A stretch of DNA of 64,000 nucleotides from Nocardia bhagyanarayanae (GTDB taxonomy: Bacteria; Actinomycetota; Actinomycetes; Mycobacteriales; Mycobacteriaceae). Under the pieces are notes generated by a model. It saw only the letters and a list, made by a program, of their open reading frames with translations, had not been told where the DNA came from and ran no database searches. The DNA lies in assembly GCF_006716565.1 (NCBI RefSeq), contig NZ_VFPG01000001.1, forward strand, positions 3,472,001 to 3,536,000, read 5' to 3'. A program made the translations under genes and the position numbers. Below, one piece after another: positions 1-64,000 of this stretch (its first letter is position 1; every line of letters begins with the position of its first letter).

Positions 1-91
1 AGAGCACGGCGCCAGCGGCGTGAATATTGGCCGTCACCCGGGGATCCCAGAACGGCCCCCCGTCCATCTCGTATCCCGTCGTCTCTTTCAC
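1..91 (-). CDS. mutT1: NUDIX hydrolase MutT1, N-terminal fragment (runs off the window)
   Basis: Only the first 30 codons are in the window. On the minus strand a GTG at 91 opens a frame that continues past base 1, with an ATG nine codons in fewer at 67. After the leader it reads [11 protein letters not shown], which resembles the first beta strand of mycobacterial MutT1 NUDIX proteins, where an A-A-G-A-V-L core precedes the catalytic domain. The GTG overlaps the ppk stop as GTGA, the usual coupling geometry, and ppk followed by mutT1 is the mycobacterial order. The NUDIX box itself lies outside the window, so the assignment rests on the short N-terminus and on context. Which start is used is open. 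Confidence 0.6.
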
Positions 92-2262
92 TGCTGTTCT
101 GGTCTCCGCAGTCGCATGAGAAATTCCTGGTGGTCGCGGACTTGCTCACCGTCCTCGCCGGTGCGTGCCGGTGCGGCATGCCAGCTGCCATCCGCCTGGA
201 GTACCCAGCAGCGGGTGGTGGGATACAGGGCAGAGTCGAAGACACCGCCCAACTGCTCGCACAGCTTCGGATCCTTCACCTGGGCCATCACCTCGACCCG
301 GCGGTCCAGGTTGCGGTGCATCATGTCGGCGCTGCCGATCCAGTACTCGTCCTGGGCCTGGAAGTGCATGATCCGCGAATGCTCGAGGAAGCGGCCGAGG
401 ATGGAGCGCACCTCGATGTTGTCGCTCATGCCGGGCACACCGGGGCGCAGCCCGCAGATGCCGCGCACCACGATCTGCACCGGCACGCCCGCTTGCGAGG
501 CGCGGTACAGCGCGTCGATCACCTGCTCGTCCACGATCGCGTTGGCCTTCAACCGGATTCGCGCCTCGGCGCCCTCCAGTGCCAGCTCGGTCTCGCGCTG
601 GATGCGATCGATGATGCCCGCGCGCACGCCCTGCGGAGCGACAAGCAGGTTGCGGTAGTTGGCTTTTCGGGAGTAGCCGGTCAGCGAGTTGAACAGATCT
701 GTGAGGTCGGCGCCGATTTCCGGTGCTGCCGTTAGTAATCCGACGTCCTCGTATAGCCGGGCCGTCTTCGGGTTGTAGTTGCCGGTGCCGATGTGACAGT
801 AGCGGCGGATGGTGGAACCCTCGCGCCGCACCACCAGACACGTCTTGCAGTGCGTCTTCAGACCGATGAGGCCGTACACCACGTGCACGCCCGCCTGCTC
901 CAGCGCCCGTGCCCATTTGATGTTGGCCTGCTCGTCGAAGCGAGCCTTGATCTCCACCAGCGCGACCACCTGCTTGCCCGCCTCGGCCGCGTCGATGAGC
1001 GCGTTGACGATGGGGGAGTCGCCGGAGGTGCGGTAGAGGGTCTGCTTGATCGCGAGCACCTGCGGGTCGGCCGCGGCCTGCTCGATGAAGCGCTGCACGC
1101 TGGTCGAGAACGAGTCGTACGGGTGGTGCACCAGCACATCGCCCTCGCGCAGCGCCTGGAAGACGTTGCGCGGGGTCTCGCGTTCGCCGAACGCCGGCGG
1201 GGTGGCCGGAACGTACGGCGCGTCCTTCAGGTTCGGCCGGTCCACGCCGTACACCTGCCACAGGCAGGACAGGTCCAGCAGGCCGGGCACCTGGATCACG
1301 TCGCCGGGATCGACGTCGAGTTCGCGCAACAGCAGATCGAGCATGTGCTCGGTCATGTCGTCGGAGACCTCCAGCCGCACCGGTGATCCGAAGCGGCGGC
1401 GAGCCAGCTCGCGCTCGAGCGCCTGCAACAGGTCCTCGTCGCGGTCCTCGTCGACCTCGAAATCGGCGTTGCGGGTGATGCGGAAGGAGTGGTGCTCCAC
1501 CACGTCCATGCCGGGGAAGAGCAGATCCAGGTGCGCGGCGATGAGCTCTTCCATCGGCAGGAAGGCGGCCACCGGGTTGCCCGGCGAATTGCGCCGGACC
1601 CGAACGAAGCGGTCCACGTTGTCGGGGACCTTGACCCTGGCGAAGTGCTCGCCTCCGGTGGCGGAGTCCTTCACCGTCACGGCGAGGTTGAGGCTCAGCC
1701 CGCTGATGTAGGGGAACGGGTGCGCCGGATCCACCGCGAGCGGGGTCAGCACCGGGAAGACCTGATCCTGGAAGTAGGCCGAGAGACGCTGGCGCTCATC
1801 GTCGTTCAGGTCGCGCCACTCGATGATGGCGATGCCCTCGGCGGTGAGCGCGGGCAGCACCGAATCCAGGAAGGCCCGCGCGTGCCGGTCCGCGATCTCC
1901 TGGGCGCGGGCGGCGATCAGTTCCAATTGCTCGCTCGGCGAGCGACCGTCGGCCGAGCGCACCGACAACCCGGTCTCGGCGCGGCGCTTCAGCCCGGCGA
2001 CCCGGACCATGTAGAACTCGTCGAGGTTGGAGGCGAAGATCGCCAAGAATTTCGCGCGTTCGAGCAACGGCAGCGAGGCGTCCTCGGCGAGCGCCAGCAC
2101 CCTGGCGTTGAAGTCGAGCCAGCTCAGCTCCCTGTTCAAGTAGCGATCGCGTGGCAACCGCTGCGCCGCCTGCTCGGCCCGCAGCGGAGTCGCGGCGGGC
2201 GGAGGCGTGGGAAGCAGCTGCTGTTGCTTGACGGTTTCCGTATCGCTCACGTCACCGATCAT
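88..2262 (-). CDS. ppk: Polyphosphate kinase 1
   Basis: Reversibly polymerises the gamma-phosphate of ATP into inorganic polyphosphate; phosphate reserve and stringent-response enzyme. The 724 residues match the usual PPK1 length. The N-terminal domain begins with [13 protein letters not shown] near residue 40. The phospholipase-D-like C-terminal half carries [13 protein letters not shown] near residue 405, and the catalytic-loop motif [10 protein letters not shown] with the phospho-accepting histidine near residue 490. A second conserved histidine stretch (EHSRIMHF) lies near 625. An ATG at 2262 has a G-run directly before it; a GTG at 2250 is an alternative start. cofC lies 71 bp upstream on the same strand, and the downstream mutT1-like gene overlaps the stop. 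Confidence 0.95.
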
Positions 2263-2333
2263 CCCCTACGAACCGCGCGGTGTGCAGGTCGACATCGGGA
2301 TTGCCGGGCGGATCACGCCGTTTCGGCGACCGG

Positions 2334-3017
2334 CTAGCACACGTGGCGAACGGGTTCGTGAACACGGCAGGACCAGCCGATGTCGCGCAGGACAGCGCGG
2401 GTGGCGTCGCCCGCGCCGAGTTCGACGGCCAGGTCGAGATCCGCGGCGGTGTCGACATCGAGGCGCAGCCCGGGCCAGTGGCCGGTGAGATCGGCTGCGC
2501 CCGCCGCGATATGCCGTCGCGCGGAGTCGGCGCCGAACCGCGGATCCAGCGGTGCGGCGCCGTCGCGGACGACGAGCGCGGCCGTGCCGGTCCCCGCGTG
2601 ATCGACGACCACCGCGCGGCGCCCGACGGGCGCGACCGTCAGCATGTCGGCGAGTTCTTCCGTGCGCAGCGCGGGCAGATCGGCTTGCAGCGCCAGCAGT
2701 TCGACCGCCCCGTGGCGGCGGCGCAACGCGGCCGCGGCGTCCGACAGCGCCGTGTTCAGCCCGTCGGAGTCGGTGATACGCGGTTCCGGATGGACGTGCG
2801 CGCCGAGCCCGTCCGCCAGCTCGGCGACCGCCGGATCCGGGGTGACGACGGTGACCGAACGCACCTGCGGGACGGCGGCGGCGGCCGACACGGTGTCGGC
2901 GAGCATGGCGAGCACCAGCCGCGCCCGGTGCTCCGGGCGCAGCCGCTCGGCAAGTCGGCTCTTGGCCAGATCGAGGCTCTTCACCGCGATCACGGCGTGC
3001 ACGGCGTGCGGGCGCAT
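2334..3017 (-). CDS. cofC: CofC/FbiD-type guanylyltransferase (coenzyme F420 biosynthesis)
   Basis: Family members join GTP to 2-phospholactate (CofC) or, in mycobacteria, to phosphoenolpyruvate (FbiD), giving the activated intermediate for F420 assembly in the cytosol. The 227-residue protein starts with a nucleotidyltransferase fold: [19 protein letters not shown] near residues 8-26, then a [10 protein letters not shown] segment around residue 110 that corresponds to the metal/GTP-binding region. GTGTAALVV and [14 protein letters not shown] further on are typical of the family. The ATG at 3017 was chosen because homology begins there; the open frame extends upstream into the divergent gpsA gene. 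Only 31 bp separate it from gpsA, so the two promoters must overlap or lie in coding DNA. The mycobacterial homologue sits in the same place beside ppk. Confidence 0.88.
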
Positions 3018-3048
3018 GGCACCAATCCTTCCATGGCATATTGGGCAG

Positions 3049-4059
3049 ATGACGAGGGCGGCAGTACTTGGTGCGGGATCGTGGGGGACGGCGTTCGCGA
3101 AGGTGTTGGCGGACGCCGGAACCGAGGTCACCATCTGGGCGCGGCGCGCCGAGGTGGCCGAGGCGCTCGCCACCGAGCACCGCAACCCCTTCTATCTGCC
3201 CGACGTGCAGCTGCCCGCCGTGGCCGCCACCAACGATCCCGAACGGGCGCTCGAAGGCGCGGAGCTCGTCGTGCTGGCCGTGCCGTCCCAATCTTTGCGC
3301 GCGAATCTCGAGAGCTGGAAACCCGCGCTGCACACGGCCATCACCGAGCACGACGCGACGCTGCTGAGCCTGGCCAAGGGCATCGAGACCGGCACGCTGC
3401 TGCGCATGAGCCAGGTCATCGCGGAGGTGACCGGCACGGAGTCCAGCCGCATCGCGGTGCTGTCCGGACCGAACCTGGCCAAGGAGATCGCCGCTGGGCA
3501 GCCCGCCGCCACCGTGATCGCCTGCTCCGACGCCGCGCGCGCCGAGGCCGTCCAGCAGGCCAGCTACACCGGCTATTTCCGGCCGTACACCAACACCGAC
3601 GTGGTCGGCTGCGAGATCGGCGGCGCCTGCAAGAACGTCATCGCGCTGGCGTGCGGCATCGCCTCCGGCATGGGTCTCGGCGACAACTCCATCGCCAGCC
3701 TGATCACCCGCGGCCTCGCCGAGATCATCCGGCTCGGGGTCGCGCTCGGCGCCGAGCCGGTGACGCTCGCGGGCCTGGCCGGTGTCGGCGACCTGGTTGC
3801 CACCTGCACCTCGCCGCTGTCGCGCAACCGGTCCTTCGGACACGTGCTCGGCGCGGGCGGATCGATGGAGGCGGCGCAGGAGGCCACCCATGGACAGGTC
3901 GCCGAGGGTGTGAAATCGTGCACATCGATCCGCGCCCTCGCCGCCGCGCACGATGTGGAAATGCCGCTCACCAACGCGGTGCACCAGGTGTGCCACGAGG
4001 GCCTCTCGGTGCGCGAAGCCGTCGGCAATCTGCTCGGGCGTCGGGTCAAGCCGGAGTGA
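3049..4059 (+). CDS. gpsA: NAD(P)-dependent glycerol-3-phosphate dehydrogenase
   Basis: Reduces dihydroxyacetone phosphate to sn-glycerol 3-phosphate for phospholipid synthesis. The 336-residue protein opens with the Rossmann motif GAGSWGTA (residues 8-15). Later come [11 protein letters not shown] and the catalytic-lysine segment [13 protein letters not shown] near residue 195, then [14 protein letters not shown] and [15 protein letters not shown]. The ATG at 3049 is placed by the start of the dinucleotide-binding strand; a much longer open frame upstream is antisense to cofC and is not coding. The next gene, ddl, is co-oriented 87 bp away, so co-transcription is plausible. gpsA-ddl order is shared with mycobacteria. 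Confidence 0.95.
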
Positions 4060-4146
4060 TCGCCGCAGGGTAGCGGTCGCTATGACCACCGCGCAGCGGC
4101 CCGGTCCGCGCTCGCGGCGGTGCTCGGTGCGGGTACGGTTCGGTGC

Positions 4147-5238
4147 ATGACGAACCGGATCAGGGTGGCTGTGGTGTTCGGCGGGCGCAGCAATGAGCAC
4201 GCCGTCTCGTGTCTGTCGGCCGGTAGCGTGCTGCGCAATCTCGATCCGGAGAAGTACGAGGCCGTCCCGATCGGCATCACCACCGAGGGCGCCTGGGTGC
4301 TCGGCGGGGCCGAGGTGACCGCGCTGCGCCGCAAGGACGACGAGCTGCCCGCCGTGGACGCCTCCGGCACCGCCCTGACGCTGACCGCGGACCCGCAGCG
4401 CGCGGGGTCGCTGGTCGCCCTCGACGATCCCGCCGCCGCGCTCGGCTCGGTCGACGTCGTCTTCCCGATCCTGCACGGCCCGTTCGGCGAGGACGGCACC
4501 CTGCAGGGCATGCTCGAGCTCGCGGGCATCCCCTACGTGGGCCCCGGCGTGCTGGCCAGCGCGGCGGGCATGGACAAGGAGTTCACGAAGAAGCTGCTCG
4601 CGGCCGACGGCCTGCCGATCGGCACGCAGGTGGTGCTGCGTCCCGGGGTCGCCACGCTGTCCGCGGCCGAGCGGGAGCGGCTCGGGCTTCCGGTGTTCGT
4701 CAAGCCCGCGCGCGCCGGTTCCTCGCTCGGCATCACGAAGGTGGACGACTGGAGCGAGCTGGACGCCGCCATCGCGACGGCGCGCGAGCACGATCCGAAG
4801 GTGATCGTGGAGTCGGGCATCGTCGGGCGCGAGGTGGAATGCGGCGTGCTGGAATTCCCGGACGGCCGGATCGAGGCCAGCGTGATCGCCGAGATCCGGA
4901 TGCCCGACGACGACGCGCCCGAGTTCTACGACTTCGACACCAAGTACCTCGACGACGTCTGCGAGTTCGACGTTCCGGCCAAGCTGGACGACGAGGTGGC
5001 CGAGCAGATCAGGGAACTGGCGGTTCGCGCCTTCCGCGCGCTCGACTGCCAGGGCCTCGCGCGGGTGGACTTCTTCGTCACCGACCAGGGGCCGGTGATC
5101 AACGAGATCAACACGATGCCGGGATTCACCTCGATCTCCATGTACCCCCGCATGTGGGAGGCGACCGGGGTCGAGTACGGCGCGCTGGTCTCGACGTTGA
5201 TCGAGACCGCGCTGGCTCGCGGGACCGGCCTGCGCTGA
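4147..5238 (+). CDS. ddl: D-alanine--D-alanine ligase
   Basis: ATP-dependent ligation of two D-alanines for the peptidoglycan stem peptide; the target of D-cycloserine. The 363-residue protein has the N-terminal [11 protein letters not shown] motif (residues 10-20), the [14 protein letters not shown] loop near residue 104, an ATP-grasp core with [15 protein letters not shown] near residue 183, and the C-terminal metal-binding motif [15 protein letters not shown] near residue 320. The ATG at 4147 lies at the start of the first beta strand. It is followed by a non-coding stretch of palindromic repeats and then by a convergent gene. Confidence 0.96.
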
Positions 5239-5287
5239 GCGCCCTCGTCGGCTTCCGACGGCACCAGTCGGCCCGCGGATCTCTGTC

Positions 5288-5419
5288 GACCGAAGGTGAC
5301 CTTCAGCGCGTCAGACGGACCGAATGTCACCTTCGTTCGGTACATGTCCGTAGGCGGGAATCGACCGAAGGTTGCCTTCGGTCGGGCTGGGTGGCTGACG
5401 GTCGCCTTCAGTCGTCAGC
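5288..5419. repeat. Four tandem copies of a degenerate palindromic intergenic repeat
   Basis: Between ddl and the convergent DUF3515 gene the core GACCGAAGGTNNCCTTCGGTC recurs in degenerate forms at about 5288-5307, 5318-5340, 5362-5384 and 5394-5419. The third copy is a perfect inverted repeat with 10-bp arms around TTG (5362-5384). The others keep the GACCGAA and CCTTC halves with mismatches. Spacing between copies is about 30-44 bp. Each can fold as a hairpin on either strand and lies where two convergent genes end, so they may also stop transcription. No transposase or terminal repeats accompany them. Confidence 0.75.
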
Positions 5420-5428
5420 CGGTGGCGG

Positions 5429-6349
5429 TCAGTTCGGCAGCGGGCCCGGGTCGAGCGGCTTGGCGGGCAGGTTCGCGGTGATGGTGTCGGAGACCTCTTG
5501 CAGCGGGGTCGGTCCGGAACCGTCCGGCACCGTCAGCGCGATGTAGGTCTCGCGGTCGACGGCGAACCAGGTGCTCGCCTTGGCGGCGTCGTCGCGCGCC
5601 TCGAACCACTGCACGTCGTTGACGATCTGGAGCGGTGACGCGCGGTGGAATTCGAGCGGCCGGTCCAGGCCGCAGCGCAGCACGATGGCGTCCCCGCCGT
5701 CCGGGCGCTGCCAGGCGCGGGTGGCGGGCGGAGCGGGTTCGACCAGGGTCGACTTGGTGAACTCGCCGAGATCGGCGGGCAACGCGGGAAGCAGCTTGGT
5801 GCAGGCCTCGCCGGTAGCGGCGGGTGCGGGCACGGGGCCGAGTACCAGCGGCTCGCGTTCCGTGGGGAGACGGCGGGCGAGTACGGCGGCGACGAGGACC
5901 GCGACCACGAGGACGACCGGCAGGGCGACCGCGGTCGCGATCAATGCCGGGGGGTACGGGCGGGATTCGTCGCTCTCGGATTTCGCAGCGTCGCGGGCTT
6001 TTTCGGCCGCGCCGGGCTCTTCGTCGGTCTTGGCGTCGGACTCACCGCTGGCCCTGCGGGGTCCGTCGGTATCGGGCGTCTCTGGCTGGTCGGTGGCGCG
6101 AGACTGCCCGGTGGTCTCGGACTTGTCGTCGGCGGGAGACTGGCTGGTGGCCTCCGCATCGTCGGCGGCGCGAGATTCCTTGGCAGTTGGGATCTCGGCG
6201 GTCGCGGCGGGCTGCTCGGTGGCGCTGATCTTCTCGGCGGGGCCCGGCGTGGTCTCCCCGGCTCCGCCTTTGCAGAGGTCGGTCGGCTTCTGACCCCCGG
6301 TCGGTTCCTGCCCTTTCGCCGAGTCGCTGTCCGACGAGTCCGCCGCCAT
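5429..6349 (-). CDS. DUF3515 family membrane protein with long acidic N-terminal tail
   Basis: Function unknown; the family is found next to ddl and thiL in mycolate actinobacteria (Rv2980 in M. tuberculosis). The 306-residue protein has three parts. Residues 1-130 are low-complexity and rich in Ser, Glu, Asp, Ala and Thr. Residues 134-158 form one hydrophobic segment (ALIATAVALPVVLVVAVLV). The C-terminal 145 residues are the conserved domain, with one Cys near the membrane (GEACTKLLPALP) and a second in VLRCGLDRP, a pair that could form an extracytoplasmic disulfide. This implies a cytosolic tail and an external domain, as inference. The ATG at 6349 was chosen; the open frame runs on upstream but is antisense to thiL. 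Confidence 0.8.
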   Translation of the reverse strand: MAADSSDSDSAKGQEPTGGQKPTDLCKGGAGETTPGPAEKISATEQPAATAEIPTAKESRAADDAEATSQSPADDKSETTGQSRATDQPETPDTDGPRRASGESDAKTDEEPGAAEKARDAAKSESDESRPYPPALIATAVALPVVLVVAVLVAAVLARRLPTEREPLVLGPVPAPAATGEACTKLLPALPADLGEFTKSTLVEPAPPATRAWQRPDGGDAIVLRCGLDRPLEFHRASPLQIVNDVQWFEARDDAAKASTWFAVDRETYIALTVPDGSGPTPLQEVSDTITANLPAKPLDPGPLPN

Positions 6350-6526
6350 GCGTACCGGTCCTTCCTCTTCGCCCTCGCTGGAGCCGGTCGGCGCGGGTCG
6401 CGCGGGCTGCGCCGCGGACCGGCTCGGTGGTCTCGATTGCCCAGCACAGGGTACCGTCGAGCCGATTCCAGCTGGCACTACCTCGGGAAGGGACCGGTCA
6501 TCAGCGAGAGCGCGGCGCCGCGGACG

Positions 6527-7495
6527 GTGCGTGAGCTGGGCGAGTTCGCGCTGATCGAGCGCATCAACGCCCGCAGGGTGCAGGCGCCCGCCGTGCTGCT
6601 CGGCCCCGGCGACGACGCGGCGCTGGTCGCCGCGCCCGACGGCCGCTTCGTGGTGACCACCGACATGCTGGTCGAGGGGCGGCACTTCCGGCGCGACTGG
6701 TCGAGTCCCCGCGAGATCGGCCGCAAGGCGATCGCGCAGAACGCCGCCGACGTGGTCGCCATGGGCGCGGCGCCGACGGCCTTCGTCGTGGCACTCGGCT
6801 GCCCAGCGGAGACGCCCGTCGACGTCGTCGACGATCTGGCCGACGGCATGTGGGCGGAGGCGGCGCGCGCGGGCGGCTCGATCGCGGGCGGTGACCTGGT
6901 GCGCAGCCCAGAACTGGTCATCTCGGTCACCGCGTTCGGCGACCTGCGCGGGCACGCGCCGATCACCAGAGCCGGTGCGCGCGTGGACGATACGGTGGCG
7001 GTGGCCGGTCGGCTGGGTTGGTCCGCCGCGGGGCTCGCCGCGCTCATCGCGGGCGCCGACGCCGAGGAGTTCGCGGAAGCCCTTGCCGCGCATCGGGTCC
7101 CGCAACCGCCGTACGAGGTGGTGCTCGGATCGTCCTGGCGGGCTGGGCACTCGCTCACCGATGTCTCCGACGGACTGCTCGCCGATCTCGGCCACATCGC
7201 CGAGGCCTCCGGCGTCGGGATCGATCTCGACGCGGCCGCGCTGTGCGACCCCGCACTGGACGCGCTGGCCCGCCGACTGGATGCCGATGCGGCGCAATGG
7301 ATTCTGGCCGGAGGCGAGGATCACGCCTTCGCGGGAACCTGGCCGAGGGGCGCTGAGCTGCCGGAAGGCTGGCGCGCGATCGGCCGGGTGACGGCCGGCT
7401 CGGGGGTCACCGTGGGCGGCGCGCGGCACGAGGGCGGCAACGGTTGGGAATCGTTCCGTGGGGCGGACTCTGCGCCCGGCCCCGGCCCACGATAG
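6527..7495 (+). CDS. thiL: Thiamine-monophosphate kinase (start uncertain)
   Basis: Phosphorylates thiamine monophosphate to thiamine diphosphate. The family N-terminus [12 protein letters not shown] is followed by [26 protein letters not shown] and the Mg-ATP-binding stretch [17 protein letters not shown], then [14 protein letters not shown] and, near the C-terminus, [14 protein letters not shown]. About 322 residues from the GTG given here, close to the usual length. The start is unclear: that GTG at 6527 has no Shine-Dalgarno, whereas AAGGGA at 6488-6493 sits six bases before an in-frame ATC at 6500, and a TTG lies at 6437. ung follows after 11 bp, so the two are probably one operon. Confidence 0.9.
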
Positions 7496-7506
7496 GTTGT
7501 GCGGTC

Positions 7507-8190
7507 ATGGGCGCGAAACCACTGTCGGAAATCATGGATCCGGGCTGGGCACAGGCCTTGGAACCGGTCGCGGACCGGATCAGGGAAATGGGCGAGTTCC
7601 TGCGGGTCGAGAACGCCGAAGGCCGCGGCTACCTGCCCGCGGGCGAGAACGTGCTACGCGCCTTCCAGCGACCGTTCGACAAGGTCCGCGTGCTGATCGT
7701 CGGCCAGGATCCGTACCCGACGCCCGGTCACCCCATGGGCCTGAGTTTCTCTGTGGCGCCGGACGTTTCGCCGGTGCCGCGCAGTCTCGCCAACATCTTC
7801 GCCGAGCTGCACAAGGACCTCGGCCACCCGACGCCCTCCTGCGGTGATCTGAGCCCGTGGTCGGACCAGGGTGTGCTGCTGCTCAATCGCGTGCTCACCG
7901 TCTCGCCCGGCAAGCCCGCCTCGCACCGCGGCAAGGGCTGGGAGGCGGTCACCGAGCAGGCCATTCGCGCGCTGGTCGCGCGGGACGAGCCGCTGGTGGC
8001 GATCCTCTGGGGACGCGACGCCTCGACGCTGAAGCCGCTGCTGAGCGAGGCCGAGGTGCCCTACATCGAGTCCGCGCACCCCTCGCCGCTGTCCGCGTCC
8101 CGCGGCTTCTTCGGCTCGCGTCCGTTCTCGCGGGTCAACGAGCTGCTCGACGAACTGGGCGCCGAACCCGTCGACTGGCGCCTGCCCTGA
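7507..8190 (+). CDS. ung: Uracil-DNA glycosylase
   Basis: Removes uracil from DNA, starting base excision repair; important in a GC-rich genome prone to cytosine deamination. The 227-residue family-1 enzyme shows the water-activating motif [17 protein letters not shown] at residues 66-82, with the catalytic Asp at 68, and the DNA-intercalation loop [17 protein letters not shown] near the C-terminus with its catalytic His. The ATG at 7507 follows the thiL stop by 11 bp. Mycobacteria have the same thiL-ung order. Confidence 0.97.
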
Positions 8191-8266
8191 TCACCCTGTA
8201 CGCCCGGCCCGCCGGGAACGAGCACCACCCGCACCACTGTACGAACACCAGATGAGGAGCACTGCA

Positions 8267-8521
8267 ATGCAGCACAACACCGTTCGCGGCGCCCTGCGCG
8301 GCACCACCGCCACGCTGGCCATGGCCGCCGCCATCGCGGGCGCGACGTCGGCGGCGACCGCCGCGCCGCTTCCGCTGGAGCCCGCCACGGCGACCAGCGA
8401 GACCGCACCGGTGGCCGAGGAGTTCACCTCGACCGGCTCCTCCACCATCTCCGCCTCGGTGAACGCGAAGGTCGCGTGCCTGTTCCAGCGCACCTTCAGC
8501 GCCATGCGCCTGGACTGCTGA
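8267..8521 (+). CDS. Small secreted protein with signal peptide
   Basis: Unrecognised 84-residue protein. A strong ribosome-binding site (GAGGAG, 8254-8259) lies seven bases before the ATG at 8267. The N-terminus has a basic region (VRGALRG), a hydrophobic core rich in Ala and Met, and a likely signal-peptidase site around TSAATAA-APL, leaving about 50 mature residues. The mature part has two Cys, one in KVACLFQ and one as the last residue, which could pair outside the cell. Secretion is inferred from the signal; no enzymatic motif is visible. Confidence 0.7.
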   Translation: MQHNTVRGALRGTTATLAMAAAIAGATSAATAAPLPLEPATATSETAPVAEEFTSTGSSTISASVNAKVACLFQRTFSAMRLDC

Positions 8522-8522
8522 G

Positions 8523-8553
8523 CGTCTCGTTCACCGAGGCTCACGACGAGACG
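8523..8553. terminator. Weak hairpin after the secreted-protein gene
   Basis: CGTCTCGT (8523-8530) can pair with ACGAGACG (8546-8553) across a 15-base loop, directly after the stop of the secreted-protein gene. There is no T-tract, so termination is only a possibility. Confidence 0.3.
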
Positions 8554-8579
8554 TACGCGTCCTGTGCGATGCTCAGATC

Positions 8580-9530
8580 GTGAGTAATGCGAACAATCTT
8601 GTCGAGCCTACTCCGCGCAGCCAGACGCAGTCTGTCGATAGCTCCGCGCATGGCCGCAGCGGAGGCGGAGGTACGCCCACCCGGCTGCGGTTGCGCGGTT
8701 CGGGTGGGCTCGAGCTCGCTGCCGACCAGTTCGGCCCGGTCGACGGCCCGCTCGTCGTCTTTCTGCACGGCGGCGGACAGACCAGGCACTCGTGGAAGCA
8801 GACCGGCGCGAAGCTGGCCGCGGCCGGGATGCGAGTGGTCACCCTGGACGCGCGCGGCCACGGTGACAGCCAGTGGTCGCCGGACCGCGATTACACGCGC
8901 GAGACGATGGTCGCGGACCTGACGCTCGTGCTGGAACAGCTGGACGCCGCGAGCGCGCCGGGCGGTGGCGCGGTCGTGGTCGGCGCGAGCATGGGCGGCA
9001 TCACCGGCCTGCTGACCACGGCGACGCCGGGCGGTGCGTCGATCCGCGCTCTGGTCCTCGTCGACATCGTCACCCGGCCCGAGCCCGAGGGTGTCGCCAG
9101 GGTCATCGACTTCCTCAGCAAGCACCGCGACGGTTTCGACACTCTCGACCAAGTCGCCGACGCGGTCGCCGAGTACCTGCCGCACCGGCCGCGGCCGGCG
9201 AACACCGACGGCCTGCGGCGCAATCTGCGCCAGCGTGACGGCCGCTGGTACTGGCACTGGGACCCGGACATGCTGCGCGACCGCGTCGAGGATCCGAGCG
9301 CGATGATCGAGCAGATGGAAGCCGCGGCGAGCGCCTTGCGCATTCCGGTGCTGCTGGTGCGCGGCATGCAGTCCGACGTCGTCAGCGCCGAGGGCGCGGC
9401 GGCGTTCCAGGCGCTGGTGCCGCACGCCGAGATCGTCGAGATCGGCGGTGCGGCCCACACCGCGGCCGGTGACGACAACGACTCGTTCACCGACGCGGTC
9501 GCGAAGTTCGTGGTGGAGAACCTGAAGTAG
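8580..9530 (+). CDS. Alpha/beta-fold hydrolase
   Basis: Predicted serine hydrolase of unknown substrate, 316 residues. The oxyanion-hole motif HGGG occupies residues 63-66 and the nucleophile elbow GASMGG has its Ser at about 137. The acid is expected after strand 6, and the catalytic His is in IGGAAHTAAGD near the C-terminus, just before a DSFTDAVAKFV helix. The first ~40 residues are polar and probably disordered. Start codon GTG at 8580; no clear Shine-Dalgarno is visible. It converges on the crotonase gene with one base between the stops. Esterase, epoxide hydrolase or lactonase activity are all possible. Confidence 0.85.
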   Translation: MSNANNLVEPTPRSQTQSVDSSAHGRSGGGGTPTRLRLRGSGGLELAADQFGPVDGPLVVFLHGGGQTRHSWKQTGAKLAAAGMRVVTLDARGHGDSQWSPDRDYTRETMVADLTLVLEQLDAASAPGGGAVVVGASMGGITGLLTTATPGGASIRALVLVDIVTRPEPEGVARVIDFLSKHRDGFDTLDQVADAVAEYLPHRPRPANTDGLRRNLRQRDGRWYWHWDPDMLRDRVEDPSAMIEQMEAAASALRIPVLLVRGMQSDVVSAEGAAAFQALVPHAEIVEIGGAAHTAAGDDNDSFTDAVAKFVVENLK

Positions 9531-9531
9531 G

Positions 9532-10320
9532 TCAGGCCGGGTTGCGGTAGTCGGGCTTGCGCTTCGCGACGAACGCGTCCACGCCTTCCCTGCCGGTACG
9601 GCTGTTCGCCGCCGCGGCGATGAAATCGCGCTCCAAGTCCAGCTGTTCGCTCAGCGATGCTGAATTCGAATGTGCCAGCAGCGATTTGATGCTGGCGTAG
9701 GTGGAGCGCGGCCCGCGCGCCAGTTCCTGTGCGAGCGCGATCGTCTCGGCCCGCACGTCGGCGTCGGCCACCAGGCGGCTGAGGATGCCGAGCCGCACGG
9801 CCTCGTCCGCGTCCAGGACGGCGTCGGTGAGCAGGATCTCGGCGGCGCGCCCTGCGCCGACGATGCGCGGCAGCGTCCACGACATGCCGCCGTCGGGGCT
9901 CAGGCCGATGCCCGGATAGGCGGGGCGGAGCTTGGTGGACGGACCGCCGAGGGCGATGTCGGCGGCGCAGACCAGGCTCATGCCCGCGCCCGCCGCCCAG
10001 CCCTGTACCGCGGCGAGTACTGGAACGCGGGTCTTGTCGAGCGCGCGCACGAACGCGTGCAGATCCGTCGCCAAGCCGTGGATGTGGGCGGCGCGGTCCT
10101 CGGCGGCGGCGAAGCCGCGCACATTGCCGCCCGCGCAGAAGTTCGCGCCCGATCCGATGAGTACGACCGCGCCGATCTCCGGGCCGAGGTCGGTCAGCGC
10201 CGCGGTGCCCGCGGTGATTCCGGCGAAATCCATCGAGGTGCCGTTGGCGGCGGTGGCGATCGTGATCTGGAGGACGCCGTCGGTGGTCGTGACGTACTCG
10301 GTCTGCGCGGTGGAGGTCAT
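9532..10320 (-). CDS. Enoyl-CoA hydratase/isomerase (crotonase) family protein, PaaG-like
   Basis: Acyl-CoA-processing crotonase of 262 residues. The two oxyanion-hole segments are visible: GSGANFCAGGN near residue 65 and VQGWAAGAGMSLVCAADIA near residue 105. The usual first catalytic Glu of hydratases is missing from that second segment (GAGMSL rather than GGG-x-E-L), whereas an Asp follows in LSPDGGMSWTLPR. This pattern resembles PaaG-type ring-epoxide isomerases more than true hydratases; that is inference. The C-terminal VDAFVAKRKPDYRNPA is typical of the family. The ATG at 10320 begins the domain. Confidence 0.88.
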   Translation of the reverse strand: MTSTAQTEYVTTTDGVLQITIATAANGTSMDFAGITAGTAALTDLGPEIGAVVLIGSGANFCAGGNVRGFAAAEDRAAHIHGLATDLHAFVRALDKTRVPVLAAVQGWAAGAGMSLVCAADIALGGPSTKLRPAYPGIGLSPDGGMSWTLPRIVGAGRAAEILLTDAVLDADEAVRLGILSRLVADADVRAETIALAQELARGPRSTYASIKSLLAHSNSASLSEQLDLERDFIAAAANSRTGREGVDAFVAKRKPDYRNPA

Positions 10321-10369
10321 GAGGGGAACCCTATCGTTTGCTCGGGTCCGGCCTCGACGCTCGTTCCCG

Positions 10370-10894
10370 CTACCGGGTGGTTTCGGTCGCGCGCGCCGGT
10401 CGCACCATCCGCAGCTGCATGGCGATGGTGAAGTCCTCGACCTTGCGCGCGCCCTCCGGCGCGAAACCGTGCTTGCGGTAGAAGGCCTGGGCGCGCGGGT
10501 TGTCCTCGAACACCCACAGCGAGCACGACAGCTCGGGCGCGACGGCGGTGTCGAGCAGTTCGCGAGCCAGGCCTGTGCCGTACCAGTCGGCGCGCACGTA
10601 CAGGGCGTCGAGTTCGAGCGGCGCGACGGGCACCCGGTCGCGTGGCGGGCCCGCATGTGCGAAACCGACGACGAGACTCCCGACGACGGCCACGTGCGTG
10701 CGGTCGGGATGCGCGATGCGGACACGCTCGAAAGCTTCGGCCCGCCGGTCCACGTCGAAGGCGTCGAGGACGTGATCGGGAACCAGGCCGCGGTAGGCCT
10801 CACGCCAGCAGGCGATATGGCATTCGGCCAGGCCGCGGACATGTTCGGCGGCGAGTGGCGTGATCCGCCACGCTCGCGTGCTCAGCTCGGCCAT
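10370..10894 (-). CDS. GNAT family N-acetyltransferase
   Basis: Acetyl-CoA-dependent acyltransferase of 174 residues with unknown acceptor. It shows the GNAT layout: an N-terminal CHIACWREAYRGLVPD helix region, VVGFAHAG strand, LDALYVRADWYGTGLARELLD as motif A (acetyl-CoA pyrophosphate loop, here YGTGLA), and LWVFEDNPRAQAFYRKHGF as motif B, the standard tail. The ATG at 10894 was selected because the longer frame upstream lacks homology. It lies 49 bp upstream of the crotonase gene and may be co-transcribed with it. Confidence 0.85.
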   Translation of the reverse strand: MAELSTRAWRITPLAAEHVRGLAECHIACWREAYRGLVPDHVLDAFDVDRRAEAFERVRIAHPDRTHVAVVGSLVVGFAHAGPPRDRVPVAPLELDALYVRADWYGTGLARELLDTAVAPELSCSLWVFEDNPRAQAFYRKHGFAPEGARKVEDFTIAMQLRMVRPARATETTR

Positions 10895-10937
10895 GCGCTG
10901 CCTCCGGATCGTAATCTCGGAACGCCTACCGACGACG

Positions 10938-10972
10938 ACGCCCCGGCACACCCTTGTCGGGCGCCGGGGCGT
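10938..10972. terminator. Hairpin downstream of rpmB
   Basis: ACGCCCCGGC (10938-10947) is the exact inverted complement of GCCGGGGCGT (10963-10972), with a 15-base loop. It lies between the rpmB stop and the start of the GNAT gene on the same strand. No T-tract is present, as is common for actinobacterial terminators. Confidence 0.5.
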
Positions 10973-11003
10973 ATGTCTTGGTGCTGATCGACCGGCGGCC
11001 GAA

Positions 11004-11195
11004 TCAGCCGCGAACGACCTTGCCCGCCTTCAGGCAGGAGGTGCACACGTTCATGCGGCGGGTGTTGCCCGGGGCAACCTGCGCGCGCACGGTCTGGATG
11101 TTCGGGTTCCAGCGACGGTTGGTGCGCCGGTGCGAGTGCGAGACCGACTTCCCGAAGCCGGGGCCCTTGGCGCAGACGTCGCAGACGGCAGCCAT
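11004..11195 (-). CDS. rpmB: 50S ribosomal protein L28 (zinc-ribbon type)
   Basis: Structural protein of the large ribosomal subunit, 63 residues. It begins [15 protein letters not shown] and has the L28 core [16 protein letters not shown] followed by a second pair in [12 protein letters not shown]. The CxxC pairs make it the zinc-binding (C+) form. The ATG at 11195 is preceded by AAGGAG about nine bases away. The open frame extends 13 codons further upstream without homology. Zur-controlled C- paralogues exist in relatives, so this copy would be the zinc-replete one, as inference. Confidence 0.95.
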
Positions 11196-11499
11196 AGTCG
11201 CGAACTCCTTCATGTCATGTGGGGACCGCCGCACAACGATGCGGCATGTCCGGAAACAATGTCGTGATGTGCCCTGCCGACTGACGTCGACCAGCGCAGG
11301 CCAGCTTCAGGCCGCACGAGCAACCCAGCAAGGGTAGCCAATGCCGCACCGATCCGCCAAACCGGGACCCGGTCGGACGGGCCGTCCCGGCCGTCGAACA
11401 CCCCGACAGCATACCGATTCGGTGTCACGCGGCCGCTGTCGGTATCGCCAGCTAACCTGGCGGACGGCGGTGATGTGCGGGCGGTGCGAAGGGAGCGAG
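11196..11499. other. Divergent intergenic region between rpmB and the FakA-like gene
   Basis: 304 bp without a convincing gene, expected to carry promoters for both flanking genes. CCGACAGC (11403-11410) can pair with GCTGTCGG (11435-11442), while the overlapping ATACCGA (11411-11417) can pair with TCGGTAT (11439-11445). The two pairings exclude each other. I see no clear -10/-35 pair. Confidence 0.4.
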
Positions 11500-13320
11500 G
11501 TGACGGTGCCGGGGCAGCGGGAGGAGATCGACGGCGCGGCGCTGCGGGACTGGAGCCGCCTCTGTCTGGACGGTCTCGAAGAGCGACGCGCGGAGATCAA
11601 CGCGCTCAATGTCTTCCCCATCGCCGACGCCGACACCGGGACCAACCTGCTCGCCACCATGCGCGCGGCGGTCCGAGCCGCCGACGCGGCGCCGGACGAA
11701 ACGAGCGCGAACCGGGTCGCCGCCGCCTTGGCGCGCGGCGCCACCGTGGGCGCGCGGGGGAACAGCGGCATTCTCCTCTCGCAGGTGCTGCGCGGCATCG
11801 CGGAAGCGACGACGGACGGGCCGCTCACCGCCGCGACGCTGCGTTCCGCCCTGCGCCGCGCCGCCGCGCTTGTCCGCGAATCGTTGAGCGACCCGGTCGA
11901 AGGCACCCTGCTCACCGTGCTGGAGTGCGCCGCCGACTGCGCGGTGAACTGCCCCGAGGACACGCTCGCCGAGGTCGCCGTCGCGGCCGCCGACGGCGCG
12001 GCCAAGGCGCTCGGCGACACCCCATCCCAGCTCGGCGTGCTACGGGCGGCCGGTGTGGTGGACGCGGGGGCGCGCGGGTTGGTGGTGCTGCTGGACGCGC
12101 TGGTCGCCGTCACCCTCGGCGACACGCCGACCAGACCCGACTACTTGCCGGGTGAATTCGCCACGGCGGCAGGCGGTTCGGACGATGCCACGGAGGTCGA
12201 CGGCGCGCACTTCGAGGTCATGTACCTGCTCACCGACACCGACCTGGCGCGCGTTACCCGCCTGCGCGAGCGCCTCGCCGAACTCGGTGATTCCGTGGTC
12301 GTGGTGGGCGACGGCAGTGGAAATTGGTCCGCGCACGTGCACTGCGCCGACGCGGGCGCGGCCGTGGAAGCCGGACTCGCGGCGGGGGTCGTGCGCGATA
12401 TCCGCATCGAAAGCTTCGCCATCACGGCACCCATCGGCCGCGATCACCTCGAAGCGCCGCGGTCCGATGAGAACCACGCCGATCGAGCCAGCGCCGATGG
12501 ATCCGATGAGAACCACGCCGATCGGGCGTGCGCCGATCGGTTCCGGTCCGATGAGAACCACGCCGGTCGGACGCGCGCCGATCGGTCCTGGACCGGCGAG
12601 AGCCACATCGATCGGCCCCGCGCTGATCGGTCCCGGAGCGGCGACAGTCACGCCGATCGGGGCCCGGCCGATCGCGGTGTGCTCGCCGTCGCCGCTGGAT
12701 CCGGCGCCGCGGCGCTGTTCGAGGCCGCTGGCGCGGTGGTGCTCGACGCGCACCCGGTGACCTCGGCCGCGCTGCTCACCGCGATCCGGCGGATGCCGCA
12801 CCGCGAGGTGCTGGTCCTACCCAACGGCGCGCTGCCCGCGCACGAACTGGTCGCCGTCGGTGTCGCCGCGCGCGACGCGCACCGCGACGTACTGCTGCTG
12901 CCGAGCGGTTCCATGGTGCAGGGCCTGGCGGCGCTGGCGGTGCACGATCGCGGCCGGATCGCCGTGGACGACGCGTTCGCGATGTCGGAGGCGGCCGCGG
13001 CCACCCGGTGGGGTTCGCTGCGCGCGGCCACCGAGCGCGCGCTGACCATGGTCGGCACCTGCGAGCCGGGCGACGGGCTCGGCCTGGTCGGCCACGACGT
13101 GGTGGTGATCGACAGCGACGTGCGCGGCGCGGCGCTGACACTGCTGGACCGGATGCTCGGCCTCGGCGGCGAATTGGTCACCCTGCTGATGGGCGTGGAC
13201 GCGCCCGCCGGGCTGGCCGAGGAGTTGAGCGCGCACATCGCACGAGGCTTCCCCGGCGTCGAGGTCGCGGTGTATTCCGGTGGCCAGCAAGGGGATCTGG
13301 CGCAGATCGGGGTGGAATGA
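11500..13320 (+). CDS. DAK2/FakA-like (DhaL-domain) kinase with a repeat insertion
   Basis: Family known from Firmicute FakA, which phosphorylates fatty acids bound to FakB; the actinobacterial substrate is not established. The N-terminal DhaL domain holds the Mg-binding motif NVFPIADADTGTNL near residues 35-48 and GARGNSGILLSQVLRG near 86-101. GVVDAGARGLVVLLDAL closes the domain. The C-terminal half (VMYLL, VLVLPNGALPAH, VTLLMGVDAPAG) matches the FakA middle and C-terminal domains. Between these lies a repetitive Asp/Arg/His-rich linker at about residues 322-391. GTG at 11500 follows AAGGGAG by about four bases. In M. tuberculosis the corresponding locus (Rv2974c/Rv2975c) also lies beside recG. 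606 residues. Confidence 0.88.
   Translation: MTVPGQREEIDGAALRDWSRLCLDGLEERRAEINALNVFPIADADTGTNLLATMRAAVRAADAAPDETSANRVAAALARGATVGARGNSGILLSQVLRGIAEATTDGPLTAATLRSALRRAAALVRESLSDPVEGTLLTVLECAADCAVNCPEDTLAEVAVAAADGAAKALGDTPSQLGVLRAAGVVDAGARGLVVLLDALVAVTLGDTPTRPDYLPGEFATAAGGSDDATEVDGAHFEVMYLLTDTDLARVTRLRERLAELGDSVVVVGDGSGNWSAHVHCADAGAAVEAGLAAGVVRDIRIESFAITAPIGRDHLEAPRSDENHADRASADGSDENHADRACADRFRSDENHAGRTRADRSWTGESHIDRPRADRSRSGDSHADRGPADRGVLAVAAGSGAAALFEAAGAVVLDAHPVTSAALLTAIRRMPHREVLVLPNGALPAHELVAVGVAARDAHRDVLLLPSGSMVQGLAALAVHDRGRIAVDDAFAMSEAAAATRWGSLRAATERALTMVGTCEPGDGLGLVGHDVVVIDSDVRGAALTLLDRMLGLGGELVTLLMGVDAPAGLAEELSAHIARGFPGVEVAVYSGGQQGDLAQIGVE
12463..12672 (+). repeat. In-frame 45-bp tandem repeats inside the FakA-like gene
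   Basis: The unit beginning TCCGATGAGAACCACGCCG recurs at 12463, 12502, 12547, 12592 and 12637; the last two are diverged. The steps are 39, 45, 45 and 45 bp, all multiples of three. Each encodes a variant of SDENHADRxxADRxR, rich in Asp, Arg and His. The block links the two halves of the protein and is probably a flexible spacer grown by slippage. Confidence 0.85.
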
Positions 13321-13345
13321 GCGAACGTAGCACGAGGGTGGAGAC

Positions 13346-15622
13346 ATGGCGACACTGAGCGATCGGCTGGACCACATCCTGGGTGCGAAGGCCGCGGATT
13401 CGCTGTCCGACGCCTTCGACATGCACACCGTCGAGGACCTGTTGCGGCACTACCCGTTGCGCTACGCCACCCAGGGCCAGCCGCTCACCGAGGAAGCGCC
13501 CGAGGACGGTTCGCACATCACCGTCATCGGCCGGATCACCAAGACCGAGCTCAAGCCGATGCGAAACCGGCGCGGGTCGCTGCTCAAGGTCTTGCTCGAC
13601 ACCGGGTCGGGACGCCCGGTCGACGTCACGTTCTTCAACGGCGACAAGGTGAAATACGTTGTCAAAGAAGGACTTCGGGCGATGATGTCGGGCACGGTGA
13701 GCTACTGGCGCCCCGGCAGCTGGAACCTCAGCCATCCCGGCTACCTGATCCTGCCCGAGACCGAGGACGATTCGGTCGGCACCTTCACCAAGGTGCGCGG
13801 CGGCGGCGATCTGCGCGGTCTGGCGCAGAGCGCGAAAGGCGCCGGGGGAGTGGATGTCTCGTTCATGGAGCGCGAGTTCATCCCGGTGTACCCGGCCACC
13901 GCGAAGGTGCAGAGCTGGGACCTGCTCGCTTGCGTGCGCCAAGTGCTCGAACAGCTCGACCCGATCGACGATCCGCTGCCGGAGGACATCCGCGAGGACC
14001 GCGCCCTCATGCCGGTCTCCGACGCGCTGCGGCTGATCCATCTGCCGGAGCGCAAAGCCGATATCGACCGCGCCAAGGACCGGCTGCGCTTCGACGAGGC
14101 GCTGGCGCTGCAACTCGTGCTCGCCGAGCGGCGCCACGAGGTCGCCGGCCGGGTCGCGCGGCCCTGCCCGCCGCGCACCGACGGCATCGCCGCGGCCTTC
14201 GACCGGCAACTGCCCTTCGAGCTCACCGCCGGTCAGCGGCAGGTGATCTCGGAGATCTCCGCCGACCTCGGCCGCACTCAGCCGATGCACCGGCTGCTGC
14301 AAGGCGAGGTCGGCTCGGGCAAGACGATCGTCGCGCTGCACGCCATGCTCCAGGTGGTCGACGCCGGTCAGCAGTGCGCGCTGCTCGCGCCGACGGAAGT
14401 CCTTGCCGCCCAGCACTATCGGTCGCTGCGCGGGATGCTGGGTGAGCTGGGCGCCGCGGGTGAGCTCGGCGCGGCGGAGCAGTCCACCCGGGTGGTGCTG
14501 GTGACCGGCTCGATGTCGGCCGCGGCGAAGAAGTCCGCGCTGCTCGAGGCCGTCACGGGCGAGGCGGGCATCGTGATCGGCACGCACGCGCTGATCCAGG
14601 ACAACGTCGAGTTCTTCGATCTCGGCATGGTGGTGGTCGACGAACAGCACCGCTTCGGCGTCGAACAGCGGGACGCGTTGCGCGCCAAGGCGAAAGCCGG
14701 GTCCAGCCCGCACCTGCTCGTGATGACCGCGACCCCGATTCCGCGCACCATCGCCATGACCACCCTCGGCGATCTGGAGACCTCCACCCTCACCGAGCTG
14801 CCCCGCGGCCGCTCGCCCATCACCTCGAAAGTCGTTCCGCGCAAACTGCATCCGAACTGGGTCGACCGGGCCTGGGAACGCATTCTCGAAGAGGTGAAAG
14901 AGGGCCGCCAAGCGTACGTGGTGTGCTCGCGCATCGGCGACGACGAGGAGAACGGCGGCTCCGGCAAGGGCCGCGGTCGCGGGAAGGCGGCCGAGGAGAA
15001 GGAGGGACCGACGACCCAGGCCGTCGTCGACGTCTTCGACATGCTGCGCGCCGGTCCGATGGCGGGCATCCGGGTCGGCCTGCTGCACGGCAGGCTGCCC
15101 TCGGACGAGAAGGACCAGGTCATGCGCGCCTTCAACGACGCGGAGATCGATGTGCTGGTGTGCACGACGGTCGTCGAGGTCGGCGTCGACGTGCCGAACG
15201 CGACGGTGATGGTGATCGTGGACGCCGACCGGTTCGGCGTCAGCCAGCTGCACCAGCTGCGCGGGCGGATCGGTCGCGGCAAGCACCCGGGCCTGTGCCT
15301 GCTCGTCACCGACGCCGCGCCCGGCGGTTCGGCAATGACCCGGCTGGAGGCGGTGGCCGCCACGACCGACGGTTTCGAACTCGCCGTGCTCGATCTGCGC
15401 CAGCGCCGCGAGGGCGACGTGCTCGGCGCGGCCCAATCCGGCACGGCAAGTTCGCTCAAGCTGCTCTCCCTGCTCGACGATCTCGAAGTCATCACCGCGG
15501 CACAGGATTTGGCCAGGCAACTGGTCGAGGCCGATCCCGGTCTCCGCGAGCACCCGGGCTTGGCGGGCATGATGCACGCCGCCGTCGACGGTGAGCGGCT
15601 GGAGTATCTGGCCAAGTCTTGA
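13346..15622 (+). CDS. recG: ATP-dependent DNA helicase RecG
   Basis: Remodels stalled forks and Holliday junctions. The 758-residue protein has the N-terminal wedge/OB region (residues about 60-150, with VIGRITKTELKPMRNRRG), then a superfamily-2 helicase core. Walker A is GEVGSGKT near residue 319, the DEQH box is VVDEQHRFG near 431, and motif III is TATPIPRT near 457. The second helicase domain carries RVGLLHGRLPSDEKD and QLHQLRGRIGRG, the RecG-specific TRG-preceding region. Residues about 545-560 form a Gly/Lys/Arg-rich loop (GGSGKGRGRGKAAEEKEG), an insertion also seen in actinobacterial homologues. It starts 25 bp after the FakA-like stop. Confidence 0.96.
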   Translation: MATLSDRLDHILGAKAADSLSDAFDMHTVEDLLRHYPLRYATQGQPLTEEAPEDGSHITVIGRITKTELKPMRNRRGSLLKVLLDTGSGRPVDVTFFNGDKVKYVVKEGLRAMMSGTVSYWRPGSWNLSHPGYLILPETEDDSVGTFTKVRGGGDLRGLAQSAKGAGGVDVSFMEREFIPVYPATAKVQSWDLLACVRQVLEQLDPIDDPLPEDIREDRALMPVSDALRLIHLPERKADIDRAKDRLRFDEALALQLVLAERRHEVAGRVARPCPPRTDGIAAAFDRQLPFELTAGQRQVISEISADLGRTQPMHRLLQGEVGSGKTIVALHAMLQVVDAGQQCALLAPTEVLAAQHYRSLRGMLGELGAAGELGAAEQSTRVVLVTGSMSAAAKKSALLEAVTGEAGIVIGTHALIQDNVEFFDLGMVVVDEQHRFGVEQRDALRAKAKAGSSPHLLVMTATPIPRTIAMTTLGDLETSTLTELPRGRSPITSKVVPRKLHPNWVDRAWERILEEVKEGRQAYVVCSRIGDDEENGGSGKGRGRGKAAEEKEGPTTQAVVDVFDMLRAGPMAGIRVGLLHGRLPSDEKDQVMRAFNDAEIDVLVCTTVVEVGVDVPNATVMVIVDADRFGVSQLHQLRGRIGRGKHPGLCLLVTDAAPGGSAMTRLEAVAATTDGFELAVLDLRQRREGDVLGAAQSGTASSLKLLSLLDDLEVITAAQDLARQLVEADPGLREHPGLAGMMHAAVDGERLEYLAKS

Positions 15623-15629
15623 CGCGAAC

Positions 15630-15658
15630 GAGGGACGGACCGCGCTGGTCCGTTCCTC
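15630..15658. terminator. Bidirectional terminator between recG and the MFS gene
   Basis: GAGGGACGGACC (15630-15641) pairs with GGTCCGTTCCTC (15647-15658) apart from one G-T position, with a five-base loop. It lies between two convergent stop codons. No long T-tract on either side. Confidence 0.75.
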
Positions 15659-15670
15659 GCTTCGATGGTG

Positions 15671-17140
15671 TTATGCCGCAAATACTTTCGGCTGGTCCTC
15701 GGCCCCGTCGGTGTCGTTCTCGCCGCGCGAGTCCGCGGTCCACAGCCCGATGATCGCCGCGGCGATCGCGATCAGGCCGCCGACCAGCAGCGCGCGCTGG
15801 AATCCGTCGGTCATCGCGTCCAGTTGCGGCTCGCCCGCCGCCAATCGCGAGGTGGTGCGGGAGGTGGCGATCGCGGTCAGTACGGCGATGCCGAGCGCGC
15901 CGCCGATCTGCTGGGCCGTGTTGAGCAGGGCGGCGGCGAGTCCGGCTTGCTCGGCGGGCACACCCGCGTTGGCGGCGGTGGTGTTCGCGACGAACACCGC
16001 GCCCGCGCCGATCGACATGACCAGCATGCCGGGCAGCAGGTGCGCCAGATAGGACCCGTCGGTCGGAATGAACGACAGCCACACGATGCCGAGCCCGGTG
16101 ATCGCCGCGCCGCCCACGATGACCGGCCGGGTGCCCACCCTGGCGAACAGCTTCGCCGAGAGGCCCGCCGCCACACCGATGGTCAGGCTGACCGGCAGAT
16201 ACGCCACGCCCGCGGTGAATTCGCCGTAGCCGAGCACCGACTGCATGTACAGCGTCACGAAGAAGAACATGGCGAGCATGCCCGCCGCGACGGTCAGGTG
16301 GGTCAGGTTCGCCGCGGCCAGACCGCGGATGCGGAAGATCGACAGGGGCACCAGCGGATCGGCCGAGCGGTGCTCGTTGACCACGAAGGCGATGAGCAGC
16401 GCCGCCGCGCCGCCGAGCAGCGCCAGCGTCGTCGCGTCGCCCCAGCCGTGGTCCGGCGCCTTCACCAGGCCGTACACCAGCAGCATCAGGCCGCCGGTGC
16501 CCAGCGCGGTGCCGAAAAGGTCGAAGCCGCCACGGATCTCGTTGCGCCGATCGTTGGGGACGAGCGCCGGGATGGCCGCGAGCACCAGCAGGCAGACCGG
16601 GGTGTTGACGTAGAACACCCAGCGCCAGCCGGGGCCTTCGGCGAGCACGCCACCGAGGAAGACGCCCGCCGCCGACGCCAGGCCCGCCGCCCCGCCCCAC
16701 ACGCTCAGCGCCGTCGTGCGGTCGGAGCCCTCGCGGAAGGTCGTGGTGAGGATGGACAGCGCGGCGGGCAGCATCAGCGCCGCGCCGACGCCCTGGGCCA
16801 GCCGCGCGCCGATCAGCAGCCCGCTGTCGTCGGCGAGTCCGCCGACCGCGGAGGCGACGGCGATGAGCAGCGTGCCCGCCACGAGCACGCGGCGACGGCC
16901 GAGCAGATCGGCGAGGCGGCCGCCGAGCAGCATCAGCCCGCCGTAGGTCAGCAGGTAGCCGCTGGTGACCCATTGCAGCGTCGACACGTCCATGCCGAGC
17001 TCGCGCTGAATGGTCGGCAGCGCGACGTTGACGATCGAGCCGTCGACGAAGTCGAGGAACGCGACCGTGCACAGCAGCGCGAGCGTGAGCTTGCCGCGGC
17101 GGGTCGCCAGATACGAAGGTGTTTCGGTCGGTGATCGCAC
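15671..17140 (-). CDS. MFS drug exporter, DHA2 (EmrB/QacA) family
   Basis: Proton-driven efflux permease, 489 residues with about 14 hydrophobic helices. Helix 1 carries the family signature LDFVDGSIVNVALPTIQREL, and the loop after helix 2 has GGRLADLLGRRRVL, the MFS motif A. VWGGAAGLASAAGVFLGG corresponds to antiporter motif C. GTG at 17140 is chosen because AAGGA lies six bases before it; the open frame continues 17 codons upstream. It is divergent from an ECF sigma factor 182 bp away, which may control it. Substrate unknown. Confidence 0.92.
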   Translation of the reverse strand: MRSPTETPSYLATRRGKLTLALLCTVAFLDFVDGSIVNVALPTIQRELGMDVSTLQWVTSGYLLTYGGLMLLGGRLADLLGRRRVLVAGTLLIAVASAVGGLADDSGLLIGARLAQGVGAALMLPAALSILTTTFREGSDRTTALSVWGGAAGLASAAGVFLGGVLAEGPGWRWVFYVNTPVCLLVLAAIPALVPNDRRNEIRGGFDLFGTALGTGGLMLLVYGLVKAPDHGWGDATTLALLGGAAALLIAFVVNEHRSADPLVPLSIFRIRGLAAANLTHLTVAAGMLAMFFFVTLYMQSVLGYGEFTAGVAYLPVSLTIGVAAGLSAKLFARVGTRPVIVGGAAITGLGIVWLSFIPTDGSYLAHLLPGMLVMSIGAGAVFVANTTAANAGVPAEQAGLAAALLNTAQQIGGALGIAVLTAIATSRTTSRLAAGEPQLDAMTDGFQRALLVGGLIAIAAAIIGLWTADSRGENDTDGAEDQPKVFAA

Positions 17141-17322
17141 TGGGGGTCCTTCTCTGCGAGTCCGGACGGTTTTCGTCCTGTCGCCAACCAAGAGCGGCGG
17201 CGCCGAGGGGAGGTGACGTCGCGAGAGTCAGATCACAGTCCGCGGCCGCGATGTCACGTTCCGCGCCTCGAAACACTCTCGGGACAGGACAGCCGCGCGA
17301 GCTTTCCGGCACAGGAGGAACG

Positions 17323-18237
17323 ATGATCGAGACCATGGAAGAACAGGCGACGGAAGTCTTCGCCGAGCATCGCGAACTGCTCTTCTCGATCGTGTACAGC
17401 ATGCTGGGCACCGTCACCGACACCGAGGACGTCCTGCAGGACACCTGGCTGGCCTGGGTATCGCGCCACCGCTCCGAGCTCGACGAGATCACCAGCCCGC
17501 GCGCGTACCTGGTGCGCATCGCGGTGAACAACGCGCTCTCGCGCCGGGAGACGCTGGCCCGTCGGCGCGAGACCTACGTCGGCCCCTGGCTGCCCGAGCC
17601 GCTGGTCGCCGACACCCCGGAGGTCAGGGACAGCGCGGACGCCGCCGAGATCGCGTTGCGGGGTGAGTCGGTGTCGCTGGCGATGCTCGTCGTTCTGGAG
17701 ACGCTCACTCCGCTGGAGCGCGCGGTGTTCGTGCTGCACGAGGTGTTCGGCTATCCGCACGCCGAGATCGGCGCGATGCTCGGCAGGGCGACCCCGGCGA
17801 TCCGCCAGCTCGCGCACCGGGCCAGGGACCACGTGCGGGCCAAGCGCCCGCGCTACCAGGCCGACGCGCGGACCCAGCGGGCGGTGACCGAGCGCTTCCT
17901 CGCCGCTCAGCTCAGCGGGGACGTGACGGGTCTGCTGGAACTGCTCGCGCCGGATGTCACGTTCCTGTCCGACGGCGGCGGCCTGCTCCGTGCGGCGCTG
18001 CGGCCCGTGCACGGACCGGACAAGGTCGCGCGCCTCCTCACCAGCCGTATGGTGCTGTCTTCCGTTCCCGACATGACGATCCGGTACGGGTGGACCAACG
18101 GCGAGCCGTCCGCGGTCGTCTGTTCCGGCGGTGCGCCGGCCGCCGTCCTGCTCTTGGACGTCGACGCCGACACCGGAAAGGTGCGCACGGTCTACGCGAT
18201 TCGCAATCCGGAGAAGCTGACCCACCTGCGCGGGTGA
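17323..18237 (+). CDS. ECF41-type RNA polymerase sigma factor (SigJ-like) with SnoaL-like domain
   Basis: Alternative sigma factor, 304 residues. Region 2 (EHRELLFSIVYSMLGTVTDTEDVLQDTWLAW) covers residues about 14-44, and region 4 (PLERAVFVLHEVFGYPHAEIGAMLGRA) covers about 128-156. A C-terminal SnoaL-like domain of about 115 residues follows, beginning RAVTERFLAAQLSGDV. This arrangement defines the ECF41 group, in which the extension replaces a separate anti-sigma factor. ATG at 17323 follows AGGAGGA. ECF41 genes usually neighbour a carboxymuconolactone decarboxylase or oxidoreductase; here the divergent neighbour is an MFS exporter and the only such decarboxylase is 28 kb away. The stop is three bases from that of the convergent prpR. 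Confidence 0.92.
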   Translation: MIETMEEQATEVFAEHRELLFSIVYSMLGTVTDTEDVLQDTWLAWVSRHRSELDEITSPRAYLVRIAVNNALSRRETLARRRETYVGPWLPEPLVADTPEVRDSADAAEIALRGESVSLAMLVVLETLTPLERAVFVLHEVFGYPHAEIGAMLGRATPAIRQLAHRARDHVRAKRPRYQADARTQRAVTERFLAAQLSGDVTGLLELLAPDVTFLSDGGGLLRAALRPVHGPDKVARLLTSRMVLSSVPDMTIRYGWTNGEPSAVVCSGGAPAAVLLLDVDADTGKVRTVYAIRNPEKLTHLRG

Positions 18238-18240
18238 GGG

Positions 18241-19662
18241 TCAGCGCAGCATCCGCGGATACGGCAGATCGGTGCTGGTGTTCTCCGACACCGCCAGCGG
18301 GCTGCCGATCTGCGGGAACGCCCGCTGCGGGCAGGCGGGCCGCTCGCACACCTTGCATCCCGCGCCGATCGGCACGGCCGCGCCCGGGTCGTCCAGGTGG
18401 AGTCCGGTCGAATACACCAGGCGGTCGGCGTATTCGATGTCGCAGCCGAGACCGATCGCGAAGTTCTTCGTCGCCGTGCCGAATCCGTGCGGCGCGATGA
18501 ACGCCGTCCGGGCGATCCACAGGTAGCGCCTGCCGTCCGGCATGGCGGAGATCTGGGTGAGGATGCGGCCCGGGTGGGCGAACGCCTCGTGTACCACCCA
18601 CAGCGGGCAACTGCCGCCGACGCGGGAGAAGTGAAAAGCCGTGGCGGACTGGCGTTTCGAGATGTTGCCCGCGCGGTCGGTGCGGACGAGGAAGAACGGA
18701 ACGCCGCGCTGGCCCTGCCGTTGCAGCGTGCTCAGGCGGTGGCAGATGGTCTCGAAGCCGACCTCGAAGCGCAGACTCAGCAGGTCGATGTCGTAGCGCA
18801 GTTCCTCGGCCGAGCGCAGGAACCGGCCGTAGGGCAGGATCAGCGCGCCCGCGAAGTAGTTGGCCAGGCCTATCCGGGCGAGCGCGCGGGATTCGCCGGT
18901 GAGCGAAGGGGTTTCGTTGAGTACCGCGTCGAGCTCGGCGCCGAAGAGCAGGAAGCCGAGCGTGGTCGCGATCTGGAAGGCGCGCTGCCCGGGGCGCAGC
19001 CTGCGGGCCAGGGTCAGGGTCCGGCTCTCGGGGTCGTAGTGGCGCTTGGGGATCGACGGGTCGGCGCCGTCGCCGCGCACCAGAACGGTCACCCCCGCCC
19101 GTTCCTCGGCGATCCTGGCGAGCTGCCGGTCCAGCGAGCCGATGGTGAGACCGCACTCCTCGAAGAGTTGTTCGGCGAGGTGGTCCAGGCGCGGGATGTG
19201 GTTGTGGTGGTCGTAGAAGAAGTCGCGGACGTCCTCGTAGGGCATCGGTACGCCCGGCCCGCCGGTGGGCGCGGCCACCCGGGAGGAGAGCAGATCGAGT
19301 TGATCGGTGGCGGCGCGTAACCGCCGGTGCATGGCGACCAGGATGCGGGCCACCTCCGGCTGGCGGGTGGCCAGCTCCTCGACCTCGGTCAGCGGGGCGC
19401 TGTCGCCGCCCGCCGCGTCGACGAGCACCTCGTGCAGGTCGGAGACCAGGCGAGCGTCGGAGTCGGCGGCGAAGAACTGCACATCCAGGTCGAAGGTGGA
19501 GTTGAGCTTCAACAGCACCGGAATGGTGAGCGGTCGCTGGTCGCGTTCCAGCTGATTGAGATAACTGGGCGAGAGATCGAGGGATTTCGCCAGTGCCGCC
19601 TGCGTCATCCGCCGTTCCTCGCGCAGTCGCCGCAGCCGGGCGCCCGCATACATCTTGCGCAC
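18241..19662 (-). CDS. prpR: PrpR/RamB-type XRE-family transcriptional regulator of propionate catabolism
   Basis: Regulator of the methylcitrate cycle. The 473-residue protein begins with a helix-turn-helix (RLRRLREERRMTQAALAKSLDLSPSYLNQLE split over residues 9-41). The centre has an IrrE-like stretch (FAGALILPYGRFL), and the C-terminal short-chain fatty-acyl-CoA-regulator domain ends with a Cys cluster, GCKVCERPACPQRAF, near residues 437-451. In mycobacterial PrpR this domain binds acyl-CoA and the cysteines a 4Fe-4S cluster (established knowledge for the homologue). GTG at 19662, with an ATG at 19653 as alternative. Divergent from prpD, as in M. tuberculosis Rv1129c-Rv1130. Confidence 0.93.
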   Translation of the reverse strand: MRKMYAGARLRRLREERRMTQAALAKSLDLSPSYLNQLERDQRPLTIPVLLKLNSTFDLDVQFFAADSDARLVSDLHEVLVDAAGGDSAPLTEVEELATRQPEVARILVAMHRRLRAATDQLDLLSSRVAAPTGGPGVPMPYEDVRDFFYDHHNHIPRLDHLAEQLFEECGLTIGSLDRQLARIAEERAGVTVLVRGDGADPSIPKRHYDPESRTLTLARRLRPGQRAFQIATTLGFLLFGAELDAVLNETPSLTGESRALARIGLANYFAGALILPYGRFLRSAEELRYDIDLLSLRFEVGFETICHRLSTLQRQGQRGVPFFLVRTDRAGNISKRQSATAFHFSRVGGSCPLWVVHEAFAHPGRILTQISAMPDGRRYLWIARTAFIAPHGFGTATKNFAIGLGCDIEYADRLVYSTGLHLDDPGAAVPIGAGCKVCERPACPQRAFPQIGSPLAVSENTSTDLPYPRMLR

Positions 19663-19733
19663 GGGCGAATCCTAACGGCTTCGTCTTCGCAAACATCGCA
19701 GAATCGCTACTTCTCGCGCACAGAAATCGGCAT

Positions 19734-19752
19734 ATGCAAGGGGTTTTTGCAT
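19734..19752. promoter_or_regulatory. Inverted repeat, candidate PrpR operator
   Basis: ATGCAA (19734-19739) and TTGCAT (19747-19752) form an inverted repeat spaced by seven bases in the 158-bp prpR-prpD intergenic region. TTCGCAAAC at 19686-19694 is a second related half. RamB/PrpR proteins are known to prefer TTTGCAAA-like sequences, so these are the likeliest binding sites. Confidence 0.5.
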
Positions 19753-19820
19753 TCGCGTTCGCTGCGTAGCGTGCGAAGAGAGGCCCTTGGGCCGGTAGCC
19801 GTCTGGAACCCGGAGGATGC

Positions 19821-21344
19821 ATGAAGACCCATATAGTACGCGCTCGCGCCGCCGACGAGGCGTTTCCGCGCAGCGAACATCTCGCCGCGAAAATCGCGGA
19901 GATCGCCGCGGATCCGGTCGAGGTGACCGACGAGGTGGCCGAGATGATCGTGAACCGGATCATCGACAACGCGGCCGTCGCCGCGGCCTCGGTGCTGCGC
20001 CGTCCGGTGACCAGCGCGCGTATCCAGGCGACGGCACAGCCGTATCGGCCGCGTGAAGGGCGGTCGGGTGCCACGGTGTTCGGGTTGTCGACGCAGACCC
20101 GGGTTTCGCCGGAGTGGGCGGCGTGGGCCAACGGGGTCGCGGTGCGGGAACTGGACTTCCACGACACTTTCCTCGCCGCGGAGTACTCGCATCCCGGCGA
20201 CAACATCCCGCCGATCCTCGCCGTCGCCCAGCACACCCGGCGCACCGGCGCCGAGCTGATCCGCGGCCTGGCCACCGGCTACGAGATCCAGATCGACCTG
20301 GTGCGCGGAATCTGCCTGCACGAGCACAAGATCGATCACGTCGCGCATCTGGGCCCCTCGGCCGCCGCGGGCATCGGCACGCTGCTCGGCTTGGACACCG
20401 AGACCATCTACCAGGCCATCGGCCAGGCGCTGCACACCACCACCGCGACCAGGCAGTCGCGCAAAGGTGAGATCTCCAGTTGGAAGGCCTACGCCCCGGC
20501 GTTCGCGGGCAAGATGGCGGTGGAGGCGGTGGACCGGGCGATGCGCGGCGAAGGCGCGCCCGCGCCGATCTGGGAGGGCGCCGACGGCGTCATCGCGTGG
20601 CTGCTCGGCGGCCCGGACGTCGAGTACCGCGTGCCGCTGCCCGCGCCCGGCGAGGCCAAGCGGGCGATCCTGGACAGCTACACCAAGGAGCACTCGGCCG
20701 AATATCAGAGCCAGGCACCCATCGACCTGGCCCGCCGGATGCGCTCGCGCATCGGTGATCTCGACCGGGTCGCGTCCATCGTGCTGCACACCAGCCACCA
20801 CACCCACGTGGTGATCGGCACCGGTTCCGGCGACCCGCAGAAGTTCGATCCGCACGCCAGCCGGGAGACCCTGGACCACTCCGTTCCTTATATCTTCGCG
20901 GTGGCGCTGCAGGACGGCGGCTGGCACCACGAGCGCTCCTACACGCCGGAGCGCGCGCGGCGGCCGGACACCGTCGAGCTGTGGCACAAGATCTCCACGG
21001 TCGAGGATCCGGAATGGACCCGCCGCTACCACTCCACCGACCCGAACGAGAAGGCGTTCGGCGCGCGTGCGGTGGTGACGTTGCAGAGCGGCGAGACCAT
21101 CGTCGACGAGCTGGCCGTGGCCGACGCCCACCCCCTCGGCGCGCGCCCGTTCGCCCGCGACCAGTACATCGAGAAGTTTCGGACGCTGACCGACGGGGTA
21201 GTAGATCCTGCGGAGCAGGACCGTTTTCTCGATGCGGCGCAACGCACCGCGAAACTCGGTGCGGGCGAACTCGATCAGCTGACGTTCACCGTGGCGCCCG
21301 AGGTCCTCGGCCGGGCACCGGAGGTTCGTGAGGGGATCTTCTGA
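19821..21344 (+). CDS. prpD: 2-methylcitrate dehydratase
   Basis: Dehydrates 2-methylcitrate to 2-methyl-cis-aconitate in the cytosolic methylcitrate cycle. The 507-residue MmgE/PrpD-family protein shows [21 protein letters not shown] near residue 110-130, the substrate-region conserved in the family, and [21 protein letters not shown] near residue 208-228. VYPAK-like C-terminal features are not obvious, but [25 protein letters not shown] near residue 342 is diagnostic. ATG at 19821 follows GGAGG four bases upstream. It is the first gene of prpDBC; the stop overlaps the prpB start by one base. Confidence 0.95.
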
Positions 21345-22267
21345 TGCCCGACCAACTCCGTTCCGGCCTGATGGCCGCCACCACCACCGCCGCCGACAAG
21401 CGGGCGGCCTTCCGCGCGGGACTGAACTCCGGTCGCATCCAGCGCCTGCCCGGCGCGTTCAATCCGCTGGTGGCCACGTTGATCCAGCGGCTCGGCTTCG
21501 AGGGCGTGTATGTCTCCGGCGCGGTGGTTTCGGCCGAAATGGCGCTGCCCGACATCGGTTTGACCACGCTTACCGAGGTGGTCGAGCGGGGTCGGCAGAT
21601 CGCCAGGGTGACCGACCTGCCCGTGCTCATCGACGCCGACACCGGTTTCGGCGAGCCGATGAACGCCGCGCGCACGGTGACCGTGCTCGAGGACGCGGGC
21701 CTCGCGGGCTGCCATATCGAGGACCAGGTGAACCCCAAGCGCTGCGGTCACCTGGACGGCAAAGCCGTTGTGCCAGTGGACGACATGGTGCGCAGGCTGC
21801 GCGCCGCCATTTCGGCACGCCGCGATCCCGGCTTCGTGATCTGCGCCAGGACCGACGCGCGTGGCACCGAGGGTTTGGCCGCGGCCATCGACCGCGCCAA
21901 GGCCTACGCCGACGCGGGCGCGGACCTGATCTTCACCGAGGCGCTGGCCGACGCGACCGAGTTCGCCGAGTTCCGTGCGGCAGTGGATGTTCCGCTGCTG
22001 GCCAACATGACGGAGTTCGGCAAGTCCGAACTGCTCTCGGCACAGGCGCTGGAGGAACTCGGCTACAACGCGGTGATCTACCCGGTGACCACGCTGCGGC
22101 TGGCGATGCACGCGGTCGAACAGGGGCTGGCCGAGATCGCCTCGGCCGGAACGCAATCCGGCCTGCTCGACCGCATGCAGCACCGCGCCCGCCTCTACGA
22201 GCTGCTCGAATACCAGCGCTACGACGACTTCGACTCCGGAATATTCACCTTCACGCTGAGCGAGTGA
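21344..22267 (+). CDS. prpB: 2-methylisocitrate lyase
   Basis: Cleaves 2-methylisocitrate to pyruvate and succinate. The 307-residue TIM-barrel enzyme carries the catalytic motif KRCGH at residues 132-136 and the Mg-binding DADTGFGE near residues 98-105. SGAVVSAEMALPDIGLTT and EALADATEFAEF are typical of PrpB. Its presence distinguishes this organism from M. tuberculosis, where isocitrate lyase covers the step; M. smegmatis-type prpDBC operons have it. The start ATG shares one base with the prpD stop (TGATG), and prpC begins three bases after the prpB stop. Confidence 0.95.
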   Translation: MPDQLRSGLMAATTTAADKRAAFRAGLNSGRIQRLPGAFNPLVATLIQRLGFEGVYVSGAVVSAEMALPDIGLTTLTEVVERGRQIARVTDLPVLIDADTGFGEPMNAARTVTVLEDAGLAGCHIEDQVNPKRCGHLDGKAVVPVDDMVRRLRAAISARRDPGFVICARTDARGTEGLAAAIDRAKAYADAGADLIFTEALADATEFAEFRAAVDVPLLANMTEFGKSELLSAQALEELGYNAVIYPVTTLRLAMHAVEQGLAEIASAGTQSGLLDRMQHRARLYELLEYQRYDDFDSGIFTFTLSE

Positions 22268-22270
22268 ACC

Positions 22271-23410
22271 ATGACCGAGATCAGAAAGGGCCTGGCCGGA
22301 GTGGTGGTCGACACCACCGCCGTCTCCAAGGTCGTGCCCGAGACAAATTCGCTGACCTACCGCGGTTACGCGGTCCAGGATCTGGCGGCGCACTGTAGTT
22401 TCGAGGAGGTCGCGTACCTGCTCTGGTACGGCGAACTTCCCGACGTCGCCCAGCTCCAGTTGCTGTGCCGGCGGGAGCGCGCGCAGCGGCGGATCGACCG
22501 GTCGATCCTGTCGCTGATCGAGAAGATGCCCGAGAGTTGCCACCCGATGGACGTGGTCCGCACGGTGGTGAGCTACCTCGGCGCGGAGGACGCGGGCATC
22601 GATCCGGACGGCATCGCCGCGCCGAAAGACTTGCTGGCCAGGGCATTACGGCTGACCGCCGTGCTGCCGACGGTGGTCGCCGCCGACATGCGCCGCCGCC
22701 GCGGACTCGATCCCATCGCGCCGGACTCGCACCTGGGTTTCGCGGAGAACTTCCTGCGCATGTGCTTCGGCGAGGTGCCGGACCAGCGGATCGTCCGCGC
22801 CTTCGAGACGTCGCTGATCTTGTACGCCGAACACGGTTTCAACGCCTCCACCTTCGCCGCCCGCGTCGTCACCTCCACCCGCTCCGATCTCTACAGCGCG
22901 GTCACCGCCGCCATCGGCGCGCTCAAGGGCCCGCTGCACGGCGGCGCCAACGAAGCCGTGATGCACGCGATGCTGGAGATCGGCGAGCCGGAGCGCGCTG
23001 CGGGCTGGTTGCGCGGCAAGCTCGCCGCCGAGCAGAAGGTGATGGGCTTCGGGCACCGCGTCTACAAGAACGGCGACTCCCGGGTGCCCACCATGAAGGC
23101 GGCGCTGGACGACGTGGCCGCGGTGACCGGCGGTGCGCGCTGGCTGCGGATGTACGACGCGCTGGAGCGTGCCATGGCCGAAGTCACCGGCATCCGCCCG
23201 AACCTCGATTTCCCGGCCGGCCCCGCCTACTACCTGATGGGCTTCGACATCGAGATGTTCACGCCTCTCTTCGTGCTCAGCCGCATCACCGGCTGGACCG
23301 CGCACATCGCCGAGCAGTCGGCGGGCAACGCGCTCATCCGGCCGCTGTCGGAGTACACGGGCGTGGCCCAGCGCGACCTGCTCGTCGCGGGCGGGGTGGG
23401 ACGCCGCTAG
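22271..23410 (+). CDS. prpC: 2-methylcitrate synthase
   Basis: Condenses propionyl-CoA with oxaloacetate. The 379-residue citrate-synthase-family protein has the catalytic residues in the right places: His223 in GPLHGGANE, His262 in GFGHRVYKNGDSR and Asp313 in LDFPAG. EHGFNASTFAARV near residue 187 and the C-terminal RPLSEYTG support the assignment. The location directly after prpB indicates the methylcitrate rather than the citrate reaction, although such enzymes often accept acetyl-CoA too. The stop TAG overlaps the stop of the convergent TetR gene within a shared CTAG. Confidence 0.95.
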   Translation: MTEIRKGLAGVVVDTTAVSKVVPETNSLTYRGYAVQDLAAHCSFEEVAYLLWYGELPDVAQLQLLCRRERAQRRIDRSILSLIEKMPESCHPMDVVRTVVSYLGAEDAGIDPDGIAAPKDLLARALRLTAVLPTVVAADMRRRRGLDPIAPDSHLGFAENFLRMCFGEVPDQRIVRAFETSLILYAEHGFNASTFAARVVTSTRSDLYSAVTAAIGALKGPLHGGANEAVMHAMLEIGEPERAAGWLRGKLAAEQKVMGFGHRVYKNGDSRVPTMKAALDDVAAVTGGARWLRMYDALERAMAEVTGIRPNLDFPAGPAYYLMGFDIEMFTPLFVLSRITGWTAHIAEQSAGNALIRPLSEYTGVAQRDLLVAGGVGRR

Positions 23411-24108
23411 GCGCGGGTGTCCGGTAGTTCTTTCGGCGCCCCTTCGCCAGCGGTGATGATCTTGATCACCGCGGCGACAAGCGGGCCCTCGGGATCGCTG
23501 AGCCGTGGCAACGGCGTCCGGTCTATCAGCAGTGAGCCGAGAGTGTGGTCTACCAGTTCAGCACCGACTTGCTCGGCAGAGCGACGCCCTTCCGGTTCGA
23601 ACCACGTCCACGCCCACTGCGCCGAGCCGAAGATGAGCAGGGTCCGGATACTCTCGTCGACAGGCCGGAACTCACCCGAAACGACGCCCGACTCGAGCAC
23701 GTCGCGCATGATTCCCAGGTAATGCCGTCGCAGCTGACGCCCCTCGGAAGTCTCCTCCTGCTGGGCGAACCGCGCGACCTCGCGCTGGAAAGCGACAGTC
23801 CGATTTCGATCGTGCACTTGATAGAGCATGGACGCGTACAGCAGCGCGGCCATCCGTTCGGTAGGCGTCGGAAACTCGGCCACGATGCGTTCGGCTTCCT
23901 CGATACGCTGCCGCATATAGGAAATATGCAGGGCTTCCAGCAGCCGCGCCTTGGTGCCGTAGTGGTGCACGATCAAGCCCTGCGAGACGCCCAATTCACT
24001 CGCGACCCCACTGAAGCTGGTCCCGTCGTAGCCCTTCTCGGCAACATGGCGCGTGAAGATATCGAGAATCGCACCTGACCTGCCCGGCTCGGCCGCACGC
24101 CTACCCAC
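23407..24108 (-). CDS. TetR family transcriptional regulator
   Basis: Predicted ligand-responsive repressor, 233 residues. The N-terminal helix-turn-helix reads ILDIFTRHVAEKGYDGTSFSGVASELGVSQGLIVHHYGTKARLLEAL, in two halves typical of the family. The all-helical C-terminal domain has no recognisable ligand signature. GTG at 24108 is preferred because AGGAGG lies about ten bases before it; a GTG at 24117 leaves almost no spacing. A palindrome 71 bp upstream is a likely self-operator. Targets could include itself, the DUF4254 gene or the epoxide-hydrolase-like gene. Confidence 0.92.
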   Translation of the reverse strand: MGRRAAEPGRSGAILDIFTRHVAEKGYDGTSFSGVASELGVSQGLIVHHYGTKARLLEALHISYMRQRIEEAERIVAEFPTPTERMAALLYASMLYQVHDRNRTVAFQREVARFAQQEETSEGRQLRRHYLGIMRDVLESGVVSGEFRPVDESIRTLLIFGSAQWAWTWFEPEGRRSAEQVGAELVDHTLGSLLIDRTPLPRLSDPEGPLVAAVIKIITAGEGAPKELPDTRA

Positions 24109-24117
24109 CGATACCAC

Positions 24118-24474
24118 CCCTCCTGGTCCAAATTTTCCCGCACACTCTAGCGCCCAGGTGACTGCTCGACCCCGGCGTTGACTGAGTGCGCAGTCAGCAT
24201 TAGCATTATGCGCCGAGTCACAGCGGATGTACTCGCCGCATCAATCATTGATCTACCTCGAGCAACAAACCATGCGCATAACCAGCCAAGGAGACGACCG
24301 CGTCGTCGTCACCAGTCGTAACCTGTGGTCACACCGCGCGATGAGCCCTCGCTGCGAGATGGTCACCGTCCATCGCCACCCGGCCCGCGAGCCCCAGCAG
24401 GCAACGCTGGCGAAGTCCCCGGCATGGCCGGACCATCTGATCTGTCCGAACCGTCGGTCCGCGGTGAAGGACGC
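24118..24474. other. Intergenic region upstream of the TetR and DUF4254 genes
   Basis: 357 bp between the divergent TetR and DUF4254 genes. It contains the palindrome at 24179-24196 and a possible short gene at 24272-24478, listed separately. The first part (24181-24260) is clearly lower in GC than its surroundings. No tRNA or mobile element is seen. Confidence 0.5.
24179..24196. promoter_or_regulatory. Palindrome, candidate TetR operator
   Basis: TGACTG (24179-24184) and CAGTCA (24191-24196) are exact inverted complements spaced by six bases, giving an 18-bp site of the size and symmetry used by TetR dimers. It lies 71 bp upstream of the TetR start. Confidence 0.55.
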
Positions 24475-24478
24475 GTGA
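24272..24478 (+). CDS. Possible short hypothetical protein overlapping the DUF4254 start
   Basis: Unrecognised 68-residue frame (start ATG 24272; another ATG at 24227). Its third codon positions are GC-rich from about codon 8 on, and its TGA overlaps the GTG of the next gene as GTGA, a common coupling arrangement. Against it, there is no Shine-Dalgarno and no recognised motif; the sequence is basic and rich in His, Arg and Pro. It may be chance. Confidence 0.27.
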   Translation: MRITSQGDDRVVVTSRNLWSHRAMSPRCEMVTVHRHPAREPQQATLAKSPAWPDHLICPNRRSAVKDA

Positions 24479-25050
24479 GCGTCATGGATGCGGAGGTCGC
24501 GGCGACACCGGAGGATCCGGCGACCGATGCGGGATCTCTGCTGTCGCCGGATCAGCTCTTGGCCGCGATCGGTGGTCGTCTCGCCGATCCGTTGCCGCTG
24601 ATCTCGTGGGCGAGGGAACTTGGCGATCTGCACGCCGCCCTGATCTCGACGGCTTTGAACCCACGGCGTCCATCCGACCTCACCGAGGCGGCCCTCCACG
24701 CGGAAATCGCGAAGGTCGTCGACAAGATCAACTCTTGGGCGGCCTTCTACGTCCGCCACAGCCGGTGCGCCCGCCGCCACACGCACACCTTCGGCGAGGT
24801 GATCAGTCATGTCGCGAAGTCCTACGCCGAGGCGTGGTGGACGGTGCTGCACGCCGACTGCGCGGAGCTCCGGCACTCCGCATGGGTCCATCTCGGCGAG
24901 GTCCGCGACGGCTACGCCCAACTCATCACCGATATCCGAGCCGGCCGCGTCCAACTCCCCCTGGGATGGCGAGGTATCCGACATACCCGACAAAATGACG
25001 CCGCTCTCGAAAATGACGGCGCTCTCGCCGAAGGAACCGAGGGAGACTAG
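24475..25050 (+). CDS. DUF4254 domain-containing protein
   Basis: Protein of unknown function, 191 residues. The core ADPLPLISWARELGDLHAAL, IAKVVDKINSWAAFYV, HTHTFGEVISHVAKSYAEAWW and HSAWVHLGEVRDGYAQLI matches the DUF4254 pattern, with a DIxRW-like helix replaced here by KINSW and an H-T-x-S/T-x-G-x-V motif. Homologues are frequent in Nocardia. GTG at 24475 has AAGGA three bases upstream; ATG at 24484 is an alternative. The last ~20 residues (NDAALENDGALAEGTEGD) look disordered. Confidence 0.7.
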   Translation: MSVMDAEVAATPEDPATDAGSLLSPDQLLAAIGGRLADPLPLISWARELGDLHAALISTALNPRRPSDLTEAALHAEIAKVVDKINSWAAFYVRHSRCARRHTHTFGEVISHVAKSYAEAWWTVLHADCAELRHSAWVHLGEVRDGYAQLITDIRAGRVQLPLGWRGIRHTRQNDAALENDGALAEGTEGD

Positions 25051-25062
25051 AGCCCTTGTTCG

Positions 25063-25080
25063 ACCAAGCAATTGTTTGGT
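25063..25080. promoter_or_regulatory. Near-perfect palindrome, candidate repressor operator
   Basis: ACCAAGCAATTGTTTGGT is an 18-bp inverted repeat with one mismatched pair (G/T at positions 6 and 13). It lies between the DUF4254 stop and the epoxide-hydrolase-like gene, 44 bp before the latter's ATG, where a repressor would block initiation. TetR-type sites with CAAG half-sites are known in mycobacteria. Confidence 0.55.
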
Positions 25081-25123
25081 TGAATCGGTGCGAGCCGATG
25101 TCCCCTGGAAAGCGAGCGCGCCG

Positions 25124-25501
25124 ATGACAGGACCTGACGAACTCGTCCGTGCGATGTGTCGGAGCTGGTCCGATCCGGATCCCGACCGGATCAGCTCGTA
25201 TTTCGGCGAAGACGCGGTCTACCACAACATTCCGATGGAACCGATCGTCGGCCGCACCGCCATCCGCGATTTCATCGCCGGCTTCCTCACCACTTTCGAC
25301 GCCATCGATTTCGACATTCACCACCAGGTGACCGCCGGCAACATCGTCATGAACGAACGCACCGACACCTTGCGCGGCAACGGCCGCGACACCCCACTCC
25401 CTGTCATGGGCGTCTTCGAAGTGCACGACGGCGCCATCACCGCCTGGCGCGACTACTTCGACATGGCCGCCATCAACCGCGCCTTCGGTCTGCCGGGTTG
25501 A
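25124..25501 (+). CDS. Limonene-1,2-epoxide hydrolase-like protein
   Basis: Small NTF2-fold epoxide hydrolase, 125 residues. In limonene epoxide hydrolase an Arg-Asp-Asp triad and a Tyr-x-Asn pair activate water. Here the equivalents are visible: Tyr33 and Asn35 in VYHNIPM, Arg79 and Asp81 in NERTDTL, and Asp110 in AWRDYFD. This spacing supports a catalytically competent enzyme rather than a generic SnoaL fold. EphG of M. tuberculosis is a relative with lipid or sterol epoxides as suggested substrates; the substrate here is unknown. The ATG at 25124 was chosen from the domain start; the upstream palindrome suggests dedicated control. Confidence 0.85.
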   Translation: MTGPDELVRAMCRSWSDPDPDRISSYFGEDAVYHNIPMEPIVGRTAIRDFIAGFLTTFDAIDFDIHHQVTAGNIVMNERTDTLRGNGRDTPLPVMGVFEVHDGAITAWRDYFDMAAINRAFGLPG

Positions 25502-25612
25502 GCCGAGCCGTCACCACACACCGCCCTGGATCGGGAACCGGATGGGCTCGGCGCGCGTCGAACAAAGACAGCAGGGGAGAAATTTTTGTCGACGTGTGAG
25601 GAGGGGTAGCGC

Positions 25613-25762
25613 ATGGAACGGTCGAGGTGTGTGCCGTCGTGGCGGCAGGGAGTGAGTCCGAAGCCTCGGATGCGTCCGGTGCGGCAGGCGGGGGAGGCTT
25701 GCGAGAGCTACACGTCGCGGAGGCGGCGGCAGCAGCAGGGGCGTCCGCCGGAGGGGGAGTGA
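25613..25762 (+). CDS. Possible small basic protein with strong ribosome-binding site
   Basis: Unrecognised 49-codon frame. ATG at 25613 is preceded by GAGGAGGGG (25598-25606) with six bases of spacing, which is better than for most genes here. The product is very basic (about 13 Arg or Lys), begins MERSRCVPSWRQGV and has an Arg cluster followed by QQQ near residue 40. It could be a small nucleic-acid-binding protein, a leader peptide or a chance frame after a G-rich run. Too short for recognition by sequence composition alone. Confidence 0.35.
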   Translation: MERSRCVPSWRQGVSPKPRMRPVRQAGEACESYTSRRRRQQQGRPPEGE

Positions 25763-25830
25763 GATGGCATCTGGCTGAGGCGCCGGAGGGCGGGCGAGGG
25801 TACGTCCTCTGACGCGGGAACAGAGCGCAG

Positions 25831-25863
25831 CGGCCGGGCCGCGCGGGGAGCGCGGCCCGGCCG
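25831..25863. terminator. Strong terminator hairpin downstream of metE
   Basis: CGGCCGGGCCGCGC (25831-25844) is the exact inverted complement of GCGCGGCCCGGCCG (25850-25863), a 14-bp stem with a five-base loop. It ends six bases before the metE stop. On the plus strand it is followed by TAGTTT. Confidence 0.85.
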
Positions 25864-25868
25864 TAGTT

Positions 25869-28136
25869 TCAGCGCACCGCTTTGGCGGCCGCGACCATGT
25901 TGCGCAACGAGGCTTCCACTTCGACCGGGCCGCGGGTCTTCAGTCCGCAGTCCGGGTTGACCCAGAGCCGTTCGGCGGGAACGGCTTTCAGGGCGGCGCG
26001 GAGGGCGGTGGTGATCTCCTCGACGCTGGGCACGCGCGGGGAGTGGATGTCGTAGACGCCCGGACCGACGCCGAGGGAGAAGCCCGCGGCGTTGAGGTCG
26101 TCGAGCACCTCCATGCGGGAGCGGGCCGCCTCGATGGAGGTCACGTCGGCGTCCAGGCCCGCGATCGCGTCGATGACCTCACCGAACTCCGAGTAGCACA
26201 GGTGGGTGTGGATCTGGGTGGCGTCGGAGACGCCGGAGGTCGCCAGGCGGAACGCGCCCACCGACCAGTCCAGGTAGGCGGGCTGGTCGGCGGCGCGCAG
26301 CGGGAGCAGTTCGCGCAGCGCGGGTTCGTCGACCTGGATGATGCGGATGCCCGCAGCTTGCAGATCCACGGTCTCGTCCCGGATCGCCAGCGCGACTTGG
26401 CGCGCCGAGTCGGCGAGCGGCTGGTCGTCGCGCACGAACGACCAGGCGAGGATGGTGACCGGGCCGGTCAGCATGCCCTTGACCGGCTTGTCGGTCAGGG
26501 ACTGGGCGTAGGTGATCCACTCGACGGTCATCGGCGCGCGGCGGGTGACGTCGCCGAACAGGATCGGCGGCCGCACGCAGCGGGTGCCGTAGGACTGCAC
26601 CCAGCCGTTCTCGGTGGCCGCGAAACCGTCGAGCTGCTCGGCGAAGTACTGCACCATGTCGTTGCGCTCCGGCTCGCCGTGCACGAGCACGTCCAGGCCC
26701 AGCTTCTCCTGCAAAGCGACGACGTCGGCGATCTCGGCGCGCATCCTGCGCACGTACTCGGCCTGGTCGATCTCACCCTTGCGCAGCGCCGCCCTGGCCA
26801 GCCGGATCGCCGAGGTCTGCGGGTAGGAGCCGATCGTGGTGGTCGGCAGCGCGGGCAGCTCGAGCCGTTGCGCCTGCAGCGCGCGGCGCTCGTCGGCGGG
26901 CGCGCGCCGGGTGGCGTCCGGACCGAGCGAGCCGAGCCGCGCCCGAACCCGCTCGTCGGACAGTCGCGGGTCGGTGGTGCGGGACTCCGCGGCCGCACGC
27001 GCGGCGGCCAGCTCCTCGGCGATGGCGTCGGTGCCCTGCGCCAAAGCCGTTGCGAGCAGCCGCACTTCGGTCACCTTCTCGGCGCCGAAGGCCAACCAGG
27101 AACGCAGCCGCTCATCGAGTCCGGTCTCGGAAGCCAGCGAGTACGGCACGTGCAACAGCGAGCAGGAGCTCGACACCGCCACCGACGACGCGCTGCCGAG
27201 CAGCGTCCCGAGGGTGGTCAGCGCGCGGTCCAGGTCCGTGCGCCACACGTTCCGTCCGTCGACCACACCCGCGACCAGCAGCTTGTCCGCCAGCGACGGC
27301 AGCGAGACCACCGCGGACAGGTCCGGCGCCGCGGCGAAGTCCAGCGCGATGCCCTCGACGGCGGTGCTCGCGAGCGCGGGCAGCGCGTCACCCGGCGTGC
27401 CGAAGTAGGTGGCGACCAGGATCGCGGGCTGCTCGCTCGCCTCGGCCAGCTCGGCGTAGGCGCTGCGCACCAGCTCGATCTCGTCCTCGGTGAGATCGGT
27501 GACCAGCACCGGCTCATCGATCTGCACCCAGGCCGCGCCCGCGGCGGCCAGCTGCCGCAGCAGTTCGCGGTAGAGCGGGACCAGCTCGCCGAGCCGGTCC
27601 AGCGCCGCGCCCCCGGTGGCCTTGGCCAGCTTCAGGAAGGTGACCGGCCCGATCACCACCGGCCGTGCGGGCACGCCGAGCTCGATCGCCTCGCTCAATT
27701 CGGCGAGCAGCTTGTCCGGGTGCAGCGCGAACGTCGTCTCCGGACCGATCTCGGGGACGAGGTAGTGGTAGTTGGTGTCGAACCACTTGGTCATCTCCAG
27801 CGGTTCCACCGTGTCGGTGCCGCGCGCGGCAGCGAAGTACCGGTCGAGCGGATCGGCGATCCCGGCCACCCGCTCGGGCAGCGCGCCGAGCAGCACGGCG
27901 GTGTCGAGCACCTGGTCGTAGTAGGAGAAGGTGCCGACCGGGATCGAGTCCAGCCCGGCCGCTCGCAGCTCGGTCAGCTGGGTTCGCCGCAGGTCGCGGG
28001 CAATCGCGTGCAGCTGCTCGGCGTCGATGCGTCCGGCCCAATACGACTCGGTGGCGCGCTTCAGCTCGCGCCGCGGCCCCACGCGCGGTAGCCCGAGAAC
28101 CGTCGCGGTGAATGGTGTGCGTTCGGAAACAGTCAC
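25869..28136 (-). CDS. metE: Cobalamin-independent methionine synthase
   Basis: Transfers a methyl group from 5-methyltetrahydropteroyltri-glutamate to homocysteine. The 755-residue length is standard. The N-terminal barrel begins [36 protein letters not shown] near residue 118 binds the folate. The catalytic zinc ligands are expected in [15 protein letters not shown] (residues about 485-500), [11 protein letters not shown] (about 645) and [10 protein letters not shown] near residue 728, all of which are present. GTG at 28136 follows GGAG by six bases. A cobalamin riboswitch upstream should repress it when B12 is available. In M. tuberculosis metE also follows prpDC. Confidence 0.96.
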
Positions 28137-28280
28137 GGTGTGCTCCAGTGCTTTTCAGGACGTGAGCCATCGCCGTGCGAGCACGCGGCGACCAGCGGAC
28201 GTCGTCGGGCAACCGAAGAGACACGGAGCCCTGGAAGTCGGCACTGATGGTCCGCGCGCCCAATCCACGAGGCGGTGGCC

Positions 28281-28301
28281 GCCGGATACGGCGTATCCGG
28301 C
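28281..28301 (-). promoter_or_regulatory. Hairpin directly 3' of the cobalamin aptamer
   Basis: GCCGGATAC and GTATCCGGC form a perfect 9-bp stem around a GGC/GCC loop. It begins three bases after the 3' strand of aptamer P1, so it probably belongs to the expression platform. No T-tract follows. Confidence 0.55.
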
Positions 28302-28550
28302 ACGGCTGGCAGGTCTTCGGACTCGCGGGCACCGGCTGGGGAGATTCCTCCCGCCGACCTACTGGCCGTCGCTTCCCAGGTCTTCACCCAGTGCGTGATG
28401 ACGGTGTTCGTTCCTGCATACCGCTGCGGGACAGTCCCGGATTCTCACCGGGTTCCCTCTCGCCCGCCGCCCGGCAAACCGGGAGCGGACTTCGACTCCG
28501 GCGCTCGACGTCGGGGCTCCATCTCGTCGGGCGCACTGGAGAACCAGCTG
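28300..28550 (-). ncRNA. Cobalamin riboswitch controlling metE
   Basis: Read on the minus strand, the leader has the hallmarks of the B12 aptamer: GGGAACCCGGTGAGAATCC (B12-box region, near 28459-28441), GGGACTGTCCCGCAGCGGT directly after it, and AGTCCGAAGACCTGCCAGC at 28323-28305. P1 can close between GCTGG (28548-28544) and CCAGC (28309-28305), which sets the boundaries. The aptamer ends about 170 bases before the metE GTG, leaving room for an expression platform. In mycobacteria the same gene is under a B12 riboswitch. Confidence 0.93.
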
Positions 28551-28746
28551 CGTTGTCCAGCATAAACGGACGACGGGATATTCCCCGCCCGCCCTCGGCC
28601 GGGCCCGCACAGACCGGCCCGGCGGATCGTGAGATGTGACGCCGGGATGAACGCAACTTCGCAAGCCTGCTAGGTCTCGTTGTGAAGATTGCTGCGAAGG
28701 GGACTTCCCTGTCGTCGCTGTATTCGGGGGCAGGTACCTTGGTTCA
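28551..28746. other. Divergent promoter region between the metE leader and pyc
   Basis: 196 bp between the riboswitch and the pyc ATG. It should hold the metE promoter on the minus strand and the pyc promoter on the plus strand. GGGGCAGG lies about ten bases before the pyc ATG as a possible ribosome-binding site. I see no definite -10/-35 pair. Confidence 0.4.
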
Positions 28747-31700
28747 ATGTTCTCGAAAGTCTTGGTTGCCAATCGTGGCGAGATCGCCATCCGCGCGTTC
28801 CGCGCCGCCTACGAACTCGGCATCGGGACCGTCGCCGTCTTTCCCTACGAGGACCGCAACTCGGTTCACCGTTTGAAGGCGGCGGAGTCCTATCAGATCG
28901 GGGAGCAGGGCCACCCGGTTCGCGCCTATCTCTCCATCGAGGCGATCATCGACGCGGCCAAGACCGCGGGTGCCGACGCCATCTACCCGGGCTACGGATT
29001 CCTCTCCGAGAACCCGGACCTGGCGGCCGCCTGCGCGCGTGAGGGCATCACCTTCATCGGCCCCTCGGCCGAGGTGCTGGAGCTGGCGGGCAACAAGGCG
29101 CGCGCCATCGAGGCCGCGAAGGCGGCGGGTCTCCCGGTGCTGAAGTCCAGCGCGCCCTCGGCGGACGTGGACGAATTGCTCGCCGCCGCAAACGAACTCG
29201 AATACCCGATCTTCGTCAAGGCGGTCGCGGGCGGTGGCGGTCGCGGCATGCGCCGGGTCGCCGCGCCGGAGCAGCTGCGCGAATCGATCGAAGCCGCCTC
29301 GCGCGAGGCCGAGTCCGCGTTCGGCGACCCGACCGTGTTCCTCGAGCAGGCGGTGGTGAACCCGCGCCATATCGAGGTGCAGATCCTGGCCGACCAGCAC
29401 GGCAACGTCATGCACCTGTTCGAGCGCGACTGTTCGGTGCAGCGCCGCCACCAGAAGGTGATCGAGCTTGCGCCCGCGCCGAATCTGGATCCGGCTCTGC
29501 GCGAACGCATCTGCGCCGACGCGGTGGCCTTCGCCCGCCAGATCGGCTACAGCTGCGCCGGCACCGTGGAGTTCCTGCTCGACGAGCGCGGCAACCACGT
29601 CTTCATCGAGATGAACCCGCGCATCCAGGTCGAGCACACGGTGACCGAGGAGATCACCGACGTCGACCTCGTGCAGTCGCAGCTGCGCATCGCGGCGGGC
29701 GAGACCCTCGCCGACCTCGGCCTGAGCCAGGACTCCGTCACCATCCGCGGCGCTGCGCTGCAGTGCCGCATCACCACCGAGGACCCGGCCAACGGATTCC
29801 GTCCCGACACCGGTCGCATCACGGCCTACCGCACCCCCGGCGGCGCGGGCATCCGCCTCGACGGCGGCGCCAACCTCGGCGCGGAGATCGGCGCCTACTT
29901 CGACTCCATGCTGGTGAAGCTGACCTGCCGCGGCCGGGACCTGCCAGCGGCGGCGGCCCGCGCGCGGCGCGCGCTCGCCGAGTTCCGCATCCGCGGCGTC
30001 ACCACCAACATCCCGTTCCTGCAGGCGGTGCTCGACGATCCCGACTTCAAGGCGGGCCGGGTCACCACCTCGTTCATCGACGAGCGCCCGCAGCTGCTGA
30101 CGCTGCGCCAGTCCGCCGACCGCGGCACCAAGATCCTCGAGTACCTGGCCGACGTCACCGTCAACAAACCGCACGGCGAGCGCCCGACCACGGTGTACCC
30201 GCACGACAAGCTGCCCGCCATCGATCTGAGCGTGCCGCCGCCGGACGGTTCGCGCCAGCGACTGCTGCGCCTGGGCCCGGAGGGTTTCGCGCAGGCGCTG
30301 CGCGAGCAGAAGGCGGTCGGGGTCACCGACACCACCTTCCGTGACGCGCACCAGTCGCTGCTGGCCACCCGTGTGCGGTCCAACGGTCTGTTGCAGGTCG
30401 CCGGGCACGTCGCGCGGATGACCCCCGAGCTGCTCTCCGTCGAGTGCTGGGGCGGCGCGACCTACGACGTGGCGCTGCGCTTCCTCTACGAGGACCCGTG
30501 GGAGCGGCTTGCCGCGCTGCGCGAGGCGATCCCGAACATCTGCTTGCAGATGCTGCTGCGCGGACGCAACACCGTCGGCTACACCCCGTACCCGGAGCAG
30601 GTGACCAGGTCCTTCGTCTCCGAGGCGACGGCCACCGGCATCGACATCTTCCGCATCTTCGACGCGCTCAACAACGTCGACCAGATGCGTCCGGCCATCG
30701 ACGCGGTGCGCGAAACCGGTACCGCCATCGCCGAAGTCGCGATGAGCTACACCGGCGACCTGTCGAACCCGAACGAGAACCTCTACACCCTCGACTACTA
30801 CCTCAAGCTGGCCGAGCAGATCGTGGACGCGGGCGCGCACGTGCTCGCCATCAAGGACATGGCGGGTCTGCTGCGCGCCCCGGCGGCCGCGACCCTGGTC
30901 ACCGCGCTGCGCAGCAACTTCGATCTGCCGGTGCACGTGCACACCCACGACACCCCCGGCGGTCAGCTGGCCACCTACCTGGCGGCCTGGCAGGCGGGCG
31001 CGGACGCGGTGGACGGCGCGAGCGCCGCGATGGCGGGCACCACCAGTCAGCCCGCGCTCTCGGCGATCGTCGCGGCGGCGGCCAACAGCGAGCACGACAC
31101 CGGACTGGACCTGCAGAACGTGTGCGACCTGGAGCCGTACTGGGAGGCGCTGCGAAAGGTATACGCGCCCTTCGAATCCGGGCTGCCCGCTCCGACCGGA
31201 CGCGTCTACACGCACGAGATCCCCGGCGGTCAGCTGTCGAACCTGCGCCAGCAGGCCATCGCGCTCGGCCTCGGCGATCGCTTCGAAGAGGTCGAGGCGA
31301 AGTACGCGGCCGCCGACCGGCTGCTCGGCCGCCTGGTGAAGGTGACGCCGTCGTCGAAGGTCGTCGGTGACCTCGCGCTCGCGCTGGTCGGCACCGGCGT
31401 CGACATCGAGGATTTCGCCGCCGATCCCGGCCGCTACGACATCCCCGACTCGGTGATCGGCTTCCTGCGCGGCGAACTCGGCACCCCGGCGGGCGGCTGG
31501 CCCGAACCGTTCCGCAGCAAGGCGCTGGCCGGACGCGGTGCGGCCAAGCCGGAGACCCCGCTCTCGGCGGCGGATCAGGCGGGGCTGGAAGGGGATTCGC
31601 TGGAGCGCCGCGCGACACTGAACCGGCTGCTGTTCCCCGGCCCGACGGCGGAGTTCCTCACCCACCGCGAAAAGTACGGCGACACTTCGGGTCTGAGCGC

Positions 31701-32151
31701 CAACCAGTTCTTCTACGGTCTGCGCCGCGGCGAGGAACACCGCGTGCAGCTGGAGAAGGGCGTCACCCTGCTGATCGGTCTCGAGGCCATCTCCGAGCCC
31801 GACGAACGCGGCATGCGCACGGTGATGTGCATCCTCAACGGCCAGCTGCGGCCGGTCGCGGTGCGGGACCGGTCCATCGCCTCCGAGATCCCGGTCGCGG
31901 AGAAGGCGGACAAGACCAACCCCGGCCATCTCGCCGCGCCGTTCGCGGGTGTGGTCACCCTGGCGGTCGGCGAGGGCGACACCGTCGAGACCGGCGACAC
32001 CATCGGCACCATCGAGGCCATGAAGATGGAGGCCGCCATCACCGCGCCGCGGGCGGGCACCGTCGCCCGCGTCGCGATCGGCAAGGTGCAGCAGGTCGAG
32101 GGCGGTGACCTGCTGGTCGAACTCGCCGTGCGCGAGTCCACCGCGGAATGA
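28747..32151 (+). CDS. pyc: Pyruvate carboxylase
   Basis: Biotin enzyme making oxaloacetate from pyruvate and bicarbonate; anaplerotic. The 1134 residues contain the full domain set. The biotin-carboxylase domain opens with VLVANRGEIAIRAFRAAYELG, carries the ATP-grasp loop KAVAGGGGRGMR near residue 158-169 and EMNPRIQVEHTVTE near 296. The carboxyltransferase domain has TDTTFRDAHQSLLATR near 528-543 and the metal-binding HVHTHDTPGG near 730. The C-terminal biotinyl domain has the acceptor Lys1093 in EAMKMEA. Its TGA overlaps the rsmD start as ATGA, so the pair is translationally coupled. The order pyc-rsmD-coaD is mycobacterial. Confidence 0.97.
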   Translation: MFSKVLVANRGEIAIRAFRAAYELGIGTVAVFPYEDRNSVHRLKAAESYQIGEQGHPVRAYLSIEAIIDAAKTAGADAIYPGYGFLSENPDLAAACAREGITFIGPSAEVLELAGNKARAIEAAKAAGLPVLKSSAPSADVDELLAAANELEYPIFVKAVAGGGGRGMRRVAAPEQLRESIEAASREAESAFGDPTVFLEQAVVNPRHIEVQILADQHGNVMHLFERDCSVQRRHQKVIELAPAPNLDPALRERICADAVAFARQIGYSCAGTVEFLLDERGNHVFIEMNPRIQVEHTVTEEITDVDLVQSQLRIAAGETLADLGLSQDSVTIRGAALQCRITTEDPANGFRPDTGRITAYRTPGGAGIRLDGGANLGAEIGAYFDSMLVKLTCRGRDLPAAAARARRALAEFRIRGVTTNIPFLQAVLDDPDFKAGRVTTSFIDERPQLLTLRQSADRGTKILEYLADVTVNKPHGERPTTVYPHDKLPAIDLSVPPPDGSRQRLLRLGPEGFAQALREQKAVGVTDTTFRDAHQSLLATRVRSNGLLQVAGHVARMTPELLSVECWGGATYDVALRFLYEDPWERLAALREAIPNICLQMLLRGRNTVGYTPYPEQVTRSFVSEATATGIDIFRIFDALNNVDQMRPAIDAVRETGTAIAEVAMSYTGDLSNPNENLYTLDYYLKLAEQIVDAGAHVLAIKDMAGLLRAPAAATLVTALRSNFDLPVHVHTHDTPGGQLATYLAAWQAGADAVDGASAAMAGTTSQPALSAIVAAAANSEHDTGLDLQNVCDLEPYWEALRKVYAPFESGLPAPTGRVYTHEIPGGQLSNLRQQAIALGLGDRFEEVEAKYAAADRLLGRLVKVTPSSKVVGDLALALVGTGVDIEDFAADPGRYDIPDSVIGFLRGELGTPAGGWPEPFRSKALAGRGAAKPETPLSAADQAGLEGDSLERRATLNRLLFPGPTAEFLTHREKYGDTSGLSANQFFYGLRRGEEHRVQLEKGVTLLIGLEAISEPDERGMRTVMCILNGQLRPVAVRDRSIASEIPVAEKADKTNPGHLAAPFAGVVTLAVGEGDTVETGDTIGTIEAMKMEAAITAPRAGTVARVAIGKVQQVEGGDLLVELAVRESTAE

Positions 32152-32705
32152 CCCGGATCGTCGCAGGTGCGGCGGGCGGGCGGCGCCTCCGGGTGCCGCC
32201 CGCGGGCACCAGGCCGACCTCAGACCGGGTGCGCGAGGCGCTGTTCAGCGCGCTCGACGCCAGGATGGATCTGGACGGCGCGCGGGTACTCGACCTGTAC
32301 GCGGGATCCGGCGCGCTCGGCTTGGAGGCGCTGTCCCGCGGCGCGTCCTACGCGCTGCTGGTCGAGTCGGATCGCAAGGCCGCGGCCGTGGTGCGCGGCA
32401 ACATCGCCGACCTCGGCCTGCCCGGCGCGGAACTGCGCGTCGGGCCGGTCGCCGCGGTGCTCGCCCAGGGCGGCGCCGGCCGGTTCGATCTGGTGCTCTC
32501 CGACCCGCCCTACGACGTGGACACCGCGGCGGTGACCGCCGACCTGACCGCGCTGGCCGACGGTGGCTGGCTGCACCCCGACGCGCTGATCGTCGTCGAA
32601 CGGTCCAGCCGATCCCCCGAAATCGCTTGGCCCGCAGCCTTCGTCCCGGCCAAGCCGCGTCGCTACGGCGAAACCCGCCTGGAACTGGCCGACTACCGGC
32701 CGTGA
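32148..32705 (+). CDS. rsmD: 16S rRNA (guanine-966-N2)-methyltransferase
   Basis: Methylates G966 in the P-site loop of 16S rRNA using S-adenosylmethionine. The 185-residue protein has RIVAGAAGGRRLRVP at the start, then PTSDRVREALFSAL, the SAM-binding motif LDLYAGSGALGLEALSRGA near residues 48-66, and the catalytic motif DPPYD near residue 118. ATG overlaps the pyc stop by four bases, and coaD follows after 20 bp. Confidence 0.95.
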   Translation: MTRIVAGAAGGRRLRVPPAGTRPTSDRVREALFSALDARMDLDGARVLDLYAGSGALGLEALSRGASYALLVESDRKAAAVVRGNIADLGLPGAELRVGPVAAVLAQGGAGRFDLVLSDPPYDVDTAAVTADLTALADGGWLHPDALIVVERSSRSPEIAWPAAFVPAKPRRYGETRLELADYRP

Positions 32706-32725
32706 CCGGGTGGTAGCGTCGCCTC

Positions 32726-33211
32726 ATGGCTGGAGCACTGTGTCCCGGATCGTTCGATCCGGTCACCAACGGGCATCTCGACGTATTCGCCCGCGCGGCG
32801 GCGCAATTCGACGAGGTCGTGGTGACCGTCATGGTGAACCCGAAGAAGCAGGGCATGTTCACCGTCGAGGAGCGGATGGAGATGCTGCGTGAGGCGACCG
32901 CGCACCTGCCGAACCTGCGGGTCACCTCCTGGCAGGGACTGCTGGTGGACTTCGCCAAGGAGCAGGGCATCACCGCCATCGTCAAGGGCCTGCGCGACGC
33001 CACCGACTTCGGCTACGAACTGCAGATGGCCCAGATGAACAAAAAGCTCTCCGGAGTCGACACCTTCTTCATCGCCACCAACCCGACCTTCAGCTTCCTG
33101 TCCAGCTCGCTGGTCAAGGAGGTGGCGACCTACGGCGGCGATGTCAGCGACATGCTCCCGCCGTCGGTGCACAAGCGGCTGCTCGATCGCCTCGCCGAAC
33201 GGCGCGGCTGA
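32726..33211 (+). CDS. coaD: Phosphopantetheine adenylyltransferase
   Basis: Penultimate step of coenzyme A synthesis: 4'-phosphopantetheine plus ATP to dephospho-CoA. The 161-residue protein has the nucleotidyltransferase motif [13 protein letters not shown] (residues 6-18, TxGH-like), [32 protein letters not shown] near residue 87, and the C-terminal [15 protein letters not shown]. Third gene of the pyc-rsmD-coaD run; a terminator follows. Confidence 0.97.
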
Positions 33212-33226
33212 GCCCACGACAAGAAA

Positions 33227-33262
33227 CCGCCCCGGTTCCGAATCGTCTCGGAACCGGGGCGG
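33227..33262. terminator. Bidirectional terminator between coaD and the GtrA-family gene
   Basis: CCGCCCCGGTTCCGA (33227-33241) is the exact inverted complement of TCGGAACCGGGGCGG (33248-33262), a 15-bp stem with a six-base loop. It lies between convergent stops. Confidence 0.88.
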
Positions 33263-33281
33263 ATCTCGTTCGGGGTCCGGG

Positions 33282-33794
33282 TCAGAACACCAGACCGCGC
33301 AGGGCGAGGAAGCGCATGCCGCCGACCGCGGCGGTGATGGCGAGGACGGCCGCAGCCTGGGCGATGTCGCCGAGGCCGGGGGCCCAGATCTCCAGTCCGG
33401 CCAGCGCCGCGGTCGTGATGCCCAAGCCGACGAGGGCGAGTCCGCCGCCCTCCCACTGCGCGGTGAACCAGCCGACCCGGCCCGCGGCGTGGAAGGTGAG
33501 CTGGCGGTGCAGCTCGTTGGCGATGATCGTGCTCACGACCGATCCGGCGATGTTGGCCACGATCGGGCCGATGCCGTGCATGGCGAAGAAGAGCAGGACG
33601 TAGGCGACATTGCTGGAACCGCCGACGAGCGCGAAACGCACGAGCTGGGCGAAGGCGCGATCGCCGCGCAGGTACTGCAGCAGCTGCCCGAACCGGGCGG
33701 CCGACACCGTGCGCACCGTGGGGTACGGGAAGGCCCACGGCGAGTAGATGCCGATCGGCACTCCTGCCGAGTGCGGTACTTCCAGAACCGTCAT
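33282..33794 (-). CDS. GtrA family membrane protein
   Basis: Four-helix membrane protein of 170 residues; family members are thought to flip or carry polyprenyl-linked sugars for cell-envelope glycans. After a 45-residue cytosolic start (MTVLEVPHSAG), QLVRFALVGGSSNVAYVLLFF begins the GtrA domain. The loop ANELHRQLTFH near residue 100 corresponds to the conserved N-x-x-x-x-R-x-F/x-F segment. Two further hydrophobic helices follow (ALVGLGITTAALAGLEIW, AAAVLAITAAVGGMRFLAL). ATG at 33794 has GGAAGA a few bases upstream. In mycolate actinobacteria GtrA proteins can belong to arabinogalactan assembly; no glycosyltransferase adjoins this one. Confidence 0.85.
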   Translation of the reverse strand: MTVLEVPHSAGVPIGIYSPWAFPYPTVRTVSAARFGQLLQYLRGDRAFAQLVRFALVGGSSNVAYVLLFFAMHGIGPIVANIAGSVVSTIIANELHRQLTFHAAGRVGWFTAQWEGGGLALVGLGITTAALAGLEIWAPGLGDIAQAAAVLAITAAVGGMRFLALRGLVF

Positions 33795-34097
33795 TGTTCT
33801 TCCGATCCAACCTGAGCCTTCGGTAGGGACAACCGCGGCGGGTGCCGCTTCCTTCCGTTGGCCTCCTGTGCTCCCACAGTCCGGCTTCGAGCCTGCGGTC
33901 TGCTTAAGAAGATCTTGTTGGGATCCTCTCGTGAAAAATGTAGCACGAAGTGGAGGGTCTTCCTCCACTTGATTTTGTGGTGTGCGAGACACTGCGACGA
34001 CACACCGGAAGAGGACTCGGCATCCGCCGTGATGAGAGGCACACTGGGCGTCGGCGGAGAGTTTCGCCGGAGTCAGCAGGAGAGCGGGGTAGTGAGC
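33795..34097. other. Divergent intergenic region between the GtrA-family gene and sepIVA
   Basis: 303 bp, noticeably lower in GC than its flanks between 33900 and 34000. Besides the hairpin at 33948-33976 it has an AAGATCTT palindrome near 33908 and should hold promoters for both genes. No convincing gene. Confidence 0.45.
33948..33976 (+). terminator. Intrinsic-type hairpin with T-run in the sepIVA leader
   Basis: AAGTGGAGG (33948-33956) pairs perfectly with CCTCCACTT (33962-33970) across GTCTT, and GATTTT follows on the plus strand. It is 122 bases upstream of the sepIVA start, so it could attenuate that transcript or end a short leader RNA. It is the most classical terminator in the window. 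Confidence 0.6.
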
Positions 34098-34844
34098 ATG
34101 TATCGCGTATTCGAGGCACTCGACGAGCTGGTGGCCATCGTCGAAGAGGCGCGCGGTATCCCGCCGACCCGCAGCTGCATCGTGCCGCGCGGTGACGTGC
34201 TCGAACTGCTCGACGACGTGCGCGACGCGCTGCCCGGCGAACTCGACGACGCCCAGGACGTGCTCGACCACCGCGACAAGATCGTCTCGGACGCCCGCTC
34301 GGCCGCCGAGTTCACCGTGACCACCGCCAACGAACAGGCCGAGCAGACCATCGGGTCGGCCCGCGAGGAAGCCGATCGCATCCTCGCCGACGCCAAAGCG
34401 CACGCCGACCGCATGGTCGCCGAGGCGAGCGCGCACGCCGATCACCTGGTCACCACCGCGCAGGCCGAGGCCGATCGCATCGTGGCCGACGGCAATGCCG
34501 AGTACGAGGCGGTGACCGGCCGGGCCCGCACCGAGTCGGAGCGCATGATCGAGGCGGGCAAGGCGTCCTACGAGCGCTCGGTGGCCGAGGGCCTCGCCGA
34601 GCAGGAGCGCCTGGTGACCCAGACCGAGGTGGTGCGGGCCGCGCACGCCGAATCCGCGCGACTCATCGACAGCGCGCACGAGGAGGTCGACCGGATGCGC
34701 GACGAGTGCGACCACTACGTGGACTCCACGCTCGCGCAGTTCGAGGAGACGCTCAACAGCACCTTGCGCGTCGTCGGCCGCGGACGGCACCAGCTGCGCA
34801 GCGGCGCCGGCGCGCCCGACTACGCGGGGGAATTCCGCCGCTGA
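34098..34844 (+). CDS. sepIVA: DivIVA-like septation protein SepIVA
   Basis: Homologue of mycobacterial SepIVA (Rv2927c), a DivIVA-related factor in septation and intracellular membrane organisation. The 248 residues begin MYRVFEALDELVAIVEEARG. From about residue 75 to 225 the sequence is a long, charged coiled coil with recurrent A-x-x-E-A-D-R-I/M repeats (AREEADRILADAKAHADRMV). A short basic tail ends at EFRR. ATG at 34098 was chosen from the conserved N-terminus. It is followed by DUF177, rpmF, rnc and mutM, the same order as in M. tuberculosis. Confidence 0.88.
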   Translation: MYRVFEALDELVAIVEEARGIPPTRSCIVPRGDVLELLDDVRDALPGELDDAQDVLDHRDKIVSDARSAAEFTVTTANEQAEQTIGSAREEADRILADAKAHADRMVAEASAHADHLVTTAQAEADRIVADGNAEYEAVTGRARTESERMIEAGKASYERSVAEGLAEQERLVTQTEVVRAAHAESARLIDSAHEEVDRMRDECDHYVDSTLAQFEETLNSTLRVVGRGRHQLRSGAGAPDYAGEFRR

Positions 34845-34923
34845 CCCCTGCCGCGGCCCGTCGCCGCGCCGAAGCCGCTGCGGACGACCCGCGCGGAACC
34901 TACTGCCCAGCGCTGTCGGCGTT

Positions 34924-34953
34924 TTGAGGTTCGAGGGACACCTCGCGTATTGT
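34924..34953 (+). promoter_or_regulatory. Possible promoter for the DUF177-rpmF-rnc-mutM run
   Basis: TTGAGG (34924-34929) and TATTGT (34948-34953) are separated by 18 bases, close to a vegetative -35/-10 pair. Transcription would start near 34960, upstream of the DUF177 ATG at 34996. Confidence 0.45.
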
Positions 34954-34995
34954 TGAGTGGTTGCCCATTTCCCTTCGATCGTGAGTGAGTTCGTG

Positions 34996-35622
34996 ATGCC
35001 CGCCGGTTCCGGTTCCGCGTCGCGTCACCGTGCGGCTTCGCACCGCAAGGTGGACGCGGGTTTCGTGCTGGACACCCGCAGTCTGGGGCGCCGCCCCGGC
35101 ACCATGCGGGAGCAGCAGCGCACGGTCACCACCGCCGAGCGGATCGGGTTGGACCTGATCTACATCCCGGAGGGGGCGGAGGTCGAGCTCGACCTGCAAC
35201 TGCAGGCGGTGTCCGAGGGTGTGCTGGTCACCGGAATGGTGACCGCGCCGACGGCGGGGGAGTGCTCGCGCTGCCTCGAACCGTTCACCGGCGAGGTCCG
35301 GCTTCATCTCACGGAGCTGTTCGCCTATCCCGACAGCACCACCGAGCAGACCACCGAGGACGACGAGGTCTACCGGATGGACGACGACCTCATCGACCTG
35401 GAACCGGTGATCGTCGACGCCATCGGCCTCGAGCTGCCGCTGCAGCCGCTGTGCACGCCGGACTGCGCCGGGCTGTGCCCGGAATGCGGCGTGCGGATGG
35501 CGATTGCGGGTTCCGATCATGGGCATGAGATACTTGACCCTCGCTGGGCCGGGCTGGCGAAGTTCGCCACCGAATCGCCCGGCGACGGCAGTCCCGACGC
35601 GGACGCCGACCCAGACCGATAA
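34996..35622 (+). CDS. YceD/DUF177 family protein
   Basis: Protein encoded next to rpmF in most bacteria; the family is linked to 23S rRNA processing and ribosome assembly. The 208-residue sequence has DTRSLGRRPGTM near residue 25, the CSRCLEPF motif near residue 92, and CTPDCAGLCPECG near residue 153, where the Cys pairs probably bind zinc. The C-terminus ILDPRWAGLAKF is typical. ATG at 34996 is preferred; in-frame GTG codons at 34957 and 34981 are alternatives, the first being too close to the putative promoter. Confidence 0.88.
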   Translation: MPAGSGSASRHRAASHRKVDAGFVLDTRSLGRRPGTMREQQRTVTTAERIGLDLIYIPEGAEVELDLQLQAVSEGVLVTGMVTAPTAGECSRCLEPFTGEVRLHLTELFAYPDSTTEQTTEDDEVYRMDDDLIDLEPVIVDAIGLELPLQPLCTPDCAGLCPECGVRMAIAGSDHGHEILDPRWAGLAKFATESPGDGSPDADADPDR

Positions 35623-35676
35623 ACGCAAGACCGTCAGCCGAACCGGCAGAGCAATTAGGACAGAGGAGAGTTAGTC

Positions 35677-35859
35677 GTGGCCGTTCCCAAGCGCCGGATG
35701 TCCCGTTCCAACACCAGGTCGCGGCGCAGCCAGTGGAAGGCCACCGCGCCGACCCTGATCACCTGCCCGAACCGCGCCTGCGGCGAGAAGACCCTGCCGC
35801 ACATCGCGTGCCCGTCCTGCGGCACCTACAAGGGCCGCCAGGTCACCGCCGCCGTCTGA
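35677..35859 (+). CDS. rpmF: 50S ribosomal protein L32
   Basis: Ribosomal protein of 60 residues. [20 protein letters not shown] is the standard L32 start. The zinc-ribbon cysteines are C30, C35, C45 and C48; the first pair is spaced by four residues (CPNRAC) rather than two, the second is the usual CPSC. GTG at 35677 follows AGAGGAGAG. It lies between DUF177 and rnc. Confidence 0.96.
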
Positions 35860-35881
35860 CAGTTCGACCTGTCGTATCGAC

Positions 35882-36604
35882 GTGACCGTCAGCAAGGACG
35901 AAGCCGGCTCGTCCGGTGAACATGCCAGCCTGCTCGAAGCCCTCGGCGTCGACGTGCGACCGGATCTGCTACGCCTCGCGCTGACGCACCGGTCGTACGC
36001 CTACGAGAACGGCGGCCTGCCGACCAACGAGCGCCTGGAATTCCTCGGCGACTCCGTCCTCGGCCTCAGCATCACCGAGCGGCTGTACCACGAGCACCCG
36101 GACAAGTCCGAGGGCGAACTGGCGAAGCTGCGGGCGAGCGTGGTGAACATGCACGCGCTCGCCGAGGTGGCGCGCGGGCTCGGCGAGGGCGGGCTCGGCG
36201 TGCATCTGCTGCTCGGCAAGGGCGAAGAGCTCACCGGCGGCCGTGACAAGCCGAGCATCCTCGCCGACGGCATGGAGTCGCTGCTCGGCGCGGTGCACCT
36301 GCAACACGGCATCGACGTGGCGCGCGGCGTGGTGCTGCGGCTGTTCGCCGAACTGCTCGAGCGCGGTCCCCGAATGGGCGCCGGTCTCGACTGGAAGACC
36401 AGCCTGCAGGAACTCACCGCGGAACGCGGACTCGGCGTGCCCAGCTACGAGATCACCTCGACGGGGCCCGACCACGACAAGGAGTTCACCGCGACCACGG
36501 TGATCGGTGGCCGTGCCTACGGGCAGGGCGTCGGCCGGTCCAAGAAGGAAGCGGAGCAGAAGGCCGCGGGCGCCGCCTACCAGGCGCTGACCGCCGAAGC
36601 CTGA
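35882..36604 (+). CDS. rnc: Ribonuclease III
   Basis: Double-strand-specific endoribonuclease for rRNA and mRNA processing, 240 residues. The signature [18 protein letters not shown] spans residues about 43-60 with the metal-binding Glu and Asp residues. [16 protein letters not shown] near residue 130 holds the second acidic set. A double-stranded RNA-binding domain covers about 165-238 ([39 protein letters not shown]). Start GTG at 35882. mutM begins one base after its stop. Confidence 0.97.
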
Positions 36605-36605
36605 C

Positions 36606-37466
36606 GTGCCCGAACTCCCCGAGGTCGAGACGGTCCGGCTCGGACTCGCCGAGCACGTCGTCGGCCGCACCATCGAATCGGTGACCGTCACGCACCCGCG
36701 ATCGGTGCGCCGCCACCTCGAGGGCGCGGCCGATCTCGCCGCCCGGATGGCCGGGCAGCGGGTGGCGTCGGCCGAACGTCGTGGCAAATACCTTTGGCTC
36801 ACCTTCGACGACGGCGACGACGCGCTGGTCGTGCATCTGGGCATGAGCGGTCAGATGCTGGTGCAACCCGCCGAGGCGCCGCTGGAGAAGCACGCGCACA
36901 TCCAGGCGACCCTGCACGACGGCACCCAGCTGCGTTTCGTCGACCAGCGCACCTTCGGCGGCTGGGCGCTCGCGCCGCTGGTCGAGGTGGACGGCTCACT
37001 CGTTCCCGAGCCGGTCGCGCACATCGCCCGTGACCCGCTCGACCCGCGCTTCGATCGCGAGGCGGCGGTGGCCGCGATTCGCGCCAAGCAGTCCGAGATC
37101 AAGCGGGTGCTGCTGGACCAGTCGGTGATCTCCGGCATCGGCAACATCTACGCCGACGAGTCCCTCTGGCGCGCGCGCATCCACGGCAATCGCCTGGCCT
37201 CCGGCCTGACCCGCCCCGCGGTCCGTGCGCTGCTCGACGCGACCGCCGCCGTCATGGGCGAGGCGCTCGTCGCGGGCGGCACCTCGTTCGACGCGCTCTA
37301 CGTGAACGTCAACGGCGAGTCCGGCTACTTCGACCGCGCGCTCGCCGTCTACGGCAGGGCGGACGAGCCGTGCCTGCGCTGCGGCGCGCCCATCGTCCGC
37401 GAGCGTTTCATGAACCGTTCCTCCTTTTACTGTCCGCGCTGCCAGCCGAAGCCGCGCCGCCGCTGA
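36606..37466 (+). CDS. mutM: Formamidopyrimidine-DNA glycosylase
   Basis: Excises oxidised purines such as 8-oxoguanine and nicks the DNA. The 286-residue protein begins (M)[10 protein letters not shown] with the catalytic Pro2 and Glu3. The conserved Lys lies in RRGKYLWL near residue 61. [21 protein letters not shown] near residue 164 is the helix-two-turn-helix. The zinc finger CLRCG...CPRCQ closes the C-terminus. GTG start at 36606, immediately after rnc. Confidence 0.97.
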
Positions 37467-37532
37467 GCCGAGCGAGCTACCGTTTCCTCATGCGGTCCGG
37501 GACTCCCGCCCGGTCGCCTGGAGGAAGGACAT

Positions 37533-38114
37533 ATGCGCAAGCTCACCTACTACGTCGCGTCGACGATCGACGGCTTCATCGCCACCGAGGACGGGTCGGT
37601 CGACTTCTTCCCGGTCGGCGGCGACCACGGCCCGGCGATCACCGCGCAGTATCCCGAGACCCTGCCGACCAAGGTGCGGGAGTCGCGCGGCATCGACAAG
37701 CGCAATGCCAACTTCGACACGGTGCTGATGGGCCGCAAGACGCACGATTTCGGCGTGCGCACCGGCACCTCGAGCCCGTACGCGCACCTGCGGCAGTTCG
37801 TCGTCTCGACGACGCTGCCGGAGAGTCCGGACCCGGCCGTCGAGCTGATCTCGGACGATCCGCTGGGGCGGGTCCGAGAACTCAAGCGCGACAGGGGACT
37901 AGGCATCTGGCTGTGCGGCGGCGGCGAGCTGGCCCAGGTACTGCTTCCGGAGATCGATCAGATCTTCCTCAAGCTGTACCCGATCGTGCTCGGCCGCGGC
38001 CGCTCGCTGTTCGGCTCCGGGCCACGGCTGCCGGAGGCGGCCCGCTTCCGGGTGATCACCAGCCGGGTGTTCGAAGACGGGGTGGCCTTCGTGAAGTACA
38101 GCCGGATCCACTAG
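37533..38114 (+). CDS. Dihydrofolate reductase/RibD C-terminal domain family protein
   Basis: NADPH-binding reductase-like protein of 193 residues, substrate unknown. It opens with RKLTYYVASTIDGFIA, a family hallmark, followed by FDTVLMGRKTHDFG near residue 62 (NADPH site) and the IWLCGGGELAQVLL loop near residue 126. LKLYPIVLGRGRSLF is also typical. Such proteins lie outside riboflavin operons and are not known to make riboflavin. A GGAGG-like stretch (GGAGGAAGG) lies just before the ATG at 37533. Confidence 0.88.
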   Translation: MRKLTYYVASTIDGFIATEDGSVDFFPVGGDHGPAITAQYPETLPTKVRESRGIDKRNANFDTVLMGRKTHDFGVRTGTSSPYAHLRQFVVSTTLPESPDPAVELISDDPLGRVRELKRDRGLGIWLCGGGELAQVLLPEIDQIFLKLYPIVLGRGRSLFGSGPRLPEAARFRVITSRVFEDGVAFVKYSRIH

Positions 38115-38118
38115 CCGC

Positions 38119-39177
38119 GTGACGGGCGCCGATCGCATCGCCGAACCGGACAGGGCCGACGCGCCCGGTCCGGTGGAAGCGCTGCGCGAGATCGGCTTCT
38201 GGCTCGAGCGCGAACGCGCCAAGAGCTACCGGGTCAAGGCCTACCGCGGTGCCGCCGATGTGGTGGCGGGGCTGTCGGCCGATGAGCTCGCCATGTACCA
38301 GGCGGCGGGGATCTGGCAGGATCTGCCGGGCATCGGACCGAAGACCGCCGCCGTCATCACGCAGGCCTGCGCGGGTCAGGTGCCCGATTACCTGACCGAT
38401 CTGCGCCGCGCCGCCCAGCCCATCGGCGTGCCCGGCAAGCCCCTGCGCACCCGGCTGCGCGGTGACCTGCACACCCATTCCGACTGGTCCGACGGCGGCA
38501 GCCCGATCGCGGAGATGATGAGCGTCGCCGCGGCGCTCGGGCACGAATACTGCGCGCTCACCGATCATTCGCCGCGCCTGACCGTCGCCAACGGCCTGTC
38601 CGCCGAACGGCTGCGGCGCCAGCTGGACCTGGTCGCCGAGCTGAACGAGCGCTTCGCGCCGTTCCGCATCCTGACCGGCATCGAGGTCGACATCCTCGAC
38701 GACGGCACCCTCGATCAGGAGGCCGACCTGCTCGCCGAGCTGGACATCGTGGTCGCCAGCGTGCATTCGCACCTGCGCGCCGACAGCGAGACGATGACCA
38801 AGCGCATGGTCTACGCGGTCGCGAACCCGAACGTGGACGTGCTCGGCCACTGCACCGGCAGACTGGTCACCGGCGGGCGGGGTACTCGCCCGGAGTCCAC
38901 CTTCGACGCCGAACTCGTCTTCGAGGCGTGCAAGCAGTATGGCACCGCGGTCGAGATCAATTGCCGCCCCGAGCGTTTGGACCCGCCGTCCCGCCTGCTG
39001 CGGCTGGCTGTCGAGATCGGCTGCCACTTTTCCGTCGACACCGACGCGCACGCGCCGGGCCAATTGGACTGGCAGGGTTACGGTTGTGAGCGCGCCGTCG
39101 CCAACGGCGTCGATCCGGACCGGGTGATCAACACCTGGCCGGTGGACGAGTTGCTGGCGTGGACGGCGGCGTCCTGA
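38119..39177 (+). CDS. PHP-domain phosphoesterase with N-terminal helix-hairpin-helix
   Basis: Stand-alone relative of the PHP domain in family-X DNA polymerases, 352 residues. The N-terminal part has an HhH element, DLPGIGPKTAAVITQ (residues about 70-84), for DNA binding. The PHP domain follows from about residue 110: GDLHTHSDWSDGGSP (motif I), YCALTDHSPRL, TGIEVDILDDGTLD, ASVHSHLR and FSVDTDAHAP, together supplying the His/Asp/Glu metal ligands. The polymerase catalytic core is absent, so a nuclease or phosphatase role in DNA repair is inferred. Start GTG at 38119, four bases after the previous stop. Confidence 0.88.
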   Translation: MTGADRIAEPDRADAPGPVEALREIGFWLERERAKSYRVKAYRGAADVVAGLSADELAMYQAAGIWQDLPGIGPKTAAVITQACAGQVPDYLTDLRRAAQPIGVPGKPLRTRLRGDLHTHSDWSDGGSPIAEMMSVAAALGHEYCALTDHSPRLTVANGLSAERLRRQLDLVAELNERFAPFRILTGIEVDILDDGTLDQEADLLAELDIVVASVHSHLRADSETMTKRMVYAVANPNVDVLGHCTGRLVTGGRGTRPESTFDAELVFEACKQYGTAVEINCRPERLDPPSRLLRLAVEIGCHFSVDTDAHAPGQLDWQGYGCERAVANGVDPDRVINTWPVDELLAWTAAS

Positions 39178-39281
39178 GCGAGCCGGATGGTCGGCCGGTG
39201 AACGCTCGGCGAACATCCGGCGGGTACCCGAACGAAACGCGGTGCGGCACCGCAGAATGAGCGGCGAAAGGACTCTCGGGG

Positions 39282-40844
39282 GTGGGGCAAGCGTTGGACG
39301 ATTTTCCGCTCGATACCGTCCTCGCGTTCATCGGTATCGTGGTGCCGCTCGCGGCGTTCCTGTGGGAGTTCGTCTTCGTCGGCCGCAGGCGGCTCGGCTA
39401 CCGCGTGCAGATGGACACGCCCGTCACCGGCGAGATCGGGTCGGTGTATCCCGGTGTGCTGGAGCGGCTGCATCCCGACCCCGCCGGTACCGAAGCCGAA
39501 CGGCGGGAACAGCTTCGCGATCTTTCGGTGGTGCTGGTCCGCATCGAGAACAGCGGCAACACCGCGATCTCCGAGTCGGACTATCTGTCGCCCTCCCAGC
39601 AGGTCGGCCTGCATCTGCACTTCCCGCAGCGCCGGGTGATCGGCATGGCCGTGACGGAGCTGAGCGATCGGGACCTCGCCCCAAGACTCGGCCCCTCCTC
39701 GGGTATCGCCATCAATGTGGAGCCCGACGGGCGCACGGGCGTCATCGATCTGCCGAAGGTGCCGCTCACCCGGAACGCGCACTACAAGATCCTGGCCATC
39801 TTGCAGCGTGGCGAGGGCAACGGCGACCGGGACGGCAACGCCAGCGATCAGGCTCCGGACCCGCTGCTGCGCGGCGACATTCGCGGCGGGAGCGTCGTCG
39901 AGACGCGCAGCCGCACCGGCACCTCCCGCGTGATGCTGCTGCTGACCGTGTTCCTGGTGTTGGTGATCATCGGGCAGTTCGTCGTCGACGCGCTCCAGCC
40001 ACCGCCGCCGCCGCTCGACTGTGCCGCGGGCAACCTCACGCTCGTCGGCTCCTCGGCGTTCGATCCGGTGATCCGCGACGCCGCGGCACAGTACGAGAAG
40101 CGCTGCACGGCAGCCGAATTCGCCTTCGACTTCGAGGGCACCGAACGGGGTCTCGACCGGCTGGCCGAAGCCGGACCGGATTCCGGCCTCCTCACGATCA
40201 GCGACGGCGCGAAGGGCCCGGGTTACTCCGCGCTGCAAGCTCGTCCGCTCGCGCTTTCGCTGTTCGCCGTGGTCGTGCACGAGGATCTCGGCATCACCGA
40301 TCTCACCGTCGCCCAGGTCAGGGATCTCTATCAGGGGCGAATCACCAACTGGCGGGAGGTGGGCGGTCCGGATGTGCCGGTGGTCCTGATCGATCGGGCG
40401 CCGGGATCGGGCACCCGGGTGATCTTCGAGAACGCGCTGCTCGGCGGCGCGCAACCAGCCCGCCCGCACCGCAGCTGCACCGCCATCAAGGACACCGCTG
40501 GTACCTACTGCGACGTGCCGGTCACCAAGGACATGCACAAGGCGGTCGAGGAGATCCCCGGTGCGATCGGCTATTCGGAGCTGTCCGAGGCGCGCAGGGC
40601 CGAGATGCGTGTGCTCACGCTCGGCGGCGTCGCGCCGGGGCGACAGGCCGCGATCGATCGCTCCTATCCCTTCTGGGGCGTCGAATACGCGTACAGTAAC
40701 GGCGATCTGCCGGGCGACTCGCTCGCGGCGAGCTTCCTGCACTACCTGACGGCGGACGTGGGCGCGGAAGTGCTTCGCGCGCACGGCAACGAGCCGTGTG
40801 CCAGTGATCTACTCGAACCAGGCCGCTGCGCACCGGCTTCCTGA
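39282..40844 (+). CDS. Membrane-tethered phosphate-binding-like (PstS fold) protein
   Basis: 520-residue protein with unusual layout. Residues about 12-32 (LAFIGIVVPLAAFLWEFVFVG) form one membrane helix and about 216-234 (VMLLLTVFLVLVIIGQFVV) a second. Between them lies a ~180-residue beta-rich domain. After a poly-Pro linker, residues about 250-520 are a type-2 periplasmic-binding domain: AAGNLTLVGSSAFDPVI, VVVHEDLGITDLTVAQVRDLY, ITNWREVGGPDVPVVLIDR and PGSGTRVIFE resemble PstS. No ABC permease adjoins it, so binding for sensing, not transport, is inferred. GTG start at 39282. Cysteines near 260, 288, 416 and 425 could form disulfides outside the cell. Confidence 0.75.
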   Translation: MGQALDDFPLDTVLAFIGIVVPLAAFLWEFVFVGRRRLGYRVQMDTPVTGEIGSVYPGVLERLHPDPAGTEAERREQLRDLSVVLVRIENSGNTAISESDYLSPSQQVGLHLHFPQRRVIGMAVTELSDRDLAPRLGPSSGIAINVEPDGRTGVIDLPKVPLTRNAHYKILAILQRGEGNGDRDGNASDQAPDPLLRGDIRGGSVVETRSRTGTSRVMLLLTVFLVLVIIGQFVVDALQPPPPPLDCAAGNLTLVGSSAFDPVIRDAAAQYEKRCTAAEFAFDFEGTERGLDRLAEAGPDSGLLTISDGAKGPGYSALQARPLALSLFAVVVHEDLGITDLTVAQVRDLYQGRITNWREVGGPDVPVVLIDRAPGSGTRVIFENALLGGAQPARPHRSCTAIKDTAGTYCDVPVTKDMHKAVEEIPGAIGYSELSEARRAEMRVLTLGGVAPGRQAAIDRSYPFWGVEYAYSNGDLPGDSLAASFLHYLTADVGAEVLRAHGNEPCASDLLEPGRCAPAS

Positions 40845-40866
40845 AGCGGTCGTCGTGCGTTGCGGG

Positions 40867-41052
40867 TCAGTCCGTTTCGGTGTGGCCGAAACAGTAGGCG
40901 GCGGCCGCCAGATACTGGCGACAGTCCGGCCCGTGCCCCGCGTGGACGCTGCGGAGGAACTGCGCGAGTTCCATGTCCAGGTCGGTCGGTTCGATACCGC
41001 AGTCTCTGTGCTGAGTGCTCCATAGATCCCGCTTGTCCAGCGATGTCTGCAT
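40867..41052 (-). CDS. Small conserved-looking protein of 61 residues
   Basis: Function unknown. ATG at 41052 follows GGAGG with six bases of spacing. The product is acidic at both ends and contains DLDMELAQFLRSVHAGHGPDCRQYLAAAAYCFGHTETD split as a helix plus a Cys/His-containing segment: two Cys (PDCRQY, AYCFGH) and four His. A small metal- or redox-binding role is possible. It lies 73 bp downstream of the debranching-enzyme-like gene on the same strand and may be its third operon member. Confidence 0.7.
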   Translation of the reverse strand: MQTSLDKRDLWSTQHRDCGIEPTDLDMELAQFLRSVHAGHGPDCRQYLAAAAYCFGHTETD

Positions 41053-41125
41053 CGTGCACCTCCAGCCCGCGACACTGCGTTGCGGGATGCCCGTTTCCCG
41101 TGCGCGGGCGGTTGTCGTGAGCGTT

Positions 41126-43261
41126 TCAGAGCGTGATCAGCTGCCAATCGTCCGGCAGTCGTGCCGCGTGAATCTGATGGCCCTCCGCTTCCAGATCGAC
41201 GCTGACGTCGCCGAGGCGCAGCGCGGTGAGCGTCACCCGGCCCCAGGACTGGGGCAGCCGCGGCCGCACCGTCAGCGTGCGTTGCGGCACATCGGGATTC
41301 AGGCCGAGGAAGGCACGCACCAACAGCAGCGGCGCGGCGCTCGCCCACGCCTGCGGCGAGCAGGACGTGGGGTAGGGCACCGGTACCGCGAACCGAGAGC
41401 GCGGGAATCCGCAGAACAGCTCGGGCAGGCGCCCGTCGAAAGCCGCTGCGGCGTCCAGCAATCCGGTGGCCAGCCGGGTGGCCAGCTTCGTCGCGCCCGG
41501 CACGTGCTCGTAGCGCAGCAGACCGGCGACGGCGATCGCGGTGTCGTGCGGCCAGACCGAACCGCAGTGGTAACTCATCGGGTTGTAGGCGCCCATGTTG
41601 GAGGCCAGGGTGCGCAGCCCGAATCCGGTGTCCATCTCCTCCTTGGCCAGTTGACGCACCAGTTCCTCGGCGTGTTCGTCGCTGGCGATACCCGCCCAGA
41701 GACAGTGCGCCGCATTGCTGGTCAGCGCGTCGACGTGCCGTTTGGTGCCGTCCAGCGCGACCGCGTACCAGCCGCGATCGGGCATCCAGAACTGTTCGGT
41801 GAACTTGCCGCGCAATTCGGCCGCCCGCTCGCGCAGGCGCCCGGCCAGGCGCATCTCGTCGAAGGCTTCGGCCAGCTCGGCCCTGGCGAGCAGGGCGGCG
41901 TGCACATAGCCCTGCACCTCGCACAGCGCGATCGGAGCCTCGGCGAGATGTCCTCCCGCGTCGTTGATTCCGTCGTAGCTGTCCTTCCAGCCCTGGTTGA
42001 TCAGACCGCGATCGGTGGCGCGACGGTACTCGACGAAACCGTCGCCGTCGCGGTCGCCGTACTCGGTGATCCATTCCAGGGCCGCGTCGGCGGCGGGCAG
42101 GAGGTCCTCGATCGCCGCCGGATCCGCGCCCCACCGATGGCATTCGGCGAGCAGCATCACGAACAGCGGTGTGGCGTCGGCGGTTCCGTAGTAGATGTTG
42201 CCGCCGAGCACCTGCCCGCCCGATGGACCGCGCCGCATCTCGTGCATGATCCGGCCCGGCTCCTCTTCGTTGAGCGGATTCAGTTCCTGCCCTTGGAGTT
42301 CGGCCAGCTGTTGCAGTGTGCCGAGAGCCAGGTCGACGGCGAGCGGCAACGCCATCCACGCCGTGAGCAGGCTGTCGCGACCGAACAGCGTCATGAACCA
42401 CGGCGCGCCCGCCGCGACGAACGGTCTGCTCTCGCCGGTGTCGTCGTGGATCTGCAGCGCGCCCAGATCGCTTTCGGTACGGCGCAGCACCTGGGTGAGT
42501 ACCGGATCCGCCGAGGAGATGTCGGTCGCGGTGTCGCGCCACGCCGCGATCTTGCGGCACGGTGCGCTGAAGCCCATGTGCTCGCCAGGCATGAGCGGCA
42601 TCTGCACCTGCTGGTTGCCCAGCGTCGGCTGCGCGATGACCTCGGTCTGCCACTTGCCGCCGACCGGAACGACGACCCGCCACACCAGCGTGCCGGGCAG
42701 CACCGAGGGTTCCACGGTGGCCGAGATCGTGATACCCCGCATCCGGTCGGATCGATCGTGCAGCAGCAGTTCGCCCTCGGCGACGGTCACATCGGCGCGC
42801 ATATGTCCCGCGCGGCCCTCCTTGACCGCGAACAGGTCGACGAAATCGGCGTCGACGTGCAGCTCCAAGGTGACCGCGGTGGGTTCGCGGCCCATGTTCT
42901 CCAAGGTGAGCAGCTCGTGCATGCCGTCGGCGACGATGCGCTCGCGCACGACGAGCAGGGTGCTGTCGGCCAGCCCGGCGTGCGGCGGCCTGCGCATGAC
43001 GAATCGCGCGATGAACGCCTCCGGGCTGAGGACCGACAGCGGCTCCGCCGGTCTGCCGTCGACGAGCAGTTCCCACCGCGAGAGGACGCGCGCGTCCCGG
43101 AAGAACAGCCCGTGCGGGCGGCCGGGCTCGACGTCGCCGAGCCGGTTCGACAGGCAGAAGGTGCCACCTTCCACCAGGGTCACCGACCCGGCTCCGCCGA
43201 AGCCCGCGGGTTCACCCGAGTTGAGCGGCGTCGGGCCGCTCGCGGCGGAGGCTCCCGTCAC
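41126..43261 (-). CDS. Glycogen-debranching-type amylo-alpha-1,6-glucosidase family protein
   Basis: 711-residue glycoside hydrolase with an N-terminal GDE_N-like beta domain (FCLSNRLGDVEPGRPHGLFFRDARVLSRWEL read across residues 36-65) and a C-terminal (alpha/alpha)6 barrel. The barrel has LFGRDSLLTAWMALPL near residue 317, GWKDSYDGI near 445 and SYHCGSVWPHDTAIA near 565, which are the catalytic-site regions of the family, with candidate acids Asp in GRDS and WKDS. GTG at 43261 overlaps the stop of the upstream GT4 gene as GTGA. The partner suggests turnover or trimming of an alpha-glucan or compatible-solute glycoside; the substrate is not known. Confidence 0.85.
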   Translation of the reverse strand: MTGASAASGPTPLNSGEPAGFGGAGSVTLVEGGTFCLSNRLGDVEPGRPHGLFFRDARVLSRWELLVDGRPAEPLSVLSPEAFIARFVMRRPPHAGLADSTLLVVRERIVADGMHELLTLENMGREPTAVTLELHVDADFVDLFAVKEGRAGHMRADVTVAEGELLLHDRSDRMRGITISATVEPSVLPGTLVWRVVVPVGGKWQTEVIAQPTLGNQQVQMPLMPGEHMGFSAPCRKIAAWRDTATDISSADPVLTQVLRRTESDLGALQIHDDTGESRPFVAAGAPWFMTLFGRDSLLTAWMALPLAVDLALGTLQQLAELQGQELNPLNEEEPGRIMHEMRRGPSGGQVLGGNIYYGTADATPLFVMLLAECHRWGADPAAIEDLLPAADAALEWITEYGDRDGDGFVEYRRATDRGLINQGWKDSYDGINDAGGHLAEAPIALCEVQGYVHAALLARAELAEAFDEMRLAGRLRERAAELRGKFTEQFWMPDRGWYAVALDGTKRHVDALTSNAAHCLWAGIASDEHAEELVRQLAKEEMDTGFGLRTLASNMGAYNPMSYHCGSVWPHDTAIAVAGLLRYEHVPGATKLATRLATGLLDAAAAFDGRLPELFCGFPRSRFAVPVPYPTSCSPQAWASAAPLLLVRAFLGLNPDVPQRTLTVRPRLPQSWGRVTLTALRLGDVSVDLEAEGHQIHAARLPDDWQLITL

Positions 43262-44445
43262 GCGAGCCTGCCCGCGACCGCGACGGGCACGGTGGTCTCG
43301 GGAACACGGGTGCCGACCCGGTTCTTCGGCCGCAGGAGCTTGCGGTAGACCTGCTCGTACCCGCGGCCGGCGCCGTCGGCGCCGAAGTTGGCCTCGACGT
43401 GGGCCCGGCACGCCGCCGGATCCATCGCCTGCACCTCGGCGATCGCCGCGGTCAGTTCGGCGGGATCGTCGCAGATGCGTCCGGTGACGCCGTCGACGAC
43501 CACCTCTTCGACCGCGCCGCCGCGCAGCGCGACCACCGGTGTGCCGCAGACCATCGATTCGATCATCACCATGCCGAAGGGTTCCTCCCAGCGGATCGGG
43601 AACAGCAGGCAGCGCGCACCGGCGAGCAGCTTGCGCTTGGCCTGCGCGTCGGCCATCCCGAAGACGTGATCGCGGTCGGTGAGCAGCGGGCGCACCTTCT
43701 CTTCGAAGTACGCCAGCTCAGGTGGTTCGCTGCACTTGCCTGCCAGGATGAGCGGAATTCCGGCGGCGTGCGCGGCTTCCAGCGCCAGGTGCGGCGCCTT
43801 GCACTCGTTGAACCGGCCGAGGAACAGCGCGTAGTCCTCTTTCTCGGTCTGGAACGGCCAATCCGCCACCTGCAGCGCGTTGTGCACCCGCCCGGCCCAG
43901 TGCAGGTCCGGGGCGAGCGCGCGCTGGCGGTCGCTGATCGCGACGAGCGACACCTCGTCGCCCATCGCCTTGTAGTACCGGTAGCAGTCGTCCTGCACGG
44001 GTCCGTGGACGGTCACCACGGTGGGCAGGCCGAGGCCGTAGTACGCCGGTGCGTTGAGCGGACCGGCGAAGGTGTGGTCGTGCACGAGATCGACGCCGTG
44101 TGTCGCCTGCAGGCGTTCGATCGCCCTTCGCGCCTTCAGCGCGTGCACGACTTCGGGGAACGGATCGCCGAGCCGTTCGGGCAATGCCCGATCCCAGAGC
44201 GGAACGAAGCGAGCCTTGGTACCCGGCTCGCCCGCTCCGAACAACGTCACATCATGGCCACGCGCTACCAACGAATCGACCAGATCGGCGACTACCGCCT
44301 CGACGCCGCCGTAAGCCTTCGGCGGCACGTCGAAATAGGGCGGAACAACCATGGCAATGCGGAATCGGGTACCAGGGTGATCGATCGAGAGAAGATCCGA
44401 AGCCACACGCTGCGCCGAAACCGGCGCCGAGAACACTGCGCTCAT
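43258..44445 (-). CDS. GT4 family glycosyltransferase
   Basis: GT-B-fold retaining glycosyltransferase, 395 residues. IAMVVPPYFDVPPKAYGGVEAVV is the N-terminal donor/acceptor loop (GGVE). DLVHDHTFAGPL lies near residue 104. The C-terminal domain has FLGRFNECKAPHLALEAA near residue 206 and the E-x7-E motif in EEPFGMVMIESMVCGTPVVAL near residue 293. The ATG at 44445 follows AAGGAGG. Its TGA overlaps the start of the debranching-type glucosidase. No signal or membrane helix, so a cytosolic sugar transfer is inferred. The 289 bp upstream hold an AT-richer stretch and no gene. Confidence 0.9.
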   Translation of the reverse strand: MSAVFSAPVSAQRVASDLLSIDHPGTRFRIAMVVPPYFDVPPKAYGGVEAVVADLVDSLVARGHDVTLFGAGEPGTKARFVPLWDRALPERLGDPFPEVVHALKARRAIERLQATHGVDLVHDHTFAGPLNAPAYYGLGLPTVVTVHGPVQDDCYRYYKAMGDEVSLVAISDRQRALAPDLHWAGRVHNALQVADWPFQTEKEDYALFLGRFNECKAPHLALEAAHAAGIPLILAGKCSEPPELAYFEEKVRPLLTDRDHVFGMADAQAKRKLLAGARCLLFPIRWEEPFGMVMIESMVCGTPVVALRGGAVEEVVVDGVTGRICDDPAELTAAIAEVQAMDPAACRAHVEANFGADGAGRGYEQVYRKLLRPKNRVGTRVPETTVPVAVAGRLA

Positions 44446-44734
44446 GACCCTCCTTCCAGGGACACAACCATTGCACTCGCATCCACCCAGCACACCGATG
44501 CGCCGGGTGCCTAACGTGGTGGCCGCCGCCGGCGGAGGTGGAGCGAAAACTTCACCGCCGTCCATGGGGCTTGGTTGGCCTGTCACAGTGGAACGTGTCA
44601 GGGGAGGCCGAAGGGGTTGTACCTCGTTTGGCGAGGCTCAAACCAAGCAGTTGCTGGAAATCTTCTTCGATCCGTTATCCTACCGATAGTTCCGTCTCGA
44701 ATTTGTGCTTATCGGCAGCGTTTTTTTCGGAGCT

Positions 44735-45823
44735 TTATGCGCTCTCCACAAAAATTTTTCCATGCCCGTCGGGCGTGGCGAATTTCAGCAAACTTACAGC
44801 TTCCGCTCGGAGGGCGGCCTCGTCCGCCGCGGAGAGCGGATGCCAGGGCGTGATGCGCACGGTGTCGTCCTCCAGCGCCCAGCGGCCGTGCACGAATCCG
44901 TCGACGAGGTACATCGGCACGCCCGCCGAGGCTTCCTTCGCGGTGCGCTGGCGATCCTCCTCGCTGATCACCCTGCGGCGGTCCTTGTGGCCGAGCAGCG
45001 CGTTGTCGAAGGCGGGCAGGAAGCGCACCGGGACGTCGAGATCCGGATCGGCCAGCGGCGCCTCCGGGAGGTCGAACAGCACGCGGTGCCGGTCGTCGGT
45101 GTAGACAACCAACTCCGAGCGCATCTCGTCGACCACCTCGGCGAGCCGGGTGATGCCCGCCCACGCCTGCATGTCCGCGACGGTCGCCGGACCGAAGGCG
45201 GCGAGATAACGCCGGATGAGCGCGGCGGGGTCGGGCTCGGCCATCGGCGCGCCGATCCACTCCTCGGCGAGACCCACGGTGACGTAGCGGTTGCGCCACC
45301 GGCCCCACGCCCCGGTGTCCGGGCCGTGCGCGAGCGGGACGAGCAATTCGACGGTCTCGGCGAGCCTGCGGACGTGCCGGTCCGGGAACCGATCGGCGAG
45401 CAGTTCGCCGAATTCACTACGGCTCAATCGCTTTCCGGCCAGGAGTTCGCGGCCCGCCGCGGCGAGCTCGGCCAGATCGATGCCGTCGATCTCCTCGCGG
45501 TAGTACGCGGCTTTCAGCGCCGCGTCGACCACCGGCTGCACGGTCGGGCGCAGCCAGCGGAAGTCGGCGCTGTCGGCCAGATGCACGGTGCGGCGAATCA
45601 TGATGGAGCGCACCAGTTCTCGATCGCGCAGCAGTGTGGCGAGGTCGTCGTGCCGGAACTCGGCCAGGCGCGTCCACAGGCCGATGTAGGGCCAGTTGGG
45701 TTCCTGGCCCTGCACCGCTACGAGGTGCCTGACGAGCTCGAACGGCGTCAGATCCACCCGCTCGACCAGCTTCTGGCGCAGCAGCAGGGTCCGGTTCAGC
45801 TCGCGTAGCGATAGTTCCGTCAT
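44735..45823 (-). CDS. Winged-helix DNA-binding domain protein (HTH_42/DUF1006)
   Basis: 362-residue member of the AlkX/YcaQ-related superfamily, some of which are DNA glycosylases for interstrand cross-links. MTELSLRELNRTLLLRQKL and HLVAVQGQEPNWPYIGLWTRL are the N-terminal signature. RTVHLADSADFRWLRP near residue 77, ATVADMQAWAGI near 218 and LPAFDNALLGHKDRRRV near 276 mark the three winged-helix units. The YcaQ catalytic QxD motif is not evident: the corresponding region here is VQGQEPN. Thus regulator or DNA-binding function is as likely. The C-terminal 25 codons lie in AT-richer DNA than the rest. Confidence 0.85.
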   Translation of the reverse strand: MTELSLRELNRTLLLRQKLVERVDLTPFELVRHLVAVQGQEPNWPYIGLWTRLAEFRHDDLATLLRDRELVRSIMIRRTVHLADSADFRWLRPTVQPVVDAALKAAYYREEIDGIDLAELAAAGRELLAGKRLSRSEFGELLADRFPDRHVRRLAETVELLVPLAHGPDTGAWGRWRNRYVTVGLAEEWIGAPMAEPDPAALIRRYLAAFGPATVADMQAWAGITRLAEVVDEMRSELVVYTDDRHRVLFDLPEAPLADPDLDVPVRFLPAFDNALLGHKDRRRVISEEDRQRTAKEASAGVPMYLVDGFVHGRWALEDDTVRITPWHPLSAADEAALRAEAVSLLKFATPDGHGKIFVESA

Positions 45824-45883
45824 GACCCCATCCTGGCCGAGGGCACCGACAATCCGACCGGTCCGTCCCGGTCGGCCCGCCCG

Positions 45884-46324
45884 TCAGACCGGCTCGGGCC
45901 GCATGCGCAGCGGCACGGCGATCCGGTTCCAGAGATTGATCATCGCGGTGATCGCGACCAGGCCCGCTCGCGCGCCCTCGTCGAAGTGCTTTTCCACCTC
46001 GGCCCAGATCTCGTCGCTCACGCCGTGCTCGCCGAGGCGGGTCACGGCTTCGGCGTAGGCCAGCGCGGCACGCTCGGCCTCGCTGTAGAGAGCCGACTCA
46101 CGCCAGGCGTCGAGCTGGAAGATTCGCTTCTCGGTCTCACCCGCCAGGCGCGCGTCGGTGGTGTGCATGTCGATGCAGTACAGGCACCCGTTGATCTGCG
46201 AGGCGCGGATCTTCACCAGTTCCAGGATCACCGGGTCCAGCGGCCCGCGCCGGATCGCGCCCTCGGCGGCGATCCACGCCTGATAGACCTCGGGCGCGAG
46301 TTCCGGCAGCTTCATCCGTGACAT
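45884..46324 (-). CDS. Carboxymuconolactone decarboxylase/AhpD family protein
   Basis: 146-residue alkylhydroperoxidase-like protein. The redox motif GCLYCIDMH holds Cys47, Cys50 and His54, the AhpD arrangement (E/x-x-C-x-x-C-x-x-x-H), so peroxidase or disulfide-reductase activity is plausible. YSEAERAALAYAEAVTRL and AMINLWNRIAVPL are standard. ATG at 46324 follows AAAGGA by seven bases. ECF41 sigma factors are often paired with this family; the one in this window is 28 kb away. Confidence 0.9.
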   Translation of the reverse strand: MSRMKLPELAPEVYQAWIAAEGAIRRGPLDPVILELVKIRASQINGCLYCIDMHTTDARLAGETEKRIFQLDAWRESALYSEAERAALAYAEAVTRLGEHGVSDEIWAEVEKHFDEGARAGLVAITAMINLWNRIAVPLRMRPEPV

Positions 46325-46410
46325 GCGGTCGTCCTTTCGTCGAGATTTCGCCTTACCCAGGAGAGACGAGACAACGCCGAGGAATGTGACAACGCGGGCT
46401 CGGACACGAC

Positions 46411-46440
46411 GATGGCCCGGGACGTCGCGCCCGGGCCATC
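46411..46440. terminator. Terminator at the end of the transporter/flavoprotein operon
   Basis: GATGGCCCGGG (46411-46421) is the exact inverted complement of CCCGGGCCATC (46430-46440) with an eight-base loop. It lies 14 bases after the last stop of the minus-strand operon. Confidence 0.8.
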
Positions 46441-46454
46441 GGTGTCGATGCGGC

Positions 46455-47480
46455 TCAGCTCTGCTTCGGTTGATCGGCGCGGTAGAACCACTCCGCGAGA
46501 TCGAAGTCCTTGCGGATCTTGCCCTGGTCGACGAGGAACTGCTTCGTGCCGGTGAGTAGCTGGACGCCCGCCTCGGGGAACAACGACTCCGGAATGTACG
46601 AGGGCGTCGCGGTCGCCCGTACCACGGCCTCCGGCGCTTTGGACTGTCCCACTTCGTAGTTCACGTAGTCGTCCCAGTGCGTCCGCGCGTAGGCGTTGGC
46701 CTCGGTGAGGATCGCTTGCCAGGCAGGCCCGAACTCCGGATGGGTGTCGAGGAAAGCTTGGCTGCTCACGGCCGATGAGGTGCCGCCGAGGCCGGGATGG
46801 TTCGCTCGCACCGAGTCGATCAGCCGGAAGCCCTTGGCCAGGAAGGATTGCAGGAACGACGACGGGTTCACGTCGGGCAGCGCCGTGGCCGCGATGTCGC
46901 CGTTGTTCAGCGGCGCCTCCGAATCGGCCGAGAGCAGGTGGATCAGATCGGCTTGCACCCCCGCCTCGCGCAGCGCCCCCTGTAGATACCGGTCGATGTA
47001 CGAGCCGGACGGGACCCCGATCTTCTTGCCCGCCAAATCCTTGAGCGAGGTGATCGACGGGTCCTTCACCACCACACCGGCATTCAGGCCGACGGCGTTG
47101 ATGGCGAGCAGCCGCGTCTGCAGACCGCTGCCGCGGGCTATCAGGGCCGGAGTGTCGCCGTAGCTCGCCACGTCCAGCTTCCCGCCGACCAGCGCCTGGT
47201 TCAGGTCCGGCCCGTTCGGGAAGCTGAAGACCTCGATGTTCCGCACGCCGAGCGGTTGCAGCGCGGGTAGCAGGGCGCCGCGCTGATGCGCGAAGCCGAG
47301 CGTGCCGGTGAGCACGTTGCCGGTACCGATGACGCCGATGCGCAGCGTCTGGATCTCGGCGCGGGTCGCCGAATCGTCGGTGCCGGAGCCGCAGCCGGTC
47401 AGCACGACGGTGGCGGCGGAAAGCAGGGCGGCGACGAGTGGCCGCAGGGTACGCATGGGGAAACGGTTCGCTTTCTTCAT
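46455..47480 (-). CDS. Sulfonate/nitrate-type ABC transporter substrate-binding lipoprotein
   Basis: 341-residue solute-binding protein of the SsuA/NrtA group. The signal peptide ends with the lipobox LTGC (Cys30), so it is a membrane-anchored lipoprotein. The mature protein begins LRIGVIGTGNVLTGTLGFAHQRG, then shows LVGGKLDVASYGDTPALIARG near residue 97 and SLKDLAGKKIGVPSGSYIDRY near residue 150, all typical of the family. ATG at 47480 overlaps the ferredoxin stop as ATGA. The ligand could be an alkanesulfonate or another small organic anion. Confidence 0.88.
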   Translation of the reverse strand: MKKANRFPMRTLRPLVAALLSAATVVLTGCGSGTDDSATRAEIQTLRIGVIGTGNVLTGTLGFAHQRGALLPALQPLGVRNIEVFSFPNGPDLNQALVGGKLDVASYGDTPALIARGSGLQTRLLAINAVGLNAGVVVKDPSITSLKDLAGKKIGVPSGSYIDRYLQGALREAGVQADLIHLLSADSEAPLNNGDIAATALPDVNPSSFLQSFLAKGFRLIDSVRANHPGLGGTSSAVSSQAFLDTHPEFGPAWQAILTEANAYARTHWDDYVNYEVGQSKAPEAVVRATATPSYIPESLFPEAGVQLLTGTKQFLVDQGKIRKDFDLAEWFYRADQPKQS

Positions 47481-47818
47481 GATTCGATCAGCCGTGGCGG
47501 CGGTGTGCCGTGCGGCAGTTTCGGGCCGACCGCGACGAGGCTGCCGGGGGTCCGGCCGCGCCCCCAGCCCAGCTTTTCGCGGTAGCGCCCGATGTGGTGC
47601 TCCGGGATCGCGGCGTCCGCGGACAGCGGCGTGGATTCCGGGTCGACGTAGAGCGCGTCGGCCGGGCAGTACGCCTCGCACATGAAGCAGGTCTGGCAGT
47701 CGGATTGCCGTGCGATGACCGGTATTCCGGAGGCCGTGCGGTCGAACACGTTGGTGGGGCAGGCGTCAACGCATTTGTCGCAGCCGATGCAGTCCTCGGC
47801 GCGCAGCAGCTCGATCAC
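47477..47818 (-). CDS. AprB-like 2x[4Fe-4S] ferredoxin
   Basis: 113-residue electron carrier. Eight Cys form two cluster motifs: C10-x2-C13-x2-C16-x3-C20-P (CIGCDKCVDACP) and C41-x2-C44-x2-C47-x3-C51-P (CQTCFMCEAYCP). The ADALYVDP sequence after the second motif resembles AprB, the beta subunit of adenylylsulfate reductase. The C-terminal ~50 residues contain GRYREKLGWGRGRTPGSL. It overlaps the flavoprotein upstream (GTGA) and the binding protein downstream (ATGA), so it is almost certainly the redox partner of the flavoprotein. Confidence 0.9.
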   Translation of the reverse strand: MIELLRAEDCIGCDKCVDACPTNVFDRTASGIPVIARQSDCQTCFMCEAYCPADALYVDPESTPLSADAAIPEHHIGRYREKLGWGRGRTPGSLVAVGPKLPHGTPPPRLIES

Positions 47819-49410
47819 GACGCCACCGCCAGGGTGGTGTTGCGGGCGGGTGTGGTGCCGGTCCACACCGCGTCCAGTCCGCCGGACAGGACATGATGGT
47901 GCTGCCCCGGATCCTGTTCGGGGTGGTCGGCGCGCTTGCTCATACCGCGGGTCTCGGTGCGCGCCAACGTCGAGGCGTACATCAACCGGCCGACCGCGGT
48001 GATCGCCGCGGCCTGCCTGGCTCGAACGCGGTCGTCGCCGGTGTGCCCGCCGAGCCCATCGCTCGCGCGCCGCCAGATCGCGTCGAGTTCGGCCAGCGCC
48101 GGACGTATCCGATCGCCGTGGCGCAGGTAGTTCTTCTCGAACGGGATCAGCTCCGCCTGTGCCGCCTCGACCACCTCGGACGCCGCCACCGGATCGGATC
48201 CGCTGGGACGCAGACCGACCCGGCCCGCGCCGCGCAGCCGCCCCTCCGCGCCGCGCCCCTCGCGCAGCGCGAACCGGGCCGCGCCCGCGCCCGCCCAGCT
48301 GCCCGAGGACATGGCCCATGCCGAATTGTGGCTGCCGCCGCCGGTGAAGCCCCCGCAGATGCGCTCCCTGGTCGCGGCGTCGCCCGCCGCGTACAGGCCC
48401 GGCACGGTCGTCGCGCAGTCGTCGTCGACCACGTCGATGCCGCCGGTGCCGCGCACGGTGCCCTCGGCGAGCAGATCGACCTCGAAGCGGTCGGTGAACG
48501 GATCGATGCCGCGCCGGTCGAACTGGAGGAAGAAGTTGGGCTGGCCGAGACGCATCTGCTCCTGCACGGCCGCGTCGGCACGGTCGAGTTGCGCGAACAC
48601 CTTCTCGGTCAGGAGGGTTCGCGCGATCACCGAGCGGCCCTTGGTCGAGCCCGCGCCCTCCAGCACCCGGCCGTCCTCGTGGAAGAAGGTGGCGTAGCCG
48701 TAGTAGGCGGTCTTGGTGATGGTGGAGCCCTTGGGCACGATGGCGTAGGCGTTGGAGAACTCCATGCCGGAGAAGCGCGCGCCCACCTCGGCGGCCATCA
48801 GCGCGCCGTCCCCGGTGTCCACGTTGGTGCCGAGCGCCTTGGAAAGGAACGCGCAGCCGCCGGTGGCGAGTACCACCGCGCCCGCGGTGATCCGATAGTC
48901 CCGTTCTGCCTGGCGCTGGTAGCCTGCCGCGCCGCGCACCGTGCCCTCGTCGTCGACCAGCAGCTCCAGCGCGGGGGAGTGATCGAGGATGCGGACGCCG
49001 ATCCGCTTGAGCCAGGCCCGCATTCGGCGCATGTACTCCGGACCTTGGACGCCGGTGCGGAGCTGCTCGCCCGTAGTCGGATCGACGGGGAACGGGTAGC
49101 GGCCCTCGACCGCCAGCCGATTCATGTTGGCGTAGGTCTGATCCAGCACCCGGTCCATCCAGTAGTGGTCGGCCAGGTGCCCACCGAGCGCCTCGCGGCT
49201 GGCCTTGGCGTTGGCGCGGGCGGTCGCCTCGGGTGCGACGTACCAGACGCCGGTGCCGGACGGTGCCGTCGCGCCGCTGGTCCCGCAGTAGCCCTTGTCC
49301 ACCAGGGTCACCTCGGCGCCCGCCTCGGTCGCGTGGATGGCCGCCCACGCTGCGGCGGGGCCGCCGCCGATCACCAGGACATCGGTGCTGGTCTGCCATG
49401 GTTCGTTCAT
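47815..49410 (-). CDS. AprA/fumarate-reductase-like FAD flavoprotein
   Basis: 531-residue flavoprotein of the succinate dehydrogenase/fumarate reductase flavoprotein family. GGGPAAAWAAIHATEAGAEV (residues 15-34) is the FAD-binding Rossmann motif, and GLYAAGDAATRE near residue 363 the second FAD motif. Near residue 385 the sequence SAWAMSSGSWAGAGAA resembles the SSGSFAEGR segment of adenylylsulfate reductase AprA, not the HGANRL...NSL of fumarate reductases. GSTKGRSVIARTLLTEKVF near 254 lies in the capping domain. No sat or aps genes adjoin. An AprAB-like complex acting on the imported sulfur compound is inferred. ATG at 49410 overlaps the ATPase stop. Confidence 0.88.
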   Translation of the reverse strand: MNEPWQTSTDVLVIGGGPAAAWAAIHATEAGAEVTLVDKGYCGTSGATAPSGTGVWYVAPEATARANAKASREALGGHLADHYWMDRVLDQTYANMNRLAVEGRYPFPVDPTTGEQLRTGVQGPEYMRRMRAWLKRIGVRILDHSPALELLVDDEGTVRGAAGYQRQAERDYRITAGAVVLATGGCAFLSKALGTNVDTGDGALMAAEVGARFSGMEFSNAYAIVPKGSTITKTAYYGYATFFHEDGRVLEGAGSTKGRSVIARTLLTEKVFAQLDRADAAVQEQMRLGQPNFFLQFDRRGIDPFTDRFEVDLLAEGTVRGTGGIDVVDDDCATTVPGLYAAGDAATRERICGGFTGGGSHNSAWAMSSGSWAGAGAARFALREGRGAEGRLRGAGRVGLRPSGSDPVAASEVVEAAQAELIPFEKNYLRHGDRIRPALAELDAIWRRASDGLGGHTGDDRVRARQAAAITAVGRLMYASTLARTETRGMSKRADHPEQDPGQHHHVLSGGLDAVWTGTTPARNTTLAVAS

Positions 49411-50138
49411 TGGTCGGCTCCTGTCGGTGCGTCGGGATTCACGCCGAGTGCGAGCAGCAGCCGGCGGCGGAGGGCGGAGAATTCGGGATCGATCACCGAG
49501 CGCGGGCGCGGGATGGCGATGTCGAATGATTCGGCGATGCGGCCGTCGCGCAGGACGAGGGCGCGGTCGGCGAGCAGCAGCGCCTCTTCCACGTCGTGGG
49601 TGACCAGCAGGACCGCGGGCCGGTGCTGCTGCCACAGCCGCGCTACCAGCGCTTGCGCCTTGAGTCTGGTCAACGCGTCCAGCGCGCCGAACGGTTCGTC
49701 GAGCAGCAGCAGATCCGGGTTGCGCACCAGCGCGCGGGCCAGCGCGACGCGCTGGGCTTCGCCGCCGGACAGCGTCGCCGGCCACACCTCGGCTTTCGCC
49801 GCGAGGCCGACCTCCTCCAGCGCCGTCAGTGCGCGCTCGCGAACGCCCTTCCCGTCGACGCCGAGTATCACGTTGCGCCACACGGTGATCCACGGGATCA
49901 GCCGGTGTTCCTGGAAGACGATTGCCTTGGAGCGCGGCGCCTCGAGCGTGCCGGTGAAGCCGCTGTCCAGCCCGCCGATGGCGCGCAGCAGCGTGCTCTT
50001 GCCGGAGCCGCTTGCGCCGAGCAGCGCGACGAATTCGCCGGGGGCGATGTCGAGATCGACGCCGCGCAGCACCGCTCTGCCGTCGAAGGAGCGACCCGCG
50101 TCACGGACGCGGACCCCGGAATGGATCGTGGTCGTCAT
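49407..50138 (-). CDS. Sulfonate/nitrate-type ABC transporter ATPase
   Basis: 243-residue ATP-binding subunit of the SsuB/TauB group. Walker A is GASGSGKST (residues 41-49), the Q-loop is IVFQEHRLIPW near residue 73, the signature LSGGEAQRVALARAL is near 123, and Walker B LLLLDEPFGALD is near 143, with the switch His in THDVEEAL. ATG at 50138 lies three bases after the permease stop. Energises import with the neighbouring permease and lipoprotein. Confidence 0.94.
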   Translation of the reverse strand: MTTTIHSGVRVRDAGRSFDGRAVLRGVDLDIAPGEFVALLGASGSGKSTLLRAIGGLDSGFTGTLEAPRSKAIVFQEHRLIPWITVWRNVILGVDGKGVRERALTALEEVGLAAKAEVWPATLSGGEAQRVALARALVRNPDLLLLDEPFGALDALTRLKAQALVARLWQQHRPAVLLVTHDVEEALLLADRALVLRDGRIAESFDIAIPRPRSVIDPEFSALRRRLLLALGVNPDAPTGADQ

Positions 50139-50140
50139 CG

Positions 50141-50983
50141 CTACTCACCCTCGAATCCGGTGCGCCAGGACAGGAATCGGCGTTCGAGGGCGCGCACGAG
50201 CAGATCGCTGAGCAGGCCGAGCACCGCGTAGATCACCAGCACAAGGAAGATCTGATCGGTGCGCAGGAACTCCTTGGCGTCGTTCATCAGGAAGCCGAGA
50301 CCAACGGGGGTGGTCTGCATTTCGGCTACCACCAGCGCGAGCCAGCCGATGCCGAGCGCTTGGCGCAGCCCGACGAAGATCTGCGGCAGGGCGCCGGGCA
50401 GGATGATCCGCCAGGTCAGCTCGAACCGGCCGAGGCCGAGCGATTCGGCGGCTTCCACCAGCCTGCGGTCCACCGAGCGGATGCCCGCGAAGACATTGAG
50501 ATAGATCGGGAAGATCGGCGCCACGGTGATCAGGGCGATCTTGAACGAGTCGCCGATGCCGAACCAGATGATGAACACCGGGAGCAGCGCGAGCGCGGGC
50601 AGCATGCGCAGCGCTTGCACGGGAGCGTTGATGAGATCCTCGGCAACCCGGAGCAATCCGGCCGCCGCGCCGAGCACCAAGCCGATCGTGATGCCGAGCG
50701 AGAGACCGAGCGCCACCCGGCGCGCCGAGGCCGCGAGGTGCTCCCACAGCTCGCCGGAGCGGATCAGCTCCCAGCCCGCGGCCAGCACCTCGGTGGGCGC
50801 CGGTGTCGTGACGCCGAGCCAGTCGCGGGCGCCGAGCTGCCACAGGATCAGGAGGAGAACGAGGCCGGACGACTTGCGCGCCACACCCGAGAACCGGCGT
50901 ACGAGGGCGCCCGAGCGTTCGGGCACCTGTTTCGCGACGACGGCGGGGGGCGAGGAAGTGACCGGATCCAATTGCAGCGTCAT
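50141..50983 (-). CDS. Sulfonate/nitrate-type ABC transporter permease
   Basis: 280-residue inner-membrane permease of the SsuC/TauC group with about six helices. The cytoplasmic coupling loop with the EAA motif reads EAAESLGLGRFELTWRIILP near residue 177, and VAEMQTTPVGLGFLM near residue 228 is family-typical. The first ~30 residues are a polar cytosolic tail. First gene of the five-gene operon; its promoter should be in the 246 bp between 50984 and 51229, where I see no clear -10/-35 pair. Confidence 0.94.
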   Translation of the reverse strand: MTLQLDPVTSSPPAVVAKQVPERSGALVRRFSGVARKSSGLVLLLILWQLGARDWLGVTTPAPTEVLAAGWELIRSGELWEHLAASARRVALGLSLGITIGLVLGAAAGLLRVAEDLINAPVQALRMLPALALLPVFIIWFGIGDSFKIALITVAPIFPIYLNVFAGIRSVDRRLVEAAESLGLGRFELTWRIILPGALPQIFVGLRQALGIGWLALVVAEMQTTPVGLGFLMNDAKEFLRTDQIFLVLVIYAVLGLLSDLLVRALERRFLSWRTGFEGE

Positions 50984-51229
50984 CTGGCAACGGTCCTAAC
51001 ACGAGTGATACTGGCGAAAACCTAAGGCCGCCCGTCTCGTGGCGAAATGGTTCGGATCAGCGCGATCCTGACGGGTGCTCGTGGCCGGTTTCCGCGAGAC
51101 GCTGGAATTCGGCTGCGCCCGCGTCCGGTGAGCCCGAGTCCGAGCGGCGGGTCCGCCCGGTGACTTGTAGGGTTCATGGCGAGCCGGAGGGTGTCCGGTG
51201 GGATGCGACGCAGGGAAGGGACAGCGGGG

Positions 51230-51751
51230 ATGTCGGACGCATCGGTCGAGGTGCTGCTCGATGACTTCGAGAACAAGGACAAGTGGGAGCTCGCGGGGGA
51301 CGGGGCGGGCCGGACGCACCTCACCACGTTCGCCGAGGGCGCGCCGAGCAAGACGCCCGGCGTCTACGCCGACGGCGTCGCGGGCGAGGATCAGCGGGCG
51401 CTCGTGCTGCTGGTCAAGTCGGCGGAGACCGATCTCGAGGTCGAGCTCGTGGCGAAGCCGGGGCAGTCGTTCTCGATCGCCGGTCGGTTGGCGGTGGTGA
51501 ACCTGTGGGTGCGCTCGCCGCACGCGTCGATCCGGGTGTCCGCGCGCCTCGGCGGCGAGCACGGTGAGCGAGAGTTGGTGCTCGGCAGCGTCACCGCGGG
51601 CCCGGACTGGCAGCGCCTCGGACACGAACCGGCCGACGCGATCGCCGACGCCGATCTCCTGGCGTTGAAGATCCGGCTCACCGACGTCGTCAAGCGGGAG
51701 GGTGAGGTCATGATCCTGCTGGACGACCTGACCGCCCAGACCACGGCGTGA
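51230..51751 (+). CDS. Hypothetical beta-rich protein (FlaA/galactose-binding-like)
   Basis: 173-residue cytosolic protein of unknown function. It has no signal peptide or membrane helix. VEVLLDDFENKDKWELAGD near the N-terminus followed by alternating beta-strand stretches (LEVELVAKPGQSF, LAVVNLWVRSPHASIRVSARL, EVMILLDDLTAQ) suggests a jelly-roll fold. The DDFEN-x-W opening recalls carbohydrate-binding or FlaA-like jelly rolls, but I cannot assign a family. ATG at 51230 has GGGAAGGGA upstream. Flanked by the permease (divergent) and kdpC (convergent). Confidence 0.65.
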   Translation: MSDASVEVLLDDFENKDKWELAGDGAGRTHLTTFAEGAPSKTPGVYADGVAGEDQRALVLLVKSAETDLEVELVAKPGQSFSIAGRLAVVNLWVRSPHASIRVSARLGGEHGERELVLGSVTAGPDWQRLGHEPADAIADADLLALKIRLTDVVKREGEVMILLDDLTAQTTA

Positions 51752-51771
51752 GAACGGGTATCTCGACGAGA

Positions 51772-51800
51772 ACAGCCCCGGCCGTCCGGCGCGGGGCTGT
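51772..51800. terminator. Bidirectional terminator between the hypothetical gene and kdpC
   Basis: ACAGCCCCG (51772-51780) is the inverted complement of CGGGGCTGT (51792-51800), with an 11-base loop that has further G/C pairing. It lies between convergent stops. Confidence 0.75.
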
Positions 51801-51827
51801 CTTCGAGTGACGCGGTGAGCCCGAGGC

Positions 51828-52712
51828 TCAGCCGCGGAACGGATGGGTGCGGTCCAGGTCGAGATTCAACTCGACCACGTTGACCCGCGGCTCACCGAGG
51901 AACCCGAGGGTCCTGCCCTCGGTGTGCGCCGTGACGAGCGCGCGCACCTCCGCCTCGGGAACGTCGCGCTCCCTGGCGATTCGCGGCACCTGGAGTTCCG
52001 CGTAGGCGGGGGAGATGTGCGGATCGAGGCCGCTGCCGCTCGCGGTGACCGCGTCGGCGGGCACCACCGGCTCGGCGGGCGCGTCGCCCCGGATCGGCAC
52101 GAGACGGCCGACCGAGTAGTCGACACCCGGCTCGGCGCACTCGACCCGCACGCCGCGATAGGCGTCGAGGAACGGTGTGGCGGGGCACGCCTGGTTCACG
52201 CTGATCACCTGGACCGGCCGCGAGATCTCGCCGTCGGCGTCGCGCGGTCCGATCACCGAGAGGACTGCGCCCACACCGTCTTTCGTGCAGTACGGGCGGG
52301 ATCCGTCGACCCCCTCGCGGTCGCCGATCTTCTTGCTTCGCGCGCACACGGTGCTCAGCAGGCTCGCTCGTCCCTCGGGATCGAAGACGTTCTGATCGAC
52401 GATGTCCTCGGGTCCCAGGTTGCTCGCCCCCGTGGACAGCGGGTCGTAACCGTCACCGGCGGCGGACGGGCGGCTCTGGAAGTACTGGGTGAGTGCGTTG
52501 CCGTCGGCGTCGGTGAACGACTGGCCGATCAGGCTGCTGCCCACCACCTTTCCGTCCGACTCGATCAGCGATCCGTCGGCTTTCTCGTGCAGGCCCGGCA
52601 GTTGGCCGATCGCGAAAACCGCAAGCGGATAGACGATTCCGGTGATCGCGGTCAGCACGAGCAGGGCACGCAACGCGGCCAGGTGTTGCCGGATCCAAGT
52701 GGACATACGCAT
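51828..52712 (-). CDS. kdpC: Potassium-transporting ATPase subunit KdpC
   Basis: Single-span subunit that stabilises the KdpFABC complex and raises ATP affinity. The N-terminal helix is RALLVLTAITGIVYPLAVFAIGQ. YFQSRPSAAGDGYDPLSTGASNLGP and the C-terminal GSGLDPHISPAYAELQVPRIARER are the KdpC signatures. At 294 residues it is about 100 longer than the E. coli protein; the extra length is a Cys-containing insertion of roughly residues 115-215 between these two signatures. Last gene of the operon; one base separates it from kdpB. Confidence 0.95.
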   Translation of the reverse strand: MRMSTWIRQHLAALRALLVLTAITGIVYPLAVFAIGQLPGLHEKADGSLIESDGKVVGSSLIGQSFTDADGNALTQYFQSRPSAAGDGYDPLSTGASNLGPEDIVDQNVFDPEGRASLLSTVCARSKKIGDREGVDGSRPYCTKDGVGAVLSVIGPRDADGEISRPVQVISVNQACPATPFLDAYRGVRVECAEPGVDYSVGRLVPIRGDAPAEPVVPADAVTASGSGLDPHISPAYAELQVPRIARERDVPEAEVRALVTAHTEGRTLGFLGEPRVNVVELNLDLDRTHPFRG

Positions 52713-52713
52713 G

Positions 52714-54864
52714 TCAGGACATCCCGGGGAGGAGGTGGACGACGAGATCGATGAGCTTGATGCCGAGGAACGGCGCGACGATGCCGCCCAGGCCGTACAC
52801 GGTCAGGTTGCGGCTCAACAGTTTCGACGCGTGCGCCGGGCGATAGCGCACGCCGCGCAGCGCCAGCGGGATCAGCGCCACGATGACGATCGCGTTGAAG
52901 ATCACCGCGGACAGAATCGCCGACTGCGGACTGGCCAAGCGCATGATGTCGATCAGGTCCAGGCTGGGATATAGTCCGACGAACAGGGCCGGGATGATCG
53001 CGAAGTACTTCGCGATGTCGTTGGCGATGGAGAACGTGGTCAGCGCGCCGCGCGTGATGAGCAGCTGCTTGCCGATCTCCACGATCTCGATGAGCTTGGT
53101 CGGGTCGGAGTCGAGATCGACCATGTTGCCCGCTTCTTTGGCCGCCGAGGTGCCGGTGTTCATCGCTACGCCGACGTCGGCCTGGGCCAGCGCGGGGGCG
53201 TCGTTGGTGCCGTCGCCGGTCATGGCGACCAGGCGTCCGCCGTCCTGTTCCTTCTTGATCAGGGCGAGCTTGTCCTCGGGGGTGGCCTCGGCGAGGAAGT
53301 CGTCGACGCCCGCCTCGTCGGCGATCGCCTTGGCGGTCAACGGATTGTCGCCGGTGATCATGACGGTACGGATGCCCATCCTGCGCATCTCGTCGAAACG
53401 CTCCCGCATTCCCTGCTTTACAACGTCTTTCAGGTGAATCACCCCGAGCAGGCGGGCGACGCCACCGTCGATCTCGCCGACGACCAGGGGAGTGCCGCCG
53501 GAGGCGGAGATACCGTCCACCAGGACGCCGATATCGTCGGGCACCGAACCGCCGTGGGCGCGTACCCATTCGGTGACCGCGCTCGCCGCGCCCTTGCGCA
53601 GCCGATGCCCGCCGGCGAGGTCGACGCCCGACATGCGGGTCTGCGCGGTGAATTCCACCCAGGTCGCGCCGGTAAGCTCGCCGGGCGTGCGCTCGCGCTT
53701 GCCGTAGGCCTGCTTGGCGTACACCACGATCGAACGGCCTTCCGGCGTTTCGTCCGCCAGGCTGGACAGCTGCGCGGCGTCGGCCAGTTCGTCGTCCGGA
53801 ATGCCGGGCGCCGGAAGGAATTCCGAGGCCTGCCGGTTGCCGAGCGTGATCGTTCCCGTCTTGTCGAGCAGCAGCGTGTTCACATCGCCCGCGGCCTCGA
53901 CCGCACGGCCCGACATGGCGAGCACATTGCGCTGCACCAGCCGGTCCATGCCCGCGATGCCGATCGCCGACAGCAGCGCGCCGATGGTGGTCGGGATCAG
54001 GCAGACCAGCAGCGCGACCATGACGATCCCGGTGATGCCGTCGGCGTCCAGCGCCGCCGTGTCCGGCACGCCGGGGTTGTTCGCCTTCGAGAAGATGGCC
54101 AGCGGCTGCAAGGTGACGACCGCGAACACGAAGATGATCGTCAGCGCGGCGAGCAGGATGTTCAGCGCGATCTCGTTCGGCGTCTTCTGCCTGCTCGCGC
54201 CCTCTACCAGGGCGATCATCTTGTCGATGAAGCTCTGGCCCGGCTCCTGGGTGACGCGCACGACGATCCGGTCCGAAAGGACGGTGGTGCCGCCGGTGAC
54301 GGCGGAACGGTCGCCGCCGGACTCGCGGATGACCGGCGCGGATTCGCCCGTGATGGCCGATTCGTCCACGGAGGCGATGCCTTCGACCACGTCACCGTCG
54401 CCGGGGATCACCTGCCCCGCCTCGACCACCACATAGTCCCCGCGGCGCAATTCGGGTGCGGCGACCCGCTCTTCGACCACCCGCGCGCCGGGCGACCACT
54501 CGACAAGGCGGCGCGCCACCGTGTCGGTCTTGGCCTTGCGGAGCGTGTCGGCCTGCGCCTTGCCGCGGCCCTCGGCGACCGCCTCGGCCAGGTTGGCGAA
54601 CAGCACGGTGAGCCACAGCCACGCCACGATGGACCAGGCGAACACGCTCGGGTCGGCGATCGCGAGCACCGTCGACCAGACGGCGCCGACCTCCACGATC
54701 AGCATCACCGGATTGCGCCACAGTGTGCGCGGATCCAGCTTGCGCAGCGCGCCGGGCAGCGAGGTGAGCAGCAGGGCGGGGTCGAGCACGCCGCGCGCGA
54801 CCTTGCGGTCTTTCGGCTCCGGCGCCGCCTCCGGCCTGGCGAATTCCGTTGTGGTACTTGTCAT
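52714..54864 (-). CDS. kdpB: Potassium-transporting P-type ATPase subunit KdpB
   Basis: Catalytic P-type ATPase subunit of the high-affinity K+ pump, 716 residues. The phosphorylation motif [12 protein letters not shown] lies near residue 336. TGESAPV near 165 is the actuator-domain motif. [18 protein letters not shown] and [22 protein letters not shown] near 540 form the hinge region. Several membrane helices flank these. ATG at 54864; kdpA ends one base upstream. Confidence 0.97.
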
Positions 54865-54865
54865 A

Positions 54866-56536
54866 TCAGTGGATTCCCTCGGCGAGCGGCCCGAGCGCGA
54901 GCGCGGGCAGGAAGGTGAGCGCGACCAGGATCACGGTCACGCCGACCACCAGCCCGACGAACTGCGGGCGATGGGTCGGCAGCGTGCCGATCGACGCGGG
55001 CGTGGTGCCCTGCTTGGCGAGTGATCCGGCGAGCGCGAGCACGAAGACGATCGGCAGGAACCGGCCGAGCACCATGGCCAGGCCGAGTGCGGTGTTGTAC
55101 CACTCGGTGTTGCCGGTCAGACCCGCGAACGCGGAGCCGTTGTTGTTGGCGGCGGAGGTGAAGGCGTACAGCACCTCCGACAGGCCGTGCGGCCCTCCGT
55201 TGAGCATGCTCGCGCGCTGACCGGGCAGCGCCATGGCGATCGCGGTGAAGGTCAGCACCAGCAGCGGGCTGATGAGGAAATACGAAGCGGCCAGCTTGAT
55301 CTCGCGCGGCGTGATCTTCTTGCCCAGATACTCCGGGGTGCGTCCGACCATGAGGCCCGCGACGAAGACGGTGATCACCGCCAGGATCAGCATGCCGTAC
55401 AGGCCGGAGCCGACGCCGCCTGGCGCGACCTCGCCGAGCTGCATGTCGAACATGGTCATCAGGCCGCCGAGGCTGGTGTAGGAGTCGTGGAAGGAGTCCA
55501 CGGCCCCGGTGGAGGTGAGCGTGGTGGCCGCCGCGAAGGTGGCCGAATTCGCCACGCCGAAGCGGGTTTCCACGCCCTCGGTGGCCGCGCCGATGGCCGT
55601 CGGCACTGTTCCGTGGTGCTGCAACTGGAACAGATTGGTCAGCGCGATGCTGGTCAGGGCGATGGCTCCCATGACAGCCACGATCGCGTAGCCCTGCTTG
55701 GCGCTGCCGACCATGCGGCCGAAGGTGCGCGGCAGCGAGCAGGCGATGACCAGGATCAGGAAGATCTCGATCCAGTTCGTCCAGGTCGTCGGGTTCTCGA
55801 ACGGGTGCGCGGAGTTGGCGTTGTAGAAGCCGCCGCCGTTGGTGCCGAGTTCCTTGATCACCTCCTGGCTCGCGATCGGGCCGCCGGTGATCGTCTGCTG
55901 TGCGCCCGCGACGGTCTGGGCGACCTGGTCGTGGAGCTGGAAGTTCTGGACGACACCGCCCGCCACGAGCACGATCGCGAAGACGAACGCGATGGGCAGC
56001 AGGATGCGCAGCGTTCCGCGCACCAGGTCGACCCAGAAGTTGCCGAGATCGCCGGTGTGCCTGCGGGCGAAGCCGCGCACAAGCGCGATCGCGACCGCCA
56101 TACCCACCGCGGCCGAGACGAAGTTCTGCACGGCGAGCCCGGCCGTCTGCACGAGGTGGCCCTGGGTGGATTCGCCGGAGTAGTTCTGCCAGTTGGTGTT
56201 CGTCACGAAGCTGACCGCGGTGTTCCAGGCCAGCGCCGGGGTCATCTCGGTGGCGGGATCGTTCAGGTGCAGCGGCAGCTTGTCCTGGAGCAGCTGGAAG
56301 AAGAACAGGAACAGGATGCCGACCGCCGAGAACGCGAGGACGCTGCGGGCGTAGACGCCCCAGGTCTGCTCGACTTCCGGCTTCGCGCCTATGGCGCGGT
56401 AGATCAGCCGCTCCGCGCGGGAGTGCTTCGCGCTGCTGTAGACGCGGTACATGTAGTCGCCGAGTGGGACGTGCACGAGGACCAGCGCCAGGACCAGGGA
56501 CGCCATGAAGACGATCCCCGCGGTTGTCGTGTTCAC
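54866..56536 (-). CDS. kdpA: Potassium-transporting ATPase subunit KdpA
   Basis: K+-channel-like subunit that selects and passes potassium, 556 residues with about ten helices. The four pore loops are visible: [13 protein letters not shown] near residue 117, [20 protein letters not shown] near 228, the third region with [15 protein letters not shown], and [19 protein letters not shown] near 468. GTG start at 56536 directly abuts the kdpF TAG. Confidence 0.97.
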
Positions 56537-56623
56537 CTAGAACCTCTCGGGGAAGAGCAGGGCCGCCACCATGTAGACGGCGACGAGAACGGCGAGCGCG
56601 AGACCGATCAGGTTCGCGGTCAC
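56537..56623 (-). CDS. kdpF: KdpF small subunit of the potassium pump
   Basis: 28-residue single-helix peptide (VTANLIGLALAVLVAVYMVA followed by ALLFPERF) that stabilises the KdpABC complex. The L-FPE-RF C-terminus is typical of KdpF. GTG at 56623 overlaps the stop of the small peptide gene upstream as GTGA, and its TAG directly precedes the kdpA GTG. Confidence 0.93.
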   Translation of the reverse strand: MTANLIGLALAVLVAVYMVAALLFPERF

Positions 56624-56703
56624 AGCTTCTCCACCCCTCGTTGAATCAGACCCAGCAGTGCGAACACCGCGATCGTGAGCGCGGTGAACACCACGACAGA
56701 CAT
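56620..56703 (-). CDS. 27-residue membrane peptide preceding kdpF
   Basis: Very short gene: ATG at 56703 with AAGGAGG about nine bases upstream, product beginning MSVVVFTALTIAVFALLGLI and ending with a charged QRGVEKL. It is one membrane helix with a positive tail. The stop overlaps the kdpF GTG, so the two are translationally coupled. Distinct from KdpF, which follows intact. Similar peptides are found before kdpF in other actinobacteria to my recollection; role unknown, possibly a further Kdp accessory subunit. Confidence 0.75.
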   Translation of the reverse strand: MSVVVFTALTIAVFALLGLIQRGVEKL

Positions 56704-56813
56704 GACTTTCGACCTCCTTGCGGCTCCCGGATGTGGAGCGCACAGCGAGTCAAACGCCCGATCGGGGCCGAAGCCCGTTCCCTGACGAGTTCTTAGCGCC
56801 TCGCGCCGCGGCA

Positions 56814-56831
56814 TTGACGGTTCGTTGACGG
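56814..56831 (-). promoter_or_regulatory. Candidate KdpE box facing the kdp pump operon
   Basis: On the minus strand CCGTCAA-CGAA-CCGTCAA is a perfect direct repeat with 11-bp period, one helical turn, as used by OmpR/KdpE-family dimers. It lies 111 bp upstream of the first small gene of the operon. Confidence 0.6.
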
Positions 56832-56982
56832 TGAGTGAGGGCCGCGACTGCGGCCGGGATGTCCTGATGTCGGCCTTCGACACGAGACGGACTGGTGGCG
56901 TGCCACGTCGGGCGGGCGGGTGCGCGGCGACGGGGGCGGCGTTGGGTGTCGCAGAAGGATGGCGTCAAGGGACGGGGCGGGA

Positions 56983-57000
56983 CCGTCAATAGACCGTAAA
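56983..57000 (+). promoter_or_regulatory. Candidate KdpE box facing the kdpD side
   Basis: On the plus strand CCGTCAA-TAGA-CCGTAAA repeats the same motif with the same 11-bp period, in the opposite orientation to the site at 56814-56831. It lies 102 bp upstream of the small membrane gene at 57102. Confidence 0.6.
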
Positions 57001-57101
57001 AATTCGCCTCGGTCTTGCGCGGCGGCGGTATTCCTGGTGGGGCCGATCGGACGAGGTATCCGTGCCGTCGGCGCCTCGCTCGCCCTGTGGAAAGGATCGA
57101 C

Positions 57102-57254
57102 ATGTCTCCGGTCACCATCGCGGTGCTGCTCGGGTTCGTGTGCTGCGCGCTGGTCATTCGCGTGTTCGCGCTGCGTGGAACGGACGCGCGGCCGGTGCCC
57201 GTCGCGGCACGGAGCGCTCGGTCGGGAGGCTCCGCACCGAGCGTCGATGCGTGA
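57102..57254 (+). CDS. 50-residue single-span membrane peptide preceding kdpD
   Basis: ATG at 57102 has AAGGA six bases upstream. The product begins MSPVTIAVLLGFVCCALVIR, one membrane helix with two adjacent Cys, followed by a ~30-residue polar tail rich in Ala, Arg, Ser and Pro. It ends 71 bp before kdpD on the same strand. It is not KdpF, which is on the other side of the control region. A sensor-associated peptide is possible; function unknown. Confidence 0.6.
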   Translation: MSPVTIAVLLGFVCCALVIRVFALRGTDARPVPVAARSARSGGSAPSVDA

Positions 57255-57325
57255 GGGGCGGTGCAGCGCGCCGCCTGATCCGAGGGATTCGCGGCGTGGA
57301 TGCTGGGACGCGCGATGATGGACAC

Positions 57326-60250
57326 GTGAAGCGCGGTCGACTGCGGATCTACCTCGGTGCGGCGCCCGGTGTCGGCAAGACCTATGCCATGTTGGGCGAG
57401 GCCCACCGGCGGCTGGAGCGCGGACGCGACGTGGTGGCCGCGGTGGTGGAGACGCACGGCAGGGCCAAGACCGAGAAGTTGCTCGCGGGCATCGAGCGGA
57501 TACCGCCGAAGATCATCGAGTATCGCGGCGCGCGATTCCCGGAACTCGACGTGGACGCGGTGCTGCGCCGCGCGCCCGCGGTCGTGCTCGTGGACGAACT
57601 CGCGCACACCAACACGCCGGGCAGCGCCAACCAGAAGCGCTGGCAGGACATCGAGGAGTTGCTCGACGCGGGCATCGATGTCATCTCGACTGTCAACGTT
57701 CAGCACCTGGAGAGCCTCAACGACGTGGTCGAGCGGATCACCGGCATCCAGCAGCGCGAGACGGTCCCGGACGCCGTCGTGCGTGGCGCCGAACAGGTCG
57801 AACTGGTGGACATCACACCGGAGGCGTTGCGGCGCAGACTTTCCCACGGCAACGTCTACGCGGCCGACAAGGTCGACGCCGCGCTGCGCAACTACTTCCG
57901 GCCCGGCAATCTCACCGCGCTCCGCGAGCTCGCGCTGCTGTGGCTGGCCGACCAGGTCGACGCCGCGCTGGCGAAATACCGTGCCGACCATCACATCACG
58001 GAGCTGTGGGAGGCGCGCGAACGCGTGGTGGTCGCGGTGACCGGCGGCCCGGAATCGGAGACGATCGTGCGCCGGGCGAGCCGGATCGCGACGAAATCCA
58101 GCGCCGATCTCGTCGTCGTGCACGTGGTGCGCGGGGACGGGCTGGCGGGCGTGTCGACCGAACGGCTGGCCCGGCTGCGTGAGCTCGCCGCCAGCCTGGA
58201 CGCCTCGCTGCACACCGTCACCGGCGACGATGTGCCGGGCACGCTGCTGGAATTCGCCCGCGAGGTGAACGCGACCCAGCTGGTGCTCGGCACCTCGCGG
58301 CGTTCCCGCTGGGCGCGCATCTTCGACGAGGGCATCGGCTCGGCCGTCGTGCAGCGCTCCGGAAAGATCGACGTGCACATGGTCACCCACGAGCAGGCCC
58401 ATCGCGGCGTGCGCTGGCGGGGGTTGGTGCCACGTCAGCCCGCTCTCGCCTGGCCCGCGGCCATCCTGGTCCCGATGCTGGTGTGCGCGCTGAGCGCCGT
58501 GCTCGACACCTACCTCCAGCTGGGCGGGCTCAGCGCGGTGTTCTTCATCGGGGTCGTGGCGGTCGCGCTGCTCGGCGGCGTGCTGCCCGCCTCGTTCTCG
58601 GCGCTGCTGTCGGGGTTGCTGCTGAACTGGTTCTTCACCGATCCGCGCTACAGCCTGACCATCGCCGAACCGGACAACTTCGTCACCGTGGTGGTGATGC
58701 TGTTCGTCGCGGTCGCGGTCGCGGCGTTGGTCGATGTCGCCGCCAAGCGAACGAGGCAGGCGCGCAAGGCGTCTCGCGAAGCCGAGCTGCTGACCATGTT
58801 CGCGGGCGCGGTGCTGCACGGCGCCGACCTGCCCAATCTGCTCGAGCAGGTGCGCGAGACGTTCGGGCTGCGGGCGGTGAGCATGGTGAGCGGCGGCGCC
58901 GTCGTCGCTGAGGTCGGCGCGGAACCGCCTCAGCGAACGGGCGCCGCCGACACCGTCATCGAGGCGGGGGACGGCGCCAGCCTGCTGTTGCTGGCGGGGC
59001 ATACGCTCGACGCGGCCGATCTGCCCGTGCTCAACGCGGTGACCAACCAGGCGGCGGGACTGGTGCGCCAGGCGAGGCTCGCCGAGGAGGCGAGCGCCGC
59101 GGCGGCGCTGCTCGAGGCCGACCGACTGCGCCGCGCACTGCTCTCGGCGGTGAGCCACGATCTGCGGACGCCGCTGGCGGGCGCCAAGGCCGCGGTGTCC
59201 AGTCTGCGCAGCGACGACATCGAGTTCTCGCCGGAGGACACCACCGAATTGCTGGAGACCATCGAGGAATCGGTGGATCAGTTGACCGCGCTGGTGGGGA
59301 ACCTGCTCGACTCCTCTCGACTGGCCGTCGGCGTGGTGAGCCCGCGGCTGCGGCGGGTGTACATGGACGAGGTGGTGCATCGCGCCCTGGTGAGCGTCGG
59401 GATGGGTGCGCGCGGTCTGCGGCGCGCGGCGATGGACCGGGTGGAGGTGTCCGTCGGCGAGGTGTCGGCGCTGGCCGACGCGGGTCTGCTGGAGCGGGTG
59501 CTCGCCAACTTGATCGACAACGCGATCCGCCACTCACCGCCCGACACCCCGGTGCGGGTGACCGCCGAACGCGACGGTGACCACGTCGCGATCGCGGTGG
59601 TCGACCGCGGACCGGGGGTGCCGCCCGGCGCGGAGGAACAGCTCTTCGAACCCTTCCAGCGACTGGGCGATCGCGACAACACCACCGGCGTCGGTCTCGG
59701 CCTCTCGGTGGTGCGCGGTTTCGTGGAGGCGATGGGCGGCGTCGTACACGCCGAACCGACGCCGGGCGGCGGGCTGACGATGCTCGTCGATCTGCCCGCC
59801 GCGGATTCGGTTGCGCCAGTCTCGGAAGCGGACTTGCGGCCCGAGGCGTCGGCGGTCGGCCTCGACGGTGAGAAGGCGGGCGCGGCGTACGCGCCGGAGC
59901 GGGACGGTTCTGCTTCGGCGGCCGATGGCGATGAAGCCGGGGCTGCGAGCGAGATCGAGGTGTGGGAGCGGAACGGTTCTGCGCCAGCGCCCGGGTCGGC
60001 ACTCGATGGGGACGGGGCGGCGCGCCAGGCCGAGGTGCCGGAGCCGAACGGATTCGCGTCCGCACCGGCATCCGGGGCGGGTGGCGAGATCGCGGCGAGC
60101 GAGTGGCGGGCGTCCGAGTCCGGGGACGGTCGCGGGTCGTCCGGCGCGGCTTCGGGTGAGCGCGTCGGTGCGGGGGAGGATGGCAGGGATGGCTGCGGCG
60201 CGGCGGGGCCGGGGGCGCGCCCGGATGGCGAAGGTGGTGGAGCGTGGTGA
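57326..60250 (+). CDS. kdpD: Sensor histidine kinase KdpD with unusual C-terminal tail
   Basis: Senses potassium limitation and controls KdpE. The 974-residue protein begins KRGRLRIYLGAAPGVGKTYA; Walker A GAAPGVGKT is at residues 11-19 and DELAHTNTPGS near 91. A universal-stress-like domain follows (VVAVTGGPESETIVRRASRIA), then four helices at about 370-480. The kinase core has SAVSHDLRTPLAGAK with the phospho-acceptor His near 611, and DNAIRHSPPDTPV plus GVGLGLSVVRGF for ATP binding. About 150 extra residues after the kinase domain (825-974) are low-complexity Ala/Gly/Ser/Glu. GTG at 57326. Confidence 0.94.
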   Translation: MKRGRLRIYLGAAPGVGKTYAMLGEAHRRLERGRDVVAAVVETHGRAKTEKLLAGIERIPPKIIEYRGARFPELDVDAVLRRAPAVVLVDELAHTNTPGSANQKRWQDIEELLDAGIDVISTVNVQHLESLNDVVERITGIQQRETVPDAVVRGAEQVELVDITPEALRRRLSHGNVYAADKVDAALRNYFRPGNLTALRELALLWLADQVDAALAKYRADHHITELWEARERVVVAVTGGPESETIVRRASRIATKSSADLVVVHVVRGDGLAGVSTERLARLRELAASLDASLHTVTGDDVPGTLLEFAREVNATQLVLGTSRRSRWARIFDEGIGSAVVQRSGKIDVHMVTHEQAHRGVRWRGLVPRQPALAWPAAILVPMLVCALSAVLDTYLQLGGLSAVFFIGVVAVALLGGVLPASFSALLSGLLLNWFFTDPRYSLTIAEPDNFVTVVVMLFVAVAVAALVDVAAKRTRQARKASREAELLTMFAGAVLHGADLPNLLEQVRETFGLRAVSMVSGGAVVAEVGAEPPQRTGAADTVIEAGDGASLLLLAGHTLDAADLPVLNAVTNQAAGLVRQARLAEEASAAAALLEADRLRRALLSAVSHDLRTPLAGAKAAVSSLRSDDIEFSPEDTTELLETIEESVDQLTALVGNLLDSSRLAVGVVSPRLRRVYMDEVVHRALVSVGMGARGLRRAAMDRVEVSVGEVSALADAGLLERVLANLIDNAIRHSPPDTPVRVTAERDGDHVAIAVVDRGPGVPPGAEEQLFEPFQRLGDRDNTTGVGLGLSVVRGFVEAMGGVVHAEPTPGGGLTMLVDLPAADSVAPVSEADLRPEASAVGLDGEKAGAAYAPERDGSASAADGDEAGAASEIEVWERNGSAPAPGSALDGDGAARQAEVPEPNGFASAPASGAGGEIAASEWRASESGDGRGSSGAASGERVGAGEDGRDGCGAAGPGARPDGEGGGAW

Positions 60251-60278
60251 AACGGGTCGTGCCGCAAGGGGATTCGTG

Positions 60279-61001
60279 GTGAGCGAGGTCAGGCCGGAGG
60301 CCGAAGCGCCGAAGCCGCCGCCGATCAAGGTGCTCGTTGTCGACGACGAGCCGCAGATCGTGCGCGCGCTGCGGATCAACCTGTCGGTGCGCGGCTACGA
60401 GGTGATCACCGCGGGCACCGGCGCGGCCGCACTGCGCGCCGCCGCGGACAAGCACCCCGACGTGGTCATCCTCGACCTCGGCCTGCCCGATATGGACGGC
60501 ATCGAGGTGCTCGGGGGACTGCGCGGCTGGACCGGCGCGCCGGTCATCGTGCTCTCGGCGCGCACCGATTCCACCGACAAGGTGGAGGCGCTCGACGCGG
60601 GCGCCGACGACTACGTGACCAAGCCGTTCGGGATGGACGAACTGCTTGCCCGGCTGCGCGCGGCCGTGCGCCGCGGCGCGACCGACGGCGAGACGTCCGA
60701 TCCGGTGGTGGTGACCGATTCGTTCACCGTCGACCTGACCGCCAAGCAGGTCACCAAGAACGGCGCGGCCGTCCATCTCACGCCGACGGAGTGGGGGATG
60801 CTCGAGATGCTGGTCCGCAACAAGGGCAAACTCGTCGGCCGCAAGGAACTGTTGCGCGAGGTGTGGGGGCCGTCCTACGCGACCGAAACCCATTACCTGC
60901 GGGTCTATCTCGCGCAGCTGCGCCGCAAACTGGAGGACGATCCCTCGCGGCCGAAGCACCTGCTGACCGAGGCGGGCATGGGGTATCGCTTCCAGGTCTG
61001 A
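60279..61001 (+). CDS. kdpE: Response regulator KdpE
   Basis: OmpR-family activator of kdpFABC, 240 residues. The receiver domain has VLVVDDEPQIVRAL at residues 18-31, the phosphorylated Asp66 in ILDLGLPDMDG and the Lys of VTKPFGMDELLARL near 115. The C-terminal winged helix is complete (HLTPTEWGMLEMLV, VGRKELLREVWG, YLRVYLAQLRRKLE, GMGYRFQV). GTG at 60279 has AAGGGGA six bases upstream; ATG at 60225 would overlap kdpD by 26 bases. Expected to bind the 11-bp direct repeats upstream. Confidence 0.95.
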   Translation: MSEVRPEAEAPKPPPIKVLVVDDEPQIVRALRINLSVRGYEVITAGTGAAALRAAADKHPDVVILDLGLPDMDGIEVLGGLRGWTGAPVIVLSARTDSTDKVEALDAGADDYVTKPFGMDELLARLRAAVRRGATDGETSDPVVVTDSFTVDLTAKQVTKNGAAVHLTPTEWGMLEMLVRNKGKLVGRKELLREVWGPSYATETHYLRVYLAQLRRKLEDDPSRPKHLLTEAGMGYRFQV

Positions 61002-61152
61002 GCGCAGCCGCGTCCGCGCTCGGCCGGTCGCGAGCCGAGGACGCACGGTGCCGGACGGCCGATGTGGCCGGGGTCGCACCCAGGAATGGCGTCCGCCCGC
61101 ACGCTGTTGGCAGGCGTGAGCCGTTCCCGACGAAGATGGCAGGATCGAACCC

Positions 61153-61620
61153 ATGGCTGAACCAACCGTTGCCCCTGCGACCGGCACCACGGCGTCGACC
61201 ACCGTGGAGCCGACCACCCTCTGGGTCGAGCGCACCGGCACTCGCGCCTACACCGGACGCAGCTCCCGCGGCGCCGAGGTGCTGATCGGATCGCAGGGTG
61301 TGCCCGGTGTGTTCACGCCCGGCGAGCTGCTGAAGATCGCGCTGGCCGCCTGCTCCGGCCTGAGCGCGGACTTCCCGCTCTCGCGCAAGCTGGGCGACAA
61401 CTTCGACGCGACCATCCGCGTCGCGGGCGACGCCGACCGGGAGAACGAGGTCTACCCGCAGCTGGACGAGGTGTTCGAGCTGGATCTGAGCGAACTGGAC
61501 GAGGCGGAGCGCGAGCGGCTGCTCGTCACCGTGCAGCGGGCCATCGACAAGGTCTGCACCGTCGGCCGCACGCTGAAGGCGGGAACCAAGGTCACGCTCT
61601 CCTTCGATATCGACTCGTAA
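61153..61620 (+). CDS. OsmC family peroxiredoxin-like protein
   Basis: 155-residue OsmC/Ohr-type protein that reduces organic hydroperoxides through two Cys. Cys67 is in LAACSGLSAD and Cys135 in KVCTVGRT, at the family's positions. The first ~20 residues are a Thr/Ala-rich tail. It corresponds to M. tuberculosis Rv2923c, found with acyP downstream of mutM; here about 23.7 kb of other genes separate it from mutM. A perfect terminator follows. Confidence 0.92.
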   Translation: MAEPTVAPATGTTASTTVEPTTLWVERTGTRAYTGRSSRGAEVLIGSQGVPGVFTPGELLKIALAACSGLSADFPLSRKLGDNFDATIRVAGDADRENEVYPQLDEVFELDLSELDEAERERLLVTVQRAIDKVCTVGRTLKAGTKVTLSFDIDS

Positions 61621-61680
61621 CAGCGCTGTCGGGCGAAGTCCGAAGCCGCGAAGGCGCGGAGGAGGCCCTGACGCGTTCCC

Positions 61681-61716
61681 GAGCGCCCGGCCGCACCGAC
61701 TTGCGGCCGGGCGCTC
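61681..61716. terminator. Terminator after the OsmC gene
   Basis: GAGCGCCCGGCCGCA (61681-61695) is the exact inverted complement of TGCGGCCGGGCGCTC (61702-61716), a 15-bp stem with a six-base loop, 61 bases after the OsmC stop. Confidence 0.88.
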
Positions 61717-61770
61717 GGCATGTCCGGCCCCCTGCGCCACGCGCGACGGCCGGTACGGCATCCTGAGCGG

Positions 61771-62079
61771 ATGACTGAGACTCCGCACGGCGCGGCCGAA
61801 TCCACCGACCGGGTCCGGCTCGGCGCCTGGGTGCACGGCACGGTGCAGGGCGTCGGTTTCCGCTGGTGGACGCGCTCGCGCGCGCTGGAACTCGGCCTGG
61901 TCGGTTCCGCGCGCAACGCCCGCGACGGACGCGTGCACGTGATCGCGGAGGGCACTCGCGCGGCGTGCGAGCGTTTGCTGGAACTGCTCCGATCGGGCGA
62001 TACGCCTGGCCGCGTGACTTTGGTTGTGGAAAGCTGGGAGCCTCCGCGGGGTGATTTGACCGGATTCGAGGAGCGCTAG
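61771..62079 (+). CDS. acyP: Acylphosphatase
   Basis: Hydrolyses the carboxyl-phosphate bond of acylphosphates. The 102-residue protein has the catalytic motif [13 protein letters not shown] with Arg31, and the second motif [10 protein letters not shown] with Asn49. In the standard enzyme this second motif reads G-W-V-R-N-x-x-D-G; here the Gly-Trp part is replaced by VGSAR. The C-terminus is shortened to [11 protein letters not shown] at 61771. In mycobacteria acyP precedes smc, which may lie beyond the window. Confidence 0.93.
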
Positions 62080-62110
62080 TGGTGGATCCGACAGCCATGG
62101 GGAGGGATCG

Positions 62111-62812
62111 GTGAGCACGCAGAACCCGGGCGACGGGGACCAACGGCGTCCCGAGGAGCCCGCCGAGCAACCGGAGTGGACCACCCCTGAGCTGAACGTG
62201 CCGGAGCCGCCGGATCTACCGGGCCCGAGCGAGCAGGGACCGCCCCCGTCCGGCCCGCGACCGGGCAGCATCCAGCGCCAGGAACCGGGCGTCACCCAGC
62301 CCCGTCCGCCGACCGTCGCCGAGGCGCGCGCCAGGGACAAAGCCCGCAAACGCGCCGCCGAGGCGCAGCGCGCGGCGGAGGCGGCGGCCGAGGCCAAGAA
62401 GCGGACCCGCAAGCGCGTGCTGATCGGCGGCGTCGCGGTCGTCGGCGTCGCGGGACTCGTCGGCGGCGGCTATCTGGCGTACCGGGCGCTCACCGCGCCC
62501 GACGAGGTCACCGCCTACTGCGTGAAGAACGAGAACGGCCAGGAGCTCGTCGTCGAGGACAAGTACTGCACGCCCGGCACGGCGGGCTTCGTCGACGACA
62601 GCGGCGGCGGCTCGCACGGCCACGCGGGCCCGATCATCATCTACGGCGGCGGCCCGCAGTACCGCTACTACTACGGCGGCAACAACACCATCGGCAAGGC
62701 GCCCGTCGGCGGCTCCACGCTGAAACCCAAGGGGGCCCAGATCACCACCAAGTCCGGCACCACTATCCAGCGCGGCGGACTCGGCAGCAAGAGCACCGGC
62801 GGTGGTTCCTGA
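62111..62812 (+). CDS. Single-span membrane protein with Gly/Tyr-rich C-terminus
   Basis: 233-residue protein without a recognised family. Residues 1-65 are Pro/Glu-rich and disordered; 70-102 form a charged Ala/Arg/Lys helix; 103-125 (VLIGGVAVVGVAGLVGGGYLA) are a membrane helix. The C-terminal external part holds Cys137 and Cys153 (AYCVKN, KYCTPG), a likely disulfide, then Gly/Tyr-rich repeats (GGGPQYRYYYGG) and Gly/Ser/Lys residues. The layout resembles the YgiB (DUF1190) protein of E. coli, which is encoded beside ygiC. GTG start with GGAGGGA upstream. Its stop overlaps the next start (TGATG). Confidence 0.72.
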   Translation: MSTQNPGDGDQRRPEEPAEQPEWTTPELNVPEPPDLPGPSEQGPPPSGPRPGSIQRQEPGVTQPRPPTVAEARARDKARKRAAEAQRAAEAAAEAKKRTRKRVLIGGVAVVGVAGLVGGGYLAYRALTAPDEVTAYCVKNENGQELVVEDKYCTPGTAGFVDDSGGGSHGHAGPIIIYGGGPQYRYYYGGNNTIGKAPVGGSTLKPKGAQITTKSGTTIQRGGLGSKSTGGGS

Positions 62813-63978
62813 TGCGTCGAGTCCGCGGCACGCCGCGCCAGGACTGGAAGCGGATCATCGAGGGGCAAGGATTGGTCTACGGCGCGCCGGGCCGTGACGC
62901 CAGCGGTCAGCCGCGCCCGTACTGGGACGAGTCGGTGCACTACGAGTTCGACATGCCGGAGATCCTCGCGCTGGAGGCCGATGTCGAACTGCTGCACTCG
63001 ATGTGCCTGAACGCCGTCGAGCACGTCGTGCTCACCGAGCGGTTCCGGGATTTCGGTCTGCCGGAATGGAGTTGGGAGCCGATCGCCGAATCGTGGCGCC
63101 GCGGTGACCCGCACGTGTACGGCCGCTTCGACCTGCGCTACGACGCGCGCCGCCCGGCGAAACTGCTGGAGTACAACGCCGATACGCCGACCTCGCTGCT
63201 GGAGGCGGCGATCGTGCAGTGGCACTGGCTCACCGCGCAGTATCCCGACGACGACCAGTGGAACTCGTTGCACGAGAAGCTGGTCGAGCGCTGGGGCGTG
63301 TTGCGCGACCAATTGCCCTCGCCGCAGCTGCATTTCACCTGGTCCTCCGCGGACGCCACCGGCGAGGACAACGTCACGACGGCCTACATGCAGGAGACGG
63401 CCGCCGAAGCGGGCTTCGACACCATCGCGCTGCCCATCGAGGAGGTCGGATTCGACACGGAGCTGGAGCGTTTCGTCGATCTGGCCGAGGCGCCGATCGA
63501 GTCCGTCTTCAAGCTCTACCCGTGGGAGTGGGTGCTCGACGACGATTTCGGCAAGCGCGTGGTGCAGAGCCTGCCGCAGACCATGTGGGTCGAGCCGCTG
63601 TGGAAGACGCTGCTCAGCAACAAGGCGATCCTGGCGATTCTGTGGGAGATGTATCCCGGGCACCCGAATCTGTTGCCCGCCTATCTCGACCAGCCCAACG
63701 AGCTCACCGAATACATCCGCAAACCGAAGCTCGGCCGCGAGGGCGCCAACATGACGATCGTCGGCGCCGGACTGGAGACCGCCACCGGCGGCGTCTACGG
63801 CGCCGAGGGGTTCGTGTACCAATTGCTCGACCCGCTCCCTGAATTCGACGACATGCGGCCCGTGCTCGGCGCCTGGATCGTCGGCGACGCCGCCGCGGGC
63901 CTCGGCATCCGGGAGACCGCCGGACTGATCACCGACGACGGCGCGGCGTTCGTTCCGCACCGCATACCGACCGAATAG
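62812..63978 (+). CDS. YgiC-like glutathionylspermidine-synthase family ATP-grasp protein
   Basis: 388-residue ATP-grasp ligase-type enzyme related to E. coli YgiC/YjfC and to the synthetase domain of glutathionylspermidine synthase. GQPRPYWDESVHYEFD near residue 32, RFDLRYDARRPAKLLEYNADTP near 102-124 (Lys and Glu of the nucleotide site) and SVFKLYPWEW near 230 are conserved. KPKLGREGANMTIV near residue 304 is the ATP-grasp Gly-rich loop. Substrate unknown; glutathione is not expected in mycolate actinobacteria, so another thiol, polyamine or peptide is inferred. Coupled to the membrane protein upstream. Confidence 0.88.
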   Translation: MRRVRGTPRQDWKRIIEGQGLVYGAPGRDASGQPRPYWDESVHYEFDMPEILALEADVELLHSMCLNAVEHVVLTERFRDFGLPEWSWEPIAESWRRGDPHVYGRFDLRYDARRPAKLLEYNADTPTSLLEAAIVQWHWLTAQYPDDDQWNSLHEKLVERWGVLRDQLPSPQLHFTWSSADATGEDNVTTAYMQETAAEAGFDTIALPIEEVGFDTELERFVDLAEAPIESVFKLYPWEWVLDDDFGKRVVQSLPQTMWVEPLWKTLLSNKAILAILWEMYPGHPNLLPAYLDQPNELTEYIRKPKLGREGANMTIVGAGLETATGGVYGAEGFVYQLLDPLPEFDDMRPVLGAWIVGDAAAGLGIRETAGLITDDGAAFVPHRIPTE

Positions 63979-64000
63979 ACCACTCACCCAGCAGGGACCA

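Follow-up and report, generated by a model that had tools for sequence, protein, structure and literature searches.

An operon of Nocardia bhagyanarayanae in which a sulfonate-type ABC importer is joined to a flavoprotein and a ferredoxin raises the question of what such a redox pair does beside a transporter. The operon lies in a stretch of 64,000 nucleotides (assembly GCF_006716565.1, contig NZ_VFPG01000001.1, positions 3,472,001 to 3,536,000 of the forward strand), here called the window, to which positions refer unless stated otherwise. An earlier sequence-only reading took the pair to be relatives of the adenylylsulfate reductase AprAB that act directly on the imported compound, in a new route replacing the monooxygenase SsuD. 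The analysis described here favours, with a probability of about 0.78, an asfABC-type operon for scavenging sulfur from sulfonates. The operon is mostly of a known kind, and its host is related to genera in which asfA has already been reported, asfA-type bacteria being known in Rhodococcus and Williamsia according to excerpts of PMC4267179 and PMC9694294.

Organisation of the operon

Open reading frame calls place five tandem minus-strand genes at 46455-50983, in the order permease, ATPase, flavoprotein, two-cluster ferredoxin and lipoprotein. The SsuC/TauC-like permease (50141..50983), which scores 219 bits against the SsuC model NF008470 (cut-off 347) and 98.7 bits against PF00528, is separated by a 2-base gap from the SsuB-like ATPase (49407..50138; NF008420, 232 bits, cut-off 395; PF00005, 98.5 bits). 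The other junctions are 4-base overlaps: ATGA between the ATPase and the FAD-binding, AsfA-family flavoprotein of 531 aa with the FrdA/AprA superfamily fold (47815..49410, start ATG at 49410), GTGA between this and the AsfB-family ferredoxin of 113 aa, which has two [4Fe-4S] motifs and a conserved C-terminal tail (47477..47818, start GTG at 47818), and ATGA again between the ferredoxin and the SsuA-like substrate-binding lipoprotein of 341 aa, which takes the position of AsfC (46455..47480; TIGR01728 SsuA_fam, 102 bits, cut-off 163.5). The layout described in the sequence-only reading, with five minus-strand genes overlapping by four bases at three of four junctions, is thereby borne out. The cluster contains both a substrate-binding protein and an ABC importer, AsfB follows directly downstream of AsfA as expected of AsfAB, and the SsuD monooxygenase gene that belongs to the cluster of an Ssu alkanesulfonate system is absent from the operon.

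The neighbours read around the operon comprise AhpD/CMD, AlkZ-like and kdp-like genes (the last by eye) and one gene without a Pfam match, with no LysR gene among them. The AhpD/CMD-family protein (45884-46324) and the AlkZ-like DNA glycosylase (44735-45823) are encoded on the same strand downstream of the operon, and three minus-strand genes at 51828-56536 resemble kdpC, kdpB and kdpA by eye.

Assignment of the pair to AsfA and AsfB

According to excerpts of PMC4267179, asfRABC of P. putida S-313 consists of a substrate-binding protein, an ABC transporter, a reductase/ferredoxin pair and a LysR regulator, and asfA mutants of this strain lose aromatic, not aliphatic, sulfonates (Vermeij et al. 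1999, as described there). The literature account, as excerpted, is that AsfAB supplies electrons to a monooxygenase. The window operon shares with the excerpted description of S-313 the flavoprotein/reductase, the ferredoxin, the substrate-binding protein and the ABC transporter, but its permease and ATPase genes precede asfA in one operon and no LysR gene was seen adjoining it.

In Cupriavidus metallidurans CH34, AsfA and AsfB are Rmet_4334/5 and asfRAB lies on chromosome 2, as stated in excerpts of PMC2864759. The window AsfA finds one strong match on the CH34 replicon, at 928,291-929,814, and one weak match at 895,643 (E 1.6e-7). Next to the strong match comes a ferredoxin gene, in the same order as in the window, with identities to the window pair of 57% over 508 aa and 52% over 91 aa. 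Six TauD genes on this replicon equal the list in the PMC2864759 excerpts, and linear interpolation, with TauD genes matched by order to Rmet_4136 and Rmet_4409, puts Rmet_4334 at about 923 kb; the minus-strand gene order does not obviously fit AsfA as 4334 and AsfB as 4335. No LysR gene occurs among the called neighbours of the CH34 pair, though the excerpts speak of asfRAB, so that the paper's asfR was not located. Unlike the window operon, CH34 has its importer genes downstream of the pair and on the opposite strand, and these share 27-42% identity with their window counterparts. Judged by homology, the flavoprotein/ferredoxin pair belongs with AsfA/AsfB through an indirect link, the assignment resting on the CH34 annotation, itself presumably made by homology, and the S-313 system being compared by description only. 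No entry named asfA occurs among the 120 matches listed, and the literature collection searched listed no paper resembling a biochemistry of the AsfAB pair; AsfAB does not appear in the excerpts of PMC8557817, PMC7661421, PMC11852219, PMC13352529 and PMC10256816, and those of PMC3506598 and PMC4070957 carry asfA only within a reference.

The tree proposed as a check in the sequence-only reading sets the flavoprotein apart from AprA as well as from SdhA/FrdA-type and NadB proteins. Calculated with IQ-TREE from 54 rows, it contains 40 AsfA-type rows, from the window, other actinobacteria, CH34, Paraburkholderia, Azospirillum, Paenibacillus, Nostoc and Sphingobium, with the CH34 homologue inside the AsfA group. 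These 40 rows split with a support of 100/99 from eight AprA and AprA-like rows, of which those labelled AprA-like (L116-L118) lie over the NF005331 cut-off and those labelled AprA (L119-L123) lie under it, at 355-367 bits, and carry a KFSSGS motif. As drawn, the tree groups the SdhA/FrdA-type and NadB rows together with those of AprA on the far side of a branch supported by 97/86, the labels of the host genome's SdhA, FrdA-type, NadB, KstD and HEAT rows having been given by eye. The branch leading to the 40 AsfA-type rows without KstD has a support of 93/95; exclusion of KstD is weak, since there is one KstD row only, on a very long branch beside the AsfA group, and IQ-TREE flags long branches, that of KstD foremost.

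Fold and conserved residues

The window flavoprotein falls in the FAD_binding_2 superfamily and stays under every NCBIfam cut-off shown, the best match being TfrA with 89 bits (cut-off 718). Only positions 2-118 of the 291 in the Pyr_redox_2 profile match it, covering the FAD region, and the Pfam profile search found no separate NAD(P)H domain. Its predicted structure matches FrdA, the PAPS reductase alpha subunit and AprA over nearly the full length, with 8a8o and 1jnr among the matches. AsfA and AsfB each match one of the two chains of 8a8o, the PAPS reductase of Methanothermococcus, at about 20% identity; AsfB also matches many other dicluster ferredoxins, the class in which NCBIfam and Pfam searches place the 113-aa protein. 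The two complete CxxCxxCxxxCP motifs reported for this ferredoxin from sequence are indeed present, and all 16 aligned sequences, that of the window among them, keep the eight Cys. Residues specific to AsfA, including Cys186, Arg320 and Cys332, are the same in all 31 AsfA sequences, and the AsfA model has a pLDDT below 50 at residues 187-192 and 194-200, just past Cys186.

A likeness between SSGSWAG in the window flavoprotein and SSGSFAEG in AprA had been pointed out in the earlier reading. The motif itself is present at residues 368-374, but the alignment places it opposite VFGRRAG of SdhA and TEGRIAG of AprA, whose own SSGS lies five residues earlier, and a comparison with FrdA gives the same register. 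The likeness is probably that of an offset look-alike, a reading that depends on gap placement. In a 19-row alignment, Gly46, Tyr222, Glu316 and Thr356 of AsfA stand opposite His, His, His and Arg of SdhA/FrdA, columns that presumably hold the covalent-FAD His and the dicarboxylate His/Arg ligands. The ligands of AprA, which we take to be Asn and His, are without match in the aligned AsfA.

Conservation and neighbourhoods

Neighbourhoods were counted at the best 80 of 113 related loci, several of which stop at contig ends; as these loci are mostly Nocardia (43), the counts do not represent independent events. The origin label of one Rhodococcus locus, L034, reads Gloeocapsa and looks wrong. 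A ferredoxin gene lies just downstream of asfA in all of these best 80 loci, in agreement with the pairing noticed from sequence. The five-gene order, whose conservation beyond this genome had been posed as a question, is kept in 23 of them (Nocardia 11, Gordonia 6, Rhodococcoides 2, Actinomadura 1, Actinoplanes 1, unassigned 2), and hence in at least five genera. An LLM-type monooxygenase is found near asfAB in 42 of the best 80 loci and a TauD-like gene in 17, the loci counted having also supplied the LLM, TauD and second-importer reference sequences, the LLM class being confirmed by a family model only for the host genome's enzyme at C2, and the TauD reference scoring 223 bits against a cut-off of 313. 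Ssu/Tau-like permeases or binding proteins occur in 38 of the same 80; counting any sulfonate-type context gives 65, leaving 15 with none of the contexts sought, and the suggested link to sulfonate sulfur is strengthened by these neighbours. Where the five-gene order is kept, an LLM enzyme or TauD accompanies it at only three loci; neither was found in the stretch covered at the other 20.

Matches were also found in 59 plasmid records, of which seven regions were opened, five annotated and two without annotation. The five annotated regions belong to Actinomycetota, Bacillota, Cyanobacteriota and Pseudomonadota. Near the pair each of them has an ABC importer, an LLM monooxygenase or TauD, the annotation calling such neighbours sulfonate-type in Nostoc and SsuA-family in Azospirillum. 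Proteins named FAD-binding protein or L-aspartate oxidase can be AsfA homologues where they stand beside a ferredoxin family protein, itself then a homologue of AsfB, and such pairs occur in four phyla. Whole-genome matches at E <=1e-60 were obtained in at least 4 of 396 Actinomycetota and at least 64 of 251 genomes of the family, tallies that include the host genome and paralogues of 43-48% identity and that may be lower bounds because three or five candidates were scored in most listed genomes.

Nearest by identity are N. lijiangensis and N. xishanensis, in both of which the importer is almost entirely missing at this locus. When the N. lijiangensis locus (L010, 9938-11949) is compared with 46393-50954 of the window, two deletions take most of the permease/ATPase and lipoprotein genes, while asfAB is open, the region upstream of the permease is kept and the flanking genes are the same. 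The dN/dS of asfA between N. lijiangensis and the window is 0.13, a pairwise value that includes the time before the importer was lost, and that of the flanking alkZ-like gene is 0.11. In N. xishanensis NBRC 101358 (L052, about 9966-11802), AsfA in addition lacks its first 96 residues, a truncation that may be strain-specific, since another xishanensis entry (P0001) has a full-length AsfA. The asfAB pair is accordingly not strictly tied to this importer.

Candidate desulfonases in the genome

The window operon resembles the SsuABCD/E alkanesulfonate system in its importer type and differs from it in lacking SsuD and SsuE. No SsuD/NtaA-type monooxygenase is encoded in the window, where none of the genome's listed 36 TIGR03860 and 34 TIGR03565 matches falls. 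The host genome nevertheless carries a full-length SsuD-like gene at C1:5,383,086 (439 bits, under the cut-off of 518) and six NtaA/DmoA-family genes over the TIGR03860 cut-off, all outside the window. One NtaA/DmoA-type monooxygenase, at C2:1,101,792 (595 bits, cut-off 280), has a permease, an ATPase and a binding protein encoded beside it; monooxygenases located about 1.3 kb or less from asfA at four Nocardia loci (L026, L027, L029, L031) share 86-88% identity with it. The earlier statement that the SsuD partner is missing thus holds within the window and not for the genome, and the missing desulfonase becomes a matter of gene position. The new route replacing SsuD that had been built on it is not supported, the pair matching the known AsfAB, with monooxygenases present in the genome and LLM enzymes near asfAB at more than half of the loci counted.

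Electron supply or catalysis by AsfAB

In an asf-type scheme, the SsuABC-like importer formed by the AsfC-like lipoprotein, permease and ATPase would import sulfonates, probably aromatic or bulky ones. AsfA with its FAD and AsfB with two [4Fe-4S] clusters would form a complex in which electrons pass between flavin and clusters, both the complex and the direction of flow being putative. AsfAB would then support desulfonation, with the C-S bond most likely cleaved by an FMN-dependent monooxygenase whose gene lies in another part of the genome. Candidate partners are the NtaA/DmoA-type enzyme at C2, which has an importer of its own, and the SsuD-like gene product at C1; sulfite would be released and assimilated. 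Electron supply by AsfAB has roughly even odds. The fold of AsfA, which is that of substrate-converting flavoenzymes, is a poor fit for a mere reductase, and the asf-type scheme is also weakened by the 20 five-gene loci without LLM monooxygenase or TauD, by the importer missing from N. lijiangensis and N. xishanensis and by the 15 loci that show none of the contexts sought. Overlapping with the electron-supply role, and sharing the operon assignment, is the less probable alternative that AsfAB is itself the catalyst, a flavin/iron-sulfur oxidoreductase with its own active site, which in the manner of AprAB or PAPS reductase would use AsfB electrons to reduce or oxidise the imported sulfonate, or a sulfur or aryl intermediate derived from it, at the flavin, without an SsuD-type enzyme for its step. 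The nearly full-length structural matches, the match of both subunits to the chains of 8a8o (though AsfB matches many dicluster ferredoxins), the missing NAD(P)H domain, the AsfA-specific invariant residues and the 20 five-gene loci without LLM monooxygenase or TauD argue for such catalysis, whereas the LLM monooxygenases near asfAB and in the host genome, the low model confidence just past Cys186, and the description in excerpts of PMC4267179, in which asf complements ssu and oxygenation of the C-S bond is mentioned, argue against it. The structural likeness of AsfA to FrdA and PAPS reductase, together with importer operons that have no desulfonase nearby, makes the reductase description of AsfAB worth a direct test. 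Were AsfAB catalytic, the five-gene operons would perform a step beyond the known desulfonases, one that to our knowledge none of them carries out.

Other identities are far less probable. An APS or PAPS reductase of sulfate assimilation would account for the two-subunit make-up of flavoprotein and dicluster ferredoxin and for the fold matches to 8a8o and 1jnr, but the flavoprotein reaches 46.2 bits against the AprA model NF005331 (cut-off 557), the three over-cut-off and five motif-labelled AprA rows lie in other clades, the presumed AprA ligands are unmatched and a sulfonate-type importer shares the operon; this identity was rejected as very improbable, and with it the description of the flavoprotein as AprA-like, taken in the sense of an AprA. 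An ordinary fumarate reductase, succinate dehydrogenase, L-aspartate oxidase or ketosteroid dehydrogenase is just as hard to credit, given that all NCBIfam cut-offs are missed, and for SdhA/FrdA and NadB, which were rejected, that the tree keeps their rows apart, while residues other than the presumed FAD and dicarboxylate ligands occupy the SdhA/FrdA columns. It is also improbable, if somewhat less so, that the importer serves a non-sulfur anion or a cofactor and that AsfAB here is unrelated to sulfur. All importer matches fall below curated cut-offs, and the lipoprotein, which has an LTGC lipobox by eye, has nearest solved proteins with nitrate- and taurine- as well as sulfonate-binding names; against this, SsuC, SsuB and SsuA are the best-scoring NCBIfam/Pfam families for the three importer proteins, the solved protein nearest to the lipoprotein is the aliphatic sulphonate-binding protein 2x26 (E 2.5e-10), and related loci mostly have sulfonate-type neighbours.

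Paralogues and double asfAB sets

The host genome encodes a second AsfA paralogue at C1:2,778,137 (L009, 8111-9808) with 47% identity, and no match to the window ferredoxin was found in the 18 kb read around it. Similar matches, of 43-48% identity, occur in several genomes of the same genus. At five further loci (L076, L083, L086, L087, L109), as well as on a Paenibacillus plasmid, double asfAB sets surround one importer, the second AsfA of these sets being a divergent subtype that is 43-53% identical to the window's.
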